64,000 bases of DNA from an uncultured Planctomycetia bacterium. Lineage in GTDB: Bacteria > Planctomycetota > Phycisphaerae > FEN-1346 > JAACEH01. The DNA lies in assembly GCA_903929765.1 (NCBI GenBank), contig CAIYVX010000045.1, positions 1-64,000 on the forward strand, in the 5' to 3' direction. The translations under genes and the position numbers were made by a program. Under the pieces are notes generated by a model, which worked only from the letters and a program-made list of their open reading frames with translations, made no database searches and was not told the origin of the DNA. Below are positions 1-64,000 of this stretch, in pieces (positions within the stretch are counted from its first letter, which is position 1; each line of letters opens with the position of its first letter).

Positions 1-204
1 CCCTACATAAAAACAACGGCGTCCCCCAGCAGTGCTAGGGGCTGCATCAGAAAAAGCAACAACAGAAACAACACGGGCGACCCATGGGTCGCCCCTACGA
101 ACAACAACAGAAAAACAACAGGGCACCCACGAGGGGTGCCCCTACGAACGGCAAAAGAAACAGCCGGACAGGGCAGAGCCCTGTCCCTACGAAAACAACA
201 ACGA
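1..204. repeat. mosaic of palindromic intergenic repeat modules
   Basis: No gene is visible downstream of rpoN. The stretch is a string of short hairpin modules, among them a CCCCAGCAGTGCTAGGGG-type unit near 26-43, a GGGCGACCCATGGGTCGCCC unit near 76-95, a GGGCACCC/GGGGTGCCC unit near 121-140, and ACAGGGCAGAGCCCTGTCCC at 168-187. Each ends in CTAC(G/A) and is joined to the next by an A-rich linker of the type AACAACAACAGAAA. The 168-187 unit recurs exactly at 1771-1790. Function unknown. Confidence 0.7.
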
Positions 205-1707
205 TTAGAATTGTTTGCGTCTCCGGCTGGAGGGGATGTCGAGGAGGCCGCGGTATTTGGCGACGGTGCGGCGGGCGAGGTCGATGCCCTCGGCCTTGAA
301 GCGTTCGACGAGTTCCTCGTCGGAGAGGGGGTTGGATTTGTCTTCGCCGGCGACCAGGTCCTTGAGACGGTTGCGGACCTTGTCCCAGGCGATGGTTTCG
401 CCGCCGGCGGTTTCGGTGCCGCCGGTAAAGAAGTTGCGCAGGGCGAAAATGCCGTGCGGCGTCTGGGCGTATTTTTCGTCCACGGCGCGGGAAATCGTCC
501 CGACGTGGAGCTTGACGTCGTCGGCCACTTGCTGCATCTTGAGCGGCTCCAGGTGGTCGGGGCCGAGGTCGAGGAACGGCCGTTGGAACTTGACGATGGA
601 CTGGACGACGCGCTGGAGCGTGGAGCGGCGCTGCTCGATGGCGTCGATCAGCCAGCGGGCGGAGCGGATGTTGCGGGCGAGGAATTCGCGGGTCTTGGGG
701 TCGAGGCCGCGTTCGTGGACCATCTTGCGGAACATCGCTCCGATGAAAAGGTTCGGCGTGCGTTCGTCGCGGATGGTGACGCGGTATTCGTCGTGGCTCT
801 CGTCGTAGGAAATTTCAACGTCGGGCACAATGTAGTGCGAGACCTGGGTGGTGATCGATCCGCCGGGCTTGGGATTCAGGCGGCGCAGACGCTCGACGGC
901 GGCCTTGACCTGGTCGATGGTGACGCCGAGGGCGCGGGCGACCTGGGGATAGCGGTTATTCTCGATGTCGGCCAGGTGGTCGCGGACGAGGCGGCGGGCC
1001 AGGTCGGTGTCGGAGTCGCCGGGGGCGGCGCCGGCCAACTGGATGAGCAGGCATTCGCGGAGGTCGCGGGCGCCGACGCCGGCGGGTTCGAGCCGCTGGA
1101 CCAGGGCCAGGGCGGCCTCGGCCTGGGCCAGGGTGGCGGGGCGGCGCACGTCCTGTAGCACGTCCTCCAGCGGCACGCGGAGGTAACCGTTGTCGTCGAG
1201 GTTGCGGATGATGGTTTCGGCGAGGTCGCGGACTGACGGGTCGGCGGTGAGGTAGGCGACCTGTTCGATGAGGGATTCCTGGAGGTTCTCGCCAACGGCG
1301 GCGGTGTTCTGCATGGCGTCGAGCTTGGCGTCGCGTTCGCCGTCGGCCCGGGGCGTGCGGGGAGAGAATTCTTCCTCGCGGAAAAATTCCTGCCATTCGC
1401 CGGACATCTTGTCGAGGCGGTCGAACTCCTCGGCCCCGGCGTTGGCGTCGACCTCCAGCGGCCGCTCCTCCTCGGGCTTGGCGTCGGGGGCGGCTGCGGC
1501 AGCCTCGGCAGTTTCGGGAGGCGGCGGTTCGAGGGAGGTTTCGCTCGGCTCCTCCATCTCGAGGACCGGATTGGCGACGAGTTCCTGCTGAATGCGTTCT
1601 TCCAGCGCGAGGAGCGGGAGCTGGAGAATCTCCATGGACTGGATCATGCGCGGAGCGAGCTTCATCCGCTGTTCGAGGCGAGCTTGCATGGAGGTGTCGA
1701 AACGCAT
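205..1707 (-). CDS. rpoN: RNA polymerase sigma-54 factor RpoN
   Basis: Alternative sigma factor that directs RNA polymerase to -24/-12 promoters and needs an AAA+ enhancer-binding activator. The 500-residue protein has the full family order: a Gln/Leu-rich region I (about residues 1-50, with LAPRMIQSMEILQLPLLALE), an acidic linker (about 50-125), the core-binding domain, a helix-turn-helix, and the diagnostic RpoN box ARRTVAKYR at about 478-486. The length is normal. It follows recR on the same strand but is separated from it by a repeat-filled gap of about 100 bp, so co-transcription is uncertain. Identification is secure. Confidence 0.97.
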   Translation of the reverse strand: MRFDTSMQARLEQRMKLAPRMIQSMEILQLPLLALEERIQQELVANPVLEMEEPSETSLEPPPPETAEAAAAAPDAKPEEERPLEVDANAGAEEFDRLDKMSGEWQEFFREEEFSPRTPRADGERDAKLDAMQNTAAVGENLQESLIEQVAYLTADPSVRDLAETIIRNLDDNGYLRVPLEDVLQDVRRPATLAQAEAALALVQRLEPAGVGARDLRECLLIQLAGAAPGDSDTDLARRLVRDHLADIENNRYPQVARALGVTIDQVKAAVERLRRLNPKPGGSITTQVSHYIVPDVEISYDESHDEYRVTIRDERTPNLFIGAMFRKMVHERGLDPKTREFLARNIRSARWLIDAIEQRRSTLQRVVQSIVKFQRPFLDLGPDHLEPLKMQQVADDVKLHVGTISRAVDEKYAQTPHGIFALRNFFTGGTETAGGETIAWDKVRNRLKDLVAGEDKSNPLSDEELVERFKAEGIDLARRTVAKYRGLLDIPSSRRRKQF

Positions 1708-1713
1708 AGAGGC

Positions 1714-1797
1714 AGACCTCAGGCTTAAGGCTTAAGACTTAAGGAACGGCAAAAAAAAAACAACGGCCGGACAGGGCAGAGCCCTGTCCCTACGACA
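1714..1797. repeat. intergenic repeat modules between recR and rpoN
   Basis: Two modules lie upstream of the rpoN start. The first is an imperfect tandem of AGGCTTAAG/ACTTAAGG heptamer-like units at about 1720-1743, ending in GAACGGCAA. The second is the hairpin ACAGGGCAGAGCCCTGTCCC at 1771-1790, identical to the copy at 168-187. Confidence 0.7.
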
Positions 1798-1806
1798 GCA
1801 ACGGCA

Positions 1807-2409
1807 TCATTTCAGTTCCTGGCGGCCCTGGAGGGCGTCGGTCAGGACGCCGCGATTGACGAATTCCAGTGTGCCGCCCATGGGCAGGCCGCGAGCCAGG
1901 CGGGTCAGGCGGACGCCCAGGGGGCGAAGCCGCTCGACCACTTCCAGGGCCGTGGCGTCGCTTTCGAGCGTCGGGTTGGTGGCCAGGATGACTTCCTTGA
2001 TGCCCTGCTCTTTGGTGCGGCGAGTGAGAGCTTCGAGGGTCAACTGCTCCGGCCCGATGCCGTCGAGCGGGGCGAGGTGGCCTTTGAGAACATGATAGAG
2101 GCCGCGAAACAGGCCGGTTTCCTCGATGCGGGCCACGTCGCGCGAAGTTTCGACCACGCAGAGCACGGTGCGGTCGCGGGCCGGGTCGGAGCACAAGGCG
2201 CAGGGGTCGGCGTCGCCACGATTGAAACAGATTGAGCATTCGGTCAGACGGCTGCGCATTTCGGTGATGGCGGCGGAGAGTTCGGCGGCCTCGGCCTCGG
2301 GAGCGTTCATCAGATAGAAGGCGAGCCGCTCGGCCGTGCGGGCGCCAATGCCCGGCAGGCCCTGGAGTGCTTTGATGAGACGAGACATGGTCGGCGTGGC
2401 GTCGGACAC
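1807..2409 (-). CDS. recR: recombination mediator protein RecR
   Basis: Part of the RecFOR/RecOR pathway that loads RecA at single-stranded gaps. The 200-residue protein has the family layout: helix-hairpin-helix near residues 14-30 (LPGIGARTAERLAF), a four-Cys zinc finger at Cys58, 61, 70 and 73, and a Toprim domain from about 82 to 175. The start is GTG at 2409, supported by GGAG five bases upstream; the internal ATG at 2388 has no Shine-Dalgarno. It lies downstream of dnaX as in many bacteria, but the ybaB/ebfC gene that usually separates them is missing and a repeat block takes its place. Confidence 0.96.
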   Translation of the reverse strand: MSDATPTMSRLIKALQGLPGIGARTAERLAFYLMNAPEAEAAELSAAITEMRSRLTECSICFNRGDADPCALCSDPARDRTVLCVVETSRDVARIEETGLFRGLYHVLKGHLAPLDGIGPEQLTLEALTRRTKEQGIKEVILATNPTLESDATALEVVERLRPLGVRLTRLARGLPMGGTLEFVNRGVLTDALQGRQELK

Positions 2410-2411
2410 AA

Positions 2412-2640
2412 TAACTCCAGACTTAAGGCTAAAGGCTTAAGACTTAAGGAACGGCAACAAAAGAAACAGACACCCTCACCCTACCCTCTCCCCTCAAGGG
2501 AGAGGGGTGAAAAAGTAACAGAAAAAAACAACGGCAACGCCAAGCGGAAAACGGCATTTTTTGCCGCGTGGCTGCAAGCAGCCACCCTACATAACTGTAA
2601 GACATGGCGGCAAACAACGCCGCCATGCCACCCTTTTCCT
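2412..2640. repeat. repeat block between dnaX and recR
   Basis: Four modules in a row: AGGCTTAAG-type tandem (about 2414-2449); the CTCTCCC/GGGAGAG palindrome, type I (2471-2511); the linker CAAGCGGAAAACGGC (2541-2555); and the hairpin GTGGCTGCAAGCAGCCAC (2568-2585). The last two recur together at 10250-10295. A further short inverted unit, CATGGCGG...CCGCCATG, lies near 2604-2628. No gene is seen. Confidence 0.7.
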
Positions 2641-4128
2641 TTACGACGGTTGCCGGCGGCGCATGTCCACGATGCGACCATCGAACAACTTGAGAATCTT
2701 TTGCACCTTCGGATCGCGCCGCAATTCGTCCTGCTCGGCACTGGTCATCGGCTTTTCAAGCGGCGCGGGAACAGAGGCATTCGTCAGCGTGGGAGCGGTC
2801 TTTGGCCTCAACCCCTCACCGGCCCCTAAAGGGGCCACCTCTCCCAAGGGAGAGGGGTAAACAGCAACATCTTCCGGCCCCGGATCGACAATTTCAGTTT
2901 CGCCGGCCGTCTCGACGGCGTGGGGCGGCGCGGCGGAGGAGACTAAGGCGTCAGGCTTTTTTTTTTCGTCGGCGGCAGCCGAGGGCGAACCGGCGGCCAC
3001 GGGGCCGAGACGTTTCAGGGCTTCGCCGATGGCGACGAAGTCGGGCAGCGAAGCGAGTTGGATCAAAGCCAGTTCGGCCAGGGGCCGGGCTCCGGGCAGG
3101 CCGCGCAGACGGTAGCGGGCCTCGCCCACGAGTTCCAGGGCCAGCGTCAATTGGTCGCCGGCAAAGGCGGCGGACTGTTTCTGAAAGCGGGCGCGTTCCT
3201 CGGCGGTGGCGTCGAGGCCGGGGGCTTCGAGGCCGGCCAGCTTCACCAGGAGCAGGGAACGGAAATGGTCGAGCAGATGATCGAGGAACTCGCCGACTTC
3301 GACGCCGTCGTTGAGGGCGGCATCGAACATGGCGAGTGCTTTGGCGGCATCGCGGGCCTGGAGGGCGTCGAGGACTAAAAAGTAGCGCTCAGCGCCGGCG
3401 AGGCCGAGGGCTTCCAGAACGGAAGCGAGGCGGACCTCGCCGCCGGTGACGGTGATGGCCTGGTCGAGGATGGTCAGGGCGTCGCGGACGGAACCGCGAC
3501 CTTCGCGGGCGATGACGTGGAGGGCGTCGGAGTCGGCCTTGATTTTTTCCATCTTGCAGACGTGGGCGAGGTGGTCGGCGATGATCAGGGTGGGGACGGA
3601 GCGGAAATCGAAGCGCTGGCAGCGGCTGTGGATGGTGGCGGGAACTTTCTGGGGGTCGGTGGTGGCGAAGATGAACTTGACGTGGGCTGGCGGTTCCTCC
3701 AGCGTTTTCAGGAGGGCGTTGAAGGCGGAGTTGGAGAGCATGTGGACTTCGTCAATGATGTAGATTTTGAAACGGCTGCGTGACGGGGCGTAGATGGCGT
3801 TGGCCCGGAGGCTGCGGACGTCGTCAACGCCGGTGTTGGAAGCGCCGTCGATTTCGATGACGTCGAGGTCGTCGCCGTCCTGGGTGCGGCGGCAGGAATC
3901 GCACTTGCCGCAGGGGTCGGGGGTGGGGCCTTTTTCGCAGTTGAGGGCTTTGGCCAGGAGTCGGGCAAGGGTGGTCTTGCCGACGCCGCGCGTTCCGGTG
4001 AAGAGGTAGGCGTGGGCGACGCGGTCGGCGGAGATGGCGTTGCGCAAGGTGCGGACAACGGCGTCCTGGCCGATGACTTCGTCGAAATTCTGCGGCCGAT
4101 AGCGGCGCGCGAGGACAGTGTACGCCAT
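2641..4128 (-). CDS. dnaX: DNA polymerase III subunit gamma/tau
   Basis: Clamp-loader ATPase of the replicative polymerase. The 495-residue protein has the Walker A motif GTRGVGKTT (about residues 45-53), a four-Cys zinc module (CEKGPTPDPCGKCDSC), the DEVH-type Walker B with IIDEVHMLS, and the SRC arginine-finger motif HSRCQRFDFR, so the ATPase core is intact. After about residue 370 the sequence turns low-complexity. Codons 388-391 contain a run of ten A (see the separate entry), and residues about 423-439 are encoded by a palindromic repeat inserted in frame. The C-terminal motif around KILKLFDGRIVDMR looks conserved, so the long (tau-like) form is probably made. First gene of the dnaX-recR-rpoN run. 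Confidence 0.96.
   Translation of the reverse strand: MAYTVLARRYRPQNFDEVIGQDAVVRTLRNAISADRVAHAYLFTGTRGVGKTTLARLLAKALNCEKGPTPDPCGKCDSCRRTQDGDDLDVIEIDGASNTGVDDVRSLRANAIYAPSRSRFKIYIIDEVHMLSNSAFNALLKTLEEPPAHVKFIFATTDPQKVPATIHSRCQRFDFRSVPTLIIADHLAHVCKMEKIKADSDALHVIAREGRGSVRDALTILDQAITVTGGEVRLASVLEALGLAGAERYFLVLDALQARDAAKALAMFDAALNDGVEVGEFLDHLLDHFRSLLLVKLAGLEAPGLDATAEERARFQKQSAAFAGDQLTLALELVGEARYRLRGLPGARPLAELALIQLASLPDFVAIGEALKRLGPVAAGSPSAAADEKKKPDALVSSAAPPHAVETAGETEIVDPGPEDVAVYPSPLGEVAPLGAGEGLRPKTAPTLTNASVPAPLEKPMTSAEQDELRRDPKVQKILKLFDGRIVDMRRRQPS
2811..2862. repeat. type II CTCTCCC palindrome inserted in dnaX
   Basis: Two adjacent hairpins, GGCCCCTAAAGGGGCC and CCTCTCCCAAGGGAGAGG, preceded by CCCCTCACC. 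The same bipartite layout is seen outside genes at 4303-4355 and 8864-8911. Here it lies inside the dnaX frame, where it encodes YPSPLGEVAPLGAGEGL. Confidence 0.75.
2957..2966 (-). other. A10 slippage site in dnaX
   Basis: On the coding strand the codons read GAC GAA AAA AAA AAG CCT GAC, an uninterrupted run of ten A. One extra A gives AAA GCC TGA, which stops two codons on (about 392 residues). One fewer A gives AGC CTG ACG CCT TAG, which also stops. Known dnaX genes (Thermus by transcriptional slippage, E. coli by ribosomal frameshifting) use A-rich tracts at this point to make the short gamma form. Slippage itself is inferred. Confidence 0.6.
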
Positions 4129-4214
4129 AAATCAGACCATCCGTGGACTAAATCTTGTCACCGGTTAGGTTTGGAAAGTGCGCCCCCGGCGACAGTGTGC
4201 AATTATTGTACCAA

Positions 4215-4355
4215 CAAGAGGCTAAAGACTAAAGGCTTAAGGCTGAAGGAACGGCAAAAAAAACAAAAACAGCATTCCCCAGCATTGAACAGGTTGCAGC
4301 GCGAACCCCTCACCCGGCCGCTAAAGCGGCCACCCTCTCCCAAGGGAGAGGGGTT
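4215..4355. repeat. repeat block upstream of dnaX
   Basis: An imperfect tandem of GGCTAAAGACTAAAGGCTTAAGG-like units (about 4219-4249, ending GAACGGCAA), a CCCCAGCATT unit near 4277, and a type II palindrome (4303-4355: GGCCGCTAAAGCGGCC followed by CCTCTCCCAAGGGAGAGG). The rest of the 4129-4456 gap shows nothing else. Confidence 0.65.
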
Positions 4356-4456
4356 ATACGATAGAACCCCTTGAAAGTCTTGGGAAAGATGGCATGATTA
4401 GACGGTCAGCCGGCAGGAAACAGGTCGCCGGCGCAACAACGGAGGCAAGAATCGTC

Positions 4457-5410
4457 ATGGAAGCCGAATGCCCAAATTGCAAGCAGCGCATGAGGATGCC
4501 GAACACGGCGGCCGGGCAGCGGGTCTCGTGCACGCTGTGCGGCACGGAGTTTGCGACGACGGGGCCAAAGGCGTCGCCGACCGCCGGGGCGGCGAGCCGG
4601 GCTGCGGAACTGCCGATGGCGGTCGATCTGCCGGCGGGGAAAAGCGTGGAAGGCTGGTTTGTGGAGACGGCGGATGGGGCGATGGGGCCGCTGTCGAACG
4701 AGGATCTGATCGCGCAGGCGCGGCAAGGGCAGATCGGACCGGAGACGGTGCTGCGCCACTCGCGTTCGCCGAAGGCGCTGCGGGCGTCGGAAGTGCCGGG
4801 GCTGATACCGGGGCGGGCGGCAGCGGCAGCGCCGGTGGCGTCTCGACCAGCGCCGGTCCAGCCAGCGGCCCCGATTCAGATCGAAGACCCGCTGGACCTG
4901 GGCGGACCGCCGATGGCCCGGGCCGGCGAGGCGCGCCAGGCGAAGCCTTCGGCGCCGATTATCCACCGTCCGCCGCGCAGCCCGGTCGTGCCGATTCTTC
5001 TGGCGGCGGTCGGATTGGTGGTCGTGGTGCTGGTGATCGTGTTCTCCATGAGTTCGAGCGGGAATCTGGATCTGACCCAAAGCCCTGAGGACACGCTGAA
5101 GCGGATGGAAGAGGCGGCGGTGTCGATGAAAAACGACGACGACAAATTCGTCGAGAAGGCGGTTCAGATGCACAAGGAAGGGAAAAGTTGGGGGGAAATC
5201 GACAAGTATATGATTAAATTTGAAGGCGAAGCGGTATATGTCGATCACCCGTCGCCGGCGGTGCAGGAGTTGTATATTGAATGGCGCAATGCGATGAAGA
5301 AGGCGGGGGCGGTAAAACGGCAGGCTTCAGACCTCAGGCTTCAGACTTCAGGAACGGCAACAGAAAAAAAAGAAGAAAAAGAAAAAAGGTCGTGCACCTT
5401 TCGTCGATGA
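4457..5410 (+). CDS. zinc-ribbon and GYF-type domain membrane protein
   Basis: Function unknown. The N-terminus has a zinc-ribbon pattern (CPNC at residues 5-8, CTLC near 25-28). Next comes a GYF_2-like segment beginning GWFVETADGAMGPLS, as in many planctomycete membrane proteins, then a Pro/Ala-rich linker and one membrane helix (VPILLAAVGLVVVVLVIVF), which leaves a short C-terminal domain on the far side. The ATG at 4457 has GGAGG 11 bases upstream; an in-frame ATG at 4394 adds 21 residues with no support. The last 25-30 residues (from about RQASDLRLQ) are translated from the repeat at 5322-5387, and the stop lies inside the oppositely oriented SRP RNA gene. The original C-terminus was therefore probably replaced. 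Confidence 0.8.
   Translation: MEAECPNCKQRMRMPNTAAGQRVSCTLCGTEFATTGPKASPTAGAASRAAELPMAVDLPAGKSVEGWFVETADGAMGPLSNEDLIAQARQGQIGPETVLRHSRSPKALRASEVPGLIPGRAAAAAPVASRPAPVQPAAPIQIEDPLDLGGPPMARAGEARQAKPSAPIIHRPPRSPVVPILLAAVGLVVVVLVIVFSMSSSGNLDLTQSPEDTLKRMEEAAVSMKNDDDKFVEKAVQMHKEGKSWGEIDKYMIKFEGEAVYVDHPSPAVQELYIEWRNAMKKAGAVKRQASDLRLQTSGTATEKKEEKEKRSCTFRR
5322..5387. repeat. CTTCAGACCTCAGG tandem repeat at gene 3' end
   Basis: Imperfect tandem CAGGCTTCAGACCTCAGG..TTCAGACTTCAGGAACGGCAAC, followed by an A/G-rich tract. It is the same family as 1720-1743, 2414-2449 and 4219-4249. It is translated as the tail of the upstream gene, and on the minus strand it gives the T-rich tract immediately after the SRP RNA 3' end. 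Confidence 0.65.
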
Positions 5411-5658
5411 GGCGAACGGGAGAGCGACGTGGCTCCGTAGCTCGGACCGGAATTTCCCACGGCGCATGGACGGACAAGCTTATGGCTGCTGCGTTTCCGC
5501 CCTGACCAGGTTCACCAGCCACCCATCGCATGGGGGCCGGCCGTCAACACCCGGTGACCACGAACGCACGACCCGCCGACGGACCTCGGAAAGGAATTCA
5601 GCCCTGCTGAAGCGGGTTGCAGGTACAGGGCACCGCTAGCGCCCCGCCTAGCACGACC
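5388..5658 (-). ncRNA. ffs: signal recognition particle RNA, long form with Alu domain
   Basis: RNA scaffold of the signal recognition particle. On the minus strand the S domain carries GTGAACCTGGTCAGG, then GCG-GAAA-CGC, then AGCAGCC: the SRP54-binding hairpin with a GNRA tetraloop, followed by the symmetric-loop AGCAG motif. The 5' part (GGCGGGGCGCTAGCGGTGCC, then CTGTACCTGCAACCCGC) matches the Alu domain of the Bacillus-type long SRP RNA. The first eight bases (GGTCGTGC, 5658-5651) pair perfectly with the last eight (GCACGACC, 5395-5388), which fixes both ends at about 271 nt. A T-rich tract follows the 3' end. It lies convergent to, and overlaps by 23 bases, the end of the GYF-domain gene. 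Confidence 0.93.
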
Positions 5659-5787
5659 TTTTTTTCTCGGATGAAAAAGAACGGGACAACCGCAGCAAGA
5701 TCATTTTAACAAAGCTGCGAGCAGATGTCCAAAGAATCAGTTCAGAAGAATGGTCAAAGTCGAAACCTAAAGAAGGAGGATCAGCAG

Positions 5788-6420
5788 ATGGGCAAAATCA
5801 AGGCGAACCGTATTCTGTGCCTGGGCAACAGTATTACGCGGCACCCACCGAAAGCAGACTTCGGTTGGATGGGGAATTGGGGCATGGCGGCCAGCGCCGC
5901 GGACAAAGACTACGCCCACCTGCTGGTGGAACGATTCACGGCGGCGGCCGGAGTGGCGCCAGAGGTGATGATCGAGACCATCGTCGACTTTGAGCGGGGG
6001 TTCGCCACGTTTGACCTGGACGCGGGTCTAAAGAAGGTCGTGGCCTTCAAGCCGGACGTGGTGGTTCTGGCCATCGGGGAGAACGTGGTGCCCCCGCTGA
6101 CTACCGATGCGGCCAAGACCGCTTTCAAGACGGCCATGGACCGCCTGCTAGCGAAGTTGAAACAGAGCGGCAACGTAAATATCTTCGTGCGCAGCAGCTT
6201 CTGGCCCAATGCGACGACCGACGGAATCATGCGCGAAGCCTGCCGGGAGGCCGGGGGCACGTTCGTCGATATCGAGCGACTGAGCCAGGACGAGAGCAAT
6301 TACGCTCGGTCAGAGCGGAACATCGACCACAAGGGCGTGGCGGAGCACCCGGGCGACAAGGGCATGCAGGCGATTGCGGAGGCGATCTGGGCGGCGATTG
6401 CAGCCAAGATGGGGTTGTAA
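5788..6420 (+). CDS. SGNH/GDSL-family hydrolase
   Basis: Predicted esterase or acyl hydrolase of 210 residues. Block I is ILCLGNSITR with the nucleophile Ser near residue 15. VVVLAIGENV resembles the block III region, and HPGDKG near the C-terminus supplies the block V His. No signal peptide is seen, so it is probably cytoplasmic. ATG at 5788 is preceded by AAGGAGG with eight bases spacing; the in-frame ATG at 5725 lacks a ribosome site. It stands alone between the SRP RNA and a convergent gene. Substrate unknown. Confidence 0.82.
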   Translation: MGKIKANRILCLGNSITRHPPKADFGWMGNWGMAASAADKDYAHLLVERFTAAAGVAPEVMIETIVDFERGFATFDLDAGLKKVVAFKPDVVVLAIGENVVPPLTTDAAKTAFKTAMDRLLAKLKQSGNVNIFVRSSFWPNATTDGIMREACREAGGTFVDIERLSQDESNYARSERNIDHKGVAEHPGDKGMQAIAEAIWAAIAAKMGL

Positions 6421-6453
6421 AAAGATGTGCCCCTCGATTTAACTGGCAACCGC

Positions 6454-6933
6454 TTAGGGGCGAGTTCCCAAGCCCCCCTGCTCCACCAACCGCCACCGGC
6501 CCAGAAACTCGGGCCAGCGCAGGTATAAAGCTGGAATGTCGGGCCTGAGATTCGATGGCTTCCTTCTGGTCATGCAGAGAATTGTTGGTTTCCCGCACGA
6601 AACGCAAATCAGAATCCCATTGTGCCAGGCCTCTGCGCTCGAGTGATAGTTTCCGTGGAACTTGTGGCAATGAGGGCAGCGCGGAAGACCAAGGGGGCGC
6701 AGGTGGAGAAGTCGGTAGATCGGCCAACTCAGGACGAACACGGCGAGAAACCCGGCGGCAAAAAACAAGCTGACCCCGACGGCTTCTGGCAATGCGGGTG
6801 TGTCGCGATTATTGATGAAGGTGCATGCTACGATGGGGCCAAGCCCGAAAAGAGTGATGCTCAAGAGCATGTGCCGGAGTGTTATGCTCCCTTGGCCACT
6901 GAATGATAATTCCTTCTTTGGCTTGTCCGGCAT
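6454..6933 (-). CDS. two-helix membrane protein with zinc-ribbon tail
   Basis: Unrecognised protein of 159 residues. Two membrane helices are visible (LLSITLFGLGPIVACTFI and VSLFFAAGFLAVFVLSWPIY), followed by a Cys-rich segment with CPHCHKF and CVSC about 25 residues apart, a likely zinc ribbon in the cytoplasm. ATG at 6933 follows GAGGTGG at suitable spacing; the longer frame upstream is repeat and the antisense of the cyclophilin gene. It is downstream of the cyclophilin gene on the same strand, with a GTGGTTGCAAGCAACCAC hairpin between them. Function unknown. Confidence 0.65.
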   Translation of the reverse strand: MPDKPKKELSFSGQGSITLRHMLLSITLFGLGPIVACTFINNRDTPALPEAVGVSLFFAAGFLAVFVLSWPIYRLLHLRPLGLPRCPHCHKFHGNYHSSAEAWHNGILICVSCGKPTILCMTRRKPSNLRPDIPALYLRWPEFLGRWRLVEQGGLGTRP

Positions 6934-6955
6934 GGCCACCTCGAATTTGAACTGC

Positions 6956-6973
6956 GTGGTTGCAAGCAACCAC
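6956..6973. repeat. GTGGTTGCAAGCAACCAC hairpin module
   Basis: Perfect inverted repeat followed by CCTACT. It is a compensated variant of GTGGCTGCAAGCAGCCAC at 2568-2585 and 10278-10295 (C:G to T:A on both arms), which suggests the hairpin is under pairing constraint. It lies between two minus-strand genes. Confidence 0.65.
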
Positions 6974-6980
6974 CCTACTT

Positions 6981-7739
6981 CTATTTCGTCGCTGGCGACG
7001 CTGAAACGGTCGAAGATGAACCTTCGGAAACCTTGATGATCTCGACGCTTTGGATGACTGGCGGATCGACGGGGCGTTCGGCGAGGGCGGGATAGGCGGG
7101 GGTGGCGAAGACGGCGTTGGGGCCGAGGACGGGGAGGTTGGAGATTTTGCGGACCACTTCGAGGCCGTCGATGACGCGGGCAAAGGCGTTGAAATGGTGG
7201 TCGAGTTGGGGCATGGGCCGCAGGCAGACGAACCACTGGGAGCCGCCGGAGTCGGGGTTGGCGTTGTGGGCAAGGCCGACGGTGCCGGCGGCGAACTCGC
7301 TGTGGTCGAACTCGTCGGGAGCGTTCAGGCCGGAGGAGGCGAAGCCGGTGCCCTCGGCGTCGCCGGCGCCGATGAGGGTGTCGGCGACGACGCGGTAGAC
7401 GATCTGGCCGTTGTAGAAACCGCCGGCGGCGAATTTGATGAAAGTTTCGACGGTTCGCGGGGCGGTCTTGGGCAGGAAGGCGAGGCGGAAAGTGCCGAGG
7501 CTGGTTTTGACGACGGCCTGGTAATTGGCGGCGGGGTCATATTTGAACGGCTCGGCCCTGCTGGGCGGCTTGGCGGTGGCGGGCGGAAGTTCGACGGGGG
7601 CCATGACCTCTTTGGGGACGGTCCAGTCGGCGGCGCGGCTGGCGCGGTTGTTGGGCGCGGGGGCGGGCTTTTCGGTGCAACCGGTCAGGGGCAGGAGGGC
7701 GAAAGCGGCGAGGGAGAGAATGCGGAATATCGTGGTCAT
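6981..7739 (-). CDS. cyclophilin-type peptidyl-prolyl isomerase lipoprotein
   Basis: Proline cis-trans isomerase exported and anchored as a lipoprotein. The first 21 residues form a signal peptide ending in the lipobox LTGC (Cys21). A Pro/Ala linker precedes a cyclophilin core of about 165 residues, with FAAGGFYNGQIVYRV, GGSQWFVCLRPMPQLDHHFNAFARV and the C-terminal VIQSVEII strand. The core is close to the bacterial PpiA/PpiB family; the usual QFFI is QWFV here. Length 252 residues. A general folding role in the periplasm is likely. Confidence 0.88.
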   Translation of the reverse strand: MTTIFRILSLAAFALLPLTGCTEKPAPAPNNRASRAADWTVPKEVMAPVELPPATAKPPSRAEPFKYDPAANYQAVVKTSLGTFRLAFLPKTAPRTVETFIKFAAGGFYNGQIVYRVVADTLIGAGDAEGTGFASSGLNAPDEFDHSEFAAGTVGLAHNANPDSGGSQWFVCLRPMPQLDHHFNAFARVIDGLEVVRKISNLPVLGPNAVFATPAYPALAERPVDPPVIQSVEIIKVSEGSSSTVSASPATK

Positions 7740-7744
7740 ATCCG

Positions 7745-7866
7745 TTGGAAAACTCCTGTCGCCCCGTTGGGGCTAGACAAACAAAGAAAAAACATATTTC
7801 GTTACCTCACCTATCCGGGGGTTTCACCCCCGGCTACGTTCCCGACGCCCCTTCGGGGCGAACTTC
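7745..7866. repeat. hairpin-rich intergenic module
   Basis: Contains CCGGGGGTTTCACCCCCGG (about 7816-7834) and GCCCCTTCGGGGC (about 7848-7860), both strong hairpins, with an A-rich spacer. Lies between two minus-strand genes. Could serve as a transcription terminator of the GNAT gene, but there is no clear T-tract on that strand. Confidence 0.55.
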
Positions 7867-7868
7867 GG

Positions 7869-8798
7869 TCAACCGAGTTCAAGTCCGGCGACGGCGTAGA
7901 CGAGGCTGGGGTCGCCGGGATTCGTTTTGTCGCCGAGGCACATCCTGGTCAGCCGTCGAGCGACGGAAAAACCGAGCGATTCGGCTAATTGTCGGGCGTC
8001 GGCGTGGTCGGGCAGGAGATCCCAAAAGACCCGGCCGGGTGGCAACTGACTGAGCAAATCGGCGACGAGGCGGCGGGCGACGTCGGGGGTTGCGGCAACG
8101 ATGGGTCCGATCTGGGCGGCCCCGAAACCCGGTCGGGCAAAGCCGTAGCCGCCCCCCTGCCCCGGTATGGCGGCGAAGAAACCGTCGCGGCGCAGGGTGC
8201 GCAGGAGTGCGCTACGGTCGGCGCCGAAGGCGCGGAGGTCGAGTTCGGCGAAGTCGTCCAGGCACGGGGCGGCGCCGGAGCAGGCGGGGAGACAGCGGTC
8301 ACCGAGGCAGCCGGGAGATTCACCAGCGTTCGAGCGGTTGTCGGCAATCGTCACCCTCACCCTACCCTCTCCCCTCAAGGGAGAGGGGTGAAGAAGCGGC
8401 AACGGCAGCGCGGCGGCATAGCGCCAGGCGGGCTGCTCGTCGCGGAAACCGAGCTTGAGGTAAACCGGGCGACCATCGTCGGTGGCGTCGAGTTTGATGG
8501 CTTCGAGACCCCGGAGGCGCAGGTGTTCGATGGCGCGGTTCATCAGGATGGTGCCGATGCCGCGGCGGCGGAAATCGGGGTGGACCAGAACCATGCCGAT
8601 CCAGGCGGTGGTGGTGGAGTAAGGGGTGGCGCTGGCGGTGCCGCACGGGCGGCCGTCGTCCTCGGCGAGGAAGACTCCTTCGGGATCGAGTTCGATCAGC
8701 CGCTGCCAATCGGCGGCCAAGTGGTTCCAGTTGGCGAGGCGGCAAAGTTCCAGGGCGAAGGACAGGTCGCGGGACGTCATGAGTCGAGTGGTGATCAA
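7869..8798 (-). CDS. two-part GNAT-family N-acetyltransferase
   Basis: Acetyl-CoA-dependent acyltransferase of unknown substrate, 309 residues. The N-terminal half is a normal GNAT fold, with IGMVLVHPDFRRRGIGTILM as the acetyl-CoA-binding motif A and LGFRDE as motif B. The C-terminal half resembles the second domain of YitH-type GNAT proteins (FWDLLPDHADARQLAESLGF). The two are joined by a segment (about residues 133-150, LLHPSPLRGEGRVRV) that is a translated type I palindromic repeat, and it appears to be tolerated in the interdomain linker. The TTG start at 8798 has GGAG eight bases upstream, while the in-frame ATG at 8780 has none. Confidence 0.85.
   Translation of the reverse strand: MITTRLMTSRDLSFALELCRLANWNHLAADWQRLIELDPEGVFLAEDDGRPCGTASATPYSTTTAWIGMVLVHPDFRRRGIGTILMNRAIEHLRLRGLEAIKLDATDDGRPVYLKLGFRDEQPAWRYAAALPLPLLHPSPLRGEGRVRVTIADNRSNAGESPGCLGDRCLPACSGAAPCLDDFAELDLRAFGADRSALLRTLRRDGFFAAIPGQGGGYGFARPGFGAAQIGPIVAATPDVARRLVADLLSQLPPGRVFWDLLPDHADARQLAESLGFSVARRLTRMCLGDKTNPGDPSLVYAVAGLELG
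8352..8392. repeat. type I CTCTCCC palindrome inserted in the GNAT gene
   Basis: Copy of the element CACCCTCACCCTACCCTCTC..., whose palindrome is CCTCTCCCCTCAAGGGAGAGG. Almost identical copies lie between genes at 2471-2511, 8921-8961 and 10311-10351. The frame of the host gene stays open across it. Confidence 0.8.
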
Positions 8799-8863
8799 AT
8801 TACCGGCTCCTAATTCCGACTATTCGAAATCACAGTTAATTTGTGCACACATAACAATAAGCA

Positions 8864-8961
8864 CTCTCCCCGGCCGCTTAAGCGGCCATCCTCTCACAAG
8901 GGAGAGGGGTGAAGAAAAAACACCCTCACCCTACCCTCTCCCGTCAAGGGAGAGGGGTGAA
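8864..8961. repeat. type II and type I palindromes side by side
   Basis: 8864-8911 is a type II unit (GGCCGCTTAAGCGGCC then CCTCTCACAAGGGAGAGG); 8921-8961 is a type I unit. Both are in the same orientation and separated by an A-rich spacer. They sit between the oxidoreductase gene end and the GNAT gene start. Confidence 0.8.
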
Positions 8962-8971
8962 AAAACAACCA

Positions 8972-10036
8972 TCACCCGCCGACCTTGACCCAGCCGTGGC
9001 GGCGGTGGGATTCGTAGATGGCCAGGACGATGTCGACGGCGTGGCGAGCCTGTTGGCCGGAGACGAAGGGCGGGCGACCCAGGCGAATGGCCTCGACGAA
9101 ATCGGCGATCTGGAGCGGGTGGCTGGAGCCGTAATGCGTGCGGGCGGAGACGACTTTCAGTTGATCGTGGCCGCCGGCAAGTTCGGCCTGGACGAGCGGC
9201 GCCAGGGCCGGATCGGCGAACTGGATCTTGTTGAGGTGGTGGTCGGAGCAGATTTCGACGGAGCCCTGGGAACCGTGGAGCGAGAGGACCGTCTCCCAAC
9301 CGATGTGGCTGGAGCAGGTGGCTTCTAAAGTGCCCAGAACTCCGCCGCGGAACCGGACGGCGGCGACGGCGGTGTCCTCGGTTTCCATGACGCCGTCGTG
9401 GGTCAGGTTGGCGTGAGCGCCGCAAATGGATTCGGCGCCGCCCATGATCCAGGCCAGGGCGTCGATGCTGTGAATGGCCTGGTTGATGAGGACGCCGCCG
9501 CCTTCGTGAGACCAGGTGCCGCGCCACTCGTCGGCCTCGTAATATTCCCTGGAGCGGTAGCAGCGGACCTGGACGCCGGCGGCGAGAAGCTGGCCGAAGG
9601 CGCCTTCGTCGGACAGGCGTTTGAGGGTGCGGACGGCGGGGTCGAAGCGGTGCTGAAAGACGCCGGAGAAGACCAGTTCCGGTCGGCGGCGCGCGGCGGT
9701 CATCAGGGCGTCGAGTCCGGCGGCGTCGGCGGCGAGGGCTTTTTCGCAGAGGACATGTTTTCCGGCTTCGAGCGCCGCCACGGAGATCGGGACGTGGGCG
9801 GCGTGGTCGGTGCAGACGGAAACGGCGTCGAGTTTGGGATCGGCCAGAACTTCCTTATAGTCGGTGGTGACGCCGGGTATGGCGAGTTTGTCGGCGAGTT
9901 TGCGGGCCTTGGCTTCGACCAGGTCGCAGGCCCAGGCCACTTCGACGCCGGGAATGAGTTGGTAACACTCGGCGTGAAGCGGGCCGATGACGCCGCAACC
10001 GATGATGCCGACGCGAATCGTGGAACCTGAAGGCAC
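8972..10036 (-). CDS. Gfo/Idh/MocA-family NAD(P)-dependent oxidoreductase
   Basis: Sugar or cyclitol dehydrogenase of the glucose-fructose oxidoreductase / inositol dehydrogenase family, 354 residues. Residues 8-16 (VGIIGCGVI) are the Rossmann dinucleotide site, and HVLCEKAL carries the family's Glu-Lys catalytic motif. HEGGGVLINQAIHSIDALAWIMG is the usual substrate-binding/His helix. The GTG at 10036 is chosen because AAAGGAG lies seven bases upstream; the frame stays open into repeat sequence to 10234, which is not likely translated. Monocistronic. The substrate cannot be told. Confidence 0.9.
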   Translation of the reverse strand: MPSGSTIRVGIIGCGVIGPLHAECYQLIPGVEVAWACDLVEAKARKLADKLAIPGVTTDYKEVLADPKLDAVSVCTDHAAHVPISVAALEAGKHVLCEKALAADAAGLDALMTAARRRPELVFSGVFQHRFDPAVRTLKRLSDEGAFGQLLAAGVQVRCYRSREYYEADEWRGTWSHEGGGVLINQAIHSIDALAWIMGGAESICGAHANLTHDGVMETEDTAVAAVRFRGGVLGTLEATCSSHIGWETVLSLHGSQGSVEICSDHHLNKIQFADPALAPLVQAELAGGHDQLKVVSARTHYGSSHPLQIADFVEAIRLGRPPFVSGQQARHAVDIVLAIYESHRRHGWVKVGG

Positions 10037-10117
10037 GGGCGATTCTCCTTTGGGAAAGCGATACAATAACAACTGACGACGAATCTGACAAGGGCGCGGC
10101 CAAGTAAGAAAAAAGCC

Positions 10118-10390
10118 ACAGAAACAACGGCATCCCCCAGCAGTGCTGGAGGCTTCAACGGCAAAAACAAAAACAGCAACAACAAAAAAAGGCCGCTCCG
10201 GAGAACCGGGGCGGCCTTGTTGTTGAAGGAGCAATGAAACGGCAACGGCAAGCGGAAAACGGCTTTTACTTAACCGCGTGGCTGCAAGCAGCCACCCTAC
10301 ATACCAGCAACACCCTCACCCTACCCTCTCCCGTCAAGGGAGAGGGGTGAAACAACAGCAGGGCAGAGACAAGCTCTGCCCCTACGAGCA
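10118..10390. repeat. repeat block downstream of rny
   Basis: In order: a CCCCAGCAGTGCTGG unit (about 10132-10147), the rny terminator hairpin (separate entry), CAAGCGGAAAACGGC plus the hairpin GTGGCTGCAAGCAGCCAC (10278-10295), a type I CTCTCCC palindrome (10311-10351) and a GGGCAGAGACAAGCTCTGCCC hairpin (about 10362-10382). It contains one of each major module seen elsewhere in the first 12 kb. Confidence 0.7.
10184..10218 (-). terminator. rho-independent terminator, minus strand
   Basis: Read on the minus strand, AAGGCCGCCCCGG / TTCT / CCGGAGCGGCCTT folds into a 12-13 bp GC-rich hairpin, followed directly by a run of T (plus-strand A 10184-10190). It lies about 180 bp beyond the rny stop, with repeats in between. 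Confidence 0.8.
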
Positions 10391-10399
10391 GCAAAGAAA

Positions 10400-11977
10400 C
10401 TACGAGGCGTAGCGGGCATATTCGATGGCCCGTTTTTCGCGGATGCAGGTGATGCGGACCTCGCCGGGGAAAGTCAGTTCGGTTTCGATCTGGTTGGCGA
10501 TGTCGCGGGCCAGCTTCATGGCCATGGCATCGTCGGCCCGCTCGGCGTTGACCAGGACGCGGACCTCGCGGCCGGCCTGGATGGCGAAGGCCGATTCGAC
10601 GCCCTGCGGCTGGAACTTCATGGCGATGGCTTCGAGCTTTTCGAGCCGCTGGACGTAGCGTTCGATCGACTCGCGGCGAGCGCCGGGCCGCGAGGCGCTG
10701 ACGGCGTCGGCGGCGGAGACGATCCAGGAGTAGATGTCGCTGGCGGGCTTGATGTCGTGATGGCCGCCGACGGAATCGATGACCTCGGGCCGTTCGCCGT
10801 AGCGGCGGCACAGGTCGGCCCCGATGGCCGGGTGGCCGCCCTCGACCTCGTGATCGACGGCCTTGCCGATGTCGTGGAGCAATCCGCAGCGGCGGGCCAG
10901 TGTGGCGTCGAGGCCCAACTGCTCAGCGATCATGCTGGAAAGGTTGGCCACTTCGACCGAATGCTGGAGGACGTTCTGGCCGTAGCTGGTGCGGAACTGG
11001 AGGCGGCCCAGGAGCGGAATGAGCTTGGCGTTTAGGCCGCGCACCTTCATGTCGAGGACGACGCGTTTGCCGACCTCGTCGATCTGGTGCTCGATTTCCT
11101 TCTGGGTTTCGGCGACGACCTCTTCGATGCGGGCGGGATGGATGCGGCCGTCGAGGATGAGTTTGCCCATGGCCCGGCGGGCGATTTCGCGGCGCACGCT
11201 GTCGTGGGCGCTGACGACGATGACGCCGGGCGTGTCGTCAACGATGACATCGACGCCGGTGGCCTTTTCGAAGGCCCGGATGTTGCGGCCCTCGCGGCCG
11301 ATGACGCGGCCTTTCATTTCGTCGCTGGGAATGTCGATGGACGAGACGGTCGATTGGGTGGTGAACTCGGAGGCCATGCGCTGAATGGCCTGGACGACGA
11401 TGTTGCGGGCCCGGTCGGTGGCCTCTTCGTTGGCCTTGTCGACGAGGGCCTTGACGATCTCGGCCTCCTCGTGCTCCATTTCCTGGCGGATGCGGGTCAG
11501 GAACATTTCCTGGGCCTGTTCGCGCGAGAGGCCGCTGACGCGCTTGAGCTGCTCGGTCTGGTCGGCCAGAGTTTTGTCGAGTTCCTTGCGCTTGGCGTCG
11601 AGCTGGGTTTCCTTCTCGTTGGTGCGCCGCTCCATGGACTCGATCATCTTTTCCTTGCGGACGAGGAGGTCGGCCTGTTCGGAGGCGCTGTCCTCGCGTT
11701 TGGAGAGGCGGCGCTCCAGTTCGCGGAGTTCGTGGCGGGTGGATTCGCTTTCCTTCTCGAATTTGTCCTTGGCCTGAAGGACGACGTCGCGGGCCTGGAC
11801 TTCGGCCAGCTTGGCGGCCTGTTCGGCCTTTTTCGTGGCCTCGGCCAGAATTTCGGCGGCCTTGGTGCCGGCGTTCTGGTACTCGGCCAGCTTGCTTCGC
11901 GTGCCGAACATGAGCACGGCCAGCACTACGGCAACCAACCCGCAAACAGCAGCAACAACAATAAGAATCGTGGTCAT
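10400..11977 (-). CDS. rny: ribonuclease Y
   Basis: Membrane-anchored endoribonuclease that starts mRNA decay. The 525-residue protein has the standard layout: an N-terminal membrane helix (residues 3-24), a long Glu/Lys/Arg-rich coiled coil to about 190, a KH RNA-binding domain ([26 protein letters not shown]), and an HD metal-dependent phosphohydrolase domain with [15 protein letters not shown] and [12 protein letters not shown]. Length is typical. The start ATG has AAAGGA seven bases upstream. It stands alone, behind a leader region of about 900 bp with no other gene. Confidence 0.97.
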
Positions 11978-12874
11978 GATGCTATCCTTTCCAACAGCGC
12001 CGGCGGACTTTTTTCAAAGCCGCGCGGTCGCGGGGGCCCAGCGCCGCTGAGGGCAGGAGCAATTGCCTGATGGGATTAAGGATGAAAAACAGGCGCCGCC
12101 GGAGTGGAAATCAGAGGCAGGAAAGACTTGAACGACAGGAAAACCGGGGAAACGCAAATCTTGAGCGGCGCTCGGCGAATCAGCCGTCCCGGCGCAGAAG
12201 CCGGATCGGTCCAATCGGGCCGAATCGCAAGACGGCAGATGTAATTGGCCGCACGATCAAGGGTTGCGCGTTCCTTTATTTACGGATAGTCGCCCTTCAA
12301 GCGGGGCGAGGTGCAAACTTCTGGTTCAGTCCGTTCCGATTTTCGTGTCTTCAAATCTATCCGCGGCCCGATTTCCGAGCCTCAGGTCCCTTTTTCCGCC
12401 GGACGAATCATCGCCCGACCGCCGGGACTAAAGCGACGCATCCTTCCCACAAGGGCCTTCAGGACGCCGTCGTAACCAGGTTCGGCCGGTTTGTCGCGGT
12501 AAAAACCGCCAAAAGGCCCATAAAACGGGCACCAAGCCGAACTTATGCGTACTCCGGAAAACCTACGCGGTTCTCCACGATGTTAGTTTACATCGGTATT
12601 AAGGTTAGTCAAGAAAAAAGCTTTTTTGCAAAAATGGCCCTGGATTTGGCGATTTGCGGCCATTTCGGGGCAGGGTAATCGCATCTGAAAATTTCGTGAC
12701 AAAATAATTTACGAGTTCGGCGATTGTTAGAGCATTTCACGATTGAGTGCCCCCACACGATTCAAACCAGTGCAACGCATCGGTTGCCGTAACTGTCGCC
12801 AGGGCCGCCCTCGACGTCACCCTCTGAGAATGGTTTTCCGGCGCACGGAAACCTGGCCCCCCACCCGCCCCTGA
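11978..12874. other. long gene-free region with one palindrome
   Basis: No convincing gene or known RNA is seen in nearly 900 bp between two minus-strand genes. The open frames here have no domain, no ribosome site and biased composition. GC content falls towards 12580-12730. The perfect inverted repeat CGATGTTAGTTTACATCG (12579-12596, six-base arms) is a possible protein-binding site. It lies about 600 bp upstream of rny. I looked for RNase P RNA and tmRNA signatures on both strands and did not find them. Confidence 0.5.
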
Positions 12875-13867
12875 CTACGATGGGCGGCGGACTCTGCGCT
12901 GGGCGGCGATCAGCCGATCTTCCCAGTTCAGGTCATCGGAGTTGGGAACGCGGCCCTCACGGTCCATAGCCTCGATCGCTTGACGCAGGCCGTCGGCCAG
13001 CGAAACCGCCGGCTGGAATTCGGGTACGTCGCGGCGGAGGCGAGCATTGTCATAGTACACGTTGTGGGCGAAGATCGTCTTGCAGATGTCCACATTCTGC
13101 ACCGGCGGTTCGGCCGCCAGCAGATCCTCCAGCGGAATGCCCACCAGTTCCACCTCGCGACCGAGCACTTTCATGGCCGTGCGATGATAGTCCGCCCAAC
13201 TCGTAAAGCCGATTCGCACAAGATTGTAGGTCTGGCCGAGGCAGTTTTTCCGGCCCAGAACGCCGACGAAGCCGATGGCCGCATCGTCCACATGAAGGAA
13301 CTGGTGAATGGCCAAGCCATCGCCGCAAACCAGAATCGGCTTGCCTTTACGAACGCGATCCAGCCAGGAGAAGTCCCAGGCAACCTGCCGCAGTGCCCCG
13401 AGCTGCGGGCCGTAGGTCGTGGAGGGCTTGATGATGGTCACGGGAAACCCGTCGCGATACCAGGCCTCGAGAAACGCGGCATCGGCGAGCATCTTGTTGC
13501 GCCCGTAATCGGTGATGGGCCGCAGAGGATGATCTTCCGAGACCGGCAGCCAGTCGTATTGAAGGCCGTAGGTGCAGACGGTCGAGCACTGCACAAAATG
13601 GCTTACCCCGCGAAAGGCCCGAATGCTGCTCTCGGCATCCTCGCGATCAAAGCAGATCATGTCGATGCCCGCATCGAGGCGCTCGGCCTGCACTGCGGCC
13701 TCGAAGGCGGCCCGATTCTTCCGATCGCAGACGACCGTTCGTACGCCCTCGGGGGACGAACCGCGCTGACCGCGATTGAAACAAAGCACCTGGTGCCCCT
13801 GCTCCAGCAACAGGCGGACGATGCTCGTGCTGATGTTTCCCGTGCCACCGACCACGCCAACTTTCAT
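12875..13867 (-). CDS. NAD-dependent epimerase/dehydratase
   Basis: Short-chain dehydrogenase of the extended type that acts on nucleotide- or free sugars, 330 residues. The N-terminus VGVVGGTGNISTSIVRLLL is an atypical Gx2Gx2S nucleotide site. YGRNKMLAD carries the catalytic Tyr-x3-Lys, and CSTVCTYG precedes it with the Ser/Thr. ATG at 13867 has GAGGAG six bases upstream. It is the last gene of a minus-strand operon with a DegT aminotransferase and a ceramidase-like protein, ten bases after the latter's stop, so it probably acts on the same sugar or amino-sugar. Exact reaction unknown. Confidence 0.85.
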   Translation of the reverse strand: MKVGVVGGTGNISTSIVRLLLEQGHQVLCFNRGQRGSSPEGVRTVVCDRKNRAAFEAAVQAERLDAGIDMICFDREDAESSIRAFRGVSHFVQCSTVCTYGLQYDWLPVSEDHPLRPITDYGRNKMLADAAFLEAWYRDGFPVTIIKPSTTYGPQLGALRQVAWDFSWLDRVRKGKPILVCGDGLAIHQFLHVDDAAIGFVGVLGRKNCLGQTYNLVRIGFTSWADYHRTAMKVLGREVELVGIPLEDLLAAEPPVQNVDICKTIFAHNVYYDNARLRRDVPEFQPAVSLADGLRQAIEAMDREGRVPNSDDLNWEDRLIAAQRRVRRPS

Positions 13868-13877
13868 AGCCTGCTCC

Positions 13878-15221
13878 TCAATCCGAAGCGTCCAGTGCGA
13901 CGTCGAGCGCCAGCAGGGCCGCCGGCAGTTCCTCGTGAAGTTCTGCGAACGGCTTAATCCCATACATCAGCGGCACCATGTCTGACGCATAGCCGCCACG
14001 CGCAATGGCCAACCGGTCTGGTGCATAGCCCAGGCTGTCGTTGGCCAGGCTCACGACCAGCGCCAGCGGCGCGCGGGCCGCCGCCTGCACTTCGGCCTTG
14101 ATCTGGCGGAAGGCCTCAAAGGGCGAGGCCAGCAAGGCTACCGGACCGATACGCAGTCCCTGCAGTTGAATCGGCGGCGACATCTCCGCGGCCGATTCGA
14201 GGCGGGTCAGGATACGCCTCAGGCCCAGTGTCCGCACCACTGCCAGCCGATACTCCGTGTCGGCGTCCGTCGCTTGCGGATCGGCGAGGCTGGTCTCCTC
14301 GGCTTTAAGCTTCGCTCGAACCTCATCCGCAATCCACGGCCGCCGCTTGAACGCCACGTCCTGGAGGACCGTGCAGACGGTGTCAACTTTGATCGGTTGG
14401 GCCTCATGCAGACCACGACGCACGGCGTTGGCGTAGCGTGCGGCGATGACATCCAGGGCCAGCAGCGATTCCTGTTCGCCCTTATGCACCACGCAGGAAT
14501 TGATGTCACCGTTGGCCCCCTGGAGGAAGAGGCCGACCGAGCCGGGATATTCGCGCTCGAGCAGGTTGGTAGCCACGCCCGCGTAATCGCCGTGAATTTG
14601 GTGATTCGCCTGGCAGCAGACCACGGGATGACAACTGAAGTAACTGACGAAGCCGCGTACGCGGCCATCGCGAACCACCTTCAGCACATGACAGGTCGTA
14701 TCGGTCAACTCCGGCTTAGCCGGTCGCCAACCGTCAAGCAGCACCTCTTCGAGTGGCGGGGCGTCGCGGTCCTGTTCGCGATTCAGACCAATGCCCTCGC
14801 ACGGAGTCTGGGCATGAAGCAGGTCGGCGTCGGCCAGGTCGGCCACGGCGTGTTCGACGGCGGCCGCGATGCGGCGCGGCAGCAGTTCCATATACGGCGG
14901 ATCGAAACCGCCCCAACCGATCAGATCGGCCAGCGTATCGGGGCCGCTGTGCGTGTGCGTACAGACGATCATCACAGCGGACGGTTCGAGTCCGACGGTT
15001 TTCCGGAGACGTTCGCGCACGGCGGCCGTGGTCGCCCCGGATACGCCGAGAAGGTCGCAACTGACGATGACTACTCGTCGGCCGCCCTGCTCGACCGCCA
15101 TGGCGCGGGCCCACAGCCGATCACGCACCGCCACGCTCACCCGGTTCAGAAACGGACCGAAGCCGCACAGCGGCACGCCCACCCGTGGCGTAATGTCGAT
15201 CTTGGCCAAGCCGATTCGCAT
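13878..15221 (-). CDS. neutral/alkaline ceramidase N-terminal-like hydrolase
   Basis: Resembles the metal-dependent N-terminal domain of neutral ceramidases, a group common in planctomycetes. It includes KIDITPRVGVPLCGFG at the N-terminus, a CTHTHSGPDT motif of the kind that binds zinc, FSCHPVVCCQANHQIHGDYAG, and LFLQGANGDIN. Length 447 residues; the long C-terminal Ig-like domain of true ceramidases is absent and there is no signal peptide, so an intracellular amide hydrolase is more likely than a lipid ceramidase. ATG at 15221 has GAGGAGG upstream. Lies 32 bp after the aminotransferase stop. The actual substrate is unknown. Confidence 0.82.
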   Translation of the reverse strand: MRIGLAKIDITPRVGVPLCGFGPFLNRVSVAVRDRLWARAMAVEQGGRRVVIVSCDLLGVSGATTAAVRERLRKTVGLEPSAVMIVCTHTHSGPDTLADLIGWGGFDPPYMELLPRRIAAAVEHAVADLADADLLHAQTPCEGIGLNREQDRDAPPLEEVLLDGWRPAKPELTDTTCHVLKVVRDGRVRGFVSYFSCHPVVCCQANHQIHGDYAGVATNLLEREYPGSVGLFLQGANGDINSCVVHKGEQESLLALDVIAARYANAVRRGLHEAQPIKVDTVCTVLQDVAFKRRPWIADEVRAKLKAEETSLADPQATDADTEYRLAVVRTLGLRRILTRLESAAEMSPPIQLQGLRIGPVALLASPFEAFRQIKAEVQAAARAPLALVVSLANDSLGYAPDRLAIARGGYASDMVPLMYGIKPFAELHEELPAALLALDVALDASD

Positions 15222-15253
15222 GCTGTCCTCCTCTCGCTCCGGTCTGCGGCCGG

Positions 15254-16564
15254 TCACGATTTGCCGGCTTCCTTCTCGCTCCAGGCCGTGGCGACGGCGG
15301 CCAGATTGTCGTTTACTTTTCGTATCGCAGCGATCAACTGATCGATGTATTCGTCGTTGCCCAGAAGGTGATGGTGCAGAAGCATAACGGCCCTGTCCTT
15401 AACGGCCTTTTCCACGTTGGGCAACCGCAGGCGGCCATAGTCCTGGATGGTACCCGGATCGCGGAATGGTACAGGGCTCGTCCGGTCGTACAGGTTCAGA
15501 AGCGGCGAACGGTACACGGGCCAATAGGCTCCAACGGCCGGTAAACCTTCGGCATTGAGTGCCCAAACGTAGGCTTCGCGCGACAGACCGTTGCTTGGCC
15601 CATCGTACAACATCGTCAGGCAGTAATAGGACTGCCGCGTCACCCGTGGATCCTTTCGCGGCAGGCGCAACGGGCCGCCGCCCTTCTCCAGGGCCGCCCG
15701 GATACGCTCAGCCGCCGCCTCGCGACGCCGGTTCTGGTCGTCCAACTGCGATAATCCGCCGCGCAGCAGCACGGCCTGCATCTCCGTAATGCGGTAATTA
15801 TGCCCATAATGATTGCCCGGAACAAGCTTCGGCGCCTGGCCTGGCTCGGCGGCCGCCTCCGGGTCAGGCATCCAGCCGACCTGTTTGAGGGCGAAGCAAG
15901 TCCGGTAGACCTCGTCGTCATCGCAGGTGATGGCTCCGCCCTCGCCACTGGTGAGTATCTTCGACTGCTGGAAGGAATAACTGCCGGCGTCGCCGAGCGA
16001 GCCGGCCCGCCGGCCCCGCCATTCGCTGCCGTGCTGATGAGCGACATCCTCGACGATCTTCAGGTGGTGCTTGCGCGCCAGGGCACCCAGGGCATCCATG
16101 TCGCACATGCAGCCGTAAAGGTGCACCGGAATGATGGCTTTGGTCTTCGGCGTGATCGCCGCCTCGACGGCGACCGGATCAAGACACAGCGTCTCGGGAT
16201 CGATGTCCACCAGCACCACGTTCGCCCCGACGTCCAGCGCCGCCTGGGCCGTCGCCACCCAGGTCAGTCCTGGAACGATCACCTCGTCACCCGGCTCGAC
16301 ACCAACGGCCTGGAGGGCGCACCGCAACGTCACCGTCCCGTTAGCCAGACATAGGCTGTGCCGCGTCCCGATGAACTTGGCAAATTCCTCGCTGAAGGCC
16401 ATTTCGTGCGCCCCCAGCCAACTCCACTTGCCGCTGCGCACCACTTGCGTCATGCGCTCGACCTCAAGTTCCCCAGCCACCGGCCAAACCGGCATCGCCA
16501 GCGTCACCGCCTTCTCTCCGCCACACACCGCCGGCTTTACGCGATTCCGATTCACTGTACTCAT
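15254..16564 (-). CDS. DegT/DnrJ/EryC1/StrS-family aminotransferase
   Basis: PLP-dependent aminotransferase that typically aminates keto-sugars or keto-cyclitols, 436 residues. IVPGLTWVATAQAALDVGA and VPVHLYGCMCDMDAL are family motifs, VEDVAHQHGS has the cofactor Asp, and SFQQSKILTSGEGG contains the Schiff-base Lys. ATG at 16564 follows GAGGAGG. It is the first gene of a three-gene operon and is divergent from an AraC-type regulator 127 bp away. In a catabolic setting it might run in reverse to remove the amino group from an amino-sugar; that is inference. Confidence 0.92.
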   Translation of the reverse strand: MSTVNRNRVKPAVCGGEKAVTLAMPVWPVAGELEVERMTQVVRSGKWSWLGAHEMAFSEEFAKFIGTRHSLCLANGTVTLRCALQAVGVEPGDEVIVPGLTWVATAQAALDVGANVVLVDIDPETLCLDPVAVEAAITPKTKAIIPVHLYGCMCDMDALGALARKHHLKIVEDVAHQHGSEWRGRRAGSLGDAGSYSFQQSKILTSGEGGAITCDDDEVYRTCFALKQVGWMPDPEAAAEPGQAPKLVPGNHYGHNYRITEMQAVLLRGGLSQLDDQNRRREAAAERIRAALEKGGGPLRLPRKDPRVTRQSYYCLTMLYDGPSNGLSREAYVWALNAEGLPAVGAYWPVYRSPLLNLYDRTSPVPFRDPGTIQDYGRLRLPNVEKAVKDRAVMLLHHHLLGNDEYIDQLIAAIRKVNDNLAAVATAWSEKEAGKS

Positions 16565-16654
16565 ATTGCTGGCCTCCTCTGTTCCAAAGTACCTGCAGAT
16601 TCACCGACATCGACCAATAAGCTTGAAATTCAACCACAAACGGCTTATCCTGTG

Positions 16655-16680
16655 TTGCGGTAGAGTTAACCGATATTGCG
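16655..16680. promoter_or_regulatory. TTGCG direct repeat, candidate AraC-type operator
   Basis: Two TTGCG half-sites (16655-16659 and 16676-16680) are exactly 21 bp apart, two helical turns, with GTTAAC between them. They lie in the 127-bp divergent region between the aminotransferase operon and the AraC-family gene. AraC proteins commonly bind direct repeats at this spacing. Not shown to bind here. Confidence 0.4.
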
Positions 16681-16691
16681 AAAACTGACCC

Positions 16692-17531
16692 ATGGCCGAG
16701 AACCGTCTGTTTCATTCTCACGAAGTCGACTGGCTCACCACCAGCCGGCGCTGGCGGATTATCACGGCCGCCCGCCCTCGGCCGGACCTGTCCGAGAACC
16801 GCGAGCATCGTCGCTGGATGCTGCGGCATTCGCACCGTCACCCGCACGCCGAACTGCTCTTCATCTTCGAGGGGCAATCCCAGATCGGCCTGGAAGGGCA
16901 GATCCACTGGCTGCGGCCGCGCAGCCTCTGCTTTTTCGCCCCACTGGACCTGCACGACGATGGCTACCGCGCCGGCTCTCTGCTCAGGCACTTGTGGATC
17001 ACCGTCCTGGGCGACCATTACATCGCCAGGATGCTCGAACGACGCGACCGTCACCGCTACCGGCAGGTCTGGTGCGAAGTGATTTCGGTGGATCAGGCCG
17101 CCGTCGCACCCAAGGTCTTTTCCTTGCACGGCGAGAACCTCCGGCCATCCACCGACACGCTCCGCGCTGCCGCGCGCCTGCTAATCGACAGCGTTATTCA
17201 GCGCGGCTGGGCCGACGCCTCAGCCGATTCCGGAGATCTGTTTCGCCGGGAGGTTATCGCCGCCACCTGCAGCCATGTCGAGAAGACGGCCGGCAAGGGC
17301 GTCAGCCTCGCCGGCCTCGCCCGCATCGCCGGCTACAGCAAATTCCATTTCCTGCGGCTCTTTCGCCGGCACACCGGTTTCACCGTTCAGCAGTACATCG
17401 ACCGGTGTCGTTTGAAGCGGACCGAGGAGCTGGCCGCCCAGGGAAAATCACAAAAAGCTATCGCCGCCGCACTTGGTTTCTCCCACCCCACGGCCTTCTC
17501 GCGTTGGAAAAGAGCTGTCTCCGGGCGATAA
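16692..17531 (+). CDS. AraC-family transcriptional regulator
   Basis: Predicted regulator of the divergent aminotransferase/ceramidase-like/epimerase operon, 279 residues. The N-terminal half has a cupin-like sensor: HSHRHPHAELLFIFEGQSQIGLEG, then the LRPRSLCFF strand, with a His cluster that could hold a metal. The C-terminal 100 residues carry the two helix-turn-helix units of the family (GVSLAGLARIAGYSKFHFLRLF, then GKSQKAIAAALGFSHPTAFSRWK). The inducer is probably the sugar handled by the operon. Confidence 0.92.
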   Translation: MAENRLFHSHEVDWLTTSRRWRIITAARPRPDLSENREHRRWMLRHSHRHPHAELLFIFEGQSQIGLEGQIHWLRPRSLCFFAPLDLHDDGYRAGSLLRHLWITVLGDHYIARMLERRDRHRYRQVWCEVISVDQAAVAPKVFSLHGENLRPSTDTLRAAARLLIDSVIQRGWADASADSGDLFRREVIAATCSHVEKTAGKGVSLAGLARIAGYSKFHFLRLFRRHTGFTVQQYIDRCRLKRTEELAAQGKSQKAIAAALGFSHPTAFSRWKRAVSGR

Positions 17532-17618
17532 TCGGCGGTCTGCCCTGTGAAGACTGACCTGGGATCGTGAGCCGGGACTATTCCGAGGGCTGCACTCTGA
17601 AACTGCGCCTCCGCCAAC

Positions 17619-18404
17619 TTAACTCTGATTGCAGAGATCGAAAGCTCGCCGCAAGCCCTCCAGGCGGTCACCCTGGGGCGTGAACTCATGGCCCACAAAA
17701 AGTCCGTAGCCGCTCTCCGCGATGGCTCGGCAGATGCCACGATAATTCAGCTCCTGGGCATCGTCCAGGTCGCGGCGGCCGGGGTTGCCGGCGGTGTGGA
17801 AATGGCCGATCCATTCTATGTTCTGCCGGATGGTGCGGATGACGTCGCCTTCCATGATCTGCATGTGGTAGATGTCGTAAAGCAGTTTGATGCGGGGGCT
17901 GCCGACTTTCCGGCAGACCGCGACGCCCCAGGCCGTGTGGTCGCACTGATAGCCGGCGTGGTCGATCTTCGAGTTGAGCAATTCCATGTTGAGGTTGATA
18001 CATTTCTTCTCGGCATACGGCGCCGCCCGGCGCAGACCGGCGGCGGTGGTTTCCATGGCCTCCTCTTCGCTCTGACCCGGAATGCGATTGCCGCTGAAAC
18101 AGATCAGCCCTGGAATACTGAGCTTCACGGCCAAGTCGATCGACTCGCGCAGTTCGGCTTCGATCCGATCATGGTTGGCCCGTAGGTTCAGACCGTCGGT
18201 CAGCGATCCGTGGCCGCACATGCTGGCGATCGTCAGGCCGTGCTTCTGTGCGGCCGCCACCAGTTCATCGAAATCGGGGCCGCGAGACCAAAGCTCGACG
18301 GCGGTCAGACCGATCTCGGCGGCCGACCGGCAGAGTTGATCGAGGCTCATCTCCGTACTCTTGAAACAGGGATAGCAGAACGATTGCCGGACGGGCATCT
18401 TCAT
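17619..18404 (-). CDS. sugar phosphate isomerase/epimerase, hydroxypyruvate isomerase-like
   Basis: TIM-barrel enzyme of the xylose-isomerase-like superfamily, 261 residues. Metal ligands are suggested by NLNMELLNSKIDH (Glu), KLLYDIYHMQIMEGD (Asp, His), IGHFHTAGNPGRRDL (His) and a C-terminal GHEFTP (Glu), the pattern of hydroxypyruvate isomerase and L-ribulose/tagatose epimerases. The ATG at 18404 overlaps the upstream TGA as ATGA, so translation is probably coupled to the SGNH gene. Last gene of the six-gene operon that begins at 24383. Substrate not determinable. Confidence 0.88.
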   Translation of the reverse strand: MKMPVRQSFCYPCFKSTEMSLDQLCRSAAEIGLTAVELWSRGPDFDELVAAAQKHGLTIASMCGHGSLTDGLNLRANHDRIEAELRESIDLAVKLSIPGLICFSGNRIPGQSEEEAMETTAAGLRRAAPYAEKKCINLNMELLNSKIDHAGYQCDHTAWGVAVCRKVGSPRIKLLYDIYHMQIMEGDVIRTIRQNIEWIGHFHTAGNPGRRDLDDAQELNYRGICRAIAESGYGLFVGHEFTPQGDRLEGLRRAFDLCNQS

Positions 18405-19357
18405 TTCCCTTTCAGTTCCGGTTGGACCGCCGATTGCGCGGTCACCGGCTGCGGCTCTTTGGCCGCGTCGGCGCTTTTGCCGTAATAGTAGACAGCTTGC
18501 CAGACGACCGCCTGGCCCGGCAGGTAGGGACAGGCGCGCCAGATTTCGTCGAGGTCGGCGAGAACCTTCCGGCGAGCCTCGGCGTTCTTCGCTTCGCCCG
18601 CGGCCGCCGCGACTTTCTTGAGCCGGTCGGCCATCTTGTCGCGGGTCTCGGCCGCCTTCGAGCCATTCCTGGCCCCGGCGGCATACCACGCGGCCAGCGT
18701 CTCGGCCAGGTACTTGCCGCTAAAGGCGTAACCCTCTTTGGTCAGGTGCGCGCCGTCGGGCAGAAGGTATTTCGTCCATCCTTTGTCGGCCATGAACTGG
18801 CGGTGGAGGTCAATGAGCGACAGGTTCTTCTCGGCAGCCATCCGGCGAGTGATCGAGTTGTACTTCAGTTCCAGGAGCAGATCTATCCCCCCCTGATCGA
18901 CGAAGGACTTGTCCTTGCCGAGGAAGTGGCGGGACTCATCTAATGGCGTGGTCGTCAACAGGATGATCTTGGCCGCCGGCGTATGCTTCTGGATCAGGTC
19001 GAGGATGGCCAGCATGTTGCCGCGGAAGCGGTCTGGGGAGTGCTTCTGGCCGGTGTCGTTCAAGCCATAGCCGATGGTCACGACGTCCGGCTTTTCGGCG
19101 TCCAACAGTTTGGCGAGCCTGGCCTTGCCGCCCTCGGCCGTTTCGCCATCGACTCCGGCGTTGACCAGGGTCCACCTCGCCTGGCCGCGGGTTAGTTCGT
19201 TGAGCGGCCCCTGGACGGCCTCGGGCATGCCCCGCTTGGTCACGGAGTCGCCCAACATCAGCATCTTCACCTGCTTTTCCTCCTCGGCCCCGGCTGGGGC
19301 CGCAAAAACCAACGTCGTCACCACAGCAAGGCCCCAGATCCACCATGCCGCTTTCAT
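18401..19357 (-). CDS. secreted SGNH/GDSL-family esterase
   Basis: Exported esterase of 318 residues. A clear signal peptide (residues 1-24, ending APAGA) precedes MLMLGDSVTKRG (block I with the nucleophile Ser), VTIGYGLNDTG (block III Asn) and LPDGAHLTKEGY (block V Asp-x2-His). The C-terminal 80 residues are Ala/Lys-rich and may be a spacer. AAGGAG precedes the ATG. It is the only gene of its operon with an export signal, so it may act on an acylated glycan outside the cytoplasm and release the sugar used by the other products. Confidence 0.9.
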   Translation of the reverse strand: MKAAWWIWGLAVVTTLVFAAPAGAEEEKQVKMLMLGDSVTKRGMPEAVQGPLNELTRGQARWTLVNAGVDGETAEGGKARLAKLLDAEKPDVVTIGYGLNDTGQKHSPDRFRGNMLAILDLIQKHTPAAKIILLTTTPLDESRHFLGKDKSFVDQGGIDLLLELKYNSITRRMAAEKNLSLIDLHRQFMADKGWTKYLLPDGAHLTKEGYAFSGKYLAETLAAWYAAGARNGSKAAETRDKMADRLKKVAAAAGEAKNAEARRKVLADLDEIWRACPYLPGQAVVWQAVYYYGKSADAAKEPQPVTAQSAVQPELKGK

Positions 19358-19404
19358 GGTCAGCTCCTTTTCAGTACTCGCCCATAACCAGCGGCGGCAG
19401 CCGC

Positions 19405-20442
19405 CTACTTCAGGCCCATCAGGTGCGCTATGACGGCCATCTCCAGTGCTTCGTAGTCACGGTCGGCAACGCACTGCTGCTCCAGCTTGCGGTCAAAGGT
19501 GCGGACCTTCTCGACCAGCGCCAGGAACAGTTGACGGCTGTTCGTCAGGTGCCGCAGATCGGCCCCGGCCTTCTGCGTTCGCAGGGCTTTGACGTCCAGG
19601 CCGATGTAGCGGCCGGATTCGGCGTAGCCGGCCAGTTCCAGTATGCGGACCTGGTTGTAGGCCGCCCGCAGATTGGCCATCCCGAAAGACTTGTCCTCGT
19701 CGAACTTCAAGCCGTTCTGATCGTTCAAGTGCACGCTCCAAAGCTTGCCCAGAGAGAGGGCAAAGGCCATCTCGTCCGACGGGTCGAGGCCCGCCAGAAG
19801 GGCGTGGGCCGTCTCGATCAGGCCGCCGACGCGGCTCGGATCCGCCGCCTGGGAGGCTAGCGCCAGGGCGTGTCCGATGGTCGGTATGTAGGCGTGGTCG
19901 GTCGGCTCGTTCGGCTTCGGCTCGATGGCGATTTCGATCTCCTTATCGTATTCCAGCATGGCATTGATGGCGGCCAGGAGGTACTTGTGGGAATCGAGAG
20001 CGTTCTTCGACTCCCGAATATAAGTCCCTTCGCGGGCCAGCCACAGAACCATCAGCTTCGTACCCAGGCCACGGGCAATGTCGATGGCTTTCTTGCTTCG
20101 CTCAATGGCCCAGTGGCGGACGGCCGGATCGTTGGCCGTGTAGCCGCCGTCGATGCCCAGGGGATTCTCCCAGAGTCGCGGAGCCACGAACTCGGCCGCC
20201 AGGCCCTCGGCCTCCAGGATCTTCCGCACCTCGACCGCGGCCTTCTCCAACTGAGCCGGCGTCTTCTTTTCCGGCTCAGGCACGGCATCGTCATCATGGA
20301 ACTGCATGGCCTGAAAGCCCAGCTCGCGACAGAGTTTGACCTTGCGGCCAAAGGCGATGGCGGGCCGAACCTCGGGCCCGAACGGGTCGGCCCCGGTATG
20401 GATATTCCACGGTCCGAACGAGAAACGGTAGGCGGTAGTCAT
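19405..20442 (-). CDS. xylose isomerase-like sugar isomerase
   Basis: TIM-barrel ketol-isomerase of 345 residues. YRFSFGPWNIHTGADPFGPEVRP, FQAMQFHDDDAVPEP (catalytic His-Asp), EIEIAIEPKPNEP (metal Glu), WSVHLNDQNGLKFDEDKSFG (His, Asp) and GLDVKALRTQ resemble the class I xylose isomerases of actinobacteria, though the protein is about 40 residues shorter. The ATG at 20442 has AAGGAG seven bases upstream. Third of three isomerase-fold genes in this operon; a ketose/aldose interconversion is likely, and xylose itself is only one option. Confidence 0.88.
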   Translation of the reverse strand: MTTAYRFSFGPWNIHTGADPFGPEVRPAIAFGRKVKLCRELGFQAMQFHDDDAVPEPEKKTPAQLEKAAVEVRKILEAEGLAAEFVAPRLWENPLGIDGGYTANDPAVRHWAIERSKKAIDIARGLGTKLMVLWLAREGTYIRESKNALDSHKYLLAAINAMLEYDKEIEIAIEPKPNEPTDHAYIPTIGHALALASQAADPSRVGGLIETAHALLAGLDPSDEMAFALSLGKLWSVHLNDQNGLKFDEDKSFGMANLRAAYNQVRILELAGYAESGRYIGLDVKALRTQKAGADLRHLTNSRQLFLALVEKVRTFDRKLEQQCVADRDYEALEMAVIAHLMGLK

Positions 20443-20524
20443 CGACAATCTCCTTATGATCTATTCCAGACACTCTTGGCCGCACGGTCGGCAATTCAAT
20501 TCTTTTTTCCTTCGTAGACGTCGA

Positions 20525-21292
20525 CTACATCTTCAGCACGTCCTTAACATACTTCCGGCTCGTCGCGCACTCTTGCGCCGCCGTCTTGCCTTCGCGCGGC
20601 CCGTCTTCTTCCACCACGACCCACGGCGCCGCCGACTTTTCCATCGCCTTCACGATACCCGGAAAATCCAGCACGCCTTGACCCACCGGAGCGAACGACC
20701 GCTTCCCACGCTCCTCCAGGAAAGAATCCTTCGCGTGAAGTATCCGCAGCCTCGCCGCATGTTTCTTCACAAACGCCGCCGGATCGCTCCCGCCGTCCCG
20801 CACCCAATATGTGTCGATGCACGCCTTGACCAGGTTCGGATCGGTCATCTGATAGAGCACTTCCAGGCCGATCTGGCCGTCGATCAGGCCGAACTCCCAA
20901 TTATGATTGTGGTAGCTCAGCGTGATACCCGCCGCGCGGCACTTTTCGCCTGCGGCGTTCAATCGGGCGGCCATCTTCTTGTAAACTTCCGGCGAAAGTT
21001 CCCGCGTCGCCAGGTCCGACACCGGCACGTCCGTCCCGCCCGTCTCGCCCAGCCAGGAGATGATTTGGTCGATCTCGTCCAACTGTTGTCCGCCCGTATG
21101 CGCCCCGACGTGCTTCAGCCCGCGGGCATCGAGCATCTTTTTGAACTCCGCTCCGCCGATTTGCGAGGCCAGAAAGCCCGTCTCCACGGCCTGGAACCCG
21201 GCCGCCGCCACCTCGTCCAGCACCCCGGCCAGGTCTTCCTGTACCCGGTTGCCGAAAATAATCAACTGTACGCCCACCGTGCATTTCGCCAT
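20525..21292 (-). CDS. sugar phosphate isomerase/epimerase
   Basis: Xylose-isomerase-like TIM-barrel protein of 255 residues. YHNHNWEF is the diagnostic motif of the inosose-dehydratase/epimerase branch, ACIDTYWVRDGG supplies a metal Asp, ILHAKDSF a His, and VEEDGPREG the C-terminal Glu. ATG at 21292 is preferred over 21301 because AAAGGA is eight bases upstream. It lies between the amidohydrolase and xylose-isomerase-like genes of the same operon. Possible roles include inosose dehydratase or hexulose epimerase. Confidence 0.87.
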   Translation of the reverse strand: MAKCTVGVQLIIFGNRVQEDLAGVLDEVAAAGFQAVETGFLASQIGGAEFKKMLDARGLKHVGAHTGGQQLDEIDQIISWLGETGGTDVPVSDLATRELSPEVYKKMAARLNAAGEKCRAAGITLSYHNHNWEFGLIDGQIGLEVLYQMTDPNLVKACIDTYWVRDGGSDPAAFVKKHAARLRILHAKDSFLEERGKRSFAPVGQGVLDFPGIVKAMEKSAAPWVVVEEDGPREGKTAAQECATSRKYVKDVLKM

Positions 21293-21399
21293 CGACTTCA
21301 TCCTTTCAGAACGGTTCTATTGAAAAAGAAAATTGCCGGCGCACGCCCATTTGGCGTTGCCCGACACCGTGGCCGGGCTTTTCGGACAAATGCTCTATA

Positions 21400-22998
21400 T
21401 TATGACCGCAAACTGTAGCGTTTCAGAATATACTGCAGGTTACCGCCCAGGATCAAGGCTTTTTCCGCGGGGCTGATCCGGGCGAACAGAATCGGCCCCA
21501 GACCCCAGGCAATCGGCAGATCCTGCAAGTCGCTGCCGAAGAGCAGCCGGTCCGCCCCGATTTTCGCCACCACCTCCTCGCAAGCCCGCGGCTCGCAGAG
21601 CGGACAGGAGCAGATGTAGAGGTTGGCGAAACGTTTCATGATCTCAGCGTAATCGGTGGTGGTGTGGCCGGTGATGAAGCAGGCCCCGGAGTAAGTCGAG
21701 ACCAGGCGCTCAACCTGAGCCGGCGAACCCCAAACGTGGTTCAGGATGATCTGGCGGCGCTCGTGGGCCCATTGGCACGCCACGTCGATCAGCGGCCCTT
21801 CCTCAGGGTAGCCCTGGTAATAGGGAATCAGTTTGATGCCGCGCAGCCCCAGGCGGGCCCCGCGCTCCAGTTCGCGGAGCATCTCGTCGCGGCCGCGGTG
21901 CGGATTGAGCAGCGTGAAGCCGATGAACTTCTCGGGATAGCGCCGTACGGCCTCGGCCACATAGTCGTTGCCGAAAGTTTCGTCGCTGTTGACGCCGGCA
22001 AAGCTGAAGACACAGATTTTCTGGGTGCCGAACCGGTCCAACTCCCGGACGATGCCCTCCAGGTCGCAATCTGGCAGGTGGTAATGAGCCGCATGGCCGC
22101 CCAGGTGACCGTGACAATCATGGAAAACCATCTCCTTGGGCCGCCGGCCGGTCCGACCGAATTCAACGTACGGATCGGCGGCCGGCTGCGGCGTGAACTG
22201 CGGTTGTGGCAGATCGCACCATTTGACCAGTTGCCGCAGATTGTCGCCCGCGATACCGCGTTTGTCGGCCTCCTCGATCTCGGCGCAGGCCAGCGTGGCC
22301 AGGGTCTGATGCTGACCGAGCCGCGGCCAGCCGGAGCCGAAGATCAGCCGCTCGCTGCCCCAGCGGCTCGTGATGTATTCGATGCCGTGATGCAGCCACC
22401 AGCCGCTAAGTTCCAGGCGCAGGTTCGGGCAGGCATCCATAGCCCGGTAAGCCATCCGCTGGCCGCGCCGGATGCGAAACTCCGTGACAATCACCGGCAG
22501 ATTCGGCCAGCGGCGACAGAGATCCACGACTTCGTTCCAGTTGGTGCGGTCCTGCCCGGTGACGGTCGGGCCGACCTCGTCCGGGCAGATAAAGACCGGC
22601 ACACGAGCCTCGGCCAGCGGCTCCAGCAGGGCGTCGAGGCACCAGTCGGCCAGCGTGAAATGGTATTGCGCCGGGTAGAGAAAAAGGGCCCCGACTTTGT
22701 GTTGACGCATTTGCCGCACGAACTCGGCCGGCGCCGGTTGCTCGTCGGTGCCCGGCGGCAGGGCCGACCAGGCGGGATGGAGCCGCGGCCGGCCGGCGGT
22801 GGCCTCCAGCACGCGGCGGTTGCCCTCGAACGGATGGTTCTCGCGGCTCAGGGAGTCAACCACCAGGGCTTCCGCGATGTCATAATGATCCATCTCCGCC
22901 AGCAGGTCGTCAGGTGTGTGCAGCCCCCCGGCGGCCAGGCGGGAGTGCCGACCGACGACAGCGCAGGCGTCGAAAAAGTTCCAGTGAATCCCGGTCAT
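21400..22998 (-). CDS. tandem amidohydrolase-2-type protein with a degenerate first half
   Basis: Two copies of the amidohydrolase-2 (TIM-barrel metal hydrolase) fold in one 532-residue chain. Each copy ends with a similar stretch: GSERLIFGSGWPRLG in the first, GADRLLFGSDLQDLP in the second. The second half begins FHDCHGHLGGH, with the His-x-His metal motif, and also has LNHVWGSP and TGHTTTDY. The first half begins FFDACAVVGRHS where that motif should be, so it has probably lost catalysis. ATG at 22998 has GAGGGA upstream; a GTG at 23016 overlapping the previous stop is an alternative. It may hydrolyse or decarboxylate a sugar-derived acid or lactone. Confidence 0.85.
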   Translation of the reverse strand: MTGIHWNFFDACAVVGRHSRLAAGGLHTPDDLLAEMDHYDIAEALVVDSLSRENHPFEGNRRVLEATAGRPRLHPAWSALPPGTDEQPAPAEFVRQMRQHKVGALFLYPAQYHFTLADWCLDALLEPLAEARVPVFICPDEVGPTVTGQDRTNWNEVVDLCRRWPNLPVIVTEFRIRRGQRMAYRAMDACPNLRLELSGWWLHHGIEYITSRWGSERLIFGSGWPRLGQHQTLATLACAEIEEADKRGIAGDNLRQLVKWCDLPQPQFTPQPAADPYVEFGRTGRRPKEMVFHDCHGHLGGHAAHYHLPDCDLEGIVRELDRFGTQKICVFSFAGVNSDETFGNDYVAEAVRRYPEKFIGFTLLNPHRGRDEMLRELERGARLGLRGIKLIPYYQGYPEEGPLIDVACQWAHERRQIILNHVWGSPAQVERLVSTYSGACFITGHTTTDYAEIMKRFANLYICSCPLCEPRACEEVVAKIGADRLLFGSDLQDLPIAWGLGPILFARISPAEKALILGGNLQYILKRYSLRS

Positions 22999-23012
22999 AT
23001 CGGTCCCTCTGC

Positions 23013-24383
23013 TCACGGCAACCAGCGGGCGGCCTTGGCGTCAGCGGTGCAGTAGGCCGCGAGTACCTTGTTAAGGGCCGCGGCCACGGCGTCGGCATCC
23101 TCCGGCGAGTACCACTGGTTGAGGCCGACGGCGATGGCTCGATTATACAGGTCGTCGGCCACGGGGCAATCGCCATTCTTGTACTCGACCTGGCCGCCCT
23201 TGGCCAGGTAACGCGGATCGGTGAACGGCGAAGCATCGGCGGCCGTCGGCGTCTTTAGAATGACCGGGAACATATCGGCGTACTGGTGCCAGTCGGGACC
23301 GGCCTTCGGCCCGCGCATCCCGGCCCCGACGCCTTCAGCCTTCAGGGCGGCCACGATCTTTTCGCCCAGTTGGACTGTCGCGGGGAAGAAGCGCAACATG
23401 TAACCGATGTGGCCCGCGAGGTCGTTGATCTTCTGCGGCACGATTTCCTTGAAGGTCTTAAGCTGTTTGGAGATGCGCAGCCACACGTCGTGGTGCCGCT
23501 GAACGACGCCGTCGAGTTTCTGCAACTGGATCAGGTCGACCGACGACTCCAGTTCCGATAGGCGGTAGTTGGTGCCGACGAAAAGTTCGCCCTCGTAGCG
23601 TGGCGGGGCGAAGCGGTCCTGACGCCACAGGCCGCCGCACTCGGCCAGTTGGCAGGCCCGTTCGTAGAGCCGCTCGTCGTTGGTCGTGAGCAGGCCGCCT
23701 TCGCCGCCCCCGATGATCTTGTAACAGGAGATGCTGAAGCAACCGATGTCGCCCAGCGATCCGACGTAGCGGCCCTGGTACTTGCCGCCGGGCGACTGGG
23801 CACAGTCCTCGATCACCTTGAGATGGTGCTTGCGGGCCACGGCCAGGATCGGGTCCATGTCGGCCACGCCGCCCCAGTGGTGCGTCGGAGCAACGGCCAC
23901 CGTGCGCGGCGTGATCCGCTTCTCGAACGCCTTGGGGTCCAGGTGCAGCGATTCATCGACGTCCGCAAAGACCGGCACGCCGCCGCACATAACGACGGCG
24001 GCCGAGGTGGCCATGAAGCCCACCGCCGGGACGATGACCTCGGTGCCCGGACCGACCCCGGCGGCGATGAAGGCGGCGTGCAGCGCGCCCGTGCCGGAAC
24101 TGACCGGCAGAGCAAACTTCACGCCGAACTTCTCCCGGGCCAGGGCCTCGTACTTCGGCCCCTTGACCAGTTCGGGGAACGGGCAATAGTAGCGGGCGAA
24201 GTTGACCTCGCCATGCGTCAGGTCGTCGTCCGACACGGCGGCGCTGATGCGTTGCAGGGCCGCGGAACTGAAGCCGAAGCGCTCGGCGATGGAGATAAAC
24301 TCCTCCATACCGATCTTCGGTTGATTCTTGCCCTTCATTCCCGGAAAGGCCTTTGTCCCGCCGTCGATAGCCAGCTTTTCCAT
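23013..24383 (-). CDS. DegT/DnrJ/EryC1/StrS-family aminotransferase
   Basis: PLP-dependent aminotransferase of 456 residues. EVIVPAVGFMATSAAVVM, VAPTHHWGGVADMDPIL, VIEDCAQSPGGKYQGR and CFSISCYKIIGGGEGG (Schiff-base Lys in SCYKII) cover the family's conserved blocks. ATG at 24383 has AGAGAGG seven bases upstream. It is the first gene of a six-gene operon, is divergent from an AraC regulator, and is distinct in sequence from the other DegT protein at 15254-16564. Its role in keto-sugar/amino-sugar conversion is inferred from the family. Confidence 0.91.
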   Translation of the reverse strand: MEKLAIDGGTKAFPGMKGKNQPKIGMEEFISIAERFGFSSAALQRISAAVSDDDLTHGEVNFARYYCPFPELVKGPKYEALAREKFGVKFALPVSSGTGALHAAFIAAGVGPGTEVIVPAVGFMATSAAVVMCGGVPVFADVDESLHLDPKAFEKRITPRTVAVAPTHHWGGVADMDPILAVARKHHLKVIEDCAQSPGGKYQGRYVGSLGDIGCFSISCYKIIGGGEGGLLTTNDERLYERACQLAECGGLWRQDRFAPPRYEGELFVGTNYRLSELESSVDLIQLQKLDGVVQRHHDVWLRISKQLKTFKEIVPQKINDLAGHIGYMLRFFPATVQLGEKIVAALKAEGVGAGMRGPKAGPDWHQYADMFPVILKTPTAADASPFTDPRYLAKGGQVEYKNGDCPVADDLYNRAIAVGLNQWYSPEDADAVAAALNKVLAAYCTADAKAARWLP

Positions 24384-24484
24384 CTCTCGTCCTCTCTCTA
24401 AGAAAAGATCTTGTGTGCGCTCACTTAACAACCAGGATATTTGTAACCGCGCAGGGCCGGCAAGGCCATAGACAAGGCGGCAAT

Positions 24485-24503
24485 TTGCATGTAAAGTCTT
24501 GCA
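24485..24503. promoter_or_regulatory. TTGCA direct repeat in divergent promoter region
   Basis: TTGCA at 24485-24489 and again at 24499-24503, in the 155-bp region between the second aminotransferase operon and its AraC gene. The spacing of 14 bp is not a whole number of helical turns, so this is a weaker operator candidate than the TTGCG pair at 16655-16680. Confidence 0.25.
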
Positions 24504-24538
24504 AGGGGTGGGCGCCCCGGACCGAGAGGGACCTGGCC

Positions 24539-25414
24539 ATGGCCGAGAGAGGGTTGAGTTGGATCGGAGCGTCGTGGACGGCGCCGCGGCCGCGCATTGT
24601 GCCTCGGGTCGTCTCGGCTCATTACTGCGAGCGGCTGCCCTGGGGTCCGACGGGGCGGATCGTCTACCGGCGCTGGGTGCTCGACTATGCCCGGTCCGAT
24701 TGCGGCCTGGCCCGCGTCGGCTCGTCGCGCAGCCAATGGTGGCGGCGCGAACCGCGGATGGCCCACCTCTATCCGCCGGGAACGCCGTATTGGGAAGACG
24801 TCTCGGCCCTGCGCGGTCCGATTCGCGAAGCTTATGTCATCTTCGACGGCGGTCTGGAGGCCGGCCTGCGGCGGTTGCTTAACCCGCGGGGCCGCTTCGG
24901 GCGCATCGCCGATCCGGCCGGACAACTCGACTCGCCGCTGCGCGAAATGGCCCAGGCCGGCCAGACGCTGGGCGAGGATGGTTTCTGGCAAGCCCAGGCG
25001 GCGCTGGCCCGGATTTTCGACCTGCTGGCCGGGGCGGCGCCGCAAGCCGACGGCACGTTCGTGCTGCCGCCGGTCCGCCCGGCCAGCCCATCGACGAAAG
25101 GCGTGGTGGAGGTCGCAGAGAAGTTCTTTCGGGCTCACTTGGCGGAGAAAGTCACTCTGGCGGGCGTGGCCCGGCAGTTGGGCATGAGCGTGTCGAGCTT
25201 CGCTCATCAGTATGCGGCCGAGGCCGGCCAGTCGCCGATGGCGGCGCTGGCGGCCCGACGCATCGAACTGGCCAAGAGCCTGTTGCTGCGCGGCTTGAAG
25301 ATGGAGACCGTGGCCCGGCAGACGGGCTTCTTCGACGCCTTCCATTTTTCGAAGGCCTTCAAACGCCATTGCGGACTCTCGCCCAGCAGTTTCCGGGCGA
25401 GTTGTCTGAAGTAG
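24539..25414 (+). CDS. AraC-family transcriptional regulator
   Basis: Predicted regulator of the divergent six-gene operon, 291 residues. The N-terminal sensor (about residues 1-180) is a cupin-like fold with WVLDYARSDCGLARVG and a MAHLYPPGTPYWED strand. The C-terminal domain has both helix-turn-helix units (VTLAGVARQLGMSVSSFAHQYA and LKMETVARQTGFFDAFHFSKAF) and the closing CGLSPSSFR motif. ATG at 24539 follows GAGAGGG at eight bases; earlier in-frame starts lie in the intergenic control region. Confidence 0.92.
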   Translation: MAERGLSWIGASWTAPRPRIVPRVVSAHYCERLPWGPTGRIVYRRWVLDYARSDCGLARVGSSRSQWWRREPRMAHLYPPGTPYWEDVSALRGPIREAYVIFDGGLEAGLRRLLNPRGRFGRIADPAGQLDSPLREMAQAGQTLGEDGFWQAQAALARIFDLLAGAAPQADGTFVLPPVRPASPSTKGVVEVAEKFFRAHLAEKVTLAGVARQLGMSVSSFAHQYAAEAGQSPMAALAARRIELAKSLLLRGLKMETVARQTGFFDAFHFSKAFKRHCGLSPSSFRASCLK

Positions 25415-25522
25415 GCCGGGGCGGGGTCCGGGGACATGGCGTTTCGAGCTTGACCCCGTGGGTGGGCGCCGTTACCATTAAATCGATATCAATCTCCCCG
25501 ATGGAGAGAATGGAGGCAGGAC

Positions 25523-26635
25523 TTGGACGGCAAGGCAGGCGGCAAAAACAGAGGCAAAAGGCAGGCCGACGAGAACGGTCTGGTCTGGTACTCCCCCTAC
25601 GAGCCGCCGTTCCTCCTGGCGGGGTTCCCGTGGTTCGCGGAGGACCGCGTGTACAGGCGTCTGCCGGTCAAGACGCCACGGCCGCTGCCCCCGGCGGTCG
25701 AACTTCTGGCCTGGTGCTGCGCCGGGGGCCAGGTGAAGTTCACCTCGGACACCGACAAGCTGGTGGTGAAGGTGAAACTGCGAGAGCCGTTCGGGATGGA
25801 TTGTGTCCCCTTCGTCAGCCCCTATGGCCCGGAGCATATGGCCCAGACCGGCGTCAGCGGTTTCGACCTCTATCTCGGCCCAGCCGGCGGGGAAATGTTC
25901 CACGACGTGACTCGCTTTCCTGCCGGGGCCGGCGAATACCGTTGTCAACTGCTCGAACGCTCCGGGCGGGAGACACTGGCGTTCACCTTGAACTTCCCGC
26001 TGTTCAACGGAGTGGACGAAATCCTGCTTGGGCTGAGCCAGGGGGTGTCCGTCCAACCACCGCCGGCGTATCGGCTGGACAAACCGGTGGTGGTCTACGG
26101 GACGTCGATCACCCACGGGGGCTGCGCCTCGCGCCCCGGTTCCTGCTACACCAATATTCTGTCGCGGCGGTTGAACGTGCCCTTCGTCAACCTGGGCTTC
26201 TCCGGCAGTGGCCGAGGCGAACCGGAAGTGGCGGAAGCAGTGGCCATGGTTCGCCACCCGGCGCTCTTCGTCCTGGACTATGAGGCTAACTGCAGCCCGG
26301 AAGAACTGGCCAAGACCATGGCGGACTTCATCGCTAGCCTGCGCGTCCGACACAAGGAAATCCCAATACTGGTCGTCTCCAAGTCGAAGCGGACTTTGGA
26401 GACTACCAGTCCGGAGTCGCAACTGGCCCGCGAAAAGTGCAAGACGTTTCAGAAGAATCTGGTCAAGAAGCTACGAACGACCGGGGACAAGCAAATCCAT
26501 TTCCTGGACGGCTCGAAGCTGCTCGGTCGTGACTACGACGAGTGCACCGTCGATGGTGTCCACCCCACCGACCTGGGCTTCTTCAGGATGGCCGACGGCC
26601 TGGGCCCGGCGTTGGAGAAACTGCTCTTCGGTTAG
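25523..26635 (+). CDS. SGNH hydrolase with N-terminal beta domain
   Basis: Predicted carbohydrate esterase of 370 residues. The first 180 residues form a beta-rich domain (KFTSDTDKLVVKVKLREPFGM, then GFDLYLGPAGGEMF). The SGNH domain follows, with VVVYGTSITHGG (nucleophile Ser), NLGFSGSG (Gly block), LDYEANC (Asn block) and DGVHPTDLGF (Asp, His). This two-domain order is seen in bacterial sugar-acetylesterase-type proteins. No signal peptide. The TTG at 25523 is the only in-frame start with a good ribosome site (GGAGG six bases away). It follows the AraC gene by 108 bp and may be co-transcribed. Confidence 0.85.
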   Translation: MDGKAGGKNRGKRQADENGLVWYSPYEPPFLLAGFPWFAEDRVYRRLPVKTPRPLPPAVELLAWCCAGGQVKFTSDTDKLVVKVKLREPFGMDCVPFVSPYGPEHMAQTGVSGFDLYLGPAGGEMFHDVTRFPAGAGEYRCQLLERSGRETLAFTLNFPLFNGVDEILLGLSQGVSVQPPPAYRLDKPVVVYGTSITHGGCASRPGSCYTNILSRRLNVPFVNLGFSGSGRGEPEVAEAVAMVRHPALFVLDYEANCSPEELAKTMADFIASLRVRHKEIPILVVSKSKRTLETTSPESQLAREKCKTFQKNLVKKLRTTGDKQIHFLDGSKLLGRDYDECTVDGVHPTDLGFFRMADGLGPALEKLLFG

Positions 26636-26661
26636 GATGACGGGATCGCAACGCTTCGCAC

Positions 26662-27984
26662 TCAGATGAACGTGTCGAGTGGCGGGCCGCCGGCGGCCTG
26701 CCAGGCGGCGAGTCGTTGCAAGCCTCGGTCGACCTGTTGCAGCACCGCGTCCCGTTCGGCTCCGGCCGGCGCCGTGTCGCTCCAAATCCGCTCCAGAATC
26801 GTTCGCGCCCGCGACATCTGCTCCGCGACCGGGGAGGCCGCCAGGCTTGGTTCCACGGCGGCCAGCGCCGCCGCCACGCCCAGGGCGTAGCGACGCGGCT
26901 CCAGGCCCTGGCTCAGCACCAGTCGCAGGGTGCCGATCAGGCGGTCATGCCAACCGAGCTTCCGCTCCGGGTGGCGGCCGATGCGTTCCAGGGAATCGCC
27001 CAGCCAGTGGTTGGTCATGCGCTGGAGCAGATCGTCGACGTAACGGGCGAAGCCGGAGGTGGTGAACAGCGGATCGACGCCACGATATCGGCCAACGAGG
27101 GCGGCGCCGGATTCCTCGATAAAGGCGGCGCGGAGGAAAGACATGGCCCCGGGGATGGCGGTCAGATCGGCCATCATCCGCACTCCGAGCTGCGCTCCGA
27201 CATAAGCGGCCAGGGCATGGGTCGCATTGTGGCCGTAGAGCTTGGCCTCCTCGAAGGGCAGAAGGTCGGCTTTCTCCTCGAAGACACTCAGGCCCCGCTC
27301 GAACGCGGGGCTCGGCGGCCCGTCGAACCGTACCTGTGAAATAAGAATCCGGTTGAACGACTCGACCAGAAAGGCGCGGTCGCCGGCGGACGTGACCGGG
27401 CGGAGGCGACGAGCCTGGATTTCGGCGGGATCGGTGACGATGCCGCTCATTTTGCCAATGACCGTGTTCAGAAAACAGACGTGCGGACGCACGGACTGTT
27501 GCTCGTCCTGGGGGAGGAGGTTGAGGACCGACTCTTCGAGAATCTCGGCGGCATGATTGTGATTCTCGGCGGCATAGACGACGGCGCGGGGGCCGTGGCG
27601 AGCGGCCTTTTGCTGCAGGCCTTGGGCCAGGACGCGATGGAGACTGGCCGGACTTTCGTTGGCATAGTAGCTGACGCCGGGGACGGCCGTGGCGATTTCG
27701 TCGGCGGTGACGAGGGCGTCGATCAGTTGCCGGCGGTCGTCGGGAAAGTTGAGGTCGAAAATTTCGACCGGGCCGATTTCGGCCTGCTCGATGCGGTCGG
27801 CGTGGGCGATGTTGACGGCGAAGCGGCCGCGGGACTGGCGGATCGAGGCAACGACCTGCGGCAGGACATCGGCCACGACCAGCCGGCCGAAGGCTCCAGA
27901 GCGGAACGCTTCGTGAAGAAACAGGCCGGCCTGAATGGCGCCGAAACCGAAACCGAAATAAGTTTTTGAACCCGTCAACGCCAT
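26662..27984 (-). CDS. mannitol dehydrogenase-family polyol(-phosphate) dehydrogenase
   Basis: NAD-dependent long-chain polyol dehydrogenase, closest in layout to mannitol-1-phosphate 5-dehydrogenase, 440 residues. FGFGFGAIQAGLF is the Rossmann site, AVPGVSYY follows the NAD-binding strand, and KLYGHNATHALAAYVG is the family's active-site helix (Lys, Asn, His). ATG at 27984 has AAAGG upstream. Last gene of a three-gene operon with a hydrolase and a PfkB kinase, which suggests oxidation of a phosphorylated or free sugar alcohol. Exact substrate uncertain. Confidence 0.87.
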   Translation of the reverse strand: MALTGSKTYFGFGFGAIQAGLFLHEAFRSGAFGRLVVADVLPQVVASIRQSRGRFAVNIAHADRIEQAEIGPVEIFDLNFPDDRRQLIDALVTADEIATAVPGVSYYANESPASLHRVLAQGLQQKAARHGPRAVVYAAENHNHAAEILEESVLNLLPQDEQQSVRPHVCFLNTVIGKMSGIVTDPAEIQARRLRPVTSAGDRAFLVESFNRILISQVRFDGPPSPAFERGLSVFEEKADLLPFEEAKLYGHNATHALAAYVGAQLGVRMMADLTAIPGAMSFLRAAFIEESGAALVGRYRGVDPLFTTSGFARYVDDLLQRMTNHWLGDSLERIGRHPERKLGWHDRLIGTLRLVLSQGLEPRRYALGVAAALAAVEPSLAASPVAEQMSRARTILERIWSDTAPAGAERDAVLQQVDRGLQRLAAWQAAGGPPLDTFI

Positions 27985-28036
27985 GAGTACGCCTTTCCGG
28001 TGTGCGGCGATCTGCCGCTGGTTCGTTGTTGATTTT

Positions 28037-29257
28037 CTACCGACCGTCCTCTGGTCCGCGCCAGAGTCCGCACCTGGCCGTCCGGTTCCAGCCCGTGAGC
28101 TTCATCTCGCAAGGCCGCTGCGGCCAACCGGCCGCCAGGCGCTGCTCGACCACTGGCCAGCTCGGCACGCCGCTATTGGCGTCGGGCTGTTCCACGCTGC
28201 AAGCCCCAACAGCCACGGCGGACCGCATCGCCTCTTCCGGCCCGAAGCCACGCAAGAGGCCGGACAGGAAACCGGCAATAGTGCAATCGCCCGAACCAGT
28301 CGTGCCGGCGACCTCGGCCACGAAGCACGGGGTCAACAGTTCCCGGCCGCGCCACTCGGACCGGCTCAGGTTAAGCCCGCCGCCGACCGCCGCCAGCCGC
28401 GCTCCATCCGTGGTGGTCCGCAGGTACAGGCCCTGATTGCCGAGCTTCAGGGCCACGACGGCGGCGCCCATTTCCAGCAGCCGCCCCGAGAACTCTCGCA
28501 AAAGTTGGCCGTCGATTAAGGCGGCCAGTCCGGTGGCGCCGGCCTCGGACTCCAGTTGCAGAAAGGCTGGCCGGTCGAGCATGAACAGCGTTTCGTCGAG
28601 GCTCGGCAGGAAGAAATCAACGTGGGGCAGGGCCAGCTTGAGCAAGCTCACCCAGTCAACGCGGCCGGCGTCGGAGGCCAGGTCCGGCTGCGACATGTCC
28701 AGCGAGACCGCCGCCATCTGTCCGCGAACCGTGCGCAGCATCCGCGCCAGCCCCTGCCCGCCATCGGCGTACATCCCCTGCATCAGCGGCGGATAACCGA
28801 AATGCAAGATCCGTGTCCCGGGGAGGCGATCGTAAGGCACATCATCAGCGGTGAACGTGTCGTTGGTGCCGGGATAATGGAGGAAGGTGCGGTCCAGGCC
28901 GCGCGGATTGATGACCACGGAATAGGAGGTGTGCTCTCCGCCGGCAACGATCATGTCCTCGGCCAGCTCCGGGTCGTGGCGGCGAAGAAGGTCGAGGATG
29001 GCTCGGCCCAGAAGGTCGTCCCCGACCTTGCCCATCAGGCGCGTCGCCACGCCCAGCCGATGCAGAGCCAGGCCCGTGTTGGGGACCACCCCGCCGGTGG
29101 CCACCGCCGCCGGCCCGACCTTGAGCAGTTTGCCCGGCAGGAAGAGTTCCGCCGGCGTTCCCGCCAGATCCCCCAGAAAGGGAATGATGTCCAGGCATAT
29201 GTGTCCTGCAACCACAACCTCGGTTGGCCGGGCGCTCACGACTCTGGTCGCCTCCAT
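28037..29257 (-). CDS. PfkB-family carbohydrate kinase
   Basis: ATP-dependent sugar or nucleoside kinase of the ribokinase family, 406 residues. The N-terminal VVVAGHICLDIIP and GGVVPNTGLALHRLGV are the PfkB signature 1 region. AGTTGSGDCTIAGFLSGLL carries signature 2 with the catalytic Asp, although the usual GAGDAF reads GSGDCT. ATG at 29257 overlaps the upstream TGA by one base (TGATG), so translation is coupled; the frame stays open further upstream only as a shadow of that gene. About 80 residues longer than a minimal ribokinase. Confidence 0.9.
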   Translation of the reverse strand: MEATRVVSARPTEVVVAGHICLDIIPFLGDLAGTPAELFLPGKLLKVGPAAVATGGVVPNTGLALHRLGVATRLMGKVGDDLLGRAILDLLRRHDPELAEDMIVAGGEHTSYSVVINPRGLDRTFLHYPGTNDTFTADDVPYDRLPGTRILHFGYPPLMQGMYADGGQGLARMLRTVRGQMAAVSLDMSQPDLASDAGRVDWVSLLKLALPHVDFFLPSLDETLFMLDRPAFLQLESEAGATGLAALIDGQLLREFSGRLLEMGAAVVALKLGNQGLYLRTTTDGARLAAVGGGLNLSRSEWRGRELLTPCFVAEVAGTTGSGDCTIAGFLSGLLRGFGPEEAMRSAVAVGACSVEQPDANSGVPSWPVVEQRLAAGWPQRPCEMKLTGWNRTARCGLWRGPEDGR

Positions 29258-30210
29258 CAGGGCTGTCCCCCCGGCGCCGCTGGGGAAGCGCTGCCGCCCT
29301 GCGCCGGCATGTTGCTGGCGGCTTTTGTTTCGCTGCCCACCGAGGCCGCTTTCTTTGCCGGCTCGGCTTTCTTGTCCGTCCGGGCCGCGGGCTTCTTCGC
29401 CGCGGCCGCCTTGATCACAAACTCCAAGGCCGTGACCGTGTCGTCGTAGTTTGTCTCGTGGCCGACTTTCGGACGGTCGATCATCAGCACGTCCTTCTTG
29501 CCGAGTTTTTGCCAGTGCTGGACCAGCCGCCGCACGCTGTCCGGCGGCACCGACGTATCCAGGCCGCCTACGGTCACGGCCACCGGCATCGTGAACCGCT
29601 CCGGCGTCAGCTCCGGGCTGCGCTTTTTGTATTCCTCCGGCTTCTCCTGTTTCGTGCCGCCATACGAGGCGATGATAGCCTCCTGGAAGTTCGTGTACTC
29701 GATCATGTTCGCCGTACCATTTTCCGAGAGTACGCCGTCGATCAGGTCCGGGTGCAGGGCCGCGAAGATCAGCACCGAGGTCCCGCCCATCGACGCGCCA
29801 GTGAGGTAAACCCGCCCGACCTTGTGCTGCTCGCGCAACAACGCGATGAGCTGCACGAGGTCCGCTTCGGCCTGCGGCCCCATCCACGACGTCTTGGCCC
29901 GATAGTCCGGCGAGACGAAGATCATGCCGTGCCTGGCCGCGACATCGCGCACGCCTTTGCACTCGCCGCGGGCGTCCTTCACATACTGCCAGCGGTCCGA
30001 GCCGTGGCCGTGCAAGGCGATGAGCAGATCGCCAGGCTTCTTCGGATCGAAGCCTTGCGGCAACAATTCGACGTACCGCTCGACCGATCCGTCAATCTTG
30101 GCTTTGAACTCGCGATCGGCTGGTTCGCCAAATTCGCCCGCCCGGACGGCGGTCTGGGTCAAAGACGTGACCGCCACCAGCGCCGTTGTCGCCCACAGGA
30201 ATGGCCACAT
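29257..30210 (-). CDS. secreted alpha/beta hydrolase
   Basis: Exported serine esterase of 317 residues, similar to the poly(3-hydroxybutyrate)-depolymerase/feruloyl-esterase-like alpha/beta hydrolases. A signal peptide (about residues 1-24) is followed by LLIALHGHGSDRWQY (oxyanion region), VYLTGASMGGTSVLIF (nucleophile Ser in GASMGG), VTVGGLDTSVPPDSV (Asp) and PKVGHET (His). The C-terminal 60 residues are Ala/Lys/Pro-rich. ATG at 30210 is preferred, although a TTG immediately before it is closer to the GAGGAG site. First gene of the operon with PfkB and polyol dehydrogenase; it may release the sugar. Confidence 0.85.
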   Translation of the reverse strand: MWPFLWATTALVAVTSLTQTAVRAGEFGEPADREFKAKIDGSVERYVELLPQGFDPKKPGDLLIALHGHGSDRWQYVKDARGECKGVRDVAARHGMIFVSPDYRAKTSWMGPQAEADLVQLIALLREQHKVGRVYLTGASMGGTSVLIFAALHPDLIDGVLSENGTANMIEYTNFQEAIIASYGGTKQEKPEEYKKRSPELTPERFTMPVAVTVGGLDTSVPPDSVRRLVQHWQKLGKKDVLMIDRPKVGHETNYDDTVTALEFVIKAAAAKKPAARTDKKAEPAKKAASVGSETKAASNMPAQGGSASPAAPGGQP

Positions 30211-30385
30211 CAAGCGTTACTCCTCAACGAATAGTTCCCAGATAACCCTGGCTCACGACCGCCGCGGGCCTCTGGTTCCTGATTGTCTCGGGTTTCCCTG
30301 ATTTTGCAAGCCTTTTTGCGGCCCCGACTTCTCTGCGGGGGTCCACTTCTCACATCCCGGAGTGCCCTCTAAGGGATTGATTTGC

Positions 30386-30404
30386 TGTTACCAAATTGTT
30401 ACCA
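30386..30404. repeat. TGTTACCA direct repeats
   Basis: Two copies of TGTTACCA (30386-30393 and 30397-30404), 11 bp apart and followed by a T-rich stretch, about 75 bp from the tRNA fragment. Short direct repeats beside an att core are typical of integrase arm sites, but no integrase gene is present here. Confidence 0.4.
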
Positions 30405-30478
30405 TTTTTTCGGACAAGGATGCCTCCAGGCGGACAGAAAAGCCGTTTTTGCCATGAAAATCACCGGTGGGACAAGTG

Positions 30479-30530
30479 GCAAATTCCGAGGCCCGCAAGG
30501 GCCGTGTGGGTTCGATTCCCACCTCGCCCA
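30479..30530 (+). pseudogene. 3' fragment of a tRNA-Leu-like gene, possible attachment-site scar
   Basis: From the 5' side: GCAAATT resembling an anticodon loop, a long variable arm that folds perfectly (GGCCC-GCAA-GGGCC, 30490-30503), a T-arm (GTGGG-TTCGATT-CCCAC, 30506-30522), and CTCGCCC plus A as acceptor strand and discriminator. No matching 5' half (a GGGCGAG strand with D-arm) exists upstream, so it is not a working tRNA. A long variable arm with discriminator A suits tRNA-Leu. The anticodon-loop-to-3'-end extent is what integrases usually leave as an att duplicate. Confidence 0.6.
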
Positions 30531-30608
30531 CTTATGTAATTCGCCGCCCTGCCACCTGTCAGCAGCAGGTTGGCACGCATCGTATCCGAACCGAAGGAGT
30601 GCCGAAAA

Positions 30609-32096
30609 TTGACCGACCCCGACCGCCGCCAACACCGCCTGATCCTGCAAGGAATCGCCCACCGGGCCATGCTGTCCAGAGGACTGTTGCCCGATTTTCC
30701 GCGACAGGCCCTGGCCGAACTCGACCGGATCAACGCCCCGGCCGTGAGTACGGAGGCCGCGACGCGCGACCTGCGCCACCTGCTCTGGTGCTCCATCGAC
30801 AACGACGATTCGCGCGACCTGGACCAACTGACCGTCGCCGCCGCCCGGCCCGACGGCGCCGCCATCCTGGTCGCCATTGCCGACGTTGACGCGGTCGTAA
30901 AAAAACGCTCGGCCCTGGACGATTACGCCCGGCAAAACACCACCTCGGTCTACACGGCGGCCCAGACCTTTCCGATGCTGCCCGAAAAACTTTCCACCGA
31001 CCTGACCTCGCTCGGCTTTGATGCCGACCGCCTGGCCATCGTCATTGAAATGGTCCTGGCCAAAGACGGCTCGCTGCTCAGTTCCGACCTCTATCCGGCC
31101 ACCGTCCGCAACCGCGCCAAACTGGCCTACAACAGCGTAGCCGCCTGGCTGGACGGCACCGGGCCGCAGCCGCCCGCAATCGCCGCAGTCAACGGCCTGG
31201 CCGAGAACCTCCGGCTCCAGGACGCCCTGGCTCACAAACTCAAAACCCTCCGGCGCCAGCACGGCGCGCTCGATCTGGAAACCATCGAAGCCCGCCCGGT
31301 TTTTGCCGGCGAAGAACTCAGCGACTTGAAGGTCGAGACCAGGAACCGGGCCAAAGACCTGATTGAGGACTTCATGATCGCCGCCAACGGCGTGACCGCC
31401 CGATTCCTCGCGGCAAAAAACTATCCCTCCTTGCGCCGCGTCGTCCGCAAACCAAAACGCTGGGACCGCATCGTCGAACTGGCCGCCGAGCGCGGCTCAA
31501 CGCTGCCACCGGCTCCCGATCCCGCGGCCTTGGAACAATTTCTCGCTGCAGCGAAGACAGCCGATCCGCTGCGCTTTCCCGATCTCTCCCTCAGCGTCGT
31601 CAAACTCCTGGGCGCCGGCGAATACGTCGCCGAACGTCCCGGCGACACGATCACCGGCCATTTCGGCCTGGCTGTCAAAGACTACGCCCACTCCACCGCG
31701 CCCAACCGTCGCTTTCCCGATCTGATTACCCAGCGGTTGCTCAAAGCAGCCCTGGCCGGACGGACCTCCGCCTACGACAACGAAGAATTAGCCGCCCTCG
31801 CCAGCCACTGCACCGACGCCGAAGATGCCGCGAACAAAGTTGAACGCCAGGTCGCCAAGTCCGCCGCCGCCATTATCCTTGAATCCAGGATCGGCGAACA
31901 GTTTGACGCCATTGTCACCGGTGCCGCCGACAAAGGCACCTGGGTCCGTCTGTTCCATCCGCCTGTTGAGGGAAAATTGGTGAAAGGTTTTGAAGGCCTG
32001 GACGTCGGCCGCCAACTCCGCGTCCAACTGCTCCGCACCGATGTGCAGCACGGATTCATCGACTTTGCTGCTTGTCCGAATAGCAAACCCGCATGA
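30609..32096 (+). CDS. RNB-domain exoribonuclease (RNase II/R-like)
   Basis: 3'-5' exoribonuclease of 495 residues. The RNB catalytic domain has SIDNDDSRDLDQL, with the family's Asp cluster but Gln where RNase II/R has the last Asp, then DVDAVVKKRSALDDYA, DFMIAANGVTARFL and YAHSTAPNRRFPDLITQR. The two N-terminal cold-shock domains of RNase R are absent; a short C-terminal S1-like strand set may remain (FDAIVTGAADKGTWVRL). The TTG at 30609 has AAGGAG nine bases upstream; a TTG at 30570 is an alternative. It starts just after the tRNA fragment. Confidence 0.87.
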   Translation: MTDPDRRQHRLILQGIAHRAMLSRGLLPDFPRQALAELDRINAPAVSTEAATRDLRHLLWCSIDNDDSRDLDQLTVAAARPDGAAILVAIADVDAVVKKRSALDDYARQNTTSVYTAAQTFPMLPEKLSTDLTSLGFDADRLAIVIEMVLAKDGSLLSSDLYPATVRNRAKLAYNSVAAWLDGTGPQPPAIAAVNGLAENLRLQDALAHKLKTLRRQHGALDLETIEARPVFAGEELSDLKVETRNRAKDLIEDFMIAANGVTARFLAAKNYPSLRRVVRKPKRWDRIVELAAERGSTLPPAPDPAALEQFLAAAKTADPLRFPDLSLSVVKLLGAGEYVAERPGDTITGHFGLAVKDYAHSTAPNRRFPDLITQRLLKAALAGRTSAYDNEELAALASHCTDAEDAANKVERQVAKSAAAIILESRIGEQFDAIVTGAADKGTWVRLFHPPVEGKLVKGFEGLDVGRQLRVQLLRTDVQHGFIDFAACPNSKPA

Positions 32097-32108
32097 TGCT
32101 TTACAGTG

Positions 32109-32127
32109 GCACGGGCATCCTGCCCGT
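32109..32127. repeat. GGCACGGGC/GCCCGTG hairpin module
   Basis: CACGGGCATCCTGCCCGTG inverted repeat directly upstream of a second, related hairpin that acts as terminator. The two share the CxxGGGCATCxTGCCC design, which suggests duplication of one module. Confidence 0.6.
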
Positions 32128-32132
32128 GAGTC

Positions 32133-32158
32133 CCAGGGGCATCTTGCCCCTGGTTTTT
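32133..32158 (+). terminator. rho-independent terminator of the RNB gene
   Basis: CCAGGGGC-ATCTT-GCCCCTGG hairpin (eight bp stem) followed by TTTTT, 37 bp past the RNB-domain stop codon. Confidence 0.75.
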
Positions 32159-32168
32159 CTCTGCGCAT

Positions 32169-32205
32169 AAAAAAAAGGGATCCGAGCTCGCCGTTACTCG
32201 GACCC
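32169..32205 (-). terminator. rho-independent terminator, minus strand
   Basis: On the minus strand, GGGTCCGAG pairs with CTCGGATCCC (one bulge) around a ten-base loop, followed by eight T. It shows that a minus-strand transcript ends here. The only candidate gene feeding it is the 35-residue frame at 32283-32390; the 75 bases between contain another hairpin (CCATCC..GGATGG). It is not needed by the plus-strand RNB gene. Confidence 0.8.
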
Positions 32206-32282
32206 CCAAGCCAGGCTGCCCATCCTCTCGGATGGTGACCCACAGCCTCTGTCAGTTCTATCGGCTCAAGTGCCAATCGACA

Positions 32283-32390
32283 TTAGCCCCAGCCGCCCAA
32301 TTTTTTCCACCGCAAAATATTTCTCTCACACCTCGTCCGATAACCTCCCCGGCCCCGCCAGCGCCGCGTTTTTTTGTCGCCGCTCGCCAT
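32283..32390 (-). CDS. small basic protein, possible 30S ribosomal protein bTHX
   Basis: A 35-residue frame with ATG at 32390 and a perfect AAGGAG five bases upstream, ending in TAA. The N-terminus MASGDKKTRRWRGRGGYRTR resembles bTHX (Thx), a tiny Arg/Lys-rich protein of the small ribosomal subunit whose members begin near GKGDKKTRRGK and end in a YxxxRPR-like stretch. The match is good over GDKKTRR and weak after that. It is divergent from the UbiB-like kinase gene and is followed by its own terminator. If not bTHX, it is an unknown small basic protein. Confidence 0.45.
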   Translation of the reverse strand: MASGDKKTRRWRGRGGYRTRCERNILRWKKLGGWG

Positions 32391-32424
32391 CAATACTCCT
32401 TATAATGCCGGTTGCCGTTGCTGC

Positions 32425-32461
32425 GCCTGAAATCTGAAGCCTTGAGCCTGAAGCCTGCCGT
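32425..32461. repeat. CTGAAGCCT tandem repeat
   Basis: Inverse-orientation copy of the AGGCTTCAG/ACTTCAGG module, within the divergent region between the small minus-strand gene and the kinase gene. It also explains the apparent N-terminal extension of the kinase frame. Confidence 0.6.
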
Positions 32462-32480
32462 TTTCACCGGAGAACCCATC

Positions 32481-34181
32481 GTGAGCATCCTCTCCTTCCG
32501 CCGTCACATTCGTTCCAGCCAGCGACTGGCCGCCATCCTGGCCGTCCTGGTCCGACACGGTTTCGGACACCTCGTCGTTCGCATGAGGATGCAGCACTTC
32601 GTCCGCTTCCGCGACAAGCTCTCCGGTCGCCTCCCTCACGACTTCACCGCCTCCGAGGACACCGCCGCCCTGGCCGCCCGCCTTGCCGACACGCTCGAAG
32701 ACCTCGGCCCCACCTTCATCAAACTTGGCCAGTCCCTGGCCAGCCGGCCCGACCTCCTCCCGCCGGATTTTCAGCACGCCCTGCGCCGCCTTCAGGACCG
32801 CGTCAAACCGTTTCCCCTGGAACAGGTCCGCGAGACCATCGAACGCGAACTGAAAAAACCTCTCGACCAACTGTTCAAAACCTTCGACGAAAAACCCTTC
32901 GCCTGCGGCTCCATCGCCCAGGCCCACTACGCCACCACCGCCGACGGCCGCGAAGTGGTCGTCAAAGTCCAGCGCCCCGGCATCGACCGCCTCGTCGCCG
33001 ACGACGTCAACCTCCTCCGCCAACTCGCCGGCCTGATCGAACGCCACCTGCCCGAGTATCGCCTCTACCGCCCTGAAATGCTCGTCGACGAATTCGCCCG
33101 CACCCTGAAAATGGAACTAGATTTCCTCAACGAAGCCTCCGTCACTACCCGCTTCGCCGAGGAATTCGCCGCCGATCCGCGCATCCAGATTCCCACCGTC
33201 GACCGCAACCTTTCCTCGCGCGGCGTCCTGACACTCCAGCGCCTCCACGGCCTGACCGTTTCTTCCGACCTCGACTTCTCCAACACCGGCATCGACCGCA
33301 AGCTCGCCGCCCGCAATCTCCTCGACGTTTTCTTCCGCCAGTTTTTCGAACTGGGCGTCTTTCACGCCGACCCGCACCCCGGCAACCTCCTGCTCCAAGC
33401 GCCGGGCAACTGGGGCATCCTCGACTTCGGCCAGATCGGTCGCGTCGACGGCGAAATGCGCTCCAAGCTGGCCATGTGCATCACTGCCACCGCCAACCGC
33501 GAATTCGAGCTGGCCATCGACATTCTCGACGACCTCATGGGCCTGCCCGACGACATCGACCGCTCGCGCCTCAAGAACGATCTGGCCAACATCCTCGACC
33601 GTTACTACGGCACGCCCATCCGCCAGATCAACATCGCCCGGCTCTTCGAGGAAATCGTCGTCCTGGCCCGCGAGTACAAGGTCATTTTGCCGCGCGACTT
33701 CGTCCTCCTGGGCAAGAGCCTGGCCACCATCGGCGGCGTGGCCCTGATGCTCGACCCCGACTGCGCCCCGGTTGAGATCATCCGCCCCAAACTTTCCAAA
33801 ATGCTCGCCGAAAGCCTCTCCCCGCGCCGGGCCTTGCACTCCATGAGCACCAACCTCTACCACCTCGCCGCCCTGATCCAGCACGGCCCGCGCACGCTGC
33901 GCCGCCTCGTCCGCAACATCACCCGCGGCGAGATGAAAATCATCTTTCACCACAGCGGCCTGGAGAATTTCATCTACGAGTTGGACCGTTCCACCAACCG
34001 CATCGCCTTCAGCGTCATCACCGCTTCGATCATCCTCGGTTCCGCCATTCTCATGCACGCCAAGGTCGGCCCGACCGTCTTCGCCAGCCAAATCTCCCTC
34101 CTCGGCCTGGTCGGCTTCCTCCTCGCCGCCTTCTTCGGCGTCTGGCTCATCCTCTCCATCTTCCGCTCCGGGCGGTTATAG
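32481..34181 (+). CDS. ABC1/AarF/UbiB-family atypical kinase
   Basis: Membrane-bound atypical kinase-like ATPase of 566 residues, needed in other bacteria for quinone biosynthesis. The family motif FIKLGQSLASRPDLLP, the Ala-rich loop ACGSIAQAHYA, the ATP-binding Lys in VVVKVQRPG, the catalytic HADPHPGNLL and metal-binding LDFGQIGR are present in order. Two C-terminal membrane helices follow (about residues 510-560). The start is taken as GTG at 32481 (GGAG eight bases upstream); the 23-residue extension to 32412 is translated repeat. Confidence 0.93.
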   Translation: MSILSFRRHIRSSQRLAAILAVLVRHGFGHLVVRMRMQHFVRFRDKLSGRLPHDFTASEDTAALAARLADTLEDLGPTFIKLGQSLASRPDLLPPDFQHALRRLQDRVKPFPLEQVRETIERELKKPLDQLFKTFDEKPFACGSIAQAHYATTADGREVVVKVQRPGIDRLVADDVNLLRQLAGLIERHLPEYRLYRPEMLVDEFARTLKMELDFLNEASVTTRFAEEFAADPRIQIPTVDRNLSSRGVLTLQRLHGLTVSSDLDFSNTGIDRKLAARNLLDVFFRQFFELGVFHADPHPGNLLLQAPGNWGILDFGQIGRVDGEMRSKLAMCITATANREFELAIDILDDLMGLPDDIDRSRLKNDLANILDRYYGTPIRQINIARLFEEIVVLAREYKVILPRDFVLLGKSLATIGGVALMLDPDCAPVEIIRPKLSKMLAESLSPRRALHSMSTNLYHLAALIQHGPRTLRRLVRNITRGEMKIIFHHSGLENFIYELDRSTNRIAFSVITASIILGSAILMHAKVGPTVFASQISLLGLVGFLLAAFFGVWLILSIFRSGRL

Positions 34182-34350
34182 GAGAACGATTGCCGCTGTT
34201 ATGTAGGGCGCCCATTGACCGGAATGGTCAGCGGGCGTCTATCTTGCGCTGTTGATGTCAGTTGTGACCGCTCTTCGCCCCCCTCCCCACAACCGCTTTG
34301 CCAAATCAGGACCGGCGTGGACAAAATTATTAATTTTACTCACTTCTCTT

Positions 34351-34378
34351 TTGCAATGTTCTAACCAAAACCTAATGC
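34351..34378 (+). promoter_or_regulatory. candidate promoter of the porin gene
   Basis: TTGCAA (34351-34356) and TAATGC (34373-34378) are separated by 16 bases, in an AT-rich stretch that stands out from the surrounding GC-rich DNA, 122 bp before the porin start. The rest of the 34182-34499 gap holds one imperfect hairpin (CGCCCATTGACC / GGTCAGCGGGCG, near 34208-34236) that may end the kinase transcript. Confidence 0.35.
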
Positions 34379-34499
34379 GGCCTCGGCATGATGTGGGCGT
34401 TGTTGACAGGCAAATCTGGTGAATTTCATAGGCCCTCGGCGCCGCGAACGGCCCGAATATTTTTCGACGTTGGACTCATTACTCGGAAAGGAGCAGCGA

Positions 34500-35996
34500 A
34501 TGAGAACAGGAATCACGAGGTGGGCAGCAGGAGCAGCGCTGGGGTGCGTCCTGGCGGTGGCTGGGTCCGCGGCGGCCCAGACGCCGGCCGGAGCGGCGCC
34601 GATGGACAGCGTGACGGAACAGGTGCGGCAACTCCGCGATTTGGTTTACAAGCAGCAGGAACAGATCAACCAGTTGAACGGCCAGCCGAAGTCCGGGACA
34701 CCGGTGGGCATCACCGAAGACCAGCGGCAACAGATTCTCCTGTTGATCAAGGAAGAACTGAAGGGTCAGAAGCTGCCGGATTGGGTCAGCAATCTGAAGA
34801 TCGCCGGCGACTTCCGCTACCGGACGGAGTGGATCAAGCAGCAGCAATCAGTGCAGGACCAGATCAACGCGAGAACATTTGGTGTGGGGGCGGCCGCGGC
34901 CGTCCGTCCGGAACGGACCCGTCAGCGCATCCGGGTTCGCCTGGGTTTCTTCGAGAAGGTCAACGACGAAGTAGACGTGGGCATCCAGTTGGCCACCGGC
35001 GGCGGCAACAACGGCGGCGCCGATCCGGTCTCGACCAACCAGACGCTCGGCAGCGACGGTTCTCCAGGAGAAGAGAAGGTGCCGGTCTGGTTCGACCAGG
35101 CCTATGCCAATTATCATCCGAAGGCCATTCCTGATCTGAACGTCTACATGGGCCGCATGCCGAATCCGTTCCTCGAAGTCGGCGACAGCGAAATGATCTG
35201 GGACTCCGACCTGCGGTTTGACGGTATGGCGGTCAAGTATAAGAAGCAGTTGGTCGAGGGCCTGACCGTTTTCGGCAACCTGGGCGGGTTCTGGCTGAAC
35301 GAGAACGGCTCCTTCGGCCAGGGCGACACCAGCCTGTGGGGCGCACAGGGTTACGTCACGCTGGCCCTGCCGCAACTGACCAAGGGGGCCTACGCCACCG
35401 CCGGATTGAGCTATTACAAGTATAGCAACCTGGCGGGTACCGCGGTCGGATCGACGGCCGCCGGGGCGTTCCCGACTTCGCCGGGCAATACCATCGCCGT
35501 GACCCCGGCCGGCGTGAGCGTCTATGATTGCAACTACGGCATTGTCAACCCGTTCTTTGAGGTCGGGGTCGAGGATCCGTGGCTGCACAAACGGATTGCG
35601 TTCTTCGGCGACTTTGCCGACAACCCGCTAGCTCGCACCCGCATCGGCGCGCCCGTTATCGGCACCGCGACCGGCAGCCAGCGTGACAATGCCAGGAACG
35701 ACTTCGCCTGGCTGCTCGGCGCGAGCTATGGCACGCTTAAGAATCCGGGCGACTGGAAGGTCAGTTACAACTATCGTCGGGTAGGAGCGGACGCCGTGAT
35801 GGCGGCCTTCTGCGACTCTGACGCGGCCGGCGGCGGCACCGACTTCCAAGGCTCCAAGCTCTCGGCCGGTTATCAGGTGGCCAAGGGCTGGGTGGTCTCG
35901 GCCAGTTACTACTACGACGATATCACGCGGCAGGACGTGTTCCGCGAGGGGCCGTCGTACCAACGGTTCCAGTTTGACTTCATCTTCAGCTTCTAG
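34500..35996 (+). CDS. putative outer-membrane porin
   Basis: Beta-barrel outer-membrane protein of 498 residues. A signal peptide (about residues 1-26, ending SAAAQ) is followed by a short coiled-coil segment (VRQLRDLVYKQQEQINQLNG), as in periplasmic-anchored porins, and then by alternating strands through the rest of the chain. Family-like features include FRYRTEWIKQQQ, VYMGRMPNPF and a C-terminal FIFSF ending in Phe, the usual outer-membrane assembly signal. ATG at 34500 has AAAGGAG upstream. Single gene with its own terminator. Solute specificity unknown. Confidence 0.85.
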   Translation: MRTGITRWAAGAALGCVLAVAGSAAAQTPAGAAPMDSVTEQVRQLRDLVYKQQEQINQLNGQPKSGTPVGITEDQRQQILLLIKEELKGQKLPDWVSNLKIAGDFRYRTEWIKQQQSVQDQINARTFGVGAAAAVRPERTRQRIRVRLGFFEKVNDEVDVGIQLATGGGNNGGADPVSTNQTLGSDGSPGEEKVPVWFDQAYANYHPKAIPDLNVYMGRMPNPFLEVGDSEMIWDSDLRFDGMAVKYKKQLVEGLTVFGNLGGFWLNENGSFGQGDTSLWGAQGYVTLALPQLTKGAYATAGLSYYKYSNLAGTAVGSTAAGAFPTSPGNTIAVTPAGVSVYDCNYGIVNPFFEVGVEDPWLHKRIAFFGDFADNPLARTRIGAPVIGTATGSQRDNARNDFAWLLGASYGTLKNPGDWKVSYNYRRVGADAVMAAFCDSDAAGGGTDFQGSKLSAGYQVAKGWVVSASYYYDDITRQDVFREGPSYQRFQFDFIFSF

Positions 35997-36020
35997 GTGA
36001 TCTGATCCTTCAATAGCAAC

Positions 36021-36058
36021 GAGCGAGCCGGTCCTGTTCAAGGCCGGCTCGCTCCATT
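36021..36058 (+). terminator. rho-independent terminator of the porin gene
   Basis: GAGCGAGCCGG and CCGGCTCGCTC form a perfect 11-bp stem around an 11-base loop, 24 bp after the porin stop. The downstream bases (CATTGTTAT) are only moderately T-rich. Confidence 0.7.
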
Positions 36059-36105
36059 GTTATACCGGAAGGTTCCAGGGCTAGTATTGGTCTCTCGATT
36101 CGGCG

Positions 36106-36384
36106 TCACAGGATTATTTTCGTCACGACTTTGCCGTCCTTGAAAGTCACGTGGATGGTCTGGTTATCGGGGGTCTTCCAACGATAGATGTCGCCGGTGA
36201 TTCCGCCGAGCATACCGGCGACCTGCTTCTCGCCTTTGCCGAGGAGGCTTTCGACCTGGCTGATGGTCATGCCATGGTCGACCTTGTCGTAATTAGCCTG
36301 AGTCGGCTTGCCGCTGCAACCAACCATAACAACGGTCAGCAGCGTCAGCAACGCCAGTCCAGCCAGACACTTCGATAGTTTCAT
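36106..36384 (-). CDS. BamE/DUF3862-like small lipoprotein
   Basis: Predicted outer- or inner-membrane lipoprotein of 92 residues. The signal peptide ends in the lipobox MVGC (about residues 20-23). The mature part fits the small alpha-beta SmpA/OmlA (BamE)-like fold of DUF3862: YDKVDHGMTISQVESLLGKGEK, then YRWKTPDNQTIHVTFKDGKV. ATG at 36384 is chosen for the signal peptide; the frame extends upstream without support. Function unknown, perhaps envelope assembly. Confidence 0.75.
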   Translation of the reverse strand: MKLSKCLAGLALLTLLTVVMVGCSGKPTQANYDKVDHGMTISQVESLLGKGEKQVAGMLGGITGDIYRWKTPDNQTIHVTFKDGKVVTKIIL

Positions 36385-36564
36385 GGGCCTTCTCCCTAAA
36401 AGTGGACAACCGCCGACCTGGCGGGGCGAACAGGCACGCACGGTCCCCCGTTCACACTTGTATCATATGGCCGGACCCTTGATTCCGCAAGGGCCTGAGG
36501 GAAAAGTAAGGCGGGGGCCGGTTCTGATCGACCGTCCCTTTCGGATGGATGTTATGACTGCTCC

Positions 36565-37836
36565 TCACTTCACACCGAAGAGGAAGTCGGTGTTCTCGAT
36601 GGTCGGCATGCTGATGGGCGCGGAGTAGAGGAACGGGCCTTTAGGGTCGGCGGGGTTGGTCGCGCGCATTTTGGCGAGTTTGGTCTTCTGCTCGGCGGTG
36701 AGCGTTTTGCCGACCTGGGCGAAGGCGGAGGCATAAAGATAAGACATTTCGCCGTCGAGTTCGCCGTAGCGTTTGGACAGGGACATGACCTTGTCCTGAT
36801 CGACCGTCTCGCCCTTCTGGAAGCGGCGCAGTTCGGTGGCGATGGCGCGGCGAGTAGCGACGATTTCGGCCAGGTCACGGCGCTGGAGGTCGGGCAGAGC
36901 GGTGATGAGTTTGCGCTGGGCGTCGGTGAGGGCATTCAGAAAAGCCTCGCCGCTATCGCCGGTGAGCGAGGTGCTGATGGAGTAGTCCTGCTTGCCCATG
37001 GCCGGGGCGGTTTTCATGCCGAAGCCGCCGAAGTACATGCCGTGACGCTCGGGGCAGAAGTAGGTGTCGGCTTCGAGAGAGCCGGCGTACCAGGCGAACA
37101 TCTCGCTGGCGTAGGTCATGACGGCGACATTGACCTCGTGGGACATGCTGCGCTTGTCGAGTTGCTCGGGCACGTCGGGCCAGGTGCGGGAATCGCCGAA
37201 CTTGAGCTTGGCCAGGGCGGCCTTCTGCTTGTCATCGAAGGAGCGGATAATTGCGCCCATTACTTTCGCCCGCTGATAGGACAACTTGCCGTCGAGGGTG
37301 TAGAGGTCGGCCGAAAACTTGACGACGGCGCTTTTGTCGAGTCCATTTTTGCCACCGCTGCCGGCGGGAAGGTCTCCTTCGAGATTGCGGCGGAAGGCTT
37401 TGAGGAGCGGGAACCGCTTTTCGGCGAAGCGGCGGATGTCGGGTTCCTGGTCTTTGGCCAGGGCGAGAAGCTGGGCCTTCTGGTCGGCGTTGAGAATGGC
37501 CAGCGTATTCTCGGCGATTTTGGTCAGGAACGAGGTGTTGTGGCCGCCCTCTTTGGCGTCGATGTCGCGCATGTACTGGAAACCGAAGTAGTCGGAAACC
37601 TTGCCGGGCGGGAGGAAGGTGTCCAGGGCGAAGTCGCCGGTCAGGAAGGCCAGGCCGTCGAAGGCGATGGTGTGAAGCTGGGCCTGGTCGCTGGTGGCCT
37701 GCTCGATGGAGTAGCGCTGGGCGTTGTCGCGGGGCTGCGGGCCGCGCGGGGGGCCGGGCGGCGGTTGCGGTTGGGCGAGGACAAGAGAGGCGCACAAGCA
37801 GAGGCTCAGCGCGATTATTGCCATTTTCGTTTTCAT
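36565..37836 (-). CDS. secreted protein of unknown function in the ECF operon
   Basis: Exported protein of 423 residues with signal peptide residues 1-21 (ending SLVLAQ) and a Pro-rich start (QPQPPPGPPRGPQP). The rest is mainly alpha-helical, with repeated short helices of the kind LNADQKAQLLALAKDQ, FDDKQKAALAKLKFG, LTDAQRKLITALPDLQ and LTAEQKTKLAKMRA. These look like LTxxQ-type motifs of Spy/CpxP proteins and occur four times. I do not recognise a named family. ATG at 37836 has GGAG eight bases upstream; an ATG at 37866 overlapping the previous stop is an alternative. Last gene of the sigma-factor operon. Confidence 0.75.
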   Translation of the reverse strand: MKTKMAIIALSLCLCASLVLAQPQPPPGPPRGPQPRDNAQRYSIEQATSDQAQLHTIAFDGLAFLTGDFALDTFLPPGKVSDYFGFQYMRDIDAKEGGHNTSFLTKIAENTLAILNADQKAQLLALAKDQEPDIRRFAEKRFPLLKAFRRNLEGDLPAGSGGKNGLDKSAVVKFSADLYTLDGKLSYQRAKVMGAIIRSFDDKQKAALAKLKFGDSRTWPDVPEQLDKRSMSHEVNVAVMTYASEMFAWYAGSLEADTYFCPERHGMYFGGFGMKTAPAMGKQDYSISTSLTGDSGEAFLNALTDAQRKLITALPDLQRRDLAEIVATRRAIATELRRFQKGETVDQDKVMSLSKRYGELDGEMSYLYASAFAQVGKTLTAEQKTKLAKMRATNPADPKGPFLYSAPISMPTIENTDFLFGVK

Positions 37837-37862
37837 GGTCTGATCTCCGGAAAGAGTTCTCT

Positions 37863-38453
37863 TCATGGCTCCCCTGCCCCGCTCGGGGGCGGGCCGGGAG
37901 GCGGAGGCGGCGGGGGTGGGCCGCCAGGCGGTGGTCGGTCATCACCGGGCGGTGGACCGGATGGCGGGCTGGGGGGCGGGCCGGGAGGACCGCCGGGCGG
38001 CGGACCGTACGGGGGCGGGCGACGGGCTTCGAGTTGCGCTTTCCAGAGCGCAAACTGCTCCGCCGTCAGAACTGCTTTCATTTCGGCGTTGAGCCTCTGG
38101 TGTTCGGCTTCGACTTTTTGCCGCATCTCCTGGCGCAGGGTGTCCATAACGGCCACGCTGCGCGCCATGATTTGGCGGACCTGGACGGCCTGGGCGTCGG
38201 TCAGGTGCAACTGCGAATGGAGTTCTGCCGTGATGTTCTCGGCCTCATGGGCAGTTGAACTTGGCGCGGGTGAACTGACAAGCCGGTCCTTGACGCTCAG
38301 GACGACCAGGCCCGAGCCGATCACGGCGCCGCAAATCAAAATCGCCAAACCCAGGAGGACAACCAGCCACAACCGGTTGCGGCGCGGCGGGTGGATGGCG
38401 CCGGGTGCGGCGGAAGAAGCGGGGGCCGAGTTCTCGTGACTGTGATCGTTCAT
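37863..38453 (-). CDS. membrane-anchored Spy/CpxP-like protein with Pro-rich tail
   Basis: Probable envelope-stress or metal-sensing periplasmic protein of 196 residues. One N-terminal membrane helix (LWLVVLLGLAILICGAVIGS) is followed by a helical domain with two LTxxQ-type motifs (LHLTDAQAVQVRQIM, VLTAEQFALWKAQL), as in heavy-metal-resistance proteins of the Spy/CnrX group. The last 50 residues are almost pure Pro/Gly. The start ATG overlaps the upstream TGA (ATGA). In CnrX-like systems such a protein senses a ligand and signals through the preceding anti-sigma to the ECF factor. Confidence 0.75.
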   Translation of the reverse strand: MNDHSHENSAPASSAAPGAIHPPRRNRLWLVVLLGLAILICGAVIGSGLVVLSVKDRLVSSPAPSSTAHEAENITAELHSQLHLTDAQAVQVRQIMARSVAVMDTLRQEMRQKVEAEHQRLNAEMKAVLTAEQFALWKAQLEARRPPPYGPPPGGPPGPPPSPPSGPPPGDDRPPPGGPPPPPPPPGPPPSGAGEP

Positions 38454-38707
38454 CGCAGACTCGCCTCCAAGGAAGGATAAAGCAGCGTCAGGGGATCGAC
38501 GGAGCGGGTCCAGGCCTGTACGGCCAGAACCAGCACCAGAACGGCGGCGGCCTCCGCGGCCACGGCCAGAAAGGCCAGCGTGCGAATGGGCAACACGGGC
38601 TGGGGCACGCGAATGGCTTCCAGCACTGCGGCGGTCACGCGCAGGGGCGGTGGCGTCTCGCGGCGCGCCTGGCGGGCCAACTTCAGGATAATCTCTAGCT
38701 CATCCAT
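38450..38707 (-). CDS. small one-helix protein, possible anti-sigma factor
   Basis: Eighty-five residues with a short cytoplasmic N-terminus (about 40 residues) and one membrane helix (TLAFLAVAAEAAAVLVLVLAV), then a short outside tail. It overlaps the ECF sigma gene by 13 bp and the next gene by four. Position and topology suit an anti-sigma factor, but there is no zinc-binding HxxxCxxC motif, so this is inferred from context. Confidence 0.6.
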   Translation of the reverse strand: MDELEIILKLARQARRETPPPLRVTAAVLEAIRVPQPVLPIRTLAFLAVAAEAAAVLVLVLAVQAWTRSVDPLTLLYPSLEASLR

Positions 38708-39252
38708 CCAAACTTCTCCAACAAATGTTCCCGGCGGGCGATGGCCTGAAGCCGGCGGCGAGCCCGGAAAGCCCGCATCTTGACCATGGCCCGGGTCCAG
38801 CCCATGCGCTGGGCAATTTCGCACGTGTCACAGTCCTCGAAGTACATCAGCGTCAAAACCAGTCGCTCTGGCGGTGGCAAGCGACCGAGCAACTCGTGAA
38901 CCAGGGCGCCGGCTGCACCCGGATCCAGATCCGCCTCCGACGCGGGATAATCCAGGTCGTCCAGCGAAACGCAGGCCCGGAGGCGGTCACGATTTTTCCA
39001 GAAGCGGTAGCCGACACGCGTGGCGATGCGCCGCAACCAGTGGTCGAACGGGGCGTCGCCGCGAAACCGCCCGAGGCCGAAAAAGGCCTCGACAAACGTC
39101 TCCTGAACCAATTCCTCGCAGCAGAGCCGGTCGCGCGTGAAGCGCCAGAGGAGGCTCGCAACAGCGGGCGCGTGCCGCCGGACGAGCCGTCCGAAGGCCT
39201 CGTCATCGCCCCGGAGCGCCGCCGCGATATCCAGTCGGTCCAGTTCATCCAC
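38695..39252 (-). CDS. ECF-subfamily RNA polymerase sigma factor
   Basis: Extracytoplasmic-function sigma-70 of 185 residues. The sigma-2 domain contains RDRLCCEELVQETFVEAFFGLGRF and FDHWLRRIATRVGYRFWKNR; the sigma-4 domain contains LPPPERLVLTLMYFEDCDTCEIAQRMGWTRAMVKMRAFRARRRL. The GTG start at 39252 is the first in frame, and its ribosome site is weak. It heads a four-gene overlapping operon with a putative anti-sigma, a Spy-like sensor and a secreted helical protein, all on the minus strand. It probably responds to a metal or envelope stress. Confidence 0.92.
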   Translation of the reverse strand: MDELDRLDIAAALRGDDEAFGRLVRRHAPAVASLLWRFTRDRLCCEELVQETFVEAFFGLGRFRGDAPFDHWLRRIATRVGYRFWKNRDRLRACVSLDDLDYPASEADLDPGAAGALVHELLGRLPPPERLVLTLMYFEDCDTCEIAQRMGWTRAMVKMRAFRARRRLQAIARREHLLEKFGWMS

Positions 39253-39325
39253 GATGCGTCCATTCTAGATGATCGTGACCATAACCGTCAACGAGCCGGT
39301 CCCTTGCGCTATTGCATTACATCAA

Positions 39326-39360
39326 GGAGGGAACGGCTGCGGCAACCAGCCGCTCCCTCC
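39326..39360. repeat. GGAGGG..CGGCTG hairpin
   Basis: GGAGGG-aa-CGGCTG pairs with CAGCCG-ct-CCCTCC around a seven-base loop, a strong hairpin in the 255-bp gap between the Pro-rich gene and the sigma gene. It may end the minus-strand transcript of the former, though there is no T-run. In the same gap, GGTGCCAGGAAC (39413-39424) is the inverse of GTTCCTCGGCACC (39485-39497), framing an 85-bp inverted-repeat segment. Confidence 0.5.
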
Positions 39361-39507
39361 CAACCGGCCCAAACCCCTCTCCAGCAAAGGGCCGACCTGC
39401 ATTTTAAAAGGGGGTGCCAGGAACGGCGCTTGCGGCTTCACCCGCGAGGTCCAGCTCCCTTTTGACCGAGCGGATCTCTCGCCGGTTCCTCGGCACCCGA
39501 ATCAAAC

Positions 39508-40035
39508 CTACTGCCCGGTAGCGGGCGGCATAGCTGAGGACGGCGGAGGAGGAGGCGGCGGTGGCGGCGGACCTCCACCCGGTCCGGCAGGCGGCGTGGC
39601 CGAAGAGGGCGGTCCACTGCCCGGCCCCTGGCCGCCAGGCGGGGGCGGAGGTGGAGGATTATTGCCATTGCCGTTGCCGTTCCCATTGCCTTGATCCTGC
39701 CCGCCGGGTGGGGGCGGAGGCGGGGGTGGAGGATTATTGCCATTTCCGTTCCCATTGCCTTGACCCTGCCCACCGGGTGGGGGCGGTGGCGGGGGTGGAG
39801 GATTATTGCCATTGCCTTTACCTGGGTTCTGACTGCCGGGCGGAGGCGGGGGTGGCGGCGGAGGATGAGGTGGTCCGCCATGGCCTCCGGGACCGGCGAA
39901 GAGATCGGTGGGGGCAGACAGATCAGTGGTGACGGCCTGCGTGTCTATTCCAAACTGATCCGCCGCTGTGGCCATCAATGACACGGCGCCGACGAGCAGC
40001 ACGCCACAACCCAGAACCAACAGCCATCGTCTCAT
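39508..40035 (-). CDS. secreted Pro/Gly/Asn tandem-repeat protein
   Basis: Exported low-complexity protein of 175 residues. The signal peptide covers about residues 1-24 (ending ATAAD). After a short linker comes a tandem array of about 23 residues per unit: a run of 7-9 Pro, then GGQ(G/D)QGNGNGNGNN, repeated at least three times with changes in the number of NG pairs, and a final Pro/Gly/Ser tail. AAGGAG precedes the ATG by seven bases. No catalytic domain. Such chains are likely extended, hydrophilic cell-surface material; function unknown. Confidence 0.7.
   Translation of the reverse strand: MRRWLLVLGCGVLLVGAVSLMATAADQFGIDTQAVTTDLSAPTDLFAGPGGHGGPPHPPPPPPPPPGSQNPGKGNGNNPPPPPPPPPGGQGQGNGNGNGNNPPPPPPPPPGGQDQGNGNGNGNGNNPPPPPPPGGQGPGSGPPSSATPPAGPGGGPPPPPPPPPPSSAMPPATGQ
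39640..39865. repeat. tandem DNA repeat in the Pro-rich gene
   Basis: About three imperfect copies of a 70-80 bp unit made of GGTGGAGGATTATTGCCATT, then GCCGTTCCCATTGCCTTG, then a GGGTGGGGGCGGAGGCGG-like tract. Copies differ by loss or gain of GCCATT/GCCGTT hexamers, as expected for slippage, so strains may vary in length. Confidence 0.7.
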
Positions 40036-40213
40036 GCCCGATCTCCTTCTCTTTGAGAGTTTCGCCCCGGAACTACCGACGAAACCGTTTTTCGCCGGTG
40101 TCCACGCCAAGCTAGTGGCGCATCGGCGGCGGCGGTAACAGAAAATTCCGGTGAGATAACAAAAGAAATATGGCGCGGAGGTGGATGAGGGTCGAACGAC
40201 CGACTGTGATAAC

Positions 40214-41053
40214 TTACGCCGGGGTCCAGTCCAGATCGACCAGGACCGGGTAGTGGTCGGAGAGCAGATCGAGGGCCGGTTCGTTGAGAACGTTGGCGGC
40301 GAGGCAGCGACCGGCCAGGGTGGGCGAGGCGAGAATGTAGTCGATGCGGCGGCCGAAGAAATCGACGTCGCGCGGAGTTCCGGGCGGCTTGCCGAGCATG
40401 GTGGCGCAGCTTAAGGGCGGCCGGGGTCCGGGGCGGCACTGCCGCACCAGATCGACCAGCCCGGCCTTGAGAAACGTGGCGAGGACATCGAAATTACGCG
40501 GCTTCAAATCCGGGGGCGGCTGCTGCGCGGCCAAGGCCCGGCGGCGCTTCTCCGCGTCCAGAGCGGCATAGTGGTCGGTGTCGAGCGGACTGATGTCGTT
40601 GAAATCGCCGAGAATGATCAGCGGGTCGCCCCGGTCGAGAAGCGGGCGGGCCAGGGCGGTAATCTGTGCGGCCTCGCGACAGCGCATCTCCACGCTGTGC
40701 GGCGAGAGATGGACTACGAAAAAATTGATGCCGGCGGTCCGGCCGCGCAGCAGACCATGATGGTAATCGTCGAGAATCCGTTCGAGGCCGGTGATCGGGC
40801 GGCGCGAAGTGAAGCCGGTGGCGTAGCCGGTCAACTTGAGCAGTGCGACGTGGGGATGGCCCCAGCGGGCGGCCTCGAGGCGCAAGCGGTCTTCGGTGTA
40901 CTCGTTGAGTTCTTCCAGGGCGACGACGTCAGGCTGCTGGTCGGCCAGCCACTGGAGAACCTGGGGGTGGCGTTCGGGAAAGGTGCGAAAACCTTCGAGG
41001 ACGTTGTAGGCGATAATACGGAATTTCGTATTGTCGGCAACCTGGCGAGCCAC
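40214..41053 (-). CDS. endonuclease/exonuclease/phosphatase (EEP) family protein
   Basis: Metal-dependent phosphodiesterase or phosphatase of 279 residues. The EEP motifs appear in order: RIIAYNVLEGF (Asn), VVALEELNEY (metal Glu), VVHLSPHS (His), LIILGDFNDIS (Asp, Asn), RIDYILAS and the C-terminal SDHYPVLVDL (Asp-His). No signal peptide or DNA-repair-specific loops, so the substrate could be a nucleic acid, inositol phosphate or phospholipid head group. GTG at 41053 has AAGGGA upstream. Single gene; the 250-bp gap after it shows nothing recognisable. Confidence 0.85.
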   Translation of the reverse strand: MARQVADNTKFRIIAYNVLEGFRTFPERHPQVLQWLADQQPDVVALEELNEYTEDRLRLEAARWGHPHVALLKLTGYATGFTSRRPITGLERILDDYHHGLLRGRTAGINFFVVHLSPHSVEMRCREAAQITALARPLLDRGDPLIILGDFNDISPLDTDHYAALDAEKRRRALAAQQPPPDLKPRNFDVLATFLKAGLVDLVRQCRPGPRPPLSCATMLGKPPGTPRDVDFFGRRIDYILASPTLAGRCLAANVLNEPALDLLSDHYPVLVDLDWTPA

Positions 41054-41306
41054 GGAGTTGCTCCCTTCCGGAAAAGTGCGAACCGGCTTTAATTACCCTA
41101 TACGGCAGTGGGAGTCAAGGATTGATTCATTCTTTCTTCCAGAGCGTTCCGGGTATTTAAGGATAATTAACGAAACAAGGCGGGTTGACGGGCGTTAGAA
41201 TGGTAGAGGCCGCAGAGGCCGGCGGTCGGGTTGCGCGATTTTTCCGGCCCGGCCTTGTGCGCCGGGTATACAATTGGGATGGTCGTAGCGTCTTGGAGCG
41301 AAGGTC

Positions 41307-42950
41307 GTGCTAAATCGTGGAAAGTATCTGTTGATCGGCGGGGCGGCGGTTCTGGCTTCGGCGGCGCTGGTCATGGCGGCGCTGGCGGCGCCAACCACAA
41401 TAGCCCCCCCCTCCTCCACCGTCGCCGAGTCGGCGCGGATCGACGAGTTGGTCGAGGGGCACCTGAAGTGGGCGGGTTTGCCGGTGGCGGGGGCGTCGAG
41501 CGACGAGGTGTTTTTGCGGCGCGTTTACCTGGACGTGATCGGAGTTTTGCCGACGGCGGCGGAGGCGAGGGCGTTTCTGGGCGACAGCGACCGGGAGAAG
41601 CGGCGCAAGCTGATCGACCAGTTGCTGGAGCGGCCGGAGTTCGCCGATTACTGGTCGTTGAAATGGGCCGACCTGCTGCGGATCAAGGCGGAATATCCGG
41701 TGAACCTCTGGCCGAAGGGGGCGGCGGCTTATTACCGCTGGGTGCGTGAAAGTCTGCGGGCGAACAAGCCGTATGACCAATTCGTGCGGGAGATGCTCTT
41801 GGCCACGGGGAGCGATTTCCGCGACGGGCCGGCGAACTTCTACCGGGCGGTGAACAAGAAGGATCCGCAGAGCCATGCGGAGAGCGCGGCGCTGCTGTTC
41901 ATGGGGGTGCGACTGAACTGCGCCCGCTGCCACGACGCGCCGAACACCAAATGGACGCCGCAGGACAACCTGGGAATGGCGGCGTTTTTCGGGCAGGTGA
42001 AGTTCAAGGCCACGGGCGAGTGGAAAGAAGAAATCGTATATGTCGATCCGCGGCAGACGTTCAACAATCCCAGCGGCCACAAGCCGGTGACGCCGAAGTT
42101 CCTGGACGGGGCAGAGGTGAAGCTGGAGACGGGGCAGGACGGGCGGGCGGTTTTTGCGGCGTGGCTGACGACGGCGGAAAATCCGTGGTTCTCGCGGAAC
42201 ATCGTCAACCGGGTCTGGTCGTGGCTGCTGGATCGGGGGCTGGTCGAGCCGCCGGACGACATGCGGGCATCGAATCCGCCGAGCAATCCGAAGCTGCTGG
42301 ATTACCTGGCGGAGCGGCTGGCGGCACATCACTGGGATCTGAAGCAGACGTACCGGATGATCCTGAACTCGCGGACGTATCAACGGTCGAGCGAAATGGC
42401 GGGGGCGACGCCGGCGGGCGACGTGAACTTCGCCCGCTATCTGCCGCGGCGGCTGCCGGCGGAGGTATTGGTGGACGCGATGTCGCGCGTTACGGAGACG
42501 ACGCAGACTTACCAGAGCGACATACCGGAACCGTATACGCGGCTGGTGGATTGGCCGGCGGTGAAAGTGGCCGACGGTTCGATCACTTCGCCGATGCTGG
42601 AGTTGCTGGGTCGGCCGGCGCGAAACACGTCGCAGGAATTGGAGCGGACCTCGGACTTGACCGCGCGGCAGACGATGTTCCTGCTGAACTCCAACGAGGT
42701 GGAACGGATGTTGCGCGAGGGCGGGCGGCTGAATCGGCTGAAGGCGGAGGCCCACGGCGGGACGGTGGTCCTGAGTCGGACGATTATCGAGGATCTGTTC
42801 CTGGCGTCGTTCAGCCGTTATCCGACGGCGCAGGAGCGCGAGCGGCTGGAGGGGTTGATGAACGCCCGTCCGCCGGCACAGCAGTTGGAAGCGGCGCGGG
42901 ATTTGATGTGGGCGATTTTGAATTCGCCGGAGTTCGTGTTTAATCATTGA
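41307..42950 (+). CDS. DUF1549/DUF1553 planctomycete secreted protein
   Basis: Hallmark planctomycete protein of unknown function, 547 residues. A signal or anchor helix (residues 7-27) precedes DUF1549 (about 45-250: SSDEVFLRRVYLDVIGVLPT, then LNCARCHDAPNTKW, which contains a CxxCH haem-type motif), then DUF1553 (about 275-540: NPWFSRNIVNRVWSWLLDRGLVEP, then QTMFLLNSNEVERML). The usual extra cytochrome domain at the N-terminus is missing. GTG at 41307 is used. First of three tightly spaced genes; probably works with the DUF1501 protein next to it. Confidence 0.92.
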   Translation: MLNRGKYLLIGGAAVLASAALVMAALAAPTTIAPPSSTVAESARIDELVEGHLKWAGLPVAGASSDEVFLRRVYLDVIGVLPTAAEARAFLGDSDREKRRKLIDQLLERPEFADYWSLKWADLLRIKAEYPVNLWPKGAAAYYRWVRESLRANKPYDQFVREMLLATGSDFRDGPANFYRAVNKKDPQSHAESAALLFMGVRLNCARCHDAPNTKWTPQDNLGMAAFFGQVKFKATGEWKEEIVYVDPRQTFNNPSGHKPVTPKFLDGAEVKLETGQDGRAVFAAWLTTAENPWFSRNIVNRVWSWLLDRGLVEPPDDMRASNPPSNPKLLDYLAERLAAHHWDLKQTYRMILNSRTYQRSSEMAGATPAGDVNFARYLPRRLPAEVLVDAMSRVTETTQTYQSDIPEPYTRLVDWPAVKVADGSITSPMLELLGRPARNTSQELERTSDLTARQTMFLLNSNEVERMLREGGRLNRLKAEAHGGTVVLSRTIIEDLFLASFSRYPTAQERERLEGLMNARPPAQQLEAARDLMWAILNSPEFVFNH

Positions 42951-42965
42951 AGCGAGGCGCGAGCC

Positions 42966-44369
42966 ATGGCCAAATGGAATGAGAATTGGATGGACGCCAA
43001 TGGCGAGGGGTTGAGCCGCCGGGGCTTTCTGGGCGTGGGTCTGGGAGCGCTGGCGGGGTTGACTCTCGGCCGTCGGCTGATTCTGCCGGCGGTGGGCCAG
43101 GTCACGGCGGAGGAAGCGACGAGCGCGACGGCGCCGGCGGCCCTGCCGGCGGCGCGGGCGAAGTCGGTGATCCTGCTGTGGATGGGCGGCGGTCCGTCGC
43201 ACCTGGACACGTTCGATCCGAAGCCGGAGGCGGGGGACGCCTATTGCGGTCCACTGAAGAAACCGCTGGAGACCAACGTGGCGGGAATCCGCATCAGCGA
43301 ACTGCTGCCGCTGCTGGCGAAGCAGGCGGACAAGTATTCGATCATCCGGTCGATGACTCACGACAATAATGGACATGAGACGGCGACGTACATTATGCAG
43401 ACGGGGACGTTGCCGTCGAGCGACCTGTCCTATCCGGCGATGGGGGCGGTGACGGCCTACGAATTCCAGACCGGCGGACGATACACGGGGCTGTTGCCGC
43501 CGTACATTTCGCTGACCAACTCGCTGGGGCGGTTTTCGGAAGCGGGGTTCCTGGGGCCGAATTATCAGAGTTTCGCCACCGGGGGCGATCCGGCGGCCAA
43601 GGAATTCAACGTCCAGGGACTGGTTTTGCCGCGCGAGTTGACCGACCAGCGGGTCAAGAACCGCATGGACATGCTTCAGGCGGTCAACACGCTGGGCTTG
43701 CGGGAAAAGAACGACCCGGACCTGGGGGTGATGAACGAATATCAGCGGCGAGCCTGGGAACTGATGCAGGGCGAGGCGCCGCAAGTATTCAATCTGGCGA
43801 CGGAGCCGGAAGAGTTGCGGAAGAAGTACGGGATGAACAAGTTCGGGCAATCGTGCCTGGCGGCGCGGCGGCTGGTGGAGAAGGGCGTGCCGTTTGTGAC
43901 GGTCAATATGGGTGGCTGGGACACACACAAGGAAAACTTCGAGGCGATGCGGCGCTTGCTGCCGGTGCTGGACGGCGGGTTTGCGACGCTGCTTGAGGAT
44001 CTGGCGGGGCGCGGGCTGCTGGAGAGCACGATCGTGGTCTGGACGGGGGAGTTCGGGCGGACGCCGAAGATTGAGCGGGAAGCGCCGTGGAACGGGGGTC
44101 GCAGCCACTACGGGACTGTTTTTTCGGTGGTCGTGGCCGGGGGCGGATTCAAGGGCGGCCGGGTGCTGGGGGCCAGCGACGAGAAGGGCGAGAAGGTCAA
44201 GGAGCGGCCGGTCTATCCGTGGGATCTGTCGGCGACGATATATCAACTGCTGGGCATTGATCCCAACGGGAAATTGCCGAACCCGCAGGGCGGGATGGCG
44301 GCGCGAGTGACGCCGGCGTTGCCACCGAAGACCAAGAGCGGCGGGTTGCTGAAGGAGTTGGTGGCGTGA
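42966..44369 (+). CDS. DUF1501 Tat-exported protein
   Basis: 467 residues with a twin-arginine signal (LSRRGFLGVGLGALAGLTLG, residues 16-35), so exported folded, likely with a cofactor or metal. The DUF1501 body (related to sulfatase/phosphatase folds) has ILLWMGGGPSHLDTFDPKP, MTHDNNGHETATYIMQTG and VVWTGEFGRTPKIE. This protein is almost always encoded next to a DUF1549/DUF1553 gene in planctomycetes, as here, with a 15-bp gap. The biochemical role of the pair is not established. Confidence 0.93.
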   Translation: MAKWNENWMDANGEGLSRRGFLGVGLGALAGLTLGRRLILPAVGQVTAEEATSATAPAALPAARAKSVILLWMGGGPSHLDTFDPKPEAGDAYCGPLKKPLETNVAGIRISELLPLLAKQADKYSIIRSMTHDNNGHETATYIMQTGTLPSSDLSYPAMGAVTAYEFQTGGRYTGLLPPYISLTNSLGRFSEAGFLGPNYQSFATGGDPAAKEFNVQGLVLPRELTDQRVKNRMDMLQAVNTLGLREKNDPDLGVMNEYQRRAWELMQGEAPQVFNLATEPEELRKKYGMNKFGQSCLAARRLVEKGVPFVTVNMGGWDTHKENFEAMRRLLPVLDGGFATLLEDLAGRGLLESTIVVWTGEFGRTPKIEREAPWNGGRSHYGTVFSVVVAGGGFKGGRVLGASDEKGEKVKERPVYPWDLSATIYQLLGIDPNGKLPNPQGGMAARVTPALPPKTKSGGLLKELVA

Positions 44370-46582
44370 CTTATTCCAGATACAACAACACACACTTTGG
44401 CGGCTGCGCCACCTCAAAGTGTGGCGCCCGGATTCTGCTTTATCTTTTGGCAATTGCCTTTGCTCTCGCGCCGGCAGCGACGGTCTGGGGCCAGATGGCG
44501 GGGCCGGTCGTCACTTCAATTTATCCGGCGGGCGGACAGCGCGGAACGACGGTACAGTTGGTCGCCATGGGGCAGAACCTGGGGCAGGCCACGGCGGTGA
44601 GTTTAACTAACGGCGTGACGGCGAAAGTGCTGAGCGCGAAGCCGCTGGCGGCGGTGAAGAACCGTTCGTCGCAGACGATCAACGTGAACAGTATGGCCAC
44701 GCTGTCGGTGGAGATTCCGACGGAGGCTGTGATCGGGTTGGCGGACCTGCGGCTGGTGACGCCGGGGGGCGTGTCGAACCGGATCTGGTTCGACGTGGGC
44801 GAATTGCCGGAGGTGACGGAGACGCAATCGAACACGACCTTCGAGAAGGCGGAGCCGCTGCCGGCGCTGCCGGTCACGGTGAACGGGCAGTTGAAAGAAG
44901 GCGGGCGGCGGGATTATTTTCGGTTCGCCGCCAAGGCCGGTCAGACCATAGTTTGCCGGGCCCAGGCCCGGGCGCTGCTGCCGTACATCGCGGACGCGGT
45001 GCCGGGGTGGAATGATCTGTGCCTGACGCTGCGTGAGGGCGGCGGGCGGGAGATGATGACGGTGGACGACAACGGGTCGGATCCCGATCCGGTGCTGATT
45101 TTTCAGCCGCCACACGACGGCGAATATGTGCTGGAGGCTCGGGACGTGCTGCTGCGCGGGCGCGAGGACTGGGTTTACCGGTTGAACATCGGGGAGTTGC
45201 CGCAGGTGACGCGAGTGTTTCCGCTGGGCGGGCGGCGCGGCACGACGACGAAGGTCCGGGTCTGGGGCGTAAATCTGCCGGTCCAGGCGCTGGAGGTGCC
45301 GCTGGCGGCGAGCAGCTTGAATTTTATGCGGGTGCGGGTGCCGGGAAAACCGGCCTCGAACGAGTTTTGGTTTGCGGCGGGGGATTACGATGAGGTCTCG
45401 GCGGCGCCGGGGGGCCAGACGCCGGAAACGGCGCAGAAAGTGGAGTGGCCGGCGGTTGTGAACGGACAAATCGCGCGGCCCGGACAGGTCGATTATTATC
45501 AGATATCTGTTCATAAAGGCCAGACGCTGCTGATGGAGACGCAGGGTTGCCGGCTGCGGTCGCCGGTGGATACGTACCTGACGCTGCTGTCGGCGCAGGG
45601 CCAGGTGATCAAGGAGAACGACGATTTCACCGACCCGGACGCGGGGCTGATTCCGCAACAACTGGACTCGCGGATTATTCACAGTTTCACGGCCAGCGGC
45701 GATTATTTTCTCCAGGTGCGCGACACGCAGGGCCGGGGCGGCCAGGAATACGCCTACCGGCTGATCGTGGCGGCGGCGCGGCCCGACTTTGTGCTGCGGG
45801 TCATGCCGGACAATCTGCGGGTGGCGCGCGGGGATGCGGCGGTGGTCCGGGTGCAGGCGGTGCGCCGGGACGGGTATGACAAGCCGATTCGGGTTATGGT
45901 GGGCGGGCTGCCGGCGGGGGTGACGGCCAGCCCGGCGGAGATTCCGGCGGGACAGGAGCGGGTGGCGCTGACAATTTCGGTGCCGGCGGGTGCGACGGAG
46001 GGAGTGGTTTCGCCGAGCGTGAGCGGGGCGGCGGAGGTCGGAGGACAGATGGTGGTGCGGGCGGCCGAGCCGGCCGAGGAGATGTCCCAGGCCTTCAGCT
46101 ATAAACATATACTGCCAACATTGGAAATGGCCTTGGCCGTGGTCAACGAATCGTCGAGCGCGTTCAAGGCGTTCGCGCTGACCATGTCCGGCGGTGGAAC
46201 GGCGCCGCTGGAGGTGGTGCAGGGCGGGCAGGTGGAGTTGCGGGTCCAGGCGGTGCGGCCGCCGGGCGAGCCGGCCGTGATCGGGCTGCGAGCGATCGAC
46301 AAGCCGGGGGCGCTCAACGTCAAACTGGAACCGATCGAACCGGGCGACAGCGAAGAGACGGTGACCGTGACGGTGAATCGCAACGCGCCGGTCGGACGGC
46401 TATTTAATCTTATCCTGACCGGGACGACGCGCTCGGGGAAGGAGACGCTGACGCGGACGCTGCCGGCGGTGACGATTCTTGTGCTGGCGGCGCGACCGGC
46501 TGCAGCCAAACCTAAGCCGGTGGCAAGTTCGGCCTCATCGGCACAGTCGGCCCGATCTGCGGCAATTTCGCCGGGCTTGTAG
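44366..46582 (+). CDS. large secreted protein with PPC-type domains
   Basis: 738 residues. The GTG start overlaps the DUF1501 stop (GTGA), and an N-terminal hydrophobic segment (ILLYLLAIAFALAPAATVWG) serves as signal. It has an IPT/TIG-like first domain (VTSIYPAGGQRGTTVQLVAMGQNL), then two bacterial pre-peptidase C-terminal (PPC) domains (DYFRFAAKAGQTIVCRAQA and DYYQISVHKGQTLLMETQG), each followed by Ig-like strands. No protease domain is present despite the domain name. Third gene of the DUF1549-DUF1501 operon, a standard planctomycete set; probably cell-surface binding or scaffolding. Confidence 0.85.
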   Translation: MTYSRYNNTHFGGCATSKCGARILLYLLAIAFALAPAATVWGQMAGPVVTSIYPAGGQRGTTVQLVAMGQNLGQATAVSLTNGVTAKVLSAKPLAAVKNRSSQTINVNSMATLSVEIPTEAVIGLADLRLVTPGGVSNRIWFDVGELPEVTETQSNTTFEKAEPLPALPVTVNGQLKEGGRRDYFRFAAKAGQTIVCRAQARALLPYIADAVPGWNDLCLTLREGGGREMMTVDDNGSDPDPVLIFQPPHDGEYVLEARDVLLRGREDWVYRLNIGELPQVTRVFPLGGRRGTTTKVRVWGVNLPVQALEVPLAASSLNFMRVRVPGKPASNEFWFAAGDYDEVSAAPGGQTPETAQKVEWPAVVNGQIARPGQVDYYQISVHKGQTLLMETQGCRLRSPVDTYLTLLSAQGQVIKENDDFTDPDAGLIPQQLDSRIIHSFTASGDYFLQVRDTQGRGGQEYAYRLIVAAARPDFVLRVMPDNLRVARGDAAVVRVQAVRRDGYDKPIRVMVGGLPAGVTASPAEIPAGQERVALTISVPAGATEGVVSPSVSGAAEVGGQMVVRAAEPAEEMSQAFSYKHILPTLEMALAVVNESSSAFKAFALTMSGGGTAPLEVVQGGQVELRVQAVRPPGEPAVIGLRAIDKPGALNVKLEPIEPGDSEETVTVTVNRNAPVGRLFNLILTGTTRSGKETLTRTLPAVTILVLAARPAAAKPKPVASSASSAQSARSAAISPGL

Positions 46583-46618
46583 CGTTGTAGTATTGTGTTG
46601 GAGGAGAAGAGGGGTTTG

Positions 46619-47749
46619 ATGGAAAGAACGTGTCAGGCGAAGATCGAAACTCGCGAACTGGGTAGCGGGTCGGCGGCGGAACTGTATATCACGGCCCGTC
46701 CGGGCGTCGGCGGGTCGGCGGCGGAGCAGGCCGAGGAACTTTTTTCCGCCATCGGCGAGGTGTTGCGGGCATGGGACGGGCGGATATTCGAGGAACGGAT
46801 TTTTGCGACGAGCCAGGCGCTCTTGACGGCGGCCCCGGTGCGACAAAGGGCCTACGGCGATCTGGACGACGGCGTGCCGCCGACGCAACTGGTGGTGCCG
46901 GTGGGTCGCGGGGGCGAAATCGCGGGGGTGCAACTCCATGCCTTCAAGCGGCGGCTGCGGTCGCAGTTGATCAATCTCAACGGCGGTCCGGCGTGCGGGC
47001 GGATTATTGAACAAAACGGCTGTCGCTATATTTCCTTATCAGGTCTGACGGCTCACGGAGCGACGGTGCCGCAGGAGGCGGCGGCGATGTTTGAACAGGC
47101 TAGGACGGCGCTGGTCCGGGCGGGGAGCAACCTATCGTCGATCGGGCGGACCTGGTTGTGGCTGGGGGACATTCTGTCGTGGTACGACGATTTCAACCGG
47201 GTGCGCAATCAGTTCTTTTCAACTCACGGGCTGATCGACCGGGCGGCGGGCCAGGTCGGCGTGCCGGCCAGCACGGGTATCGGGATCCGGCCGGCGGGGG
47301 CGTCGCAGTGCGCGCTGGACGCCTATGCCGTGGTGGGAGAAAAGCGGCGGCTGGAATTTTTCATGTCGGGCGGCAAGCAGAATGCAGCGCTGGCCTACGG
47401 GTCGGCGTTTTCACGGGCGGCGCGGTGTTCGAGTCCATCGGGCGAGGTGATCTTCATTTCGGGGACGGCGGCCATCGACGAGAGCGGGGCCAGCGTACAC
47501 ATCGGCGACGCGGAAAAACAGATCGAGACGACGGTGGCGAACGTCCGGGCGATCATGGCTTCGGCCGGCGCGGGCGACGAAGACGTGGTCCAGGCGATCA
47601 TTTACTGCAAGACGCCGGAGGTGGAGCGGCTGGTAGAAACGGCGTGCGCGTTGCTGCCCTGGCCGCGTCTGGTGATGCAGGCCGACGTTTGCCGGCCGGA
47701 GTTGCTGGTGGAGATAGAGGTCACGGCGGCGCAGGCGAAGCGGCGCTAA
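46619..47749 (+). CDS. chorismatase-like (FkbO/Hyg5) RidA-fold protein
   Basis: 376 residues, resembling the chorismatase family, which has a degenerate RidA/YjgF N-terminal half and an active RidA-fold C-terminal half. Motifs: IGRTWLWLGDILSWYDDFNRVRNQFF, then VPASTGIG, FMSGGKQNAALAYGSAFSRA, GEVIFISGTAAIDESG and a C-terminal LLVEIEVTA with the conserved Glu. True chorismatases make 3- or 4-hydroxybenzoate-type acids from chorismate. The relatives outside biosynthetic clusters are uncharacterised. ATG at 46619 is used. It lies 36 bp after the PPC gene and its stop overlaps cusA's by four bases. Confidence 0.72.
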   Translation: MERTCQAKIETRELGSGSAAELYITARPGVGGSAAEQAEELFSAIGEVLRAWDGRIFEERIFATSQALLTAAPVRQRAYGDLDDGVPPTQLVVPVGRGGEIAGVQLHAFKRRLRSQLINLNGGPACGRIIEQNGCRYISLSGLTAHGATVPQEAAAMFEQARTALVRAGSNLSSIGRTWLWLGDILSWYDDFNRVRNQFFSTHGLIDRAAGQVGVPASTGIGIRPAGASQCALDAYAVVGEKRRLEFFMSGGKQNAALAYGSAFSRAARCSSPSGEVIFISGTAAIDESGASVHIGDAEKQIETTVANVRAIMASAGAGDEDVVQAIIYCKTPEVERLVETACALLPWPRLVMQADVCRPELLVEIEVTAAQAKRR

Positions 47750-50700
47750 CTCCCCTGCCCTTTCGGAGCGGACGGCAAAGAGACCCGTTTCGTGGTGTAG
47801 AAAATCACCGGGTAAATCAAGAGTTCCATAATAAATGAAGTGGCCAGTCCGCCGATCATGGGGGCGGCGAGGCGGCGCATGGTGTCGGCGCCGGCGCCGT
47901 CAGCCCACATCAGGGGGACCAGGCCGGTGAAGGCCACGAGGACGGTCATGGTCTTGGGGCGGATGCGTTTGACGGCGCCGTCGTGGACGGCAAGCCAGAG
48001 GTCGTTAGCGTCGCGCATCCGGCCTTCGCGGCGGAAGCGGTCGAAACTGTTATCAAGATATAGGAGCATGACCATGCCGGTCTCGGCGTCGAGGCCGGCC
48101 AGCGCGATCAGGCCGACCCAGACGGCGAGCGAGAGGTGGTAGCCGAGAAAATAGAGCAGGCCGACGGCGCCGAGGAGGCTGAAAAAGACGGCCAGCAGGA
48201 CGATGCCGACCTTCAGCCAACTCCGCGCCCAGACGTAGAGCAGCAGGATGATGAGCAGGGCGGCCAGGGGGACGGCGACCATGAGTCGCTGGTTGGCTTC
48301 CTGAATATACTCATATTGACCCGACCAGACGAGGGAATAGCCCGGCGGCAATTTGACTTTGGTCTCAACGACGCGTTGGGCGTCATGAACGTAGGTGCCG
48401 AGATCGATTCCGGAGACATCGACGTAGACCCAGTTTGAGGGCCGGGCGTTTTCGCTGCGGATCATGTCAGGACCGCCCTTGATTTCCATCGTGGCCAATT
48501 GGCCGAGCGGAATCTGAGCCTTGCCGGGCGTGGCGACGAGAGTCTGGCGGATATGGTCGAGGCTGTCGCGGAGTTCGGTGGGATAGCGAATGTTGACGGA
48601 GTAGCGCTCGCGGCCTTCGACCGTGGTGGTGACGGGCAGGCCGCCAAGGGCGGTGGAGATGGTGTCCTGGACGTCGGCGACGGAGAGGCCGTAACGGGCG
48701 ATGGCGGCGCGGTCGATCTGAAGGTCGAGGTAGGAGCCGCCGAGGGGTTTTTCGGCGAAGGCGCTGGTGGTGTGGGGGCCGGTGCGCTGGTCGGTTTTGA
48801 TGACGGTGGAAATCTCGCTCGCCAGATCGGAGAGCACGGCCAGGTCGGGGCCCATGACCTTGATGCCGATGGGCGTTTTGATGCCGGTGGAAAGCATGTC
48901 GATGCGAGTGCGGATGGGCATGGTCCAGGAGTTCGTGAGGCCGGGAATCTGGACGATTTCGTTGAGGCCGGGGACGCGGAGGCCGCCGGGGAGTTCGTAG
49001 CCGGAAATCAGTTCGTCGGAGGTGATGGGGCGGGCGGAAGGCCAGAGCTTTTCGAGCCGGCGGCAGGCCCAGCCGGGCCAGCCGGAGTAGAAGCGGGTCA
49101 CGGGGACGCGGCGCCATTTGGTTTTGTCGCGCGATAGGGTGATGGTAGTTTCAAACATGCTGACCGGAGCGGGATCGGTGGCGGTTTCGGCGCGGCCGAT
49201 TTTGCCCATGACGTTTTCGACTTCGGGGCAGGTGCGGATCAGGCGGTCGGTTTGCTGGAGGAGTTCGCGGGCTTTGGTCAGGCTGAGGCCGGGGTCGGTG
49301 GTGGGCATGTAGAGGATGTCGCCCTCCTCGAGTGGCGGCATGAACTCGCTGCCGAGCGACGGAACGACTTGAAAGACCCAGAGGGCATGCTCGGTGAAAT
49401 AGTCGGTGAAGGCGGCGGTGCCGACGAAGAGCATGACCCAGGCGATGACGGCGGCGGCCACGGCGAGGGTCAACCACTTCAGCCGCATGACGAGTTTGAA
49501 GGCCGGATCGTAGGCGGCTTCGAGGAGGCGGCTGAGGGGATTGCGGCGCTCGGAGCGGATTTGTTGCGGCAGAATCAGGACGGCGTTCAGGACGATCCAG
49601 GCGGCGACGACCCACGGCCGGTACGGGGCGAGGGCGGCCAGGGGCGCCAGGGCCAGAGCAACGGCGCCGCCGAGGATGACGGCGACGTAAGTGGCCCAGC
49701 GCTGCCAGCGCGAGAGCGTGGTCGGGATTACCCGTTCGGAAACGAAGTAGACCATCAGCACGGGGATGACGGTAACGGCGAGGAGCGCTCCGGCGGCCAT
49801 GGCAAAGGTCTTGGTGTAGGCGAGGGGCTTGAAGAGGCGGCCGGATTGTTCGCCGAGGACGAAGATCGGCAGGAAGCTGACGACGATGACGAGGAGGGCG
49901 AAGAAGAGGCTGGGTCCGACCTCGCGGGCGGCTTCGCTGACAATGTCGGCATGGAGGCGCGGCGGCAGGCCGCGGGCCAGGCGATCCTTCTCCCATTCGA
50001 CGTGCTTGTGCGCATTCTCGACCATGATGATGGAACTGTCGACCATGACGCCGATGGCGATGGCGATGCCGCCGAGGCTCATGATGTTGGCGTTGAGGCC
50101 GAGAAAATTCATGGCCGCGAGGCTGGCCAGGACGCCCAGCGGCAGGACGATCACGGCGACGAGCGAACTGCGGAGATGGAGGAGGAAGATGATGACGACG
50201 AGCGAGACGACGAAGATTTCTTCGAGCAATGTGCGGCTGAGGGTGTGGATGGAGCGGTCGATCAGGTCGCTGCGGTCGTAGGCGATTTCGACGGCGACGC
50301 CGGGCGGGAGGCTGCGCTCGGCGGCGGCGAGGCGCTGGCGGACGAGGTCGATGGTGGTGCGGGCGTTTTCGCCGGAGCGCATGACAACGACTCCGCCGAC
50401 GGCTTCGCCCAGGCCGTTGGAGTCGATGACCCCGCGGCGCATTTCCGGCCCGAGACGAACGTCGGCGACGTCGCGGAGGTAGAGCGGGGCGCCGTCGGGC
50501 GTGGCGGCGAGCGAAATGGAGCGGAGGTCGGCGAGGACTTTTTCGGTGCGGACCTCGTCGAGCGATTTTCCAGCGGCGCGGGCGGCGGCGATTTCGGCGT
50601 CGGTCAGAGAGCCGAGGTAGCCGATGCCTTCGACGGCGTATTCGCGTTCGCTCCATTCGACGACGCGGCCGCCGACGTTCTGGTTGGAGCGTTCGACGGC

Positions 50701-51495
50701 GGTTTTGACGGTGCCCAGGGGCAGATTGAAGGCCAGGAGCCGGACCGGATCGACGAGAATCTGGTACTGTTTTTCGAAGCCGCCGATGGAAGCGACTTCG
50801 CTGACGCCGGGAACGCCGGCGAGTTCGTAGCGGAGATACCAGTCCTGGAGGCTGCGCAGGTCGGCCAGGTTTTGGCGGCTCTCGACGAGCGGCTTGCCGT
50901 CGAGCGGGCAGACCTGCGTGGCCTGGTCGAAGACGCGGCTATGGACGAGGCGGCGCTGCACGTCGGAATCTTCGGGCGCGTCTACTGGGTCGGCGTACCA
51001 TTTATCCGCTAGGGGATCGTGCCAGAGGCCGTGGGGATGGTCGGGGCAGAATTTACCGGTGGTCAGGACATATTCGTAGACCCAGCCGACGCCGGTGGCA
51101 TCGGGGCCGAGTTGCGGCGCGACGCCCGGCGGCAACTTGCCGAGGATGGAACTGAGGCGTTCGAGGACGCGGCTACGGGCCCAATAGAGGTCGGTGCCGT
51201 CCTCGAAAATGACGTAGACGAAGGAGACGCCGAACATGCTGAGGCCGCGCACGACCTTCGACTTGGGCACGCCGAGCAGGGCGTTGGCCAGGGGATAGGT
51301 GACCTGGTCTTCGACGATTTTGGGGGCCTGACCGGGGTAGTCGGTGGAGACGATGACCTGAGTGTCGGAGAGGTCGGGAATGGCGTCGAGCTTGATGTGA
51401 AAGACGGACCAGAGGCCGGCGGCAACGAGGAAGGCGGCCAGGATGAGCACCAGGACGCGATTGCGGATGCACAAGTCGATGAGTTTGGCGATCAT
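47746..51495 (-). CDS. cusA: CusA/CzcA-type heavy-metal RND efflux pump
   Basis: Inner-membrane proton-driven pump of 1249 residues, about 200 longer than CusA. Typical features include IRNRVLVLILAAFLVAAGLW (first helix), GVGWVYEYVL, the LMALGGIAIAIGVMVDSSI-type helix 4, MPPLEEGDILYMPTT, WTMPIRTRIDMLSTGIKTPIG and the second set of helices. Two insertions stand out. Residues about 146-207 carry CPDHPHGLWH and CPLDGKP in the first periplasmic domain. A second stretch around the middle lengthens helix 7 and its linker. Last gene of the cusC-cusB-cusA order, 15 bp after cusB. Copper/silver is the likeliest substrate. Confidence 0.92.
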   Translation of the reverse strand: MIAKLIDLCIRNRVLVLILAAFLVAAGLWSVFHIKLDAIPDLSDTQVIVSTDYPGQAPKIVEDQVTYPLANALLGVPKSKVVRGLSMFGVSFVYVIFEDGTDLYWARSRVLERLSSILGKLPPGVAPQLGPDATGVGWVYEYVLTTGKFCPDHPHGLWHDPLADKWYADPVDAPEDSDVQRRLVHSRVFDQATQVCPLDGKPLVESRQNLADLRSLQDWYLRYELAGVPGVSEVASIGGFEKQYQILVDPVRLLAFNLPLGTVKTAVERSNQNVGGRVVEWSEREYAVEGIGYLGSLTDAEIAAARAAGKSLDEVRTEKVLADLRSISLAATPDGAPLYLRDVADVRLGPEMRRGVIDSNGLGEAVGGVVVMRSGENARTTIDLVRQRLAAAERSLPPGVAVEIAYDRSDLIDRSIHTLSRTLLEEIFVVSLVVIIFLLHLRSSLVAVIVLPLGVLASLAAMNFLGLNANIMSLGGIAIAIGVMVDSSIIMVENAHKHVEWEKDRLARGLPPRLHADIVSEAAREVGPSLFFALLVIVVSFLPIFVLGEQSGRLFKPLAYTKTFAMAAGALLAVTVIPVLMVYFVSERVIPTTLSRWQRWATYVAVILGGAVALALAPLAALAPYRPWVVAAWIVLNAVLILPQQIRSERRNPLSRLLEAAYDPAFKLVMRLKWLTLAVAAAVIAWVMLFVGTAAFTDYFTEHALWVFQVVPSLGSEFMPPLEEGDILYMPTTDPGLSLTKARELLQQTDRLIRTCPEVENVMGKIGRAETATDPAPVSMFETTITLSRDKTKWRRVPVTRFYSGWPGWACRRLEKLWPSARPITSDELISGYELPGGLRVPGLNEIVQIPGLTNSWTMPIRTRIDMLSTGIKTPIGIKVMGPDLAVLSDLASEISTVIKTDQRTGPHTTSAFAEKPLGGSYLDLQIDRAAIARYGLSVADVQDTISTALGGLPVTTTVEGRERYSVNIRYPTELRDSLDHIRQTLVATPGKAQIPLGQLATMEIKGGPDMIRSENARPSNWVYVDVSGIDLGTYVHDAQRVVETKVKLPPGYSLVWSGQYEYIQEANQRLMVAVPLAALLIILLLYVWARSWLKVGIVLLAVFFSLLGAVGLLYFLGYHLSLAVWVGLIALAGLDAETGMVMLLYLDNSFDRFRREGRMRDANDLWLAVHDGAVKRIRPKTMTVLVAFTGLVPLMWADGAGADTMRRLAAPMIGGLATSFIMELLIYPVIFYTTKRVSLPSAPKGQGS

Positions 51496-51510
51496 GCCGC
51501 CTGCTCTCCC

Positions 51511-52881
51511 TTAGAACCCGCCTGACGGCGTAGCGGTCACGGCGCTGACGGCCGGCGTGCCGGAGATCATTTTGGCCAGGGCTTCCCGCCGCCGGGCTTC
51601 GCTGTCGAGGAGGAACTCGCCGCTGGTGACGACCTGTTCGCCGGGTTTGAGACCGTCGAGAATCTGGACCAGGCCGTTATCGGCCTCGACGCCGAGGGTG
51701 ACACGGCGCGGCTCGAACCGGCCTTCGCCCAGGCTGACGAAGGCGAGTTGCCGCCCGCCGGTGTCGATGACGGCTTCGCGCGGTACCAGCGTGCCGGCGG
51801 CGGCGACGGTCTGCCGCAACTCGACGGTCAGGAACATACCGGGCTTGAGGGCAAGGACGGGCTGGTCGAGTTCGAGCCGCACTTTGGCCTGCCGCGATTC
51901 CTGATTCACATTGGGATAAATATACGCGACGCGGCTCTCGAAGGTGCGGCCCGGCGCGGACGGCAGTGTAACCACGGCCTTCTGGCCGACGGCGACGAAG
52001 GGCAATTGCGACTCGTGGACCGTGGCGAAAATCCAGAGTTTGGAGAGGTCGGCGAGGCGGAGGAGCGGCATGCCGGCTTCGACGCGCTGGCCTTCCAGGG
52101 CGCTACGAGAAATCACGATGCCACGAAAGGGACTGCGCAGGGTCGTGGTCCGGGCGGCCTGTCCGGAGGTTTCGAGTTGCTTGATTTGCTCCGGGGAGAG
52201 GTCGAAAAATTCGAGGCGTTTTTTTGCTGCGGCGAGTATGTCGGCATTAGCGGCTTTATCTGCCGCCGACCGCTTAAAGACGAGCAGGTATTCTTCCTGG
52301 GCGGCGAAGAGGTCGGGGGAGTAGAGTTCCACGAGCGGCTGGCCCGGCTCGACTTGTTGGCCGACGGCGTTGACGAAAAGTTTTTCGACCCAACCGGAGA
52401 TTTTCAGGCTGACGTCGCGGACCTGAGTTTCGTCGTAATCGACGCTGCCGAAGGTGCGGATGGTGCGCGTGACGGGGCCGGTAACGACGGGGGTGACGCG
52501 GACGCCGATATTCTGCGTCATCAACGGATCAATGGCCAACGGCCCGGCGAACTTCGCGGGATCGATGGGAACGAGCTTCATGTGGCAAATCGGGCAGTCG
52601 CCGGGGTTCGGCAGGACAATCCATGGATGCATGCCGCAGGTGTAATACTGAGGCGTTTTGGCGGCGGCTTCGGGCGAGGTCTTTTGATCAGACGGGCCGA
52701 AGAGATGGGCCAGGCCGGTCGCGGCGGATTTGAGCTGGTCGTTCCAGATTGCGCCGGCGGCCAGGGCGGCAAACAACAAAAGCAGCACGGGGATGATGAT
52801 CCTGAGGCGCGGTCCGTGAGGCGGCGGCGGACTGGGCGGCGGGGCTTGGCCGACATTTTCAATTTCGTTCGCCGGCGTCAT
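51511..52881 (-). CDS. cusB: CusB/CzcB-type periplasmic adaptor with heavy-metal-binding domain
   Basis: Membrane-fusion protein of 456 residues linking the RND pump to the outer-membrane channel. After an N-terminal membrane helix (IIIPVLLLLFAALAAGAIW) comes a heavy-metal-binding domain (YYTCGMHPWI, then DCPICHMKLVPID, near residues 80-110) as found in CusB-type adaptors, then the barrel-sandwich, hairpin and beta-barrel domains (WVEKLFVNAVGQQVEPGQPLVELYSPDL). ATG overlaps the cusC stop (ATGA). The CGMHP/CPICHM motif favours copper-type metals. Confidence 0.92.
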   Translation of the reverse strand: MTPANEIENVGQAPPPSPPPPHGPRLRIIIPVLLLLFAALAAGAIWNDQLKSAATGLAHLFGPSDQKTSPEAAAKTPQYYTCGMHPWIVLPNPGDCPICHMKLVPIDPAKFAGPLAIDPLMTQNIGVRVTPVVTGPVTRTIRTFGSVDYDETQVRDVSLKISGWVEKLFVNAVGQQVEPGQPLVELYSPDLFAAQEEYLLVFKRSAADKAANADILAAAKKRLEFFDLSPEQIKQLETSGQAARTTTLRSPFRGIVISRSALEGQRVEAGMPLLRLADLSKLWIFATVHESQLPFVAVGQKAVVTLPSAPGRTFESRVAYIYPNVNQESRQAKVRLELDQPVLALKPGMFLTVELRQTVAAAGTLVPREAVIDTGGRQLAFVSLGEGRFEPRRVTLGVEADNGLVQILDGLKPGEQVVTSGEFLLDSEARRREALAKMISGTPAVSAVTATPSGGF

Positions 52882-54299
52882 TGTTTACCTCGGGCATTTT
52901 CCGCAGTTCCCGTTTGTCCCTCGGATTCGGGCAGGACCGGCTCGACGTTTTCGGGCCATTGGCCGAGGACGACGAGCGACATTTCGGCCAGAACCATTTC
53001 ACGTTCGCCGAGGGCCTCGGCGTGGCGGAGGTGATGTTCCAGAACGTCCCGTTCGGCGTCGAGCAGATCGCGGAAACCGGCGGCGCCGGAGACGTAACCT
53101 TCGCGTGCCGCGTCGAGGGCGGCGCGGGCTTTGGGCAACTGCAACCGGCCGTGGAGGGCGACGCTGCGGTCGGCTTCGCGCCAGGCGTAGGCGGTTTCGG
53201 CGAAGCGGACGGCGAGGTCGAGTTGCTCGGCCGAAAGTCGGGCCTGGGCGGCGCCGAGGTCGGCGCGGCCTTTGGCCACTTCGGCGGCGATCTTGTCGCG
53301 CCAGACGGGCAACGTGACGCCGAACATCGGCAACACGGCGACGGGATTCATACCGCCGGAAACCCCGACGCCGAAGGCATAGTCAGGCACGGTGTTTTTG
53401 CGGGCCAGATCGTAGAGGGCCATGGCCTGGACCACCTCGGCCCGCATGGCCTTGAGTTGCGGATTGCGGGCGAAGGCGGTGTCGAGGAGCGACTGCTCGG
53501 TGAACGTCGCGGACTCGGACGGCATTTCCCGCGGGACCAGGTCGGGCAGCGGGTCCGACGCGGCGAGGCCCAGGCCGGAGCGGAGGCGGGCCACCAGCGG
53601 CGCGCGGGAATCTTCGAGGCCGGCCAGGTCCGTGCGGAGTTGGTCGCGTTCCATCTGGGCGCGGAGGACGTCCTGTTGTGTGGCCTTGCCGACGGCCAGG
53701 CGGGCGCGGGCCAAGGACTCCATCTCGTCCAGAAGCGCGATGATTTCCCGGGTGCGGCGGATTTTTTCTTCAAGCACCCAGCGTTGGAACCAGGCCCGTT
53801 TGACGGCCAGGGCGGTGGCGAGCAATTCCCGCTCGAAGACGGCGCGATATTTGAGCGAGGCGCCGTAGGCGGCCTCGGCCCGCAACGGGAGTTTGCCGGG
53901 GCCGGGCCAGTTGTTCATGGGGTCGGTGCCGAGGGCGGCGGAGAGGTTGGCCCCATCTCGGGAAATTTCGGCGCCGAAGGTCAACATCGGATCGGGCAGC
54001 GAGCGGGCGGTGGTAATTTCCTCGACGGCGGCGGCCCAATCTTGGTAGGCGGCTTCGACGGCCGGGTTGTTCAGGAGGGCAAATTGGATGAGGTCTGGGA
54101 GCTTTGAGTTTTCATCGAGCGCGGGCAAGGGCGGGCGAGCCTGGGCCGGGCGATATTTTGCGGCGGCGCTCTTGAGATCCCGCCGGGCGAGATTTTCGTC
54201 AGGCGTCGGCGTGCCGGTGCAGCCGCTGAGAAGCGCAACCGCACAGGCGACGAGGAGAGAAATCGCGGCGAGGCGCAGCGACCGGGGTGCTGGAACCAT
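52878..54299 (-). CDS. cusC: TolC/CusC-type outer-membrane efflux lipoprotein
   Basis: Outer-membrane channel of the tripartite efflux system, 473 residues. A lipoprotein signal with LLSGC near residue 27 precedes two repeats of the outer-membrane-factor helical hairpin (ALLNNPAVEAAYQDWAAAVEEI and ERDVLEHHLRHAEALGERE). The ATG at 54299 has GGAG six bases upstream. First gene of the cusCBA operon; a Cys-rich lipoprotein gene lies 43 bp upstream on the same strand and may lead the operon. Confidence 0.9.
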   Translation of the reverse strand: MVPAPRSLRLAAISLLVACAVALLSGCTGTPTPDENLARRDLKSAAAKYRPAQARPPLPALDENSKLPDLIQFALLNNPAVEAAYQDWAAAVEEITTARSLPDPMLTFGAEISRDGANLSAALGTDPMNNWPGPGKLPLRAEAAYGASLKYRAVFERELLATALAVKRAWFQRWVLEEKIRRTREIIALLDEMESLARARLAVGKATQQDVLRAQMERDQLRTDLAGLEDSRAPLVARLRSGLGLAASDPLPDLVPREMPSESATFTEQSLLDTAFARNPQLKAMRAEVVQAMALYDLARKNTVPDYAFGVGVSGGMNPVAVLPMFGVTLPVWRDKIAAEVAKGRADLGAAQARLSAEQLDLAVRFAETAYAWREADRSVALHGRLQLPKARAALDAAREGYVSGAAGFRDLLDAERDVLEHHLRHAEALGEREMVLAEMSLVVLGQWPENVEPVLPESEGQTGTAENARGKQ

Positions 54300-54342
54300 T
54301 CTCTGCTCCAGAGGGGCAAGGTATCGAGAAAAAAACTCGCAC

Positions 54343-54657
54343 CTACTTCTGAGTCATAACGGCCTTGAGCTTAGCCTCTTTTTCGGCGTCGGACAACTTG
54401 TCCCAGACGGCCGGGCAGCCGGCACAGCAGAAGCCGACCTTCTGGCCCTTGAACTCGCGGGTCAACGAGTCGGGCACCGTGTTCGGATCGACCGCGCCGC
54501 CCTCGATCGGACAGATGGTGTTGACGACCTTGGGCGCAGCCGCAACGGCGGAAGAAGCCGTAACGGCGCCGACAGGCTTGGCGCTGGTGCCACTGCAACC
54601 TACGACCATGACCGCGACCACCGCCAGCAAACCAACCAACAACCCAGTCTTTCTCAT
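54343..54657 (-). CDS. Cys-rich lipoprotein with TRASH-like metal motif
   Basis: Small lipoprotein of 104 residues. The signal ends in VVGC (about residue 21). The mature part has NTICPIEGGAVDP and KVGFCCAGCPAVWDKLS, the spaced Cys-x-Cys-x2-Cys arrangement of TRASH/YHS-type metal sites, so copper or zinc binding in the envelope is likely. It precedes cusC by 43 bp and is probably co-transcribed. A periplasmic metal chaperone for the pump is the simplest idea; not proven. Confidence 0.75.
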   Translation of the reverse strand: MRKTGLLVGLLAVVAVMVVGCSGTSAKPVGAVTASSAVAAAPKVVNTICPIEGGAVDPNTVPDSLTREFKGQKVGFCCAGCPAVWDKLSDAEKEAKLKAVMTQK

Positions 54658-54775
54658 TTGCGTTTCTCCCAATTGGTAAAGTTCATCCAGTGACGCACTA
54701 GCTCCACCCTTGATTATTATAACAGACATTGCCGCCAAGGCGTAACGCCCCGTTTTAATACAGAGGCTGGAGAGG

Positions 54776-55828
54776 TTACTTTTTCGCCGCAGCGGCACTG
54801 GCCGGAGCGCCGGGACGCTCGACTTTCGTGGTGCGGTCGAGGGCGTCGAACATATCGTCGGCCTGGCGATCATTGAAGTCGTCCTTGAGGACGCCGACGA
54901 TATCCTCGTCGGTCAGGTCTTCGCGTTTGATGATGTGGACGCCGAAGGGCGTCAGGACCGGCTTGCTGTAGGCGCCGGATTTGAGTTCTTTGATGGCCTT
55001 GGTGAATTCAGTGCCGTAGCCGACCGGGGAGATGTAACCGAGATAGCCGCCGTCGGGGGCGCTCATCTGGTCCTCGGAGACGGCCCTGGCCACAGCGGCG
55101 AAGGACTCGCCCTTCTGGAGGCGGGCCCAGGCCTGAGCCGCGGCATCAAGTTTCTTCCGCTCGACGCCATCGGGATCCTTCTCGAAGTTGGGATCCTGGC
55201 GAATGTTGAAAAAGATGTGCGAGGCTTTCATGTATTTCTGGCGCAAGGCCGGGCGCTCTTTCTCCAGCAGTTTGGCCACGTCCTCCGGCTTGGCATAAGC
55301 TTTCTGCCACCGGGCTTCCAGGTACTTATCGACGCCGAGCTTGTTCCAGCATTCGGCGGCCAGTTCGTCGAGGGTCATGTAATTGAGCTTCAGGTACTGG
55401 TCGAGGGTGGCATAGCGGCAGCAGGGACAACCGGCCGAGGGGGGCGTCTTGCGGAGCTTGGCAATCTCATCGTCAACTTCCTTCTGAGCAACTTCGATAT
55501 GTTGAGCTTTGAGAAATTGCCGCAGGGCGATGACTTTGATCAGCCGGCCGAACTTCATCTCGCTCGCGGCCTGGCGGGTTTCGGCGAAGGTCTCTTTGGG
55601 AATGGCCGTTTCGAGTTGCCACTGGCGAATCGGTTCGCCGTTGACGGTGGCGACAAGGGCATTGGCTTTTGTGTCAGCCGCGGCGGTCGCGGAACCGGAG
55701 CCGGCCCGCGGCGGCAAATCGCCGGCGTAGCAGGACATGGCGAAACCAAAGCCCAGGGCCGAGAGCGAACCGGCCACGAGCCAACCGGCGGCGATGCGGC
55801 GACCGGCTTTCTTTGGACAACTCGACAC
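54776..55828 (-). CDS. parvulin-type (PpiC/SurA) peptidyl-prolyl isomerase
   Basis: Exported foldase of 350 residues. An N-terminal membrane helix or signal (about residues 10-32) is followed by a SurA-like N-terminal domain (VNGEPIRQWQLETAIPKE, FLKAQHIEVAQKEVDDEIAKLRK), an unusual GCPCCRYAT Cys motif, and one parvulin domain (KASHIFFNIRQDP, FAAVARAVSEDQMSAPDGGYLGY, PVLTPFGVHIIKRED). The GTG at 55828 has GGAGGAG seven bases upstream, one base after the DUF3299 gene. Last gene of the ABC-transporter operon. The CPCC motif could bind a metal. Confidence 0.85.
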   Translation of the reverse strand: MSSCPKKAGRRIAAGWLVAGSLSALGFGFAMSCYAGDLPPRAGSGSATAAADTKANALVATVNGEPIRQWQLETAIPKETFAETRQAASEMKFGRLIKVIALRQFLKAQHIEVAQKEVDDEIAKLRKTPPSAGCPCCRYATLDQYLKLNYMTLDELAAECWNKLGVDKYLEARWQKAYAKPEDVAKLLEKERPALRQKYMKASHIFFNIRQDPNFEKDPDGVERKKLDAAAQAWARLQKGESFAAVARAVSEDQMSAPDGGYLGYISPVGYGTEFTKAIKELKSGAYSKPVLTPFGVHIIKREDLTDEDIVGVLKDDFNDRQADDMFDALDRTTKVERPGAPASAAAAKK

Positions 55829-55829
55829 G

Positions 55830-56975
55830 TCAGTTCTCCTCCGGCGGTTTGGGCAGACTTTGTGGCGGCGACTGGGCGGCGCGATGATAATAGCGGGCAA
55901 AGGAAATAGCCAGGAAAGCCGCGAGAATTAAAGCTTCGGCTTCGCGCGGCAGGAACGGGCCACGATCGAAGGCCACCCCGCCGCCGCCCTGGCCGGGTAC
56001 ACCCTTGACGGCTTCGTGCAGGCTGATGAGGCCCTGAGTCGGCCAATCGGCCGGATCGGCGGCCATGTGGACAATGCCCGTATAGACAACTTTCTGGGCC
56101 CAGGCCAGGGGCAACTGATCGTCGCTCTTGGGGAAGACCTTGACGGCATTGTACAGGTCGGGCGGCGTGCCTTGAACCGCGCCGTCCCACCAATATTTGC
56201 CGACCAGGATTTCCAGGGCGTCGCGCGACTGGCCGACGAGGTAACCGTCGAGAACCATTTTCTTGCCGTTCAGGGCCAGAAGCTCCGGCGGCACGCGGGG
56301 CGGGACTGACACATCTTCAGAGGCGCGGCGGAGCGGGTCCAGAACGGAAAAACTAAACAATTCCAGACCGGCCTTACGGGCCGCGTCGGCGGCGTTGACC
56401 TGGACCTCTTCCTGGGCCGCCGGGGCCACGGCCTCGCCGTCCATGCGGTAAATGTAGCCGTCATCGGGTTTGGCTTCGGCGAAGAACTTTCCCTGCACAA
56501 TGACCGGAGCCAGGCGCTCGAACTTGACCGGCTCTTTCATGTTTACAAGAATATACTGATTATATTGAGGGCGAGGACCGTAGCAGCAGGTTTGTGTGCT
56601 TCGCAGCAGGCAGAAGTTCTTGACCCGGACCCCGGAGTCGAGCGGATACATGAAGCCGACGGCGGAAAAGGAACTGCCGGAGAGCGTTTGGACCGCCGGC
56701 GGGCACGGAGTGGGCTGGTCGGGGTCGAAGGCCCAGGCAGCCAGCGAGGCAAAGTGGAGGAATGGCCGGTCGCCGCCGCCGGGGAGCGTGGTCTCGGTTA
56801 TGCCGATGGTGCGGTGGCCCAGGAGCGACTGTTCCTCGCGAATCCTGATCTTGTTGTCCGGCGGGCGGGCGGCACTGGCGCGGCTCCGCCAGCGGTATTC
56901 AAGTTCGTTGGCGGCGAAGATACCGAGGAGGACCGAGAGCCAGACCAGAAACCATTTGCTGCCTTTGAGGGACAA
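55830..56975 (-). CDS. DUF3299-containing membrane-anchored protein
   Basis: 381 residues with an N-terminal membrane helix and a C-terminal one (EALILAAFLAISFARYY). The middle has the DUF3299-type core twice: SSFSAVGFMYPLDSGVRVKNF with a Cys-rich loop (CCYGP), and KKMVLDGYLVGQSRDALEIL. In other bacteria DUF3299 genes sit beside MacB-like ABC transporters in zinc-starvation operons. The TTG start has GGAGA upstream. The gene follows a repeat and the Cys/His lipoprotein gene; spacing to ppiC is one base. Function unknown. Confidence 0.78.
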   Translation of the reverse strand: MSLKGSKWFLVWLSVLLGIFAANELEYRWRSRASAARPPDNKIRIREEQSLLGHRTIGITETTLPGGGDRPFLHFASLAAWAFDPDQPTPCPPAVQTLSGSSFSAVGFMYPLDSGVRVKNFCLLRSTQTCCYGPRPQYNQYILVNMKEPVKFERLAPVIVQGKFFAEAKPDDGYIYRMDGEAVAPAAQEEVQVNAADAARKAGLELFSFSVLDPLRRASEDVSVPPRVPPELLALNGKKMVLDGYLVGQSRDALEILVGKYWWDGAVQGTPPDLYNAVKVFPKSDDQLPLAWAQKVVYTGIVHMAADPADWPTQGLISLHEAVKGVPGQGGGGVAFDRGPFLPREAEALILAAFLAISFARYYHRAAQSPPQSLPKPPEEN

Positions 56976-56997
56976 GAGGAATCTCCGAACAACAACA

Positions 56998-57065
56998 ACT
57001 TCAAGCGGAAGAAGAGCATTTTTATTTCGGCGGCTGCAAACAGCGCATCCGCCCTACATAACAGA
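56998..57065. repeat. hairpin module of the GCTGCAAGCAGC family
   Basis: CAAGCGGAAGAAGAGCATTTTTATTTCGGCGGCTGCAAACAGCGCATCCGCCCTACAT resembles, in order, the CAAGCGGAAAACGGC linker and GTGGCTGCAAGCAGCCAC module of 2541-2590 and 10250-10300, with decayed arms (the hairpin now reads GGCGG..CCGCC). Reported in parts; it is the only such module in the last 25 kb. Confidence 0.55.
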
Positions 57066-57078
57066 AACACCGGCCGGG

Positions 57079-57597
57079 TCAATCGGGGTCGTAACCTTCT
57101 GGGTAGTCGATTTTCACGGCCCGCTTCTGACCCTTGAAGTTGACCGCGCCCTCGGCATGAAACTTTTTCAGGCCGTCGAGCCAATCGGTCGTGGCCTCGA
57201 AGTGCGAACAGTCGCCGACCTTCTCGCCGGCGAGTTCCAGCGGTTTGGCCTGGAGCGAAATCGACCAAGTCTTCCCGCCGTCGGCGGTGACTTTCAAGTC
57301 GATGGCCGGATCGGCGGTGCGAACGGCTTTTCCGGTTTCGTTTTCGCCACCCACGAGCCAGCAACTGAGCGTCTTGCCGACAACCTTAATCTCAGCATGG
57401 CCGACGGCACAGGTCTCGATGGCGTTCAGAGAGCCGCCATGATGGGCCTCGTGCTTTTCGCCGCCAGCCGCAGCGCATGATCCACAGCAGGTGGCGCTGC
57501 CACCGACCGTTGCGGTTTTCTTCTGACAACCAGTTGCGAAAACCACGACCGCGCTCAGCACGGCCACCGACAGAACGATCCAGAATGTCCGTTGCAT
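57079..57597 (-). CDS. Cys/His-rich lipoprotein, candidate metal-binding protein
   Basis: 172-residue lipoprotein with signal ending FATGC (about residue 23). The mature N-terminus has a Cys/His cluster (TCCGSCAAAGGEKHEAHHGG) suited to a soft-metal ion, then a beta-rich domain (KVVGKTLSCWLVGGENE, LKVTADGGKTWSISLQAK). It lies between the permease and DUF3299 genes, as a His-rich periplasmic protein does in zinc-starvation operons. The ATG at 57597 is preferred; an ATG at 57603 is too close to the AAGGGGG. Confidence 0.75.
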   Translation of the reverse strand: MQRTFWIVLSVAVLSAVVVFATGCQKKTATVGGSATCCGSCAAAGGEKHEAHHGGSLNAIETCAVGHAEIKVVGKTLSCWLVGGENETGKAVRTADPAIDLKVTADGGKTWSISLQAKPLELAGEKVGDCSHFEATTDWLDGLKKFHAEGAVNFKGQKRAVKIDYPEGYDPD

Positions 57598-57608
57598 TTC
57601 CATCCCCC

Positions 57609-58853
57609 TTATGAAATCGGCGTCAGGTTTTTCAGCACGCCAGTACGATAAGCCTGAACGGCCGGAATCAGGCCGGACAAGAGTCCGAGTACGATGATCG
57701 CCGGAAACAGGACCCAATCGGCCTGAGAAACATAGAATTCGGAGAACCGCAGGCCGGTTTCGACGCGGACCGCGTCGGCCGCGGCGGCGACGATGGCATG
57801 GCCGAGGACGAGGCCGCAGACGCCGCCGAGAACGGCAATGATAACTGATTCGGAGACGACCAGGCCGAAGATCGTCGTGCGCGTGGCCCCCAAAGCCCGC
57901 ATCAGGGCGATGTCGCGGCGGCGCTCGCGCAAGGCCGAGGCCAGGGCCACCAGCAAAAAGAGGCCGGCCAGGACGATGACCATGATCGAAATCGCCAGGA
58001 GCGTGTTGTCCACCCAACCGATCATGGTAAAGAGCTTCGGCAAGACTTCGTTGGGGACGACGAACTGGGCGGTCGGGGCCTGGTTGATTTCGTACTTCAG
58101 GTCCATGATGCCTGGGTGAATGGCGCCGCCGGAGATGCGTTTAATTTTCAGAAACGCGCCGCTGATTTCGCGGTACTGCTCATCCACGGCCATCTTGGCC
58201 ACGGCCTCGTGGCCTTCGAGCTGGTAGAAGGTCGTGAGCGGAATGTAAATGGCCCGGTCGTAGGGCGTGCCGGTCGGGGCCATGATGCCGACGAAGCGGA
58301 TGTTGTTATGGTGGACAGGGCCGTTGTCGGTAACGCCGCAGACGGGGTTGAAGGTCTCGCCGAGTTTCACGCCGAGTTCGCGGGCTGCGGCGGCGCCAGC
58401 CACGGCTTCCTCGCCTTCATTGAAGGCCCGGCCCTGTCCGCCATCGGCCGGGTTGAATGAAAACTTCTGGCCCGGCAGGAACTCGAAGTCGGTCAGGAAA
58501 CGGCGGTCGATGGCGTTGACGCGGAAACCGGCGTAGGAATGGCCGGAGCAGAAGGGAATGCCTTCGACGACAATCGGGTTCTTCAGCACCTGTTGATAAT
58601 AGGGCCAGGGAATTTTGCCGGGCATCTCTTCCAGATTGTAAATGGCGTTGAGGACGATCTGGAGCGGCGAGCCTTTGGGGCCAAGGACGGCGTCGACGCC
58701 GAGGCCGACCTGCGTGAAATTGTTGTGGGCCTGCTCGCGGAGCGAAACGACCGAAATCAGCAGGCCGACGCCCAGAGCGATGCTCAGAATGGCCAGGCCG
58801 GTGGAAAGCCAATGTTGCCGCAAGCTCTTGAGGATAATCCGCCACATCATCAT
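57609..58853 (-). CDS. MacB/FtsX-type ABC transporter permease
   Basis: Permease of 414 residues with the FtsX-like layout: one N-terminal membrane helix (WLSTGLAILSIALGVGLLI), a large periplasmic domain (about residues 45-275), and three C-terminal helices (AISIMVIVLAGLFLLVALAS and two more). No transport channel typical of importers is seen; such proteins work as mechanotransducers that act on periplasmic partners. The start overlaps the ATPase stop (ATGA). Probably the partner of the next gene's ATPase in metal homeostasis. Confidence 0.87.
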   Translation of the reverse strand: MMMWRIILKSLRQHWLSTGLAILSIALGVGLLISVVSLREQAHNNFTQVGLGVDAVLGPKGSPLQIVLNAIYNLEEMPGKIPWPYYQQVLKNPIVVEGIPFCSGHSYAGFRVNAIDRRFLTDFEFLPGQKFSFNPADGGQGRAFNEGEEAVAGAAAARELGVKLGETFNPVCGVTDNGPVHHNNIRFVGIMAPTGTPYDRAIYIPLTTFYQLEGHEAVAKMAVDEQYREISGAFLKIKRISGGAIHPGIMDLKYEINQAPTAQFVVPNEVLPKLFTMIGWVDNTLLAISIMVIVLAGLFLLVALASALRERRRDIALMRALGATRTTIFGLVVSESVIIAVLGGVCGLVLGHAIVAAAADAVRVETGLRFSEFYVSQADWVLFPAIIVLGLLSGLIPAVQAYRTGVLKNLTPIS

Positions 58854-59554
58854 GCCGTCCGCCCCCCCTGCCCCGCCCCAGGCCCTAGTTCGGCGAAGGC
58901 CCGGTTCATTTCCATGAAGGCGACACGCTTTTCGAACGAGGCGATGACCTGCTGCTCGTGGCTGACGACGAGGAGTGAACAGCCGTGGTCGCGGCAGGCG
59001 TCGCGCAGCTTATCGACGACGGCCTGAGTGTGCTTGGGGTCGAGCGATCCGGTCGGCTCGTCGGCCAGGATGAGGTCGGGTTTTTTGGCCAAAGCCCGGG
59101 CGATGGCGACGCGCTGCTGTTCGCCGATGGACATTTCTGCAGGGTAATGTTTCAGGCGTTGCGACAGGCCCATTTCCGCCAGCAGGCCGGCAGCTTCCTC
59201 GCGACTCGGCTTATGCGAGGAGAAGACCATGCCCATCAGGACGTTTTCCAGGGCGGTGTAGCCCTGAAGGAGATTGAAGTTCTGAAAGATGTAGCCGATG
59301 TGGCGGGCGCGGAAGCGGTCGCGTTCGGCCTCGCCGAGGCGGGTCAGGTTCTGGCCACAAACTGTGACCTCGCCGGCGCTGGGGGTGAGCAGGCCGGTAA
59401 TGACGTGCAAGAGCGTCGATTTGCCGGACCCCGACGGGCCTGAAATCGCCACCTGCTCGTTGGCGGACATCTGCCAGGCAGGAATGTCGAGGATGCGCAG
59501 CACCTGTCCGTTGGCGCCGTAATCGACCTGGAGATTATTCAGTTCAACAATCAC
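58850..59554 (-). CDS. MacB/LolD-type ABC transporter ATPase
   Basis: ATP-binding subunit of 234 residues. Walker [11 protein letters not shown]-loop [11 protein letters not shown], Walker [13 protein letters not shown] and H-loop VVSHEQQ are normal; the signature motif reads [15 protein letters not shown] instead of LSGGQ. The GTG at 59554 is chosen from the AAGGGA seven bases upstream; earlier in-frame starts are unsupported. First gene of an operon with permease, Cys/His lipoprotein, DUF3299 protein and PpiC, about 100 bp downstream of a Fur-like palindrome. Confidence 0.9.
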
Positions 59555-59650
59555 GCACACTTCCCTTGCTCTACGGGCGCACTCCGTGTCACGCATTAAT
59601 AGCCTCGGGCCACGGGAATACAAGTTCCGCTACGGCGGCACCACTCCATT

Positions 59651-59666
59651 GATAATGGATTATCAC
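59651..59666. promoter_or_regulatory. TGATAATGGATTATCA palindrome, candidate Fur/Zur-type operator
   Basis: Perfect seven-base arms (TGATAAT/ATTATCA) around GG, about 97 bp upstream of the ABC ATPase start. It resembles Fur-family operators, which are built of GATAAT hexamers, and no other gene start is close on this side. A metal-dependent repressor would fit an operon of metal-binding proteins. Binding is not shown. Confidence 0.5.
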
Positions 59667-59721
59667 CAAAGGCCGGGCGAAGTCAATCACAAATACTTTG
59701 GTTGACAGATGGCATTAGACA

Positions 59722-59754
59722 GCGGGCGACCCTCGCCCATCGAGAGTCGCCCGC
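59722..59754 (-). terminator. hairpin downstream of metY
   Basis: GCGGGCGAC (59722-59730) pairs with GTCGCCCGC (59746-59754), nine GC-rich bp around a 15-base loop, 31 bp after the metY stop. No T-run follows on the minus strand, so termination is likely but not classical. Confidence 0.5.
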
Positions 59755-59784
59755 GCGCTATGACCATGGGATAGGCAACCGCAA

Positions 59785-61092
59785 CTATTTCTGCGACACC
59801 TTCAGAGCCTGGTCGAGGTCGGCGATAATGTCCTCGACGTCCTCGATGCCGATCGAGAGGCGGATGAACTCCGGCGTCACGCCGGTCGAAGCCTGTTCCT
59901 CGACCGTGAGTTGCGAATGAGTGGTCGAGGCCGGATGAATGACCAGGGTTTTGGCGTCGCCGATGTTGGCCAGGTGGCTGGCCAGCTTGACACTGTTGAT
60001 GAATTTGACGCCGGCCGGCGCTCCGCCGCGAATGCCGAAGCCGAGGATGGCCCCGAAACCATTTTTCAGATACTTCTTCGCGTTGGCATGTTGCGGATGG
60101 CTCGGCAGGCCGGGATAGTTGACCCATTGCACCGCCGGATGCTTCTCCAGCCACAGGGCGACCTTCAAGGCGTTCTCCGAGTGGCGGGCCAGACGGAGAT
60201 GAAGCGTTTCAATGCCGAGCAGGAAGAGAAATGCCGCAAACGGACTCATGCACGCCCCCGTGTCGCGCAGCCAATGGGTGCGGATGTGGATGATGTAGGC
60301 GATGTTGCCGATGGGCTTGAGGGCTTCGGTGAAGACCACGCCGTGATAGGCCGGGTCCGGGGCAGTGAATTCCGGCCACTTCGCGGGATTGTCGGCCCAG
60401 GGGAACGTGGCGGCATCGACGATGGCGCCGCCGATGTGGACGCCGTGGCCGCCGAGGAACTTGGTCGTCGAATAGACCACCACGTCGAAGCCGTGTTCGA
60501 CGGGCCGCAGGAGCGGCGGCGGACTGACCGTGTTGTCGATAATCGCCGGGAGGCCGTGCTTATGGGCCGTGTCTGAGATCCGGCGGAAGTCCGGCACGTC
60601 GTTTTTCGGATTGCCGACCGACTCGATGTAGACCAGACGCGTGTTCTCATCCACCAGCTTGTCGATCTGCTCGGGATGCTGCGGATCGAAAAAGCGAACC
60701 TCGATCCCAAGCTTCTTGAAGGTCTGGGTGAAGAGCGTCCAGGTACCGCCATAGAGGCTGGTGGCGGAGATGAAGTTCTGGCCGCTGTGGGTGATGGTCA
60801 GAATGGCAGCGGTAATGGCGGCCTGACCGCTGGCGAACGCCAGGCCGGCAGCGCCGCCGTCGAGGGCGGCCAGACGCTTTTCGAGTACGTCGTTGGTCGG
60901 GTTCATCAGCCGCGAGTAGATGTTGCCGAACTCTTTCAGGGCGAAGAGGTTGGCGGCCTGTTCGGTGCTGGTGAAATTGTAGGCGGCCGTGGCGTAAATC
61001 GGCACGGCGCAGGCATGCGTGGTCGGATCATCCTGCTGTCCCGCGTGCAGGGCCAGCGTGCCGAATCCTGGTTTCTTTACTGCGTCCGTCAT
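59785..61092 (-). CDS. metY: O-acetylhomoserine sulfhydrylase (aminocarboxypropyltransferase)
   Basis: PLP enzyme that joins O-acetylhomoserine with sulfide (or a protein thiocarboxylate) to make homocysteine. The 435-residue length and insert pattern (SATSLYGGTWTLFTQTF, VVYSTTKFLGGHGVHIGGAIVD with the Schiff-base Lys, GVTPEFIRLSIGIE) match MetY rather than the shorter MetB. ATG has AAAGGA seven bases upstream. Downstream of the ThiF-lyase fusion gene by 105 bp on the same strand; with the MetB-like gene beyond, this is a sulfur-amino-acid locus. Confidence 0.95.
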   Translation of the reverse strand: MTDAVKKPGFGTLALHAGQQDDPTTHACAVPIYATAAYNFTSTEQAANLFALKEFGNIYSRLMNPTNDVLEKRLAALDGGAAGLAFASGQAAITAAILTITHSGQNFISATSLYGGTWTLFTQTFKKLGIEVRFFDPQHPEQIDKLVDENTRLVYIESVGNPKNDVPDFRRISDTAHKHGLPAIIDNTVSPPPLLRPVEHGFDVVVYSTTKFLGGHGVHIGGAIVDAATFPWADNPAKWPEFTAPDPAYHGVVFTEALKPIGNIAYIIHIRTHWLRDTGACMSPFAAFLFLLGIETLHLRLARHSENALKVALWLEKHPAVQWVNYPGLPSHPQHANAKKYLKNGFGAILGFGIRGGAPAGVKFINSVKLASHLANIGDAKTLVIHPASTTHSQLTVEEQASTGVTPEFIRLSIGIEDVEDIIADLDQALKVSQK

Positions 61093-61197
61093 GGGTTTTT
61101 CCTTTCAGCAATAAGTTTCTAATATATATAAATACTCACAACCTATACCAGTAAGCTGTCGAAGAACACACTCGTCCGGCGCTTTCCGGCCGCGCGG

Positions 61198-63378
61198 TTA
61201 CAACTCTGCTGCGGCCTTGGCCGGACTATAGCGGGCCTCAAACTCGCCGCCCGCTCCCGCCGGACCGCTGCGGCGCACCAACCCCCGGATCTGTTCGCGG
61301 TTGGCCATCACATCCTTAAAACCTGTCACGACCCGCTTCAAATCTTCGTCCGAGTAGCGGTCAATCGGCACCGCCAGGCGGAGCAATTGGATTCCACGGC
61401 GCTGTTGTTCGGGCGACGCGAGGTTAGCCGCCGCGCGGACGCCGGAGGCCACGAACAATTCGTTCGCCAGAGCCTGCGTGGGAAACTGCTCGACTGGGAT
61501 GTGGGGCAACAAGGCCCGAACATCTACATACACACCCTGGCCGCCGGCTGGCGCGACCACCGGAACCGACAACTTGTGAAGAGCTTCCCAAAGCCGGGCG
61601 ACCTGCGCAACCCGCTCGGACGAGCAACGATTCCAGACCGGGAAGAGAGCCACCGCCCGGGCCAGCGCCGCCCGACTGCCGCCCGTCAGACCATCACCGA
61701 AGGCCAGCGTGAGGTCGCGGAAGCCGGTGAAAAGTTCGTCGGAACTGGTCGCCACAAAGCCGCCCACGGTACACTTGAAATCCTTGGCACAACTGGCCGC
61801 ACCGGCGTCGGAATACGAGCAGAGTTCCCGGACGATGCCGGCCAGGGACTGGTCGGCGTAGCCCGGCTCACGCTGCTGAATCAGGGCCGCGTTCTCAAAG
61901 GCCCGGGTGGGATCGAGCAGAAGGAGAATGCCCCTCGGCCGAGTCAACTCGCGGACCGCCCGGAGGTTGGCCGCAGAAACCGGATGGCCGCCCGACGCGT
62001 TGGCGCAAAGCTCCACATAGACCGCTTTGACCTGGGCCGCGGTTGGTCCGGCCAGAAGCTTCCGAAGGCCGTCCAGGTCGATATTCCCCTTGAACGGCTC
62101 GTCGCCCTGGAGATCGTAGCTTTCCGGCGCGCGAAGTTCGAGTACCGTGAACCCGTTGGACTCCAGGTGAAAACGCGTGGTTGGAAACAGACCGTTGGAA
62201 ACGACCAGGCCGCCGGAGCCTGCCAAAGCTCTGGCCAGCAGTGCTTCGGCAAACCGCCCGCGAAAGACGGGCACGAAATGCCGGTAGCCGAACAGACCGC
62301 GGAGAAACTCCTCGGGCGGCGCGACGGGCGGCTCCGTGGGCGACTCGACCGCGCAATCATCCGCCAAGCCGATCTCGTTCCAACTGTCGGTTAATAAGTC
62401 AAGCTCAACGGCGTGGTCCGGCAGCAGGTTGGTGTTATAGCCGCTCTGACTCAGCAGTGAGCGACGATCCCCGACCGACGCTGCTATCGTGACCGTCTCC
62501 GACCGCTTCACCGCCGGGGCCGACTTCGCGACACATTCGTCAACATGCACGATGCGGTAATTCATCCGCACCAGGTCCACCAGCAGGAAGTGCGGCAGGC
62601 AGATCGGGGGCCGCCATCCGGGGATCGTGTCGCCCAACAGAGCCAGAACCGCTTCCACGCTTAACAGTGTGCCCAGCAGCGCCGGCGCCACCGCCACCGA
62701 GGGCACGCGATGAAATTTCAGCGCCTCCTCGATCTTGTCCAGGTACTCCGGGACAAAGACCTCGCGGAAGCACGGCGGCAGCCTGGAGTCCCGCGTCGCC
62801 TCGTCCTCGATTACGCCCAGGAGTTCCATCGACGGACCGTCCGGCGCCGCCGTCGCCACCACGCCGCCGAAGCCGAGGTTGGCGCCCGTAGCGGCGTAAA
62901 TGGACCGGGTCCGGGCTGCGGCAAACATCCTGGCCCGTAAAGCTCCCGGCACAGCCACATCCAGGCAGTCGACCAGAAAATCGGCCTGGTCGAGGAAAGT
63001 ATCGACGTTCTGATCCGTCACCCCGTCCTCGACCAGCCGCACCGAAACGTCCGGATTAATGGTTTTGAGCAGTTCGCCATAGACGCGGGCTTTGTTCTGA
63101 CCCAGGGTCTGTCGGCTGGCGCCCCACTGGCGATTGATGTCCGGCTCGTCGAAGGGCTTGGGGTCGGACAGGATGAAGCCGCCGACGCCCATCCGGGCCA
63201 GCGTCAACGCGGCCGCGCCGCCATGACCGCCGCAACCGGCGATGGCCACCGTCTTTCCTCGCAGGGTATCGACCGCCGGCCGACCGAGAAGCATAATCGT
63301 GCGGTGCAGGTACTGGTGGAAATAGTCCTCCACTTGACCCACCGCCCGATTTTCGGGAACATGATTCTCGCTGGTCAT
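61198..63378 (-). CDS. fusion of ThiF/E1-like adenylyltransferase and tryptophanase-type lyase
   Basis: 726 residues in two parts. Residues about 20-275 are an E1/ThiF fold: AGCGGHGG nucleotide loop (47-54), Asn82-Arg83 of the arginine finger, Lys96 in GQNKA, and VDCLD with Asp137 and Asp140. No CxxC zinc pair is visible. Residues about 305-715 match the tryptophanase/tyrosine phenol-lyase family: SGYNTNLLPDHAVELDLLTD, NGLFPTTRFHLESNG, ELCANASGGHPVS, and AKDFKCTVGGF with Lys532 aligned to the PLP lysine. Both halves keep key residues. ATG has AAGGTG upstream. Lies between MetB-like and metY genes, so sulfur transfer is a fair inference; the reaction is unknown. Confidence 0.85.
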   Translation of the reverse strand: MTSENHVPENRAVGQVEDYFHQYLHRTIMLLGRPAVDTLRGKTVAIAGCGGHGGAAALTLARMGVGGFILSDPKPFDEPDINRQWGASRQTLGQNKARVYGELLKTINPDVSVRLVEDGVTDQNVDTFLDQADFLVDCLDVAVPGALRARMFAAARTRSIYAATGANLGFGGVVATAAPDGPSMELLGVIEDEATRDSRLPPCFREVFVPEYLDKIEEALKFHRVPSVAVAPALLGTLLSVEAVLALLGDTIPGWRPPICLPHFLLVDLVRMNYRIVHVDECVAKSAPAVKRSETVTIAASVGDRRSLLSQSGYNTNLLPDHAVELDLLTDSWNEIGLADDCAVESPTEPPVAPPEEFLRGLFGYRHFVPVFRGRFAEALLARALAGSGGLVVSNGLFPTTRFHLESNGFTVLELRAPESYDLQGDEPFKGNIDLDGLRKLLAGPTAAQVKAVYVELCANASGGHPVSAANLRAVRELTRPRGILLLLDPTRAFENAALIQQREPGYADQSLAGIVRELCSYSDAGAASCAKDFKCTVGGFVATSSDELFTGFRDLTLAFGDGLTGGSRAALARAVALFPVWNRCSSERVAQVARLWEALHKLSVPVVAPAGGQGVYVDVRALLPHIPVEQFPTQALANELFVASGVRAAANLASPEQQRRGIQLLRLAVPIDRYSDEDLKRVVTGFKDVMANREQIRGLVRRSGPAGAGGEFEARYSPAKAAAEL

Positions 63379-63409
63379 GGTCGCACCTTTCGAATCGTGG
63401 TTCCGCTTG

Positions 63410-64000
63410 TCACCGCGACAATGGATCCAGAGCCTGACCCAGATCCTCGATCAGGTCCGCGACATCCTCGATGCCCACCGACAACCGCACGGTGCCTTCG
63501 GTGATGCCGATTCGTTGTCGCTCTTCGGGCGTCATGGTCGCGTGGCTCATCGTCGCAGGATGGCAGGCCAGCGACTCCACTCCGCCGAGGCTTTCGGCAA
63601 AGAGGAAGACCTTGAGCTTTTTGACGAACCGCGACACGTCCGCCCGTCCGCCGTCGAGCCGAAAGGTGACGATGGCCCCGAAACCGTCCATCTGACTCCT
63701 GGCCAATTCGTGCTGCGGATGGCTCGCGAGGCCCGGGTAAATCACCTCGCGGACCTTCGGCTGCTGCGTCAGAAACTTCGCCACGGCCAGGGCGTTCTGC
63801 TCGTGCTGCTTCATGCGTACGGCCAGCGTCTTCAGTCCGCGCAGGGTCAGCCAGCAATCCTGCGGCCCAGGCACCGCACCAACGGCATTCTGGTAGAACT
63901 TGATGGCCTCGTGCAGTTTTTCGTCGCTCGTCAGGACCGCGCCGCCAATCACGTCGGAGTGGCCGCTGACATACTTCGTCGTGCTGTGAACCACGATGCT
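63410..64000 (-). CDS. cystathionine gamma-synthase/lyase-like enzyme (5' end outside window)
   Basis: C-terminal part (about 196 residues) of a Cys/Met-metabolism PLP enzyme; the rest lies beyond the window edge. VHSTTKYVSGHSDVIGGAV holds the Schiff-base Lys, and the closing blocks (SLGGVESLACHPATMSHATM and GTVRLSVGIEDVADLIEDL) fit the MetB/MetC/CGL group. The lack of the MetY insert suits a gamma-synthase or gamma-lyase. It precedes the ThiF-lyase gene by 31 bp and is probably co-transcribed with it. Which of the two reactions it does cannot be told. Confidence 0.92.
   Translation of the reverse strand, partial: SIVVHSTTKYVSGHSDVIGGAVLTSDEKLHEAIKFYQNAVGAVPGPQDCWLTLRGLKTLAVRMKQHEQNALAVAKFLTQQPKVREVIYPGLASHPQHELARSQMDGFGAIVTFRLDGGRADVSRFVKKLKVFLFAESLGGVESLACHPATMSHATMTPEERQRIGITEGTVRLSVGIEDVADLIEDLGQALDPLSR

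Follow-up and report, generated by a model that had tools for sequence, protein, structure and literature searches.

The window, by which we refer to the whole 64,000-nucleotide stretch of DNA analysed here, encodes a fusion of a ThiF/E1-like adenylating domain with a PLP-dependent lyase domain of fold type I, the latter with features of the SH domains of leinamycin-family polyketide synthases (PKS; Table 1). The locus is read from the minus strand in the order canonical ThiF, DUF3034 protein, CysK, MetB-like protein, fusion and MetY, with gaps of 8-105 bp, which agrees with the position between a MetB-like gene and MetY given in the preliminary description of this DNA. Two sigma70-like promoters are located upstream of the first gene of the operon. 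A GC-rich hairpin with a T tract sits between these promoters and the first gene, just before thiF2, and is a possible attenuator, with terminator-like matches about as many as in shuffled sequences. An Rfam search upstream of the operon yielded neither a riboswitch nor any other match.

Table 1. Coordinates of the fusion gene, its domains and motifs, its operon and homologous fusions; positions lacking a locus prefix refer to the window.
Feature	Coordinates	Strand	Remarks
ThiF - SH-like C-S lyase fusion gene (putative function)	61198..63378	(-)	726 aa, single uninterrupted ORF
ThiF/E1-like adenylating domain, residues 26-279	62542..63303	(-)	R26, GCGGxGG, D72, R83, K96, D137, D140
PLP lyase domain, fold type I, SH-like features, residues 290-711	61246..62511	(-)	
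TDSW motif, residues 330-333	62380..62391	(-)	shortened loop common to PKS SH domains
Lys532, predicted PLP lysine (SCAKDF)	61783..61785	(-)	aligned with K257 of tyrosine phenol-lyase (TPL)
MetY-type O-acetylhomoserine sulfhydrylase	59785..61092	(-)	next gene downstream of fusion, gap 105 bp
MetB/cystathionine gamma-synthase-like	63410..64000	(-)	cut by window end; full gene L006:3411-4559; 31 bp from fusion
CysK	L006:4572-5546	(-)	upstream of MetB-like gene, same direction as fusion
DUF3034 protein	L006:5555-6655	(-)	inside cysteine/methionine operon
Canonical ThiF (thiF2)	L006:6706-7596	(-)	first gene of sulfur operon
GC-rich hairpin and T tract	L006:7603-7619	(-)	G000:C45 about 67602-67618
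Full-length fusion	L050:9971-12142		723 aa, mid-contig
Full-length fusion	L051:7344-9524		726 aa, mid-contig; Kiritimatiellia MAG

Residues 26-279 match Pfam PF00899 (ThiF; E=1.2e-30) and residues 356-618 match Pfam Beta_elim_lyase (E=6.4e-29), while an NCBIfam tryptophanase-family model was matched over residues 300-701 with E=5.7e-82, slightly below the cut-off of this model. TPL enzymes are the top PDB relatives of the lyase half (residues 290-701), which contains both the PLP-dependent fold and the active-site lysine (K532). The predicted full-length structure is moderately confident (mean pLDDT 70.9). These matches to both halves of one intact ORF confirm the fusion of a ThiF/E1-like and a tryptophanase-type PLP lyase domain proposed earlier, and the residues claimed to be kept (R83, K96, D137 and D140 in the ThiF part, K532 in the lyase part) are all present; the two active sites appear intact.

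Exact peptide patterns from the ThiF half, scanned against one genome per species for 84,980 species, identified four loci (L050, L051, L052 and L053), although such an exact-motif scan may overlook more distant members. L050 and L051 encode full fusions with 45-50% identity to the window fusion in each half, and the same architecture is split between adjacent genes at the two other loci, i.e. neighbouring genes of 281 and 434 aa at L053 (Planctomycetota, apparently genome G076) and a ThiF gene followed by the start of a lyase gene at a contig end at L052. A search with an alignment of the five ThiF domains (three fused, two split) located the fused or paired clade in two of 388 genomes of the phylum of L051 (G348 and G349, the sources of L050 and L051) and in two of 392 genomes of the window's phylum (the window's own genome and G076 with its split pair); three further matches in the latter phylum were far weaker (E about 1e-47 to 1e-50, vs 1e-127 for G076). 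The same-family and same-order relatives of the window that were searched contained no fusion match. Among the plasmid matches listed, only the lyase half was represented and none covered 80% of the fusion. Thus, the ThiF-lyase fusion is rare, and its sporadic distribution suggests horizontal spread. Being fused in three genomes and adjacent in two more, the two domains constitute a stable functional pair. Both are of known kinds, but neither a ThiF-PLP lyase fusion in the open-access literature nor the combined chemistry proposed below was found described.

The lyase half retains the PLP lysine K257 (TPL numbering; K532 in the fusion) together with R100, N185, D214 and R217 (phosphate-binding) and the substrate-carboxylate residue R404. 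In contrast, Y71, K256, T124 (Pro here), Y291 and the R381 loop are absent, as are the K+ site residues G52 and N262, whereas most other lyases of this phylum retain the TPL residues that the fusion lyase has lost. TPL-like lyases at L018 and L023, with Pro at position 71, Asp at position 291 and both lysines kept, represent another divergent branch of the family. In TPL, the aromatic ring is protonated by Y71 as it leaves, and enzyme without Y71 remains able to eliminate good leaving groups, for example thiols. On this basis, the lyase domain should not split tyrosine or tryptophan but could split C-S bonds. The tryptophanase-type designation proposed earlier holds for fold and family, with C-S rather than aromatic substrates as the better fit, but not for the tryptophanase-like substrate residues, and tryptophanase or TPL activity was rejected with the loss of Y71, K256, the ring-recognition residues and the K+ site.

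The lyase half shares several signatures with PKS SH domains, the sequences of which were taken from Streptomyces plasmid records. These include a short loop reading TDSW where TPL and tryptophanase read TDSG, an LFP motif with F-P at TPL positions 123/124, an S-x-x-KDF motif, the absence of Y291 and a deletion at the identical spot after G(V/I)R, which removes the R381 loop. The branch splitting SH domains and fusions from TPL and tryptophanase was supported at 99-100% whether or not the split member was included, albeit with the SH sequences on a long branch and overall sequence scores favouring TPL. The loop deletions common to both groups could be convergent, as the SH branch is long. Furthermore, a structure search (Foldseek) did not separate SH from TPL, and its rankings favour TPL. 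SH domains have been demonstrated to be (thio)cysteine C-S lyases (PMC8479088).

The ATP/Mg-site residues and the N-terminal Arg are conserved in all five ThiF domains, except for an Asp at the MoeB N70 position in every one of them. None of the five has the four Zn-binding cysteines or the catalytic Cys found in MoeB/ThiF. In the phylogenetic tree, a 100/100 clade unites the five fused or split ThiFs. It is nested in a larger ThiF group, several members of which are neighbours or fusion partners of FeeM N-acyl amino acid synthases or nitroreductases. By contrast, HcyF of L051 and the ThiF encoded by thiF2 in the window's operon group with MoeB/ThiF. The fusion ThiF is thus assigned to the oxazolone/N-acyl amino acid branch and not to the ThiS/MoaD-activating branch, a placement by tree proxy that relies on FeeM- or FDO-linked ThiFs. 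TyzB, OxzB and TrzS activate N-acyl amino acids by adenylation and cyclise them (PMC10404671, PMC12856293, PMC12479983). The absence of the Zn and catalytic cysteines and the separate branch led us to reject a canonical ThiF/MoeB identity. The preliminary description's comparison with ThiF-like enzymes making protein thiocarboxylates is not supported for this ThiF type, which groups with oxazolone-type ThiFs beside FeeM. A single ORF in the Planctomycetota genome G341 (L046:385-2370 (+)) encodes a FeeM N-acyl amino acid synthase fused to a ThiF domain, and the window's own genome contains a ThiF gene convergent with a FeeM gene (L056:4772-6542).

The sulfur-assimilation setting of the window fusion recurs, with CysK and MetY encoded at all three fusion loci. 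At L050, genes for Rrf2, CysK, LarE and the fusion are followed by CysD, CysN, MetY and an HcyS-like carrier within 10 kb; the CysK, LarE and fusion genes overlap by a few bases, with LarE directly upstream of the fusion. At L051, the fusion gene is divergent from genes for Rrf2, MetY, HcyS, HcyF, a JAMM-sulfite reductase-TusA fusion and CysK. An HcyS-like carrier is thus found near MetY at two of the three fusion loci. The two carriers are alike and both run past the GG, as expected of carriers that need trimming. FeeM N-acyltransferase and nitroreductase/flavin oxidase genes were not seen in the three fusion neighbourhoods. FeeM and a B12-radical SAM protein are encoded at both split loci, which have no sulfur-gene setting, with FAAL (L052) and an FAD-binding oxidase (L053) as additional neighbours. 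The HcyS/MetY operon of L051 contains, at 1237-4032 (-), a 931-aa protein combining JAMM peptidase, sulfite-reductase core and TusA. The genome of L050 also encodes a ThiF (TcdA-like branch)-MetY-ThiS-CysK operon beside an Rrf2-like regulator (L069:2721-6185 (+)).

In the window's genome (96% complete), neither a Prok-JAB/JAMM peptidase nor a PAPS-reductase/CysD-family protein was found, HcyS was likewise not found, and the single ThiS is of the thiamine type and located beside thiG. HcyS carrier and JAMM peptidase occur together only at L051. The lack of JAMM and HcyS weakens a full carrier route to homocysteine in this organism, and a complete Wolinella-type HcyS/HcyD route is unsupported there. 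The earlier proposal of a cysteine-fed sulfur donor for homocysteine synthesis finds support in the sulfur setting and the C-S lyase branch, but homocysteine synthesis by the Wolinella-type carrier route is unsupported in this organism.

We hypothesize, with a probability of about 0.4, that the fusion is a two-domain sulfur-insertion enzyme, in which the ThiF domain activates a carboxylate and the SH-type PLP domain provides sulfur from cysteine. The ThiF domain would use ATP to adenylate the carboxylate, and the PLP domain would break the Cbeta-S bond of cysteine and supply the sulfur, with pyruvate and ammonia as by-products. The HcyS neighbours suggest that the carboxylate in the fusion loci is most likely the C-terminus of a small HcyS/ThiS-type sulfur carrier, while the ThiF ancestry and the split loci suggest a small molecule. 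In the most economical form, cysteine would attack the acyl-adenylate to give S-acyl-cysteine, which the lyase would cleave to a thiocarboxylate for MetY/CysK-linked sulfur amino-acid synthesis. A single enzyme might then convert a carboxylate to a thiocarboxylate with ATP and free cysteine, bypassing cysteine desulfurase, persulfide relay and free sulfide, which we consider a tentative and rather doubtful extension. We infer the reaction steps, the carboxylate and the thiocarboxylate product from sequence, and each step has a precedent in GrcB, SH domains or LarE. The ThiF-like enzyme GrcB couples a cysteine thiol with a carboxylate to form a Glu-Cys thiolactone (PMC12250964), and LarE performs carboxylate adenylation, covalent Cys adduct formation and C-S cleavage to a thiocarboxylate on its own sacrificed cysteine (PMC11796402).

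This sulfur-insertion model is supported by the recurrence of the pair in five genomes, fused or adjacent, with ATP/Mg residues in all five, by the retained PLP residues, lost aromatic-substrate residues and SH signatures, and by the sulfur genes near the fusions (CysK and MetY at each of the three loci, HcyS at two and LarE in L050). The oxazolone-branch ThiF, the split relatives with FeeM, FAAL and radical SAM genes, the window's genome with a single ThiS and without JAMM, the canonical HcyF and own sulfite reductase already present in L051, and the overall closeness of sequence and fold to TPL (the SH branch being long) count against it. Alternatively, the fusion could be a small-molecule enzyme whose ThiF domain acts, like TyzB, OxzB and TrzS, on a carboxylate resembling an N-acyl amino acid and needs no carrier protein; the lyase would catalyse an elimination or replacement with a partner derived from cysteine or serine, and the sulfur genes would reflect only the amino acid used. 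Such an enzyme, which we regard as unlikely but credible, is consistent with the 100/100 clade of fusion and split ThiFs within FeeM- or nitroreductase-linked ThiFs, with FeeM and the B12-radical SAM gene at both split loci (and FAAL at L052) and with the ATP-using cyclisation of N-acyl amino acids by TyzB and TrzS (PMC10404671, PMC12856293). However, the surroundings of the three fusions feature CysK, MetY and, twice, HcyS instead of FeeM or nitroreductase.

A simple desulfhydrase for cysteine (or homocysteine) that releases free sulfide for use by MetY, with ThiF as an ATP sensor or passenger, appears improbable. MetY is the next gene, a small substrate would fit the lyase residues, and the genome gave no PAPS-reductase/CysD-family match, so that the organism may depend on sulfide or organic sulfur; yet all adenylation residues, the N-terminal Arg among them, are conserved across five members, which would be needless for a passenger, and CysK of the same operon would consume the sulfide. 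We consider it still less probable that the enzyme functions in the reverse direction, with ThiF loading a carrier with sulfide and PLP-dependent beta-replacement on serine or O-acetylserine yielding carrier-bound cysteine. Mycobacterial CysO/CysM provide a model for a carrier-bound cysteine route, TPL-family enzymes are capable of beta-replacement, and a carrier and MetY are among the neighbours, but a standard CysK accompanies all three fusions and the JAMM peptidase required by such a route is absent from the window's genome. The chance that a chimeric assembly or frameshift joined two genes is negligible: although the nearest same-family and same-order relatives lack the fusion, its mid-contig presence at 45-50% identity in two other assemblies refutes an artefact and a chance join, and excludes the two objections raised beforehand, an assembly join or frameshift and the lack of a homologous fusion.

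Compared with TPL and tryptophanase, the fusion lyase shares the fold, roughly 30-39% identity, the PLP lysine and the phosphate/carboxylate-binding residues, but has none of the catalytic Y71, paired K256, ring-recognition T124/R381 and K+ site of these enzymes. SH domains (PDB 9cen) share the PLP fold, TDSW loop, F-P at 123/124, a single-Lys KDF motif and the loss of Y291, R381 loop and K+ site; the TPL Y71 position is Phe in SH domains and non-aromatic in the fusion lyase. SH domains are PKS-embedded beside a DUF domain, whereas the fusion lyase has an E1-like partner in sulfur amino-acid loci and would give the SH lyase of antibiotic assembly lines a place in primary sulfur metabolism. The oxazolone cyclases OxzB, TrzS and TyzB resemble the fusion in ThiF branch (by tree proxy) and in joining ThiF to a second enzyme, but this is often a flavin oxidase of the nitroreductase family, in contrast to the putative PLP C-S lyase here, which ties oxazolone-type ThiFs to sulfur chemistry. 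Their setting includes an N-acyltransferase, which was not seen beside the three fusions, with FeeM present at the split loci. The carrier-activating enzymes ThiF, MoeB and HcyF agree with the fusion ThiF in ATP-site residues but possess the Zn Cys quartet and catalytic Cys and belong to a separate branch. MetY and HcyS are likewise neighbours in L050, L051 and the Wolinella protein-thiocarboxylate methionine pathway (HcyS/HcyF/HcyD/MetY), which differs from the window's genome with its lack of JAMM and HcyS and, to our knowledge, includes no ThiF-lyase fusion. Known thiocarboxylate makers obtain sulfur from persulfide relays, sulfide or, in the case of LarE, a sacrificed cysteine of the enzyme itself; a single chain that combines a carboxylate activator with a C-S lyase for cysteine suggests a self-contained, cysteine-fed alternative. 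LarE, a PP-loop protein of unrelated fold whose gene adjoins the fusion in L050, would share the proposed chemistry of carboxylate adenylation, Cys attack and C-S cleavage to a thiocarboxylate. If true, single-enzyme thiocarboxylate synthesis by the fusion would be the catalytic equivalent of LarE and open a new route into protein-thiocarboxylate sulfur metabolism.
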